From a virus: 23,846 bases of DNA. Each line of letters opens with the position of its first letter. Positions within the stretch are counted from its first letter, which is position 1. The notes beneath the pieces are model-generated. The model did not search any database. It had not been told where the DNA came from and saw only the letters and a program-made list of their open reading frames with translations. Positions 1 through 23,846 of the stretch are shown one piece after another. Location: positions 1 to 23,846 of IMG/VR virus record IMGVR_UViG_3300044638_000388. One strand, written 5' to 3'. The position numbers and the translations under genes were made by a program.

Positions 1-117
1 GTCACTACCGCCAACCCGACCCGCGCTCAACTGTCAACGGTTAGCAACTGGTCGAGGGTGTACGAACTCAAGAACCTTGGGATCGTGCGTGCTACCAACA
101 CCTCCAACTTCGATTGA
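1..117 (+). CDS. C-terminal end of a probable major capsid protein (partial)
   Basis: Frame 1 is open from the window edge to a TGA at 115-117 and gives 38 residues ending in ATNTSNFD. The gene starts outside the window, so no fold or motif can be tested. It lies directly upstream of a small decoration-like protein and a head-tail adaptor, the slot usually held by the major capsid protein in siphoviruses, so the call rests on gene order alone. The stop codon overlaps the Shine-Dalgarno of the next gene (GAGG at 116-119). It could equally be another head protein. Confidence 0.45.
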   Translation, partial: VTTANPTRAQLSTVSNWSRVYELKNLGIVRATNTSNFD

Positions 118-128
118 GGTAACTAACC

Positions 129-527
129 ATGGCACAACCTTCCCAGTTTGAACTGAGCACCGAGCAGTATCTCGAAGCCACTTTTTACGGGGCATCCTCG
201 ATTGCCGACGTGCAATTCTGGACTGCTCCCGTTAAGTGTGAAGTGGTGGCAGTGCGTGAAGTTCACGCCACTGCTGGTAGCGATGGCAGCGCCGTAACCG
301 GCACCGTTCGTCGTTGCCAAGGCACTGAAGCCGCCACCGCTGGCGACGATCTGCTGAGCGCCACCATCAACTTCAAAGGCACTGCTCTTACCGAGCAGAC
401 GCCTGCCTTGACTGCCACCACTGCTGACCTCGTTCTTGAGGTTGGCAACCGGCTGTCGCTGGACGTGACAGGTACCACCACAGCCTTGGCTGGTGTAATC
501 CTGACCGTGCTGCTCAAGCGCGTCTGA
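129..527 (+). CDS. Small head protein, probable capsid decoration/stabilisation protein
   Basis: A 132-residue protein rich in Thr, Ala and Val with no membrane segment. The second half (about residues 55-132) alternates polar and hydrophobic residues as expected for beta strands and ends in a strongly hydrophobic strand, AGVILTVLLKRV. Similar small proteins sit right after the capsid gene in many phages of this type; I recall the family but no firm name. Start ATG 129 has GAGG nine bases upstream. The position between capsid end and adaptor suggests it binds the capsid surface, perhaps as a decoration protein. Function is inferred from position and composition, not from a recognised motif. 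Confidence 0.6.
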   Translation: MAQPSQFELSTEQYLEATFYGASSIADVQFWTAPVKCEVVAVREVHATAGSDGSAVTGTVRRCQGTEAATAGDDLLSATINFKGTALTEQTPALTATTADLVLEVGNRLSLDVTGTTTALAGVILTVLLKRV

Positions 528-721
528 TGGGGCTGTTCGCTTTCCGGCGACTGCGTGACCGCGAGGCTGCCTCTACGGAGGTGGCCTCTCTTTCTATGCC
601 AGAGCCCACTCCTACACTGGATCTAACGGAGCCTGACGATGGCAATCACAATCGTGGCCACGCCAGGCGCGGCCGACGCAAACAGCTACCTGACGCTGGC
701 AGCAGCGCAGGCGATCATTGA
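527..721 (+). CDS. Small hypothetical protein overlapping the adaptor gene
   Basis: A 64-residue reading frame whose ATG shares its A with the stop of the preceding gene (TGATG at 525-529), a coupling used throughout this operon. The first 37 residues (MGLFAFRRLRDREAAS, then a Pro/Thr/Glu-rich stretch) are clear of any other gene. The last 27 overlap the start of the adaptor in another frame and are basic and low in complexity. Short proteins beginning with FAFRR(L/M)R-RE occur at this position in related phages as I recall them, which supports expression. No function can be given. The 83-base overlap is unusual, so this is held as moderate. Confidence 0.5.
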   Translation: MGLFAFRRLRDREAASTEVASLSMPEPTPTLDLTEPDDGNHNRGHARRGRRKQLPDAGSSAGDH

Positions 722-1202
722 CGGATTCGTGCAGGATGCTGATGTCACGGCATGGGCATCGGCTACCACTGACCAGAAGAACCGGGCATTGTTTACCGCG
801 ACGCAACGGCTAGACCGCGAGCGGTTCCTTGGCGCACGTGCGACCGATACGCAGGCGCTGCAGTGGCCGCGCACCGGCGTGCGCAAGCCTGATACCTACA
901 TCAATACCTACGCTGTAGGGTTCCCGTTCCGCATCACGACGGACTACTTTACAGATACTGAGATCCCGGCGCAGATTCAATACGCGCAGGTGGTACTGGC
1001 AACGTATCTGCACAACAACCCAGACGGGATTGGCCTGAGCGGACTGGAAGACTACAAGAATGTCAAGATCGGCAGCCTTGACGTGACGCCCAACCTTGGC
1101 TATGGCGCCGTTGGTGCTGACAAGGTGCCGCCGATCATGGAGCGATACCTGACAGGGCTTAGAATCAGTGGACCAGGCAACGTTGCCATCAAGCGGAGCT
1201 GA
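639..1202 (+). CDS. Head-tail adaptor, DnaT_2-type (connector protein)
   Basis: A 187-residue protein with the typical pattern of the phage family named 'putative DnaT-like ssDNA-binding' in domain databases, which acts as a head-tail connector below the portal. Visible marks are the N-terminal ADANSYLTLAAAQAIID helix start, the AL-TATQRLDRERFLGARA segment (about residues 48-70), the central ALQWPRTGV motif (about 73-81) and the IPAQIQYAQVVLATYL helix (about 108-124). Despite the family name, a replication role is unlikely in this context. Start ATG 639 has GGAG seven bases upstream. It is separated from the other connector genes by a five-gene insertion. Confidence 0.8.
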   Translation: MAITIVATPGAADANSYLTLAAAQAIIDGFVQDADVTAWASATTDQKNRALFTATQRLDRERFLGARATDTQALQWPRTGVRKPDTYINTYAVGFPFRITTDYFTDTEIPAQIQYAQVVLATYLHNNPDGIGLSGLEDYKNVKIGSLDVTPNLGYGAVGADKVPPIMERYLTGLRISGPGNVAIKRS

Positions 1203-1204
1203 TC

Positions 1205-1765
1205 ATGTCGCTAGTATCCCCAGCCGGTAATGAAATCTTCGCCAGACGGCGAACTGATGGATCCTACGCTGCTGGCATCGTCAGTGCTGGCTTCCGCTCA
1301 ACCACCACCATTACCCGGCCTAGCAACACCACTGCTTATGCCGCTGGCGATGTGGTAGGTGACACGGGTGGTAGCGCCATCATTAGCCTTACCGCTGCAG
1401 GCCCCAGTGGTGGCTTTGTGTTGGTGCAAAGCGTATCGCTAGTGTTTAGTGATAGCACGGTGCCATCTGGCATGGCTGCATTCCGTATTCACTTGTATGC
1501 CGCATCACCTACCGCCATCGCAGATAATGCAGCCTTTGACTTGGCAAGTGGCGAACGTGACAATTATATGGGCTATGTTGACTTGCCGGCGCCATTGGAT
1601 TTCGGCAGCACTTTATACACGCAAACTGATTATCCTGGCAGGCTAATTAAATTGGCCACTGGCAGCACTGGGATCTTTGCAGAGATTGAAACCCGTGGCG
1701 CTTATACGCCAGTCAGTGCCAGCACGGTGTCGTTGCGAATCAATACGCTAGAGGCTGGCCTGTAA
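1205..1765 (+). CDS. Phage structural protein, beta-rich, unknown function
   Basis: A 186-residue protein of the type found in many phage structural operons. It has an early segment TTTITRPSNTTAYAAGDVVG (residues 32-51), a central beta-rich region with RIHLYAASPT, and a compact C-terminus ending RINTLEAGL. Composition is rich in Ser, Thr, Ala and Gly with no membrane segment or catalytic motif, suggesting a beta-sandwich virion component. The gene begins two bases after the adaptor stop and its TAA overlaps the ATG of the next gene (TAATG). Sitting with the head-spike-like gene, it may be a head or neck surface protein. I recognise the family as phage structural but know no assigned role. Confidence 0.65.
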   Translation: MSLVSPAGNEIFARRRTDGSYAAGIVSAGFRSTTTITRPSNTTAYAAGDVVGDTGGSAIISLTAAGPSGGFVLVQSVSLVFSDSTVPSGMAAFRIHLYAASPTAIADNAAFDLASGERDNYMGYVDLPAPLDFGSTLYTQTDYPGRLIKLATGSTGIFAEIETRGAYTPVSASTVSLRINTLEAGL

Positions 1766-2829
1766 TGCGTGCGCTGGGTGCATCACGAACAAGCGTAGTA
1801 CCTGGTGGCGTACTGGCTGGCCCGTGGGTCCGCAATGAGTTGTGGCGTCGTGCGCGTGCAGTGCCGTCACTGGATCTGCGCTTTGCTGATGACAAGAGCC
1901 TGCACGATGCCGTCACTGGCGCATCGCTAGTTACCTTCACCCGCGCCAGCAGCGCGACCTACATCGACAGCGCGGGAACGCTGCAGACGGCGGCGACGGA
2001 TGTGCCCCGCTTCGACCACAACCCCACGACCGGCGAAAGCCTGGGCCTGCTGGTGGAGGAGCAGAGGACGAATCTGCTACTGAATACAGCAACGCTATCG
2101 ACTCAATCAGTCACCGTTACAGCGGTCGCTCACACGTTGTCTTTTTATGGCTCGGGGACTGTCACACTTTCTGGAGCAAGCACGGCAGGCCCAGCTGTTG
2201 GAAGTGGTGCGTTTCCGGCGCGGACAACGCTGACATTTACGCCATCTGCTGGCACGTTGACGCTGACGGTGACAGGCAGTGTCACCAGCGCCCAACTAGA
2301 AGCCGGAGCCTTCCCCACCAGCTACATCCCCACCACTGCCGCCGCAGCCACCCGCAGCGCGGACGTTGCCAGCATCACGGGGGCGAACTTCAGCTCTTGG
2401 TATCGGCAGGATGAGGGGACGGTGTTTGCGGAGAACAGTCAATCAGCAACGTCTGGAGATGTCGCTTATTCTTACTATCTTGATGCAGGCGGGGGCCTCG
2501 CAAATTCTATTTACTCTGACGTAACAAGTGGCAACAGGCGCGGGGTTGTTTTTTCTGGAAACGTTGTTCAATGTGCCACAAACTTTGGGGCAATTACTAG
2601 CGGGGTTCAAGCAAGAACTGCTTTTGGCCTTAAACAAGATCAATTTGGCTTGGCTTTAAATGGTGGGTCAGTAGGCACTGATAACTCAGGATCTATTCCC
2701 ACTGGGATCACCAGAATCTTTGTAGGCAATAATTCGGCTAGTAGTGCTGCAATAAATGGCACCATTAAGCGCCTCACCTACTGGCCCCAGCGCCTCCCCA
2801 ACAGCACCCTCCAGGCGATCACGCAATGA
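1765..2829 (+). CDS. Head-spike-fibre-like adhesion protein
   Basis: A 354-residue protein carrying the signature of phage proteins annotated as head spike fibre. It has VTFTRASSATYIDSAGTLQT (residues 56-75), then PRFDHNP and GLLVEEQRTNLLLN (about 94-107), QLEAGAFPTSYIPTT (177-191), and a LamG-like C-terminus with IKRLTYWPQRLPNSTLQAIT. These proteins are thought to decorate the capsid or neck and bind host surface glycans. The two conserved blocks are GC-rich, while the stretches between or after them (about 2100-2280 and 2440-2760) are visibly AT-richer with different codon choice, which points to swapped receptor-contacting segments. The ATG shares a base with the preceding TAA; the end overlaps the next gene by four bases. 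Confidence 0.75.
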   Translation: MRALGASRTSVVPGGVLAGPWVRNELWRRARAVPSLDLRFADDKSLHDAVTGASLVTFTRASSATYIDSAGTLQTAATDVPRFDHNPTTGESLGLLVEEQRTNLLLNTATLSTQSVTVTAVAHTLSFYGSGTVTLSGASTAGPAVGSGAFPARTTLTFTPSAGTLTLTVTGSVTSAQLEAGAFPTSYIPTTAAAATRSADVASITGANFSSWYRQDEGTVFAENSQSATSGDVAYSYYLDAGGGLANSIYSDVTSGNRRGVVFSGNVVQCATNFGAITSGVQARTAFGLKQDQFGLALNGGSVGTDNSGSIPTGITRIFVGNNSASSAAINGTIKRLTYWPQRLPNSTLQAITQ

Positions 2830-3122
2830 CGCACTACATCCGCTTCCCCGACGAATCCACCGGCATGGCCGCCCTGGATGCTGCTGGCCTTACCACCACC
2901 AATGAAGACGGCGACACCGTGGTGCTCACCGCCAGCCACACCCACGCCCTCGACTGCGTAGGGCTTATCTACCGAGGCGGCACATACGACCCCGAGACCG
3001 GCGAGGTAATCACCCCGCCCGTGCTGCTCAGTGGCTGGCACGTCAACTACATCGGTGAGCTGCCTGAGGGGTGGGCAGAGTATGCGGTGAGCCCTGAGCA
3101 GCCGGTTAGAGTTTGGGCATGA
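2826..3122 (+). CDS. Small conserved phage protein (GWHVN / RVWA type)
   Basis: A 98-residue protein of a small family that accompanies tail or head accessory genes in many phages. It opens with MTHYIRFPDE, holds DPETGEVITPPVLLSGWHVN in the middle, and ends with the typical SPEQPVRVWA. No membrane segment or known catalytic motif is seen. The ATG at 2826 overlaps the previous stop (ATGA) and its own stop overlaps the next start (ATGA at 3119-3122), so it is translationally coupled on both sides. The biochemical role is unknown; constant association with spike or fibre genes suggests an assembly or structural part. Confidence 0.65.
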   Translation: MTHYIRFPDESTGMAALDAAGLTTTNEDGDTVVLTASHTHALDCVGLIYRGGTYDPETGEVITPPVLLSGWHVNYIGELPEGWAEYAVSPEQPVRVWA

Positions 3123-3460
3123 GCGTTCAACCCGGCCAGCACAATATCACCGTGCAGCGGCGGGCTGACTACGACCTGTCGCTGCAATTCAAGGATTCAA
3201 CTGGTGCCAACATTAACCTCACCGGTTGGACAGCCTACGCGCAGGTCTGGAATGCAGCCCGGACCACTAAATACGCTGACTTTGCCGTTACTTACACGAA
3301 CCGCGCTACAGGCACCATCAGCATTGCATTGACCGATACGCAAACTGCTGCGTTTCCAGATGAGGCGTATTACGACGTGATGCTAGAAGATTCCAGCGGG
3401 TTACGCAACTACTACCTTGAAGGTATCGTGTACGTATCTGAGGGTTATACAGCACCATGA
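3119..3460 (+). CDS. Ig-like/baseplate-upper-type structural protein
   Basis: From ATG 3119 this is 113 residues. An in-frame ATG two codons earlier (3113) is less likely, because 3119 forms the usual ATGA overlap with the previous stop. The sequence starts MSVQPGQHNITVQRRADYDL and continues with NLTGWTAYAQVW and the C-terminal EDSSGLRNYYLEGIVYVSEG, a pattern resembling N-terminal domains of siphovirus baseplate-upper proteins and small beta-sandwich proteins in cyanophage structural operons. It has no membrane segment. It lies in the accessory block between adaptor and head closure, so a neck or head appendage role is as plausible as a baseplate one. Confidence 0.65.
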   Translation: MSVQPGQHNITVQRRADYDLSLQFKDSTGANINLTGWTAYAQVWNAARTTKYADFAVTYTNRATGTISIALTDTQTAAFPDEAYYDVMLEDSSGLRNYYLEGIVYVSEGYTAP

Positions 3461-3987
3461 CAACCGTAACCGTTAACGAAACTACTAATACGGTCACTGT
3501 TACAACGCCCGGTCCTGCAGGCCCATCTGGTGCTGCTGCTCTAATGGTGCGCGGTCAGGCTAGCAAGATGGATAGCGGCACCATTGACATAGTTACGCAG
3601 GGCGTGTACGTCTCCACCGGCTTAACCGGCACCTTTGACACCGCCACCGCAAGCGGCATGACACTTGGCACCACCAACGCATTTGCGGTGAAGAACACCA
3701 GCGGCGCCACCAAGCTGATGCAGGTCTACGGCAGCATCGACGCCAAGACCGTCAGCGGCAACAACAAGGTGCTCGGCATCAAGCTGGCCAAAAATGGCAC
3801 AGCCATAGATCAGACTGAGTGCCGCGCCTTCACCGGCTCGGGCAACGAGGAAGCCAAGTTGATCACCAACTGGATAATCAGCATGGCCGCTAACGATGAA
3901 GTAGCACTGTTCATCGCCAACCACAGCAGCAACGTTGACATCACCTTTAGTCGCGGCAGGATTGTTGCCAGCGAGGTGTTTGCATGA
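3457..3987 (+). CDS. Accessory structural protein with a short collagen-like N-terminal motif
   Basis: A 176-residue protein with a Thr/Val-rich strand at the N-terminus, then a short Gly-Pro run, GPAGPSGAA (about residues 19-27), of the kind that links or trimerises phage fibre proteins. After it comes a beta-rich domain whose spacing suggests a jelly-roll or TNF-like fold (KLMQVYGSIDAKT, LGIKLAKNGTAID, DEVALFIANHSSNVDITFSR). The last segment resembles the end of trimeric head-fibre or receptor-binding domains. ATG 3457 overlaps the previous stop as ATGA. Probably a fibre or surface-displayed protein; the specific receptor or site on the virion cannot be told. Confidence 0.6.
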   Translation: MTTVTVNETTNTVTVTTPGPAGPSGAAALMVRGQASKMDSGTIDIVTQGVYVSTGLTGTFDTATASGMTLGTTNAFAVKNTSGATKLMQVYGSIDAKTVSGNNKVLGIKLAKNGTAIDQTECRAFTGSGNEEAKLITNWIISMAANDEVALFIANHSSNVDITFSRGRIVASEVFA

Positions 3988-4340
3988 CACTAGCCGTTCC
4001 GCTACGCAAGGTTGCCAGCAAGTTGATGGCAAAGTTTGGCGGCGTGGCAACATTACGCCGCGTCACGCCTGGCATCTACAACCCAACTACTGGCACCGTC
4101 AGCGAAACCACCAGCGACACCGCCATCCGTGGTGTGCTGGAGGATGTGAACCTGCGTGAAGTCAATGACCTGATCCAAGCTGGCGATAAGCGGCTAATCA
4201 TTGCTGCGGCAGACACGGCAGCAGTGCCGACAACCGCTGATCGCGTCATCATCAGCAATCGCAGCCTGCAGATAATTGAGGTGCGCACCATCGAGCAGGA
4301 CAATACGGCCATCACCTATGAGCTGATCCTGAGGGACTGA
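3984..4340 (+). CDS. Head closure protein
   Basis: A 118-residue protein with the layout of siphovirus head-closure (stopper) proteins, which seal the DNA channel below the adaptor ring. A basic N-terminal helix (VPLRKVASKLMAKFGG) is followed by a small beta barrel with VTLRRVTPGIYNPTTGTVSE-like content, the loop RGVLEDVNLREVND and two final strands (IISNRSLQIIEVRTIEQ, ITYELILRD). Position just before an HK97 gp10-like gene and a tail terminator supports the call. Start ATG overlaps the previous stop (ATGA); its stop shares a base with the next ATG (TGATG). No enzymatic motif is present. Confidence 0.7.
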   Translation: MTLAVPLRKVASKLMAKFGGVATLRRVTPGIYNPTTGTVSETTSDTAIRGVLEDVNLREVNDLIQAGDKRLIIAAADTAAVPTTADRVIISNRSLQIIEVRTIEQDNTAITYELILRD

Positions 4341-4783
4341 TGGCACGCCGGATCCAAGCCAGAGACATCGGTAGGTACTGCGAAGACCAGATAGAAAAGC
4401 TGCTGCGTGCAGCGGTGCTAGAGACTGACAGCCTGCTTAAGCGAGCTAGCCCGGTTGATACCGGCAGATTCCGCGCCAGCTGGCAGGTAGGCGAGAACGC
4501 AGCGCCTGGAGGCATTGCGCCGGAAGGGCAGTTCGATACAAAGAAAACTTTCAAGACATCCAAACGCGGCAGGACCACTCAAGAGGTGTTGCCTATTCAA
4601 AGGCTCGGCTACCAACAAGAGAAGGTCGGCAATATCTATTCAGTCCACAACAACCTGCCGTATGCAGAGCCGCTAGCGAGTGGCAGCAGCAAACAAGCGG
4701 ATCCTGGCTGGGTGCAAGGTATCGCTAAGGATGTGCAAACTAGAGTGCAGGCAGCGGCAGCACGCATCGGCAAGGGGTCATGA
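4340..4783 (+). CDS. HK97 gp10-like neck/tail-completion protein
   Basis: A 147-residue protein with the HK97 gp10 family marks: a basic N-terminal helix, then ASPVDTGRFRASWQVG (residues 36-51), in which the PVDTG-x-x-RxSW motif is nearly universal, and NNLPYAEPLASGSSKQADPG (about residues 103-122), ending in a helix. The family acts at the head-tail joint and is required for completion of the tail or its attachment. Order closure, gp10-like, terminator, tube is the standard siphovirus order. Start is coupled to the previous stop (TGATG), and the end overlaps the tail terminator by four bases. Confidence 0.85.
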   Translation: MARRIQARDIGRYCEDQIEKLLRAAVLETDSLLKRASPVDTGRFRASWQVGENAAPGGIAPEGQFDTKKTFKTSKRGRTTQEVLPIQRLGYQQEKVGNIYSVHNNLPYAEPLASGSSKQADPGWVQGIAKDVQTRVQAAAARIGKGS

Positions 4784-5199
4784 CAAGCACCTATAACGAC
4801 ATCCGCGCTGCCATTGAAGGACGCATTGCTACGCAGATGGCTGCAGCACCGACATACCCGGTCAGCTATCAGAACGTACCATTCACGCCGCCGAACAACA
4901 CACCATGGCTGCAGGCGTTCATACGGTTTGGCGATAACGCCTATGCCACGCTGCTGGCGCCGTCTACTGGCTTTAACCGACAAAATGGCGTACTGACGGT
5001 CAATGTGTTTACGCCGCTAGGTGCTGGCACTGCGGCGAACTTCACCATTGCCGAGCGCATCAAGGATCTGTTTGACCGGCAAGTGGTCAGCGATATTCAC
5101 TTCGACGCAGCATCAGGACCGGCGCAGATCACACCACCAGCGCCTGCAGCGTACTACCAAACGCAACTTACGATCACGTTTGAAGCGTATGTAGACTGA
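4780..5199 (+). CDS. Tail terminator protein (DUF4128-like)
   Basis: A 139-residue protein of the phage tail terminator type that caps the tube and joins it to the head. Family-like points are the N-terminal helix YNDIRAAIEGRIATQM, the strand block NNTPWLQAFIRFGDNAYATL (about 45-65), the NGVLTVNVFTPLGAGTAANF segment (about 68-88) with the helix IAERIKDLFDRQ after it, and a final strand QLTITFEAYVD. Such proteins form hexamers. Start ATG overlaps the gp10-like stop by four bases. A 21-base gap follows before the tail tube gene, the first real spacer in this operon. Confidence 0.8.
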   Translation: MTSTYNDIRAAIEGRIATQMAAAPTYPVSYQNVPFTPPNNTPWLQAFIRFGDNAYATLLAPSTGFNRQNGVLTVNVFTPLGAGTAANFTIAERIKDLFDRQVVSDIHFDAASGPAQITPPAPAAYYQTQLTITFEAYVD

Positions 5200-5220
5200 C
5201 AGCAGTTCTTCCGCTGACTG

Positions 5221-5991
5221 ATGTCTGCCACCGTTCTGTCCGGCACAGCCGGGGCGCTCTATTACAAACCAGCTGGCACCATTGCCACCTTTGCCGAATC
5301 TGGCGTTAATGCCACCACTGACGTGATCACCGTCTCGCCGTTCCTTGGCTTCAAGGTTGGCGACCCGGTGCAGTTTAGTGTGATCAACGTCAACACTGGC
5401 GCTGCGGGCTCTGGCACCCTGCCTGCCGGGATCTCTGCTGCTACTACCTACTACGTCATCAGCTACACCGCCAGCACTGGTGCCATGCAGGTATCTGCCA
5501 CGCTTGGTGGCTCTACCGTGGCGATCACCGATGATGGCACGGCTGTAACGCCAAACATCTTTCAGGTGGCATACGACAGCTTCGTGGCAGTAGCCGAGGT
5601 GCGCGAGTGGTCGTTTGAAGTGACCCGCGAAGAGATCGACGTCACCACCATCGGCCAGGCCGCTGGTCAGACCGTGCCATTCCGCCGGTATATCAGCGGC
5701 TTTGCTGATGGTTCAGGCTCGGCCACCATCTACACCACCAGCGAAGACACCAGCATCGCCAGCCGCTTGGTTGCTGATGTGCTCCAGCGGGAGCAGGAGG
5801 GCGCCACAATGAAGCTGTACATCGATCGCGTGGTGAGCGGCGGCAGCGTCAGCGATACGCTCAGCCGTTCGATCACGGTGCCTGTCATCCTGACGGCTGC
5901 CAACTTCACGGTCAACCCTGACGACGGCCAGTCAATCGAAGTGTCGTTCCGCCCGAGCGACGCGCCTACGTTTGATCTGGTTAAGAGCTGA
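5221..5991 (+). CDS. Major tail tube protein with an extra internal domain
   Basis: A 256-residue tail tube protein. The tube core is seen in the N-terminus (residues 1-24, GTAGALYYKPAGT) and from residue 118 on (VREWSFEVTREEIDVTTIGQ, RRYISGFADGSGSATIYT, and a final SIEVSFRPSDAPTF). Residues about 25-115 look like an inserted beta domain (KVGDPVQFS, GTLPAGISAATTYYVISYTA, GAMQVSATLGGSTVAITDDG), a repeat type found in phage tail and surface proteins; I expect it on the outside of the tube. No Shine-Dalgarno is obvious before ATG 5221. A strong hairpin follows the gene at 6005-6031, consistent with a highly expressed gene. Confidence 0.8.
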   Translation: MSATVLSGTAGALYYKPAGTIATFAESGVNATTDVITVSPFLGFKVGDPVQFSVINVNTGAAGSGTLPAGISAATTYYVISYTASTGAMQVSATLGGSTVAITDDGTAVTPNIFQVAYDSFVAVAEVREWSFEVTREEIDVTTIGQAAGQTVPFRRYISGFADGSGSATIYTTSEDTSIASRLVADVLQREQEGATMKLYIDRVVSGGSVSDTLSRSITVPVILTAANFTVNPDDGQSIEVSFRPSDAPTFDLVKS

Positions 5992-6004
5992 TCACGCAGA
6001 CACA

Positions 6005-6031
6005 GAAGCCCTGGTCTTGTACCGGGGCTTC
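6005..6031 (+). terminator. Strong RNA hairpin after the tail tube gene
   Basis: GAAGCCCTGG (6005-6014) pairs with CCGGGGCTTC (6022-6031) in a 10-bp stem with one G-T pair and a 7-base loop. No U-tract follows, so a classical intrinsic terminator is not supported; partial termination, an mRNA processing or stability element, or a barrier separating tube expression from the chaperone gene is possible. The downstream arm also overlaps a weak promoter-like pair (TTGTAC 6017-6022, 17 bases, TACAAT 6040-6045), which may be chance. Confidence 0.4.
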
Positions 6032-6066
6032 CCCATGCCTACAATCCAATCGTATAGCGTAATCAC

Positions 6067-6405
6067 ATGGCTCGCGCACTTGATCGGCTCAAGAAAGCTG
6101 CTCACCTGGTTCCCATCAAGAAAGTCGTCACGCTGAGCGATGGCAGTGAGTTTGAGTTTTACTGCACTCCCCTTACGATGGCCGAGAGGGAGAAGGCGCA
6201 GAAGGATGCTGGAAGCGACGAGGCGATTGCCTTTGCACTGCAGCTGCTGATTCAGAAGGCAAAAGATGATGCCGGTCAGCCGTTGTTCAGACCCGGCGAA
6301 ATCGCTGAACTGAAGAATGAGGTGCGTGATGAAGACTTGCAGATCATGATGCTGGCTGTCATCACAGACAAGAACGATGTAACCGAGGCAGAAGCGGGAA
6401 AGTAG
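6067..6405 (+). CDS. Tail assembly chaperone, short form (lambda gpG-like)
   Basis: A 112-residue cytoplasmic chaperone expected to hold the tape measure protein during tail assembly. It is Lys/Glu-rich with a small beta N-terminal part (KKVVTLSDGSEFEFYCTPLT) and helices after residue 38 (MAEREKAQKD, EDLQIMMLAVITDKN). Size and position just between tail tube and tape measure match lambda G and its relatives. The last codons are GCG GGA AAG before TAG 6403-6405, and GGGAAAG at 6396-6402 is the slippery heptamer used by lambda to make the longer G-T fusion. No clear Shine-Dalgarno precedes ATG 6067; the start was chosen as the first ATG after the intergenic hairpin. Confidence 0.85.
   Translation: MARALDRLKKAAHLVPIKKVVTLSDGSEFEFYCTPLTMAEREKAQKDAGSDEAIAFALQLLIQKAKDDAGQPLFRPGEIAELKNEVRDEDLQIMMLAVITDKNDVTEAEAGK
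6396..6402 (+). promoter_or_regulatory. Programmed -1 ribosomal frameshift site GGGAAAG
   Basis: The zero-frame codons are GGA AAG; slipping back one base re-pairs both tRNAs on GGG AAA, the X-XXY-YYZ pattern, and the heptamer is identical to the lambda G/T site. The short-form stop follows immediately (TAG 6403-6405). An internal Shine-Dalgarno-like GAGG at 6385-6388 lies seven bases upstream, a known stimulator of -1 shifting in bacteria. The -1 frame stays open to 6587. I did not find a decisive downstream pseudoknot by eye. Confidence 0.85.
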
Positions 6406-6587
6406 CCGCTGAGTTAAAGCGTGACTTGTATCTAAGGCTCATGCTTCGCCTGGCTCGTGAGCTGGGCTATACACTCAGCGAATTAAGCCAGCGCATTACG
6501 AAGGAAGAGCTGCAGATCTGGGCAGCCCTATTTGAGATCGAAACGCAAGAGCAAGAGGAAGCGGCTAGGAAGAATCGCCGCAGGTAG
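6402..6587 (+). CDS. Tail assembly chaperone extension (lambda gpT-like), made by -1 frameshift
   Basis: This is the -1 frame extension of the preceding gene. After slippage it adds 61 residues beginning VAAELKRDLYLRLMLR and ending in a Glu/Arg-rich tail (EIETQEQEEAARKNRRR) at TAG 6585-6587, giving a fusion of about 173 residues. The sequence is helical with the 'AREL G(Y/W)TL-EL' pattern typical of the T part of siphovirus chaperones, which recruits tube subunits while the G part binds the tape measure. It has no own Shine-Dalgarno or suitable start at its beginning, supporting frameshift expression. It ends 26 bases before the tape measure start. Confidence 0.8.
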   Translation, partial: VAAELKRDLYLRLMLRLARELGYTLSELSQRITKEELQIWAALFEIETQEQEEAARKNRRR

Positions 6588-6613
6588 ACTGGCCTCATGC
6601 GAGGTTGTCGGCC

Positions 6614-9025
6614 ATGTCTGTAGTTGCCAATATCGCCATCAATGTTGATGGCAAGCAAGCCAAGACGATCCTTGACGAGATCAAGCGCAAGGTAGAGGCC
6701 ATGAATGGCACTTTCGGCAATGTGCCGGGTGCCACGCAGAAGGTGGGCGGTCTTACCAGCGCTATCGCAGGCATGATCCCGCAGCTTGCCATTGCGGCTA
6801 CAACAATGGAGGTGCTGCGCCAGAGCGTATCAACGGCATTTGAGCGCGGCGGCGCTGAGCAGAGATTGCGCAACCTCACATCATCAACTGGTGAGTTCAA
6901 TGCTGCGATTGCATCCGCAACTGGAGCATCAGCCAAGTTCGGCATTTCGCAGACAGAGGCCACGGTGGCATTGGCCGACGTCTATGGCCGATTAAAAGGT
7001 GTTGGCTTTGGCCTTAAGGAGACTACCCAGATCTATGAAGGATTTAATGTAGCCGCCAAGCAGTCTGGAATCAGCGGCGCTGATGCTGCTGGCGTCTTCT
7101 TCCAGCTCAGCCAGGCCCTAGGCAAAGGCAAATTGAACGGTGATGAGTTTGTCAGTGTCTCTGAGCGCATGCCTCAGTTGCTTGATCTGATCGCTCAGTC
7201 AACAGGCCGCTCGCGTGGCGAGTTGCAGCAGATGGCCCAGGAAGGCAAGATCACAAGCGATGTCCTTTATAGAGCATTGGCAACTGCAGCAGAGGGCTCA
7301 GGTGACTTAAATGCAAAGTTGACAGAACAGCAGCGCACCATGGGCAAGTTGACCCAAGTTACAGATCAGCTAAAAGCCCAGATAGGCAATGTATTTGCGC
7401 CGGTTGTTGTTGCTGGTGCGAAAGGCTTGGCTGTCATCGGTGAGAAGCTATCCGAATGGTGGGGATATCTTGGATCGCAAGTGTTCCCCAGGCTGCTTAA
7501 GGCGCTCAAGCCAGCCATTGATGAGTTCAGGAAGCTATGGACAGCGATCCCATGGAGCACCATCCTCGGATACCTGCAAGGATCAATCATCCTGGCGCTG
7601 AATAGGATCATCGGTGTAGTCAGGGTGATGGCGCCTATTACTGCGTTCATTGTCCGCAAGTTCCTTGAGCTTTCAAACAATCCGGTCTTTAAGTTCTTTA
7701 CTGAACAGGCGGCAAAGCTACTTGAAAAAATGGGTGTCACCAACAATGCAGTAGATACATTCACTGCCAAGCAGGCTCAGGCACGCAATCAAGTCGCACA
7801 GACTGTTAATGCTTATAACTCGATGCCGCCCAAGATCGAGGCAGCAGCCGAAAAGAATAAAGGACTGATTGCAGCTACCAATAGCGTGCTGAATAATCTG
7901 CGTGCTCAGCAGACTTCACTCGATGCGCACGTTGCATCTCTTGAAAGGGGCGCCAGCGTTACATCGGCAAGATTTGCGGCAGAAAAGGCGATCAATGATC
8001 TCAGAGGGGTTCAACTAGAGCGTGAGTATCAGTTTGCCAAAACTGCGCAGCAACGACTCAACATTGCAGTTGCGATATTCAGGCAACAAGCGCAGGCTGC
8101 GGTTATCGAGTACCGCCAGGCACTAGACAACATTCGCCTGGAGAAAATCAAAGGCGAGTTGCAGCTTCAATCTGCCAGGATCAAATACGACCAAATCCGC
8201 GCAGAAGGATTGCTTCAGATCCTGCTAGCAAAGAACGTCGAGGAAGAGACCGCCAAACGCCAGAAACTAGGGGAAGCACTGCAAGCGCAAAATGCGGTCA
8301 TAGACTCTACTGCCGATCAAGTTGCGGCGAATAAAGAGCTAGTCAGGTATCAGGCAATCACAGCAAAGGCGCAATTCAACGCGAAGATCCTTACCGCTCA
8401 AACCGCGCTAGAGCAGAAGCTAATCAGCGATCAGATTGGCTTGACGCAGGTTTCAGCACTAGCGGTGTCTCAAAGCTTGGCGAACGCTTATTCGTCATCG
8501 CAGTTTATGGCTCAGGCCACAAGTAGCATCGCCATCAACAGCGATAAATCCGCAGGCAATTTCATCAGGGTAGCTACCAACGCTGAAATGGCTGCCACCA
8601 AAATCAGGGAAGCAGCTGATGCTCAAGAACGACTGAACAGATTAAGAGGGCAAGCTACAGCGCCGACAGTCAGAGGAAAGACCCCGGTCAAGCGATTCGC
8701 CCAAGGTGGCTTCGTAAGCCGCCCGACGCTCGGTCTTATCGGTGAAGCTGGCGAATCCGAATATATCGTGCCTGAATCCAAGGCAGCAGGATTCGTGTCA
8801 AATTACCTGTCTGGAGTGCGCGGGGCGTCCGCAGTTGCAGCAGCACCTACCGGATCGACGGGTGGTAGCACTACGATCAACGTAACTACCGGCCCGGTGA
8901 TGGAGTTCGACGGTCAGCGCTACGTCACCGTGACCGACATGGAACGCGCTATGCGACTGACCGCTGAAGGCGTGATCGGCCGGTTGCGTACACCATCTGC
9001 ACGCATCGCGCTGGGCATGGCCTGA
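6614..9025 (+). CDS. Tape measure protein
   Basis: An 803-residue tail tape measure protein, which sets tail length and takes part in DNA delivery. I chose ATG 6614 because GAGG at 6601-6604 is nine bases upstream; the TTG three codons earlier has no space for a ribosome site. The tape-measure domain is clear at about residues 65-230 (GGAEQRLRNLTSSTGEFN, LSQALGKGKLNGDEFVSVSE, then MPQLLDLIAQSTGRS). Hydrophobic helices occur near residues 310-355, long helical/coiled-coil segments from about 380 to 640, and a Gly/Arg C-terminal region (RFAQGGFVSRPTLGLIGEAG) typical of these proteins. At about 1.5 angstrom per residue the tail would be near 120 nm. The next gene starts inside the stop (TGATG). 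Confidence 0.9.
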   Translation: MSVVANIAINVDGKQAKTILDEIKRKVEAMNGTFGNVPGATQKVGGLTSAIAGMIPQLAIAATTMEVLRQSVSTAFERGGAEQRLRNLTSSTGEFNAAIASATGASAKFGISQTEATVALADVYGRLKGVGFGLKETTQIYEGFNVAAKQSGISGADAAGVFFQLSQALGKGKLNGDEFVSVSERMPQLLDLIAQSTGRSRGELQQMAQEGKITSDVLYRALATAAEGSGDLNAKLTEQQRTMGKLTQVTDQLKAQIGNVFAPVVVAGAKGLAVIGEKLSEWWGYLGSQVFPRLLKALKPAIDEFRKLWTAIPWSTILGYLQGSIILALNRIIGVVRVMAPITAFIVRKFLELSNNPVFKFFTEQAAKLLEKMGVTNNAVDTFTAKQAQARNQVAQTVNAYNSMPPKIEAAAEKNKGLIAATNSVLNNLRAQQTSLDAHVASLERGASVTSARFAAEKAINDLRGVQLEREYQFAKTAQQRLNIAVAIFRQQAQAAVIEYRQALDNIRLEKIKGELQLQSARIKYDQIRAEGLLQILLAKNVEEETAKRQKLGEALQAQNAVIDSTADQVAANKELVRYQAITAKAQFNAKILTAQTALEQKLISDQIGLTQVSALAVSQSLANAYSSSQFMAQATSSIAINSDKSAGNFIRVATNAEMAATKIREAADAQERLNRLRGQATAPTVRGKTPVKRFAQGGFVSRPTLGLIGEAGESEYIVPESKAAGFVSNYLSGVRGASAVAAAPTGSTGGSTTINVTTGPVMEFDGQRYVTVTDMERAMRLTAEGVIGRLRTPSARIALGMA

Positions 9026-9486
9026 TGAGAGCGCAAAGCCAATACCTCCGCATCTACGACGCTGCTGGCGTTACCTACCAGCGGTGGCAGAGCTACTACG
9101 CCAACACCAGCGTCACATGGTCGAGCGCCAGCTGGAACTACGTGCCATTCATCGCTGATGGCATCACCTCCGGCAGCAGTGGCACTGAAGAATCGGTTTC
9201 CGTCACCGCTGCAGCGACCGGCCTGGTGTTGGATGCGTTCCTTGCCGCCATCAGCGATGGCCGCCTGGTGGATCTCAGCATCTACCAGTTCGATTCCACC
9301 ATCAACAACAACACACCGCAAGCTGGGCAGGAGCTGGTGGCTGCATACACCGGCCAAGTGGTTGGCGGCAATGGCGGATTGACTAGCCTGACCATACAAC
9401 TCGGCTCGGCGTTGTCTCCCGTTGGAGCGCAAGTGCCGCCGCGCCGGTTGACATTGGCGATCATGGGGCAGGGCATCAGGCAGTGA
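9025..9486 (+). CDS. Minor tail protein between tape measure and tail-tip hub
   Basis: A 153-residue protein coupled to the tape measure stop (TGATG) and overlapping the hub start. It is beta-rich (YLRIYDAAGVTYQRWQSYYA; GLVLDAFLAAISDGRLVDLS; VPPRRLTLAIMGQGIRQ) with no membrane segment. Position and the C-terminal PPRR-(x)n-MGQG ending recall small distal-tail or DUF1833-like minor tail proteins that link tube and tip complex. There is no Cys cluster, so it is not a lambda gpL-type iron-sulfur protein. The lambda-like K (NlpC/P60) and I genes are missing here, so this one small protein and the hub seem to form a reduced tip. Confidence 0.65.
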   Translation: MRAQSQYLRIYDAAGVTYQRWQSYYANTSVTWSSASWNYVPFIADGITSGSSGTEESVSVTAAATGLVLDAFLAAISDGRLVDLSIYQFDSTINNNTPQAGQELVAAYTGQVVGGNGGLTSLTIQLGSALSPVGAQVPPRRLTLAIMGQGIRQ

Positions 9487-11579
9487 GCTTCCTTTCCTCT
9501 AGCGATCCACTGGCACTGCTGGCCATCCAGGCCGGTCAGATCAACGCACCAGCTGATGCAACCGCCGCGCAGGGCACCACAGAGCTGGATCGCCCGCAGC
9601 GGTTCGCGCAGATTGGCGAGCCAGTGCCGATCGTGTTCGCCCGATTCCGCAACAGCAAAGGCGGCATCCTGATCAGCCCCGGCGCCACCGAAGCACGCTT
9701 TGAGAATGACGCCAGCAACAACGTCACCGCCTACTACATGCTGGTGCTGAGCGAGGGCCAGCTCGACAGCATCCCGGTGAAGGATGTGTTTCAGCGTGCC
9801 TGCCGCGTTGGCGCCCATACCCAGACCTACAACCGCAGGGCCGGCACCTGGACACCCGGCAACTTCCTGGTGCAGCGTGCCGGTAAGGATCTGCCCGAGG
9901 CGCCGTTCTTCTGCGGCACGGTCGGCAGCTACCCCGGCATCAGCACGCTCAGCTTCAACGTCACCATCCCAGACGGATTCGATCAGTACAACCGCCAGGT
10001 GCATCTGTTCATCCGTGGCGGCATGGCCGTCACCCGGATCTACGACAGCGTGACCGGCCCCAGCGACAACTTCGCGGACTTGGTGAAGTGGTTGCTGGTC
10101 AATACCAGCAGGGTGCCAGCGGCGATGATCGACAACACCGCACTGCTGGCAGCAGCCACGTTCCTTGAGGTGAACGGCTTCACCTGCAACCTTGAGATCC
10201 GCGAAAGCACCAACTACTCCGACCTGGCAGCCAGGCTGGCGCCCTACTTCCTGCTGGCTGAAAGCAGCGCAGGCGGCAAGCGCGGGCTGAGGCCACTGCT
10301 GCCGGTGACTGCCGGCGGCGCCATCAAGACCACGGCAATCACGGCGGAGTACACCTTCACCGAAGACACGGTGCTGCCCGGCACGCTGGAGATCAATTAC
10401 CTGTCACTGGCGGATCGGCAGCCATTCGTGGCGCAGATGATCTGGCGCCAGCAGCTGGAGAGCGACATTGGCATCATCCGCACCGCTGAGGTGCGCTATA
10501 CCAGCACCGCCGAGACCGGGCCGTATGAGTCGCACGATCTCTCGACGTTCTGCACCAGCGAGGATCACGCCGTCAAGGTTGGCGCCTACATCCTGGCCAA
10601 GCGCATCTACACGACGCACACCATCAGGTTTGCAGCACGGCCGCAGGAGCACAACACGCTCATCAGCGCTGGCGACATCATCCGCGTGCAGCTGGCGCGT
10701 GATAACACCACCTACGCCAACTCGGTGCATGACTACCTGTACCAAGTGGAGCGCATCACCAAGACACTGGCGGGTGATGTGAGCTATGAGGCCACGCACT
10801 TCCCGATTGACGACCAAGGCCGCAGCCTGATCGCGTTGGATGTGGCTGCTGCTGTCGGCACCGGCATCATCCTGCCAAGTGGCCGCACCGGCGTGAGTTG
10901 TGATGTGAACTCCAGCAGCGATAACACCATCCCGGCTGAGACGTTCACGAACGCCGATGGCGAAGATCCGATCAACCTACCGTTCCCTGGTGCTGGATCT
11001 GCACCGACTGGCGGCACCGGGAATGGTGATGACGGAATAGATGCAGGCATTCCTCTCGCAGCAATAGTAACATCACCAGCAGGCGAGATACCACGCGCTG
11101 GCGTCGGACTCACACCTCCGACTGCGGTTTGCGGCGGAGAAGGCTTTGCAAAACTTGAATGGTATCGAAATGGAGTACTGTCCACCACAATCGAAAACAT
11201 AGATGGCGTTTATACCGTCACCTATGGCGCTGACCGTCCAACATTCCTCGGCAATATTAACCTAGGTATTTTGCTGCTTCGCGTAGGCGATGGCCCTACG
11301 TGGACATCAAAAACCTATTGCAAAAACGGCACGGTCATAGGATCCTCAACCGCGGTGGCCGACGGCACTTATTTAAGAGACTACGCATTCATGGCGCTTA
11401 CGCCGTTTGGTTGGGAACGTGGCATATACAACAGCATCGGATTCCCGCCGTATTTAGTGTATGACGAAGGACTAGGGCTTGGGGAAGTTTATTGCTACAA
11501 CTTGGCAAGCTTTGGAGGGTGGTTTGTTGCTAAATCAGGTCCAGGAATCGTGGCAATTGAAGCCATTCCACTAGGTTGA
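9483..11579 (+). CDS. Tail-tip hub / central fibre-like protein (gpJ-like role)
   Basis: A 698-residue protein starting at GTG 9483 (GTGA overlap). The N-terminal half has features of tail hub/central fibre proteins: an early QRFAQIGEPVPIVFARFRNS segment (about 39-58) for assembly into the tip, VTAYYMLVLSEGQLDSIPV (about 81-99), and a long hub-like region with ISAGDIIRVQLARDN (about 398-412) and a following YQVERITKTLAGDVSYEA strand pair. Around residues 505-520 there is a Gly/Asp linker, and the last 180 or so residues (from about 11030) have AT-richer DNA and different codons, suggesting a swapped receptor-binding end. It likely closes the tube and contacts the host. Naming as gpJ-like is by position, size and layout. 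Confidence 0.75.
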   Translation: MSFLSSSDPLALLAIQAGQINAPADATAAQGTTELDRPQRFAQIGEPVPIVFARFRNSKGGILISPGATEARFENDASNNVTAYYMLVLSEGQLDSIPVKDVFQRACRVGAHTQTYNRRAGTWTPGNFLVQRAGKDLPEAPFFCGTVGSYPGISTLSFNVTIPDGFDQYNRQVHLFIRGGMAVTRIYDSVTGPSDNFADLVKWLLVNTSRVPAAMIDNTALLAAATFLEVNGFTCNLEIRESTNYSDLAARLAPYFLLAESSAGGKRGLRPLLPVTAGGAIKTTAITAEYTFTEDTVLPGTLEINYLSLADRQPFVAQMIWRQQLESDIGIIRTAEVRYTSTAETGPYESHDLSTFCTSEDHAVKVGAYILAKRIYTTHTIRFAARPQEHNTLISAGDIIRVQLARDNTTYANSVHDYLYQVERITKTLAGDVSYEATHFPIDDQGRSLIALDVAAAVGTGIILPSGRTGVSCDVNSSSDNTIPAETFTNADGEDPINLPFPGAGSAPTGGTGNGDDGIDAGIPLAAIVTSPAGEIPRAGVGLTPPTAVCGGEGFAKLEWYRNGVLSTTIENIDGVYTVTYGADRPTFLGNINLGILLLRVGDGPTWTSKTYCKNGTVIGSSTAVADGTYLRDYAFMALTPFGWERGIYNSIGFPPYLVYDEGLGLGEVYCYNLASFGGWFVAKSGPGIVAIEAIPLG

Positions 11580-11581
11580 CC

Positions 11582-12331
11582 GTGGCAGTATTTCCCTCCC
11601 TAACACCTGCCACCCGCGCCTTCACGCCAGGTGAGTACCCGCACACGCCGTTCACCACCTACAACGGCCTGCAGAATCGCGTGCGTCATAGCAACGTGAT
11701 GCTCAGCAGCTCGGTGCGGCTGAGCTTCATCGCCTTGGCGGAAGCTGACATGCTCAGCATCCTCAGTCACTACCAAGGCCAGTTCGGCAGCTTTGAGAGT
11801 TTCACGCTGCCGTCCAGCATCTGGAGTGGCGTCACTACCATCAGCGACTACCAGCTGACGGACTACCGCTGGCGATACACGGAGGCGCCAACCGTAGACG
11901 ACGTTTACTGCGGGCGTTACAACGTCGAGCTGGCGCTGGAAACAGTTCCGCCTGAAGGCAGGTTTGTCGGCGGCACCGAACTACTCGTTCTGTACTCACT
12001 CGCCGGTGGAACTGCCGCCGCTGCCAATGGCCTGCAGCAAAGCATCACGCTGACACTGGCCACTGAGGGCTTTGTTGTTCCTGGCTTGGATGAGTCGATT
12101 ACTGCTAGCATCGGCGCCGCCAATGGCGTTATTGCCAGCGTTGTATTCTCCCTGGATGCAGGCGTTCCCGCATTCGACGGTAATGCAGTCGGCCTCGACG
12201 AGAGCATCACACTATCTCTGGCAGGTGGCACAGCAACCGGAGGCACGGCAGCTAGCGATTACTGGTCCGACATGTCTGTGCAGCTATATGGCTGGGAATC
12301 GCTAGCCTATGTTGAATGGTGGGGCAACTAA
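11582..12331 (+). CDS. Minor tail protein with C-terminal internal repeats (paralogue of the gene at 14344)
   Basis: From GTG 11582 the product is 249 residues; AGG at 11573-11575 sits six bases upstream, and MAVFPSLTP matches the start of its paralogue, so I prefer this to the TTG at 11576. Residues 1-125 form a conserved domain (FPSLTPATRAFTPGEYP; LRLSF-type LSHYQGQFGSFESFTLP; DYRWRYTEAP; YNVELALETVPPEG). The rest carries repeats of a GLDESITLSLAGGTA type beginning near residues 150, 168 and 204, then an aromatic C-terminus (LYGWESLAYVEWWGN). It follows the hub gene, so a tail-tip or adhesion part is likely. No enzymatic motif is seen. Confidence 0.6.
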   Translation: MAVFPSLTPATRAFTPGEYPHTPFTTYNGLQNRVRHSNVMLSSSVRLSFIALAEADMLSILSHYQGQFGSFESFTLPSSIWSGVTTISDYQLTDYRWRYTEAPTVDDVYCGRYNVELALETVPPEGRFVGGTELLVLYSLAGGTAAAANGLQQSITLTLATEGFVVPGLDESITASIGAANGVIASVVFSLDAGVPAFDGNAVGLDESITLSLAGGTATGGTAASDYWSDMSVQLYGWESLAYVEWWGN

Positions 12332-12334
12332 TTC

Positions 12335-12694
12335 ATGGCAGCGCCGAACCTCAAGACACCAACAACGATTACCGGCAAGACGGTCGGTTACGCCGTCACA
12401 ACCTCGATGGCTGCGGCACTGAGCAACGGCAGCAGCTCGGGCAAGGTGCTGAAGATCAACAGCGTGTACTGCGCCAACGTGGACGGCACCGCAGCGGCTG
12501 ACATCAGTCTGGAGCACTACAACGGCACCACCGGCTTCGCTATCGGCAAGACGATCAGCGTGCCAGCCGACGCTACCCAGGTGCTGGTCACCCGCGAGGC
12601 ATACATCTACCTGGAGGAAGGCCACAGCCTCCGCGCACAGGCCAGCGCTGCCAGCGACCTGGAGCTGGTCATCAGCTACGAGGACATCAGCTGA
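12335..12694 (+). CDS. Conserved virion protein, MAAPNL/ANVDGT type
   Basis: A 119-residue protein of a small family common in phages of aquatic bacteria as I recall it. Visible marks are MAAPNLKTPTTITGKTVGYA at the N-terminus, SSGKVLKINSVYCANVDGTA (about residues 34-53), and the end ASDLELVISYEDIS. It is beta-rich without membrane or catalytic motifs, and the pattern fits a small jelly-roll. Relatives are virion structural or tail/neck proteins of unassigned role. It starts three bases after the previous stop and its own TGA shares a base with the next ATG (TGATG). Confidence 0.65.
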   Translation: MAAPNLKTPTTITGKTVGYAVTTSMAAALSNGSSSGKVLKINSVYCANVDGTAAADISLEHYNGTTGFAIGKTISVPADATQVLVTREAYIYLEEGHSLRAQASAASDLELVISYEDIS

Positions 12695-13491
12695 TGTTGG
12701 GATTCAACGGTGGCTTGATGGGCATCAGGCGCACGCCAGCAAACGAGGCAGCATCTGGGCTGTGGTTTCAGAACGAGCAGAGCGTGGCGCAACGTGCTGG
12801 GATTTGGCCACCCAGTAGCGATCCCTATTTCGCCAACGTAAGCCTGCTGCTGCACATGGATGGCAGCAATGGCAGCACGACGTTTACGGATAACAGCAGC
12901 AACGGGTTTACAGTCACGGCTAATGGCAACGCGCAGATAAGCACGGCTCAGAGCAAATGGAACGGTGCAAGCGGATACTTTGACGGAGCAGGAGACTTTC
13001 TGACTGTTCCGGTCAATAGTGCATTTGAGCTTGGCACAGGTGATTTTGATGTAGAACTATGGGCTCGGTTTGATTCTGTAAGCTCCACACTCGTGTTGCT
13101 TTCGCTTGGCGATGGTGCTAATGGCGCCGGTCCTGTTACATGCGGCTGGTCGTTGTTCTGGACTGGTGGAAACCTTTACTGGTATCGCTACGACCATCCA
13201 ACTGAGGTGTCTCACACCTTTGCGTGGTCCCCGTCAATTAACACGTGGTATCACGTCAGGGTCACCAGAAGCGGCACAAGTCTTCGCGCATTGATCGACA
13301 ACGTGCAAATCGGATCAACAATTACCACTTCGCAAAGCTACAATAAGATCAACAGCGACAACCTGCACATCGGCAGATGGATCAGTGGCGGTGGAACTAA
13401 CTACATGCCGGGCTACATCGACGACCTCCGCATAACCAAAGGCGTTGCCCGCCCAGATGTACTTCCGAGTGGTCCTTTCCCGAACTACTGA
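12694..13491 (+). CDS. LamG/concanavalin-like lectin domain tail protein
   Basis: A 265-residue protein with a short N-terminal anchor (residues 1-45) and a concanavalin A-like (LamG) domain from about 46 to the end. Typical signs are VSLLLHMDGSNGSTTFTDNS, GYFDGAGDFLTVP, FELGTGDFDVELWARF, WYHVRVTRSGTSLRALIDN and the C-terminal YIDDLRITKGVAR. Such domains bind sugars or proteins, so this is a good candidate adhesin contacting host polysaccharide. DNA of the domain is somewhat AT-richer than its flanks, as in the other adhesion genes here. Coupled to both neighbours by TGATG; the next gene is a tail-fibre-assembly-like protein, which supports a fibre role. Confidence 0.75.
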   Translation: MLGFNGGLMGIRRTPANEAASGLWFQNEQSVAQRAGIWPPSSDPYFANVSLLLHMDGSNGSTTFTDNSSNGFTVTANGNAQISTAQSKWNGASGYFDGAGDFLTVPVNSAFELGTGDFDVELWARFDSVSSTLVLLSLGDGANGAGPVTCGWSLFWTGGNLYWYRYDHPTEVSHTFAWSPSINTWYHVRVTRSGTSLRALIDNVQIGSTITTSQSYNKINSDNLHIGRWISGGGTNYMPGYIDDLRITKGVARPDVLPSGPFPNY

Positions 13492-13904
13492 TGCTCTACT
13501 CCCACCGCCAAGCCACTCCCGCGCTCCTGCCGCACCGCATCCGCTTTGCGGACGGCAGCACCCGCACCGACAGCACCACCTTCACGCCTGACGAGCTGGA
13601 GCGTGCCGGCTACAGCGGCCCTTACGAGCGCCCCGAGTGCAATTCGAGGCTGGAGACGATCGACTGGGACGGCGAGTCGCTTGAGTACGTCGTGCGTCCC
13701 TACAGCTTCAACGAGCTGCAAATGCAGCACGCCAAGGTCCGCGATCAGCGCATCCAGCTGCTGCAGTCCTGCGACTGGACGCAGATTGCTGACTACGACC
13801 TTGGTGCCGATCGTGACGCATGGGCCACCTACCGACAGGCCCTGCGCGACCTGGCCGATGCTGCCAACCCGTTTGACATCACCTGGCCATCACCACCCGC
13901 CTAG
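13491..13904 (+). CDS. Tail fibre assembly/chaperone-like protein
   Basis: A 137-residue protein whose C-terminal part matches phage tail-fibre assembly chaperone proteins: VRDQRIQLLQSCDWTQIADY (about residues 80-99) followed by DAWATYRQALRDLADAANPF and an ending DITWPSPPA. The Arg-x-x-Arg--L-L---DWTQ and W--YRQALRD--- motifs are the usual signature. The N-terminal part (HRIRFADGSTRTDSTTFTPD) is the variable half that may bind the client. It directly follows the LamG protein, the likely client. It should act in the cytoplasm during assembly. Start is coupled (TGATG). Confidence 0.7.
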   Translation: MLYSHRQATPALLPHRIRFADGSTRTDSTTFTPDELERAGYSGPYERPECNSRLETIDWDGESLEYVVRPYSFNELQMQHAKVRDQRIQLLQSCDWTQIADYDLGADRDAWATYRQALRDLADAANPFDITWPSPPA

Positions 13905-13927
13905 ACTGATCTCAACGCAGGTACATC

Positions 13928-14344
13928 ATGGCTTCCCTGATCTACAACTCAGCCGTTGATGACATGGCCCGTGGTGCCATCGACTTCGACACCGACACCT
14001 TCAAGGTGATGCTGGTCACCAGCAGCTATACGCCAAACAAGGACACGCACGACAAGCGTGATGATGTCACGAATGAAGTGAGTGGCACCGGCTACACCGC
14101 TGGCGGCGTCACCAGCGCCTGCACCGTCACCAAGGACACCGCCAACGATCGCGTCACGCTCAGCTTTGCCGCTGTGAACTGGGCCACCAGCACCATCACC
14201 GCCAGGGCTGCGGTGATCTACAAGTCACGCGGTGGTGCGGCATCTAGCGATGAGCTGGTCTGCTACGTCGATTTCGGCGGTGATGTCAGCAGCAGCTCTG
14301 CAACCTTCAGCCTGGGCAGCAGCACCATCACGCTGCAGAACTGA
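13928..14344 (+). CDS. Conserved virion protein (MASLIYNS / VTNEVSGTGYTAGG type)
   Basis: A 138-residue protein of a widespread phage family. Marks are MASLIYNSAVDDMARGAIDF at the start, FKVMLVTSSYTPNKDTHDKR (about residues 25-44), VTNEVSGTGYTAGG, AVIYKSRGGAASSDELVCYV and a final beta strand pair. It is predicted to be beta-rich and soluble. Relatives are virion or tail-associated, but I know no assigned role. AGG lies six bases before ATG 13928, after a 23-base spacer. Its stop is coupled to the next start (TGATG). Confidence 0.65.
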   Translation: MASLIYNSAVDDMARGAIDFDTDTFKVMLVTSSYTPNKDTHDKRDDVTNEVSGTGYTAGGVTSACTVTKDTANDRVTLSFAAVNWATSTITARAAVIYKSRGGAASSDELVCYVDFGGDVSSSSATFSLGSSTITLQN

Positions 14345-14793
14345 TGGCCACCTTCCCGGCGCTGGAGCCGGCCACACGCCGCTACAGCATGGGCACCTTC
14401 CCCGTCACCGAGGAGAAGGGCTTCGGTGGTGGCAGCATCCGCTTCCGGCATGGCACCACCGCCTACAGCCACATCCTTGAACTGAGCTTCGCTGCACTGA
14501 CGCAGGCTCAGGCCAAACTGCTGCGCGATCACTACCGCGAACAGCAGGGCGGCTACATCGCATTTCCGCTCAGCACTGAAGCGTGGGCTGGCCACACCAG
14601 CTTCACCGACCTGGTGCCAACTTCCACGCACTGGCGCTACGCCGCGCAGCCGCAGGAAGACCACCTATCCGCCGGCTACGTGAACGTCTCGATCAGCCTG
14701 ATCAGCGTGCCAGCTGTGGTTGCTGCAGCATCTTCCGGCCTGGTCTCCACAGTCACAGCCACCCTGGCTGGTGGTGCTGCATCGGGTAGCTAA
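14344..14793 (+). CDS. Minor tail protein, short paralogue of the gene at 11582
   Basis: A 149-residue protein whose first 125 residues follow the same plan as the protein from 11582: MATFPALEPATRRYSMGTFP, RFRHGTTAYSHILELSFAAL, LRDHYREQQGGYIAFPLSTE, HWRYAAQPQEDHLSAGYVNV. After these comes one copy of the C-terminal repeat seen several times in the longer paralogue (SGLVSTVTATLAGGAASGS). The two probably arose by duplication and now occupy separate places in or on the tail. It has no catalytic motif. It is the last structural gene before the lysis module, from which it is separated by 25 bases. Confidence 0.6.
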   Translation: MATFPALEPATRRYSMGTFPVTEEKGFGGGSIRFRHGTTAYSHILELSFAALTQAQAKLLRDHYREQQGGYIAFPLSTEAWAGHTSFTDLVPTSTHWRYAAQPQEDHLSAGYVNVSISLISVPAVVAAASSGLVSTVTATLAGGAASGS

Positions 14794-14818
14794 CCTGAGA
14801 TAGCGATTTACGCCAGCT

Positions 14819-14968
14819 ATGACACCTACTCCCGAGGACATCACCAGCATTGCCGTAGCGCTGCTGGCGGGCTCTGAACTGCTGGCAATCGTGCCTGGCG
14901 TTCGCGCTAACAGCTGGACTCAGCTGATCCTCGGCGCATTGCGTGGCATTGCATCCCGCAAGCGGTGA
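14819..14968 (+). CDS. 49-residue hydrophobic protein at the head of the lysis module
   Basis: A short frame from ATG 14819 to TGA 14966-14968 encodes MTPTPEDITSIAVALLAGSE and on to a basic end IASRKR. Residues about 8-27 form one hydrophobic helix and residues 33-45 a second, amphipathic one. The stop overlaps the start of the following holin-like gene (GTGA at 14965-14968), which argues that it is translated. I recall similar 45-55 residue proteins (SELL--(I/L)P-(V/L)-(A/S)N) near lysis or tail genes in cyanophages. A holin partner or antiholin is possible but not shown. No good Shine-Dalgarno is visible. Confidence 0.6.
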   Translation: MTPTPEDITSIAVALLAGSELLAIVPGVRANSWTQLILGALRGIASRKR

Positions 14969-15225
14969 CTGAGCCAACGCACGGCGAGATCCTTCGCGCT
15001 ATCGGCGTGCTGGAAGGCCAGCTCAAGCAGCTGCTGGATGCCGCCATCTCCGACAAGACCGAGCGGAGCGGATTAGGCGTCCGCGTTGGCCGACTGGAGA
15101 CGCGCATGGCGCAGGTGGTGATCCTCGCCGTTGTTGCCGCCATGCTCAGTCCTGTCATCTGGTCTGAGATCAAAAGCGCATTCAGCTACCGGCAGCCAGT
15201 ACCGCAGCACCTGCAAAGACCATGA
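14965..15225 (+). CDS. Holin-like protein (coiled coil plus one membrane segment)
   Basis: An 86-residue protein from GTG 14965. It has an N-terminal helical stretch (HGEILRAIGVLEGQLKQLLD, then VGRLETRMA), a single membrane segment at about residues 49-66 (AQVVILAVVAAMLSPVIW) and a short polar tail. This coiled-coil/TM layout resembles XhlA-type and other small phage holins or holin partners. It lies between a tiny hydrophobic protein and the endolysin, overlapping the latter by four bases, so a role in releasing the endolysin to the cell wall is the best reading. The topology would be C-terminus out if the basic/Glu-rich N-terminus is cytoplasmic. Confidence 0.6.
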   Translation: MTEPTHGEILRAIGVLEGQLKQLLDAAISDKTERSGLGVRVGRLETRMAQVVILAVVAAMLSPVIWSEIKSAFSYRQPVPQHLQRP

Positions 15226-16382
15226 CGCAGCTCAGGCTGGTTGACCTGTTTCGGTACTTCAAGGGGCTGCCGCATCAGCTGGCGGCGATCAGTGAGCTAG
15301 AAGCTGCAATCGGTCCGCGCCTTCTGAGCCGCGATCAGCCATGGTTCAAGACATGGAGCACGGCCGGTGTGCAAACCGATCTGGCCGATGCGATTCAGAT
15401 CATTAAGGAGTTTGAAGGCTGTCACCTGAGCGCCTATCCCGATCCGCTCAGCGGCGGTGATCCGTGGACGATCGGTTACGGCACCACTCGATTCCCGGAT
15501 GGCAGCGTTGTGCGGCGCGGCGACAAGATCAACGTCATCGAGGCTGACATGCTGCTCCGCTTAGAGGTGGACCGCATCGCAGACCGCCTGCGTGCAATCC
15601 CGCACTGGGCAAGCATGGCTGATCCGCAGCGCTGCGCGTTGATCAGCTTTGCCTACAACCTCGGCGCTGGGTTCTACGGCAGCACTGGGTTTGACACCAT
15701 CAGCGCAGCATTGCGCGATAAGGATTGGGCTGCCGTGCCAGCAGCCATGCTGCTCTACCGCAACCCTGGCAGTGCCGTTGAGGCTGGCCTGCTGCGCCGA
15801 CGTAAGGCTGAGGGCGCACTCTGGCAGAAGGGTATCCCGCAACTGCAACAGCAGGGCATCCTGCTGCGTGTGCCGTATGAGGCGCAGAACGACAACGCCA
15901 GCGGCACCGGCTACCGCGAATGCTTCAGCAGCAGCGCTGCCATGGTGGCCAAGTTCTACGGCAAGGTGAGCGGCGACGATGCCTACAACAAGATCCGCGC
16001 CAAGTACGGCGACACCACCGACGCGCAAGCGCAGATCAAGGCGCTGCAATCCTTAGGACTTACAGCGCGGCTGCGCACCAACTGCGGCCCTGCCGTGATC
16101 GACACCGAACTGCAGGCTGGTCGCCCCGTGATGGTCGGCTGGTTGCATAAGGGACCTGTCGGCGCACCTACTGGCGGCGGCCATTGGTCCGTAATCATTG
16201 GCGCTACCAGTGATGCCTACATCCACAACGACCCCAACGGCGAGGCGGACATGGTAAATGGCGGCTATGTCAACCACACCAAAGGTGCAGGCATTGCCTA
16301 CAGCCGCAAGAATTGGCTGCGCCGCTGGGAGGTAGATGGTCCCGGCACCGGCTGGGCAATGCTTGTAAGCCACGCCCCTTAG
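15222..16382 (+). CDS. Two-domain endolysin: GH24 lysozyme plus C39-like cysteine peptidase
   Basis: A 386-residue enzyme predicted to digest host peptidoglycan at lysis. Residues about 55-200 form a T4-type lysozyme (GH24): IIKEFEG with Glu65, AYPD with Asp74 nine residues on as in T4 (E11/D20), and WTIGYGTT around Thr83. From about 212 on there is a C39-like (C39_2) peptidase: LLRVPYEAQND, Cys234 in RECFSSS, His321 in GGHWSVIIGA and Asp337 in HNDPNGE form a plausible catalytic triad. The N-terminal 54 residues (LFRYFKGLPHQLAA) look like a helical pre-domain without signal peptide, so export likely needs the holin. Cutting both glycan and peptide is unusual for one phage protein. ATGA-coupled to the upstream gene. 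Confidence 0.85.
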   Translation: MTQLRLVDLFRYFKGLPHQLAAISELEAAIGPRLLSRDQPWFKTWSTAGVQTDLADAIQIIKEFEGCHLSAYPDPLSGGDPWTIGYGTTRFPDGSVVRRGDKINVIEADMLLRLEVDRIADRLRAIPHWASMADPQRCALISFAYNLGAGFYGSTGFDTISAALRDKDWAAVPAAMLLYRNPGSAVEAGLLRRRKAEGALWQKGIPQLQQQGILLRVPYEAQNDNASGTGYRECFSSSAAMVAKFYGKVSGDDAYNKIRAKYGDTTDAQAQIKALQSLGLTARLRTNCGPAVIDTELQAGRPVMVGWLHKGPVGAPTGGGHWSVIIGATSDAYIHNDPNGEADMVNGGYVNHTKGAGIAYSRKNWLRRWEVDGPGTGWAMLVSHAP

Positions 16383-16393
16383 GATAAGTACAC

Positions 16394-17263
16394 ATGGAGC
16401 CTCGTCTTGTGACTATCACATCCATTCGCAAGACGCCAGAGCTTCTAGAGCTGCGCATCCCCTACACAGCGTTCAGTGAAACAGCAACATTCTTGTTGCT
16501 GAGTGACATCCACTTAGACAACCCAAAGTGTGACCGTAAGCTGCTGATCAAGCACCTCGACGAGTGCCGCGCGCAGAATGGCCACATCCTTATGTTCGGA
16601 GATGTGCTTTGCCTGATGCAAGGCAAGAAAGACCGCCGAGCAAGCAAAGGTGACATCCGTCCAGAACACCTAGGCGGTAATTACTTTGACCTTGTATTCA
16701 GTGAGGCGGCCGAGTTTTTCAAGCCATGGCAAGACATCATCCTCATGGCAGGTGATGGCAACCATGAAACAGCCGTAAGCAATAACCAGGAGATTGACCC
16801 ACTGGAGAATGTTGTGCGGCTGATGCGCAACAATGGCAGCAACATCGAGCACATGGGTTATCAAGGCTGGATCAGGTTCAGCTTTACGCAGGACAACAAC
16901 AGCAAGACCAGGCGATGCATGTTGTTCTTCCATCACGGCGCCTGGGGCGGCATCATCACCAAAGGCACCATGGGCGGTGGACGCTATGCGTCAATCGCTC
17001 CAGACGCTGATGTCTTGGTCAATGGCCACAACCATGAGCGCAGTGTTGTCGCACACTCCTGTTATCGCGTCGATCAAAACGGCCGCGCCTGGGTGGAGCA
17101 GCGCTGGCACGTTCAGTGCGGCACCTACAAGGAAGAGTTTGGAGGAACCGGCGGCTGGGCGGTGGAGCGTATTGTGATGCCCAAGTCACTCGGCGGAATC
17201 TGGCTTACGCTACGACCACGCAGACGCGGAGGTGTTGAGATCACTTGCACTCCGACGACATGA
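16394..17263 (+). CDS. Calcineurin-like metallophosphoesterase
   Basis: A 289-residue phosphoesterase of the calcineurin/Mre11 fold. Metal ligands can be assigned: LLSDIHLD (Asp38, His40), FGDV (Asp70), GDGNHE (Asn123, His124), FFHHG (His180 or His181) and NGHNHE (His212, His214). The substrate is unknown; phage members may act on nucleic acid ends, cyclic nucleotides or nucleotides. ATG 16394 has AGGA nine bases upstream, overlapping the endolysin stop. It is encoded in the late operon just after the endolysin rather than with the replication genes. The end overlaps the next gene by four bases (ATGA at 17260). Confidence 0.85.
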   Translation: MEPRLVTITSIRKTPELLELRIPYTAFSETATFLLLSDIHLDNPKCDRKLLIKHLDECRAQNGHILMFGDVLCLMQGKKDRRASKGDIRPEHLGGNYFDLVFSEAAEFFKPWQDIILMAGDGNHETAVSNNQEIDPLENVVRLMRNNGSNIEHMGYQGWIRFSFTQDNNSKTRRCMLFFHHGAWGGIITKGTMGGGRYASIAPDADVLVNGHNHERSVVAHSCYRVDQNGRAWVEQRWHVQCGTYKEEFGGTGGWAVERIVMPKSLGGIWLTLRPRRRGGVEITCTPTT

Positions 17264-17442
17264 GGCAATACGTCCTAGAGATTGAATACACCATCGTCGT
17301 CGAAAGCGAAGACGACGATCCTGAAACCGTAAGTGACGACTTCGTGTCTCGACTGACAGAGTTGGCACCATCCAACGATCACATCTTGGGTCTTTCGGTC
17401 AACGTCCTACCAATCCCTGAGTTGCGTGGATCATCAGATTGA
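17260..17442 (+). CDS. Small acidic hypothetical protein
   Basis: A 60-residue protein from ATG 17260, which overlaps the previous stop as ATGA; a TTG five codons upstream is less likely. It begins MRQYVLEIEYTIVVESEDDD and contains a strongly acidic patch (SEDDDPETVSDDF), ending ILGLSVNVLPIPELRGSSD. The beta-alpha-beta pattern might be a ferredoxin-like half-fold. There is no known motif. It overlaps the HNH gene by 17 bases. It is probably real given the coupling, but function is unknown. Confidence 0.55.
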   Translation: MRQYVLEIEYTIVVESEDDDPETVSDDFVSRLTELAPSNDHILGLSVNVLPIPELRGSSD

Positions 17443-17734
17443 TGGCACATCTCTCGTCCCTAAACGCTCCGCAAAGCAACGATTCAGGCAGCAAATCTTT
17501 GAGGCATGGCAGCACTGCTGCGCCTACTGCGATGCTGCGGCCGACACCTTGGATCACGTTAAGCCCAGACACAAGGGCGGCAACACCGTCGTAAATAACC
17601 TTGTACCAGCCTGCCGCGAATGCAACCGCAGCAAAGGTAGTGAACACTGGCGGCAATGGTTCAAGCTGCAGTCATCATGGACTGATGAGCGGCAATCTAA
17701 GATTGAAGCATGGACTGAAGATATGACACCATGA
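17426..17734 (+). CDS. HNH endonuclease
   Basis: A 102-residue HNH nuclease from GTG 17426. The motif is complete: a zinc knuckle Cys32-x2-Cys35 and Cys63-x2-Cys66, the Asp43-His44 pair in LDHVKPRHKGG, Asn in the NN-L segment (Asn57/58) and the final CNRSKGS. The tail has HWRQWFKLQSSW, which I recall from HNH proteins of Synechococcus phages and cyanobacteria. There is no extra DNA-binding domain, so it may be a free-standing homing endonuclease or help in DNA maturation. It is in the late operon, away from where packaging HNH proteins usually sit. Overlap with the next ATG is ATGA. Confidence 0.85.
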   Translation: MDHQIDGTSLVPKRSAKQRFRQQIFEAWQHCCAYCDAAADTLDHVKPRHKGGNTVVNNLVPACRECNRSKGSEHWRQWFKLQSSWTDERQSKIEAWTEDMTP

Positions 17735-18051
17735 CATGGGGTGATTGGATGATGGTCAAATGGACCATTGAAGAAGAACTGCGCATCGAAGCGCAATCAC
17801 GCAGCGCATTGATTCATCCAGACGATAGGGATGTGCGATCATTGTGTGCTTCGCTGATCAAGCAAAATGCCTACTACACGCGACTCATTCAGCAAGCAAC
17901 TGGTCACATCGCGCATCTTGAGACATCAGCGTTTCTCGGTGAGCATCAAACGAAGCCGCCGCATCGACCGGTCATGGATCTGGCCAACCGCGCTGCGCGT
18001 TATACCAAGCTCTTCAGCAATCTTGCCTTGCGTCTTTTTCGGCGCTCCTAA
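17731..18051 (+). CDS. Small hypothetical protein, 3' end antisense to the sigma gene
   Basis: A 106-residue frame from ATG 17731 (ATGA overlap with the HNH stop); ATG 17749 or 17752, just downstream of GGGGTG, is an alternative start. The N-terminal 60 residues (VKWTIEEELRIEAQSRSALI; LIKQNAYYTRLIQQATGHIA) look like a genuine helical protein of a small cyanophage type with an acidic start. The last 42 residues lie over the opposite-strand codons of sigma region 4 and are Arg-rich, perhaps shaped by that constraint. No function known. The overlap of 126 bases is convergent. Confidence 0.55.
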   Translation: MTWGDWMMVKWTIEEELRIEAQSRSALIHPDDRDVRSLCASLIKQNAYYTRLIQQATGHIAHLETSAFLGEHQTKPPHRPVMDLANRAARYTKLFSNLALRLFRRS

Positions 18052-18795
18052 TCCGTGGTAGCTGGCGACAATATCGCGATCCCGGTCAGCAAGGAATGAT
18101 AGCGCCAGCTCTAGTTGCTCGGTATATTCCACGGATAGCGAATCGTCATAAGGCTGATGATCGTCAACGATCATGTCAACCAATGGCGAGCCATCATCCC
18201 TGACCAGTTGATCTAGGCTGCTGTGCGGTACATTTCGCATGATGTGCGATTGCAGCTCATGCTGACTCATGTTCATCTGCTCAGCGCATTCTGCTGTTGA
18301 CATCGGCCTGCCATGTTGCTGCAGATGCTCACGTTGCATCTTGGCAATCTTGTACGTGGCATCTAGTACATGCTGCGGCACGCGGATCAGGCGCTCCTTG
18401 GTATCAATCGCGCGTGTAATCGACTGACGGATCCACCAGTAGCCGTAGGTGGAGAACTTGTAGCCCTTGGTGCCATCAAATAACTCAACAGCGCGATTCA
18501 AACCGATGGCGCCTTCCTGGATCAGGTCCATCAGTTCAAGACCATTGGACTTCAGCCTGGTCACGTAGTTCTTGGCGATGTGAACTACCAGCCGCAGGTT
18601 GCAGTTCATCATGGTTTCACGCGCACGCTGGCCGCGCTTGATCGCGCGCAGCTCTTCTTTAGTGCGTTCGCCTTCCATGGCTTGCAGTTCGATCATCCGT
18701 CGCACCTGGCGGGATAGCTGGATCTCCTGCTCACCAGTCAGCAGCGGAAACCTGCCGATCTCGGTCAGGTAATCCTTAATGCTGTCAGTGCTCAT
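17926..18795 (-). CDS. Sigma-70 family RNA polymerase sigma factor (cyanobacterial group-2-like)
   Basis: A 289-residue sigma factor predicted to direct host RNA polymerase to phage promoters. Region 1.2 is at about 4-36 (DSIKDYLTEIGRFPLL), region 2 at about 60-133 (CNLRLVVHIAKNYV, LMDLIQEGAIGLNRAVELFD, YKFSTYGYWWIRQSITRAI), region 3 from about 138, the 3.2 finger near 192-212 (SSLDQLVRDDGSPL), and region 4 at about 222-285. The -10 contacts (WWIRQ..T) are kept. In the 4.2 helix, ITRSAVGQI replaces VTRERIRQI of E. coli RpoD, changing positions equal to E585, R586 and R588, while R584 and Q589 stay. It is the last gene of the leftward operon, which suits a middle/late switch. Start is ATGA-coupled. 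Confidence 0.9.
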   Translation of the reverse strand: MSTDSIKDYLTEIGRFPLLTGEQEIQLSRQVRRMIELQAMEGERTKEELRAIKRGQRARETMMNCNLRLVVHIAKNYVTRLKSNGLELMDLIQEGAIGLNRAVELFDGTKGYKFSTYGYWWIRQSITRAIDTKERLIRVPQHVLDATYKIAKMQREHLQQHGRPMSTAECAEQMNMSQHELQSHIMRNVPHSSLDQLVRDDGSPLVDMIVDDHQPYDDSLSVEYTEQLELALSFLADRDRDIVASYHGLGAPKKTQGKIAEELGITRSAVGQIHDRSMRRLRLMLTEKR

Positions 18796-19022
18796 GGTTC
18801 AGGTTGTTTAGAGGCATCTTGATCGCCCAAGCTGGCGAGCCATGATTCAAGTGATTCTCTCATGGGCAAGCCTTTCGGCAGCTTGAGGAATCGACGAAGG
18901 TCAGCAATGTCGCGCACAAATATGCTGGCACCGCTGGAATAGGCAATCCAGTAGCGGCCGTTGAAGTCTTTGCTGGTCTCGACGAACTGGTGCTGACTGA
19001 GCCGCAAGGCGTCGCGCTTCAC
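18792..19022 (-). CDS. Small hypothetical protein upstream of sigma
   Basis: A 76-residue protein starting at GTG 19022, overlapping the previous stop (GTGA), and ending in ATGA with the sigma start. It has a basic start (MKRDALRLSQHQFVETSKDF), an YWIAYSSGASIFVRDI strand pair, and a helix with RRFLKLPKGLPMRESLESWL. There is no membrane segment. The position directly before sigma and the tight coupling could fit a sigma modulator, but the sequence shows nothing that proves it, and anti-sigma homology is not recognised. Confidence 0.55.
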   Translation of the reverse strand: MKRDALRLSQHQFVETSKDFNGRYWIAYSSGASIFVRDIADLRRFLKLPKGLPMRESLESWLASLGDQDASKQPEP

Positions 19023-19540
19023 TGCTCAGCCTCCCGCTTAGGCACCGGCTCGATAGTTGTTACGCAGTGCCGCTCAATGATCAACTTGTGGGGGCCATCT
19101 TGCGAGTAGGTCTGCAGGTAGCGATTGCCTTCTCGTTGAACATCCTTCAAGCTGTTGGCAGATCCACCGGCCTGCCACTCACCCTCGGCATCATGCAGTT
19201 CCCAGGCGTAGTGAACGCCCTCCAGCTGCGGCACCGGCCCGATGGCGGGGCGGCCCCATCGGGCGAGGACGGCGCGAACTCCGGCCATGACCTGATCGTG
19301 CCACCCTTCCCAATAAGTGCGGCCAGTGCCGTCTGATTCGCCTTCCATGGTGTCAACTCCGGCGTCAATCAGGCACTCTGCGATCTCCTCATCCGTCGGC
19401 CCCTGCGGCTCGGGCTGGGCCAGGGCGGCGCGGGCTTCAGCCGCCAACGCATGAGTTGCGCGGCGATCATCCATCAGGAGCTGTCGATAATGATCCAGCT
19501 CATCAGCCATGCGGGCACACAGGGCACGAAAGTCAGTCAT
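19019..19540 (-). CDS. Hypothetical protein of a cyanophage small-protein family
   Basis: A 173-residue soluble protein. The N-terminus (MTDFRALCARMADELDHYRQ) and the central blocks ARAALAQPEPQGPTDEEIAE and VRAVLARWGRPAIGPVPQLE recur in proteins I recall from Synechococcus phages, often as variable modular proteins. An acidic middle region holds EGESDGTGRTYWEGWHDQ; the C-terminus has HDAEGEWQAGGSANS and a basic end. Function is not known. ATG 19540 overlaps the previous stop (ATGA) and the end overlaps the next start (GTGA). Confidence 0.6.
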   Translation of the reverse strand: MTDFRALCARMADELDHYRQLLMDDRRATHALAAEARAALAQPEPQGPTDEEIAECLIDAGVDTMEGESDGTGRTYWEGWHDQVMAGVRAVLARWGRPAIGPVPQLEGVHYAWELHDAEGEWQAGGSANSLKDVQREGNRYLQTYSQDGPHKLIIERHCVTTIEPVPKREAEQ

Positions 19541-19692
19541 TTAGCTCCAAGGCAAAATATTTGGGCTGGGCGGTTGTCATAAAGCTTTTTGCAGGCTTGC
19601 CACTTTTGCGGCAACCACCACCAAGCAACTGCAAACATAATCAGAAGGGTTGCTACTGTGGCAATCGCAATGAACTTGTCGTCGTCAGTCAT
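19537..19692 (-). CDS. 51-residue single-pass membrane protein
   Basis: Starting at ATG 19692 the product is MTDDDKFIAIATVATLLIMF and on, with one membrane helix at about residues 7-27 (ending AVAWWWLP) and a basic C-terminal tail (QKWQACKKLYDNRPAQIF). The longer frame reaching upstream is the shadow of the neighbouring gene. The start overlaps the upstream gene end by eight bases. The acidic N-terminus and basic tail predict the tail inside the cell. Function unknown; it is one of several tiny membrane proteins in this operon. Confidence 0.6.
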   Translation of the reverse strand: MTDDDKFIAIATVATLLIMFAVAWWWLPQKWQACKKLYDNRPAQIFCLGAK

Positions 19693-19906
19693 TGCCACCC
19701 TCCAGCTCGGCGGCGATGGCGAGGAGTTCGGCGCGGATTTCGAGCTGACGGTTGAACACGTCAGCAGTGCAGTCGTCTGGGATGGGTGACGCCACCTGAT
19801 CCGCAGCAGCTCGCAGGGCGGCGGCTGCAATCTCGTCAGCCGGTGCAGGGCAGATTTCGCGCACGGCATCCAACACCGCCCTGGCGGCGGGGGAGAGTTC
19901 AATCAC
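19685..19906 (-). CDS. Small helical protein of a cyanophage family
   Basis: A 73-residue protein from GTG 19906, whose GTGA overlaps the stop of the upstream micro-ORF. The sequence MIELSPAARAVLDAVREICP, EIAAAALRAAADQVASP and a C-terminal helix LEIRAELLAIAAELEGGND is almost entirely helical and Ala-rich. The AALRAAADQV...LLAIA-ELE pattern is familiar from short proteins in Synechococcus phages and their hosts. No function has been assigned as far as I know. It overlaps the next gene by eight bases. Confidence 0.6.
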   Translation of the reverse strand: MIELSPAARAVLDAVREICPAPADEIAAAALRAAADQVASPIPDDCTADVFNRQLEIRAELLAIAAELEGGND

Positions 19907-19992
19907 AACAGCACCTCAGCGTAAAACAGAGCGCCAGAGTCATTAGCCCCAGCCGCAGTCGCCATCATCAGCAGCCAGATCAGGTAGTACAT
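19903..19992 (-). CDS. 29-residue hydrophobic microprotein
   Basis: ATG 19992-19990 shares its A with the SSB stop (TGATG), and the TGA at 19905-19903 overlaps the next GTG start (GTGA). The product is MYYLIWLLMMATAAGANDSG followed by ALFYAEVLL. The first 15 residues are hydrophobic, like a membrane anchor or a short signal-like helix. Exact coupling at both ends and the clear hydrophobic pattern argue that it is translated. Alternatively it only passes ribosomes from SSB to the next gene. Confidence 0.5.
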   Translation of the reverse strand: MYYLIWLLMMATAAGANDSGALFYAEVLL

Positions 19993-20333
19993 CAGAACAC
20001 ATCCTCTTCGACCTTGACGCGTGGCAAAAACTCAAACCGTTGCACGCTCAGCACATGCTTGCGGCGCTTGGTGCCGCTGTCCTTGTCCTGCCATTCCTGC
20101 ATCCGCAGGTTGCCAGATACAAAGATCGAATCACCTTTCTTCAGCTTGTCCACGATGATCTCGGCGGTCTTGCCCCACGCTTCAACATCAATCGCATTGT
20201 TGATGTATTCGCCGTTCTTGTCCTTGCCCTCCTGAATGCCGCCGCCGAAGTTGCAGACCATAGTGCCGCTTTCAAATGCTTTCAGCTGTGGATCGCTGAT
20301 GATGCGAACAATGCCGGATGCGTAGAGACTCAT
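19992..20333 (-). CDS. ssb: Single-stranded DNA-binding protein
   Basis: A 113-residue SSB with the OB-fold pattern: MSLYASGIVRIISDPQLKAF, TMVCNFGGGIQEGKDKNGEY, the strand IDVEAWGKTAEIIVDKLKKGD (around residues 48-68) with typical -AWGK-AE--- motif, IFVSGNLRMQEWQDKDSGTK and VLSVQRFEFLP. The C-terminal VEEDVF is acidic with a terminal aromatic, like the bacterial SSB tip that recruits partner proteins, though shorter than usual. It sits downstream of Bet and exonuclease, completing a recombination set. ATG 20333 overlaps the HTH gene stop (ATGA). Confidence 0.85.
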   Translation of the reverse strand: MSLYASGIVRIISDPQLKAFESGTMVCNFGGGIQEGKDKNGEYINNAIDVEAWGKTAEIIVDKLKKGDSIFVSGNLRMQEWQDKDSGTKRRKHVLSVQRFEFLPRVKVEEDVF

Positions 20334-20545
20334 GGGTTGATCGGTGTGATGGAGTTGGATTCTTCAAAGGCCAGCACATCAGCCAGCGGGTACTGCACCC
20401 GTGGCGTGCCTGCTGGCGTAGCAAGGCGCGGCATGGTCACATAGCGTGGCCCTGAACCGCGCGCGCGCTGGCCTTTGATCGTGCTCGGCTTGACACCCCA
20501 GCGGGCGGCTAGCTGCTCAGTGGTCAGGTACGGCTCAGTCATCAT
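20330..20545 (-). CDS. Excisionase-like helix-turn-helix protein
   Basis: A 71-residue DNA-binding protein (ATG 20545; TTG 20548 and ATG 20542 are in-frame options). YLTTEQLAARWGVKPSTIKG is a MerR/excisionase-type winged HTH (residues about 6-25), followed by GSGPRYVTMPR and the wing-like PRVQYPLADVLAFEE. Similar proteins are excisionases or small phage repressors. Here it is placed between Bet and SSB, overlapping the Bet stop by 11 bases, so a regulator of this operon or a recombination directionality factor are both possible. Integrase is not visible in the window. Confidence 0.75.
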   Translation of the reverse strand: MMTEPYLTTEQLAARWGVKPSTIKGQRARGSGPRYVTMPRLATPAGTPRVQYPLADVLAFEESNSITPINP

Positions 20546-21293
20546 CAAATGCGCCTAAGTCAGCTGGTACGGTCAGCTCAGCCTCGCGGCTGAGTGCCAG
20601 CTGCATCAGTTGCTCATTCTGCTCATCGCTCAGGTCACCCTTGCGGGCCTCCATGCGTGTGGTCACCTTGGCTAGATCGTCCATGGTCTTGGCCTTGGCG
20701 ATGGCAGCCTTGCCAGCAGCAAACAGCTTGGCATCACCGGCAGGCAATGCAGGCGCTGCAGTAACCGTGACAGGTTGCACCTCGGCCTGCTCCATCTCGT
20801 CGGTGCTGTAGACGCCGCTGAGGTTGGCGGGGAATGCCTTGCGCAGTGCCAGCGCTTCAGAGCATTTGGCAATCATCGCGGCTGGCATCTTGCTCCACAG
20901 GCCCTGGCCGGCGTTGTAATCCGCGAACCGCGCCACGCCCGTGAATGGGTGCGATGAACCCTTGCGCCAGATCGTGGTCTTGGCTGCAGCCGGCGGCTTG
21001 GCGCTGATCCATACATCAGCCCACTGGCCATCATCACCGCACCATTCGGTGTGGCTGCCGTCCAGCTCGCCGGTGCGCTCAGCAATGGCGCGCAAGCCGT
21101 CAATGCCGGCCTGAATGGTCATGCGACCACTACGTCGAATGGCGTAGATCTGCTTTGAGAACGGATCCAAGCCAGTCCGCTGGCAGGCGTAGGCGAAGAG
21201 GCGCAGCTCATCGCTGCTGCAGCCGGGCGCGATGGTGGTAGCGATCAGCTGCGTCTGCTCTGGTGTCCAGAGCGCAAGGGAGCTAGAAGTCAT
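20535..21293 (-). CDS. bet: Bet/RecT-family single-strand annealing protein
   Basis: A 252-residue annealase from ATG 21293. The open frame extends further upstream but that part is antisense-like low-quality sequence over the exonuclease gene. The Bet-type signature is clear: ELRLFAYACQRTGLDPFSKQ, IYAIRRSGRMTIQAGIDGLR, AIAERTGELDGSHTEWCGDD, WSKMPAAMIAKCSEALALRK and AFPANLSGVYSTDEME. It anneals single strands and partners with the exonuclease encoded just upstream (11-base overlap). The C-terminal 70 residues are Ala/Lys-rich and acidic at the end, as in lambda Bet, where they contact SSB or the exonuclease. Confidence 0.9.
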   Translation of the reverse strand: MTSSSLALWTPEQTQLIATTIAPGCSSDELRLFAYACQRTGLDPFSKQIYAIRRSGRMTIQAGIDGLRAIAERTGELDGSHTEWCGDDGQWADVWISAKPPAAAKTTIWRKGSSHPFTGVARFADYNAGQGLWSKMPAAMIAKCSEALALRKAFPANLSGVYSTDEMEQAEVQPVTVTAAPALPAGDAKLFAAGKAAIAKAKTMDDLAKVTTRMEARKGDLSDEQNEQLMQLALSREAELTVPADLGAFDDD

Positions 21294-22065
21294 CGGATGT
21301 GATGGTGTCAGAGGTCTGCAATGCCCACCGCGGCAGGCTGATGGTCTGCGTGCTGTAGCCGGGCCATTCGCTGATCGCGCGGCAGTCGGCGATGGTGTCC
21401 AGGTTCTGCCGCCGCAGCACGATGGCATGATCCATGGCGTCGTTGTCCAGTTCGTAGACGCCAACCGCAAACGGGTAGGTCTTCTCGACTGCGATGAACA
21501 CAAACCGCCGCGCGAAGGTGCCGGCCTGGTAGTGATCGGCCTGTACGTGATATCGCCAGTGCGCCACCGACCTGGCAAAGCCGGCAGGGCTGGCATCGGT
21601 GGTGGTCTTGAGATCTACCAGCGTGTCATTGGTCATCCAGTCCGGGCGGCACTTGCAGCGCAGGCCGCTGATCGTGTCATCCCACCAGAAGGACTGCTCA
21701 GCCTTGCCGGTCTTGAGCAGGGCCGCGGCATCAGGGTGGCTGCGCACGCTGGCGCTCATGGCCATGGCCTGCTCCATGTCGGCGGCTGATACCGGCTCGA
21801 TACCGGCGGCCTCCATCTCAGCCGCAGCAGCCTTGCCTTCCTTGGTGCGGCGATCGGGCGCAATACCGTAGCGCGCGCTTAGCTCGTCAGGCTCCAGCAC
21901 TGCGCAATGCACAAGGGTGCCAAGGCGCATGGCTGCAGTGGGCGGCACCACCGGGCGGTTCGGATCAATGAACCGCTTCCAGTAGTGATAGGGGCTGGCG
22001 GCAACTGCGTGCAGGTGGCTGGCGCTGATCGCCGGATCGGCGTGGTATTCGGCGTTGCTGGTCAT
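21283..22065 (-). CDS. RecE-like 5'-3' exonuclease (PD-(D/E)XK)
   Basis: A 260-residue nuclease. ATG 22065 has a strong GGGAGG seven bases upstream, favouring it over the longer frame. It begins MTSNAEYHADPAISASHLHA, then has AMRLGTLVHCAVLEPDELSA (45-64, the H--LG-L-H motif area), Glu123 in the AEQSFWW segment, Asp142 in CRPDW, and Asp151-Leu-Lys153 in VDLKTTTD as the PD-(D/E)XK catalytic group, followed by HVQADHYQAG (173-182). This matches RecE/exonuclease VIII-type proteins. It would resect double-stranded DNA to provide the 3' tails that Bet coats, in linear replication intermediates. It overlaps both neighbours by a few bases. Confidence 0.85.
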   Translation of the reverse strand: MTSNAEYHADPAISASHLHAVAASPYHYWKRFIDPNRPVVPPTAAMRLGTLVHCAVLEPDELSARYGIAPDRRTKEGKAAAAEMEAAGIEPVSAADMEQAMAMSASVRSHPDAAALLKTGKAEQSFWWDDTISGLRCKCRPDWMTNDTLVDLKTTTDASPAGFARSVAHWRYHVQADHYQAGTFARRFVFIAVEKTYPFAVGVYELDNDAMDHAIVLRRQNLDTIADCRAISEWPGYSTQTISLPRWALQTSDTITSDDF

Positions 22066-22259
22066 GCGTTGGCCTCCCATTCGCCGCACCAATCAGCGTC
22101 CCAAGTGCTTGGCCACAAAGCGATAAGCTCTTTATCGGGAGGGACTGGAGAGTGCGGACGTGGCGCATATCTACGGCAGAAATGCTCGCTGTCTTTTTCA
22201 GTCCCACTCCAATAATTGCAATTCATGCAACATTGATCCTGTCGAGAAGTTTTGATCAT
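22062..22259 (-). CDS. Small Cys-rich, probably zinc-binding protein
   Basis: A 65-residue protein from ATG 22259. It has CMNCNYWSG (Cys11-x2-Cys14), HFCRRYAPRP (Cys28) and a conserved tail with WPSTWDADWCGEW (Cys58). Four cysteines in this spacing and the P(S/T)T-x-x-D-WCGE(W/F) ending match short phage and bacterial proteins that I know as probable zinc-ribbon-like. The role is unknown; such proteins often accompany recombination or replication genes. Its stop and the exonuclease start form an ATGA overlap at 22062-22065. Confidence 0.65.
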   Translation of the reverse strand: MIKTSRQDQCCMNCNYWSGTEKDSEHFCRRYAPRPHSPVPPDKELIALWPSTWDADWCGEWEANA

Positions 22260-22450
22260 GCGTTACCTCGCGCTTGACGATGAAGGAACGTCTGCGGGCC
22301 GTAGCACTGCTGCAGCTCCGGGAATGCCAGCAGCAGGCGCTGGCGGTTGCTGGGGTCAGCGTGGAGCCCAGCATCAGCAAGGCGCCGCATGAAGCCACCG
22401 CCGTATGCGATGGCAGCCTGCAGCGTCCAGTAGGAATCAGAGGAGGTCAT
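22256..22450 (-). CDS. Small conserved phage protein (YWTLQAAIAYGGGF type)
   Basis: A 64-residue protein from ATG 22450, which forms an ATGA overlap with the stop of the upstream micro-ORF. It opens MTSSDSYWTLQAAIAYGGGF, then MRRLADAGLHADPSNRQRLL and FPELQQCYGPQTFLHRQARG. This kind of short protein is widespread in phages of Gram-negative bacteria, and the Y-TLQ(A)AI-YG(G)GF-R-LA-A---AD--N start is well conserved. Function unknown. The longer frame upstream of 22450 reads as a shadow of other genes. Its stop overlaps the zinc-protein start by four bases. Confidence 0.65.
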   Translation of the reverse strand: MTSSDSYWTLQAAIAYGGGFMRRLADAGLHADPSNRQRLLLAFPELQQCYGPQTFLHRQARGNA

Positions 22451-22563
22451 TTGCGGATGTAGGACTGCGTGCCGGAATGAGTGGTAGTCGGAACGTCGGC
22501 GGCCTGAATGCCAATGAATGCAACAGTGGCCGCGGCGATCAGGAAGCAGATGGCGTTGCTCAT
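22447..22563 (-). CDS. 38-residue membrane microprotein
   Basis: ATG 22563-22561 to TGA 22449-22447 encodes MSNAICFLIAAATVAFIGIQ followed by AADVPTTTHSGTQSYIRK. The start overlaps the stop of the HTH microprotein (ATGA) and the stop overlaps the next start (ATGA). The first 20 residues form one membrane helix or signal-like segment, the rest is polar. AGG-rich sequence lies at the 3' end, where it serves the next gene (CCTCC region reads GGAGG on neither side of this start). Translation is supported by coupling; function is unknown. Confidence 0.5.
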   Translation of the reverse strand: MSNAICFLIAAATVAFIGIQAADVPTTTHSGTQSYIRK

Positions 22564-22736
22564 GCCAGCACCTTGCGGACGGCGTAACGGCTGCAGCACA
22601 GCCGATCAGCAATACACCGCTGGCTCATGCCTTGCTTGTACCAGCGGCGGATGCGCTGCTCGCGGCTCTCGGTGAGCCAGAGGATGACGGCTACCACCAG
22701 CAGCAGAGGCAGCAGCAGCCAGAAGATTGGTTCCAT
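22560..22736 (-). CDS. Membrane-anchored helix-turn-helix microprotein
   Basis: From ATG 22736 the product has 58 residues: a membrane segment at about 4-21 (IFWLLLPLLLVVAVILWL) and a homeodomain-like HTH at about 25-57 (REQRIRRWYKQGMSQRCIAD, then RLCCSRYAVRKVLA). An ATG at 22784, coupled to the VRR-NUC stop, would add 16 residues, but a strong promoter at 22780-22807 predicts an RNA starting after it, so 22736 is preferred for that transcript. I recall similar TM-plus-HTH small proteins in cyanophages. It may tether or sense DNA at the membrane. Overlaps the next gene by four bases. Confidence 0.65.
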   Translation of the reverse strand: MEPIFWLLLPLLLVVAVILWLTESREQRIRRWYKQGMSQRCIADRLCCSRYAVRKVLA

Positions 22737-22779
22737 GGTTGGGGTCGCAATGAAGGCGGGACTCTCGCCCCGTGCAACC

Positions 22780-22807
22780 ATCATACACCCTGCGCATCCC
22801 CTGTCAA
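22780..22807 (-). promoter_or_regulatory. Strong sigma70-type promoter
   Basis: Reading the minus strand, TTGACA (22807-22802) is followed after 16 bases by TATGAT (22785-22780). The -35 is perfect and the -10 is five of six. The expected start is near 22773, giving a leader of about 37 bases before ATG 22736; this leader contains GGGGCG and CGACCCC that could pair with one bulged base. The site lies in the last codons of the VRR-NUC gene. It should be read by the host main sigma factor and drive the recombination and sigma genes. Confidence 0.6.
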
Positions 22808-23134
22808 CCGTGCAGCATCCTCAACGCTGCGCGCCACGCCAGCAATGCCGCCTGCTGCCTGCACCGCCTCCAGCCATTGCCGCTGCTCCGGGCGCAATCG
22901 GCCGCTGGCGCTCTTCACCTCGATGCTGGTGAACACCGCCACCTGCTGACCCACCATGTCCGGTGTGATCGTGCGAGTGGTCCAGCCGATCAGGTCAGCG
23001 CTGCCAACCGCCAGGCCAAACTGCACCGGCCGGCCATGCTGGTCACGCAGCGTGCCAGTGTTATTGCGAAACAGCCTAGTGCTGCCGGTGCTGCAGGTCA
23101 GGCGGATGTGTTGCTGGATCTGTTGCTCGGTCAT
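22781..23134 (-). CDS. VRR-NUC domain nuclease
   Basis: A 117-residue nuclease from ATG 23134, ATGA-coupled to the upstream stop. MTEQQIQQHIRLTCSTGSTR is followed by LFRNNTGTLRDQHGRPVQFG, with Asp47 in AVGSADLIGW, Glu72 and Lys74 in FTSIEVKSASG and Gln84 in RPEQRQWL, the order of a minimal VRR-NUC PD-(D/E)XK fold (D, E-x-K, Q). Stand-alone phage VRR-NUC proteins cleave branched or structured DNA, so resolving replication or recombination junctions before packaging is the likely task. The C-terminal part contains the promoter for downstream genes. Confidence 0.85.
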   Translation of the reverse strand: MTEQQIQQHIRLTCSTGSTRLFRNNTGTLRDQHGRPVQFGLAVGSADLIGWTTRTITPDMVGQQVAVFTSIEVKSASGRLRPEQRQWLEAVQAAGGIAGVARSVEDAARLTGDAQGV

Positions 23135-23846
23135 GTCATGCAATAGCCAGATTCGCAACCGTCTTGCTCGTCAATCCATTCAGGGAACAGGCCCAGCTGG
23201 TCAGGGATGCAGTCAGTCAAGGGGCGGCCGTGGCGAGTGAAATAGCCAGGGTCTTTGCCAAGCGCAACTGACTTGGCGCACAGCAGTGATTCAAGCTCAG
23301 CCGCCTTGGCAAAAAGCTCTGGGTCTTCGCGTTTGCGATGCGTCCAGGCTTCAGTGGTGTGATACGGGCAAAACCAGCAACTACTTTTTGGTGGCCGTGG
23401 CAGGCCTTCAGCTTCAACGATGCGAAGGCACAAGGACCGATCAATGCCAAGGTCAATCAGTGGGTACCCCTTGACGTAGCCATCACTATCACGGGCTGGC
23501 TTGGCGCGATGCGACTCATCTGTGCTTATGCCAACCCCAAGAGTGCAGCCGGGGGCGTTATGCCTGATCCACTTGGCAATCGGTTCAATCTTCCATTTGG
23601 TAGTGCAGTTGCGAAACCCAAGCCCACCGTGCTGGTAGTGAAGCGGAACTGATACGGAAGACGGGTTGCTGGCGCAGTCGTCGTAAAGGTCAACGGGAAG
23701 CCCGCTTCTATTGACCTTGCACACATCCACCCATTCAATGCCGTGTTGTTTGGCGTAGGGCTTCAGCACCAGTCTGATGTAAGCAAGGGTGTGCGGTGAT
23801 TCAGCCTTGTCGCCCACATTGGCGAAGATGAAAGTGCGATACGGTA
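23131..23846 (-). CDS. PAPS-reductase-like (adenine nucleotide alpha hydrolase family) protein, partial
   Basis: The frame is open from the window edge to TGA at 23133-23131, giving at least 238 residues. A GTG at 23817 is only internal, since family-like sequence continues upstream of it (RTFIFANVGDKAESPHTLAY). Other marks are NCTTKWKIEPIAKWIR (a Cys-T-x-x-W-K-I-P-I motif) and KSSCWFCPYHTTEAW with a Cys-x2-Cys pair. The N-terminal PP-loop is outside the window. Phage members of the family may act in sulfur transfer, for example DNA or nucleotide modification as in DndC, but the substrate here cannot be read. It is ATGA-coupled to the VRR-NUC nuclease. Confidence 0.75.
   Translation of the reverse strand, partial: PYRTFIFANVGDKAESPHTLAYIRLVLKPYAKQHGIEWVDVCKVNRSGLPVDLYDDCASNPSSVSVPLHYQHGGLGFRNCTTKWKIEPIAKWIRHNAPGCTLGVGISTDESHRAKPARDSDGYVKGYPLIDLGIDRSLCLRIVEAEGLPRPPKSSCWFCPYHTTEAWTHRKREDPELFAKAAELESLLCAKSVALGKDPGYFTRHGRPLTDCIPDQLGLFPEWIDEQDGCESGYCMT

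Follow-up and report, generated by a model that had tools for sequence, protein, structure and literature searches.

Organization of the locus

The window analyzed here is the complete IMG/VR virus record IMGVR_UViG_3300044638_000388, which is 23846 bases long and has 58% G+C. The features of the locus are listed in Table 1. A G-like open reading frame ends with the codons GCG GGA AAG TAG, and a T-like frame overlaps it in −1. The overlapping frames lie directly 5′ of the tape measure gene, as a frameshift of the lambda G/GT type requires. A preliminary description of this DNA, made from its letters, had placed GGGAAAG in the correct phase with GAGG seven bases upstream, had called the −1 frame open to 6587, and had given the two products 112 and 173 residues. 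These points held. The heptamer reads G GGA AAG, the −1 frame follows a TGA at 6330, is open from 6333 and stops at TAG 6585-6587, and translation of the window, with a −1 slip at GGGAAAG for the G-T fusion, returned both sizes. The heptamer had also been put one codon before the stop of the short form; it is indeed near that stop, but no codon lies between them.

Table 1. Features of the tail chaperone locus in the window
Feature	Position	Strand	Remarks
Probable major tail protein gene	5221..5991	+	Next gene upstream; assigned by position only
G-like ORF	6067..6405	+	Open frame; short product, predicted tail assembly chaperone of 112 residues
GAGG, SD-like presumed stimulator	6385..6388	+	Separated from the heptamer by 7 nt (6389-6395)
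Slippery heptamer G GGA AAG	6396..6402	+	Phase; in-phase heptamer here in 80/80 evaluable loci
TAG stop of the short product	6403..6405	+	Directly abuts GGGAAAG
T-like −1 frame, 61 residues	6402..6587	+	C-terminal part of the 173-residue fusion; 30-sequence alignment, PHROG 337, codon-position pattern
Tape measure protein gene	6605..9025	+	Next gene downstream; Pfam TMP_3 (E 4e-31), many tape-measure PHROGs

The tape measure gene is listed from a TTG at 6605; by inspection, it more likely starts at ATG 6614, which is preceded by GAGG at 6601-6604. The product of the gene upstream of G had no Pfam match and no good PHROG match, and a "major tail protein" is annotated at the corresponding position in S-2L and MED4-184. 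Elsewhere, the window encodes an endolysin-like protein (15222-16382) in which a phage lysozyme domain precedes a peptidase domain of the papain-like or C39-like type. On the minus strand there are a sigma-70 factor of the phage that contains regions 1.2, 2, 3 and 4 (17926-18795), a RecT-like annealing protein adjoining an exonuclease VIII-like protein (20535-21596 and 21283-22092), and a phosphoadenosine phosphosulfate reductase-like protein (23131-23817; PHROG 424, E 9e-22).

The two frames

G matched PHROG 20784, a family of unknown function (E 3e-36), and had no Pfam family match. It is homologous to a protein of S-2L annotated as "putative tail assembly chaperone". Its structure was predicted from a 41-row alignment (pLDDT 79.7), and the top two PDB fold matches were the two chains of the HK97 tail assembly chaperone structure 2ob9 (E 9e-4 and 1.6e-3, TM 0.49 and 0.47, probability 1.00, rmsd 5.3); YqbN came third (E 0.67). 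2ob9 is the solved structure nearest to the predicted fold, although G is only 15% identical to it and the TM score is about 0.5. This moderate match suggests that G has a tail assembly chaperone fold. When PDB chains were searched by sequence, the G profile had no match and T had one weak match, to an unrelated chain.

The second frame matched PHROG 337, "tail protein" (E 9e-6). Among 30 T sequences, aligned over 61 columns, an Asp, the motif LGYT, EE and a Trp were invariant. Changes by codon position in the T frame numbered 2164, 1172 and 3695, third positions being the most variable. T thus appears to be a conserved protein that has no conserved start of its own. The preliminary description expected that gene callers would miss this frame, and no T gene is called in any of the three annotated relatives whose tables were inspected (KBS-S-2A, S-2L and MED4-184).

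The slippery site in close relatives

Taken alone, the heptamer count and the open −1 frame are near what chance gives. GGGAAAG occurs twice in the window on both strands (1.43 expected; two or more in 39 of 100 shuffles), and when the bases of the downstream segment were shuffled 20000 times, a 60-codon open stretch arose 1038 times, or in about 5%. It is the phase and position of the site and its conservation in relatives that raise the pair above chance.

With the 112-residue protein as query, we found 9 phage records and 190 confirmed viral contigs. The close set comprised the window, KBS-S-2A and the best 80 of the 190 contig loci, 82 in all; L026 and L028, in which the ORF runs off the contig, were left out, which gave 80 evaluable loci. 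The more distant phage records of S-2L, AG-345-A17 and MED4-184 stand outside this count; neither AG-345-A17 nor MED4-184 has an XXXYYYN heptamer of this sort. A scan of genome_contigs for cellular relatives gave 90 pattern matches, none of which was confirmed.

An in-phase XXXYYYN heptamer lies 0 or 3 nt 5′ of the G stop in all 80 evaluable loci. The heptamers are AAAAAAC (47), GGGAAAG (23), AAAAAAG (6) and AAAAAAA (4), and the 23 loci with GGGAAAG are close kin, falling together in a single cluster of the 33 obtained at 90% identity. At other in-phase positions of the G ORF, XXXYYYN occurs at 16 of 3453 (33 cluster representatives). The T frame is 58-61 codons long in 55 of the 56 distinct junctions of the close loci. 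The sole exception, L084, has a break within T itself.

Sequences around the site

GAGG occurs at the window's spacing in 43 of the 56 distinct junctions and not in the other 13. At this SD-like place, the Glu codon is GAG in 26 of the 28 clusters that have Glu there, while elsewhere in G, GAG accounts for 147 of 322 Glu codons and for 35 of the 111 that precede a G (none of these counts is corrected for relatedness). This bias points to selection at the codon level for GAGG at a fixed spacing. Of the 62 junctions with CCCAAAA/G sites, which belong to more distant relatives, 49 have GAGG neither at that spacing nor nearby.

A fully stimulated −1 site has an SD-like upstream element at a fixed spacing, which is present here, and a conserved downstream structure, which was not found in 14 close variants and 23 relatives. 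In the window a three-stem fold was predicted downstream (z −1.86; 9 of 200 shuffles were as good). It was rejected as a stimulator: one outer pair is broken in 8 of the 14 close variants, and the 23 relatives have no consensus pairs.

Comparison with lambda and other phages

The slippery site of lambda G/T is G GGA AAG. The window resembles lambda G/GT in this heptamer, in the overlapping G and T frames and in the adjoining tape measure gene, but no sequence match to lambda was observed. We built a G-T tree of 93 clusters from 353 proteins, excluding short or unplaced rows. The window falls in a clade of 32 rows (SH-aLRT 99), the others having AAAAAAC (27), AAAAAAA (3) or AAAAAAG (1). Since its nearest relatives use A AAA AAN, the window's heptamer seems to have arisen separately within this clade, and its match to that of lambda would be convergence and not descent. 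The preliminary description was right that the two heptamers are identical. It also found this surprising for a phage of a distant host; a convergent origin takes much of the surprise away, and so does the nature of the site, because, according to PMC5009743, G_GGA_AAG is highly shift-prone in E. coli and also serves HCTV-5, a haloarchaeal virus, as its G-T site. The host of HCTV-5 is archaeal, and its likeness to the window lies in the heptamer as given in PMC5009743.

Two cyanophages have homologous G proteins and T in −1. KBS-S-2A (G 71% identical) has an in-phase AAAAAAC, and S-2L (G 47% identical) has an in-phase CCCAAAG that lies 45 nt before its G stop; both heptamers differ from the window's, and T is unannotated in both. 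The host of the window's phage can be suggested only from its cultured relatives, which are phages of cyanobacteria.

Proposed shifts in both directions in the wider family

Further scans used AG-345-A17, MED4-184, S-2L, the family alignment and two +1 relatives, and the best 80 loci were kept from each (3 for S-2L). The family set had 488 loci, including the window and the phage records and with some contigs repeated; four ran off the contig, leaving 484. In these, T was located with a T profile built from three clades. It is in −1 in 303 loci and in +1 in 179 (including L084), and it could not be placed in two, L205 and L470, where the stretch ends nearby. In none of the 482 placed loci does T follow in G's own frame. 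The matches between clades indicate that both halves are homologous across the frames: the window clade matched the AG-345-A17 clade at E 4e-20 for G and 5e-13 for T, and MED4-184 at 1e-10 for G and 5e-10 for T.

There are 364 distinct junctions, of which 151 are −1 with a heptamer, 75 are −1 without one, 136 are +1 (including L084) and two are unplaced. Besides L084, all 135 +1 junctions have an in-phase AAA_AG, preceded by ATG, ACC, TTA or TTG; elsewhere in G it is found at 121 of 34042 in-phase positions. In 120 of 124 distinct 120-nt +1 regions, a stop of the T frame stands directly 5′ of the AAA, and thus the shift would occur at or 3′ of that AAA. The AG-345-A17 clade has 56 such regions, and in 44 of them G stops one codon past the AAA, which confines the shift to two codons.

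In the AG-345-A17 clade (L004, L086-L165), all 80 fetched loci have T in +1, and the sequence at the shift reads TTR AAA AG. The codons GAG GCT AAA GCC 5′ of the site are invariant in 22 of 22 clusters, while elsewhere GAG makes up 8 of 102 Glu codons and GCC 5 of 140 Ala codons. By this codon usage, GAG GCT AAA GCC appears to be an element that acts at the RNA level. A hairpin, GGC-UAAA-GCC, could form in it. Two more +1 groups (subsets of L300-L328 and L329-L408, and most of L409-L488) have ATG or ACC AAA AGY, and their G proteins are 64-73% identical to the window's (in a subset of the family loci).

The 75 heptamer-less −1 junctions comprise 67 of the MED4-184 clade and 8 with C CCC AAG. 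In the MED4-184 clade (L005, L166-L245), T is in −1 and the possible shift region has no X XXY YYZ heptamer; A_AAG is our guess at a candidate site. The DNA around the stop in this clade, AAGGAATC[CT]TAA[AG]GGGGGA, is nearly invariant.

The G-T tree requires at least three changes of shift direction, and this number holds if the count is restricted to starred branches. AU tests for separate origins were mixed. On the full tree, neither the grouping of all +1 rows in one clade (p 0.146) nor that of the two nearer +1 groups (p 0.128) was rejected. When the tree was reduced to 58 of 68 rows, without the long-branch clades and with groups named after the first tree had been seen, a single clade of the two nearer +1 groups was rejected (p 0.0146). 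On these trees, two switches of direction are likely and three are possible. A tape measure tree had 10 sign changes and was dropped for counting switches, being mosaic against the G-T tree. This conflict fits an exchange of tape measure genes among these phages.

Discussion

A ribosomal −1 slip that yields two tail-helper proteins is a well-known device of phages. The locus very probably carries such a programmed frameshift, of the lambda G/GT type, at GGGAAAG, and the comparison with relatives supports the window well as a further instance of it. The anatomy of the locus, the phase of the site, the conservation of site and T frame, the chaperone-like predicted fold of G and the position before the tape measure gene all bear directly on this reading. 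Most ribosomes would read the G-like ORF through to the TAG at 6403, yielding the tail assembly chaperone of 112 residues. In a minority, Gly-tRNA on GGA and Lys-tRNA on AAG would move back by one base and pair with GGG and AAA, while GAGG would pair with the 16S rRNA tail and probably promote slippage. The slipped ribosomes would stay in the −1 frame and make the rarer G-T fusion of 173 residues. If the proteins act as in lambda, G may coat the tape measure protein, and in the fusion the T part may recruit the tail tube protein; these binding roles are those that PMC5009743 gives for lambda. What we infer from the locus is that slippage occurs, how often it does, what GAGG contributes and which proteins make contact. 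The junction peptide proposed earlier as evidence of the fusion would call for a protease other than trypsin, which would cleave at the junction lysine (AGK|V).

It is very unlikely that T is made separately from an internal start instead of as part of a fusion. An ATG at 6441 shares the T frame and has a short purine run, AAGG, upstream at 6434-6437, but only 15 of 30 relatives have Met at this residue, the Asp that is invariant in all 30 precedes it, and an internal start leaves the conservation of a heptamer before the stop unaccounted for. The frames might otherwise be joined by slippage of RNA polymerase on the run, and the 6 or 7 A at the site in some relatives would suit this. Polymerase slippage requires longer runs than the window's three G and three A, however, and the runs of relatives with CCCAAAA/G are short as well, which makes such an origin slightly less probable still. 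Least credible of all is that the −1 frame is open by chance, or that a single ORF was split by an error of assembly. The open frame alone would arise by chance at about 5%, and error-like cases such as L084 do occur in the family, but the identical split recurs in 80 of 80 loci from many contigs, and T is out of G's frame in 482 of 484 family loci, the other two being unplaced.

The preliminary description named as evidence against a frameshift any relatives that lack the site while keeping both frames apart. Taken literally, such relatives exist: 135 junctions are +1 with AAA_AG, and 75 are −1 without X XXY YYZ. We keep the ribosomal frameshift, since T stays conserved and out of frame in them, and read these junctions as probable sites of other kinds at the same place. 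The direction of the G-T frameshift is known to differ between phages, and a very likely +1 case is named in PMC5009743; the data of PRFect include 350 forward sites (PMC10885494). In open-licence papers, we found no report on frameshifting in this cyanophage-type tail-chaperone family or on AAA_AG as a +1 site.

On balance, we lean towards a joint reading in which one homologous cyanophage-type chaperone family makes the same fusion by a backward or a forward slip. The forward slip would have at least two origins, perhaps three, all at AAA_AG, where Lys-tRNA would move from AAA to the overlapping AAA. The marine AG-345-A17 clade would combine it with the invariant upstream RNA element GAGGCTAAAGCC, and the MED4-184 clade would shift in −1 without a standard heptamer.

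The annotation of this tail-chaperone family is incomplete, since the annotated relatives inspected have no gene called for the T half, which is a conserved tail protein. The family offers a natural series of sites at one homologous place, with A AAA AAN, G GGA AAN, C CCA AAN, +1 AAA_AG and heptamer-less −1 junctions. Such a series permits a direct test of how a phage retains its fusion protein when the shift changes direction.
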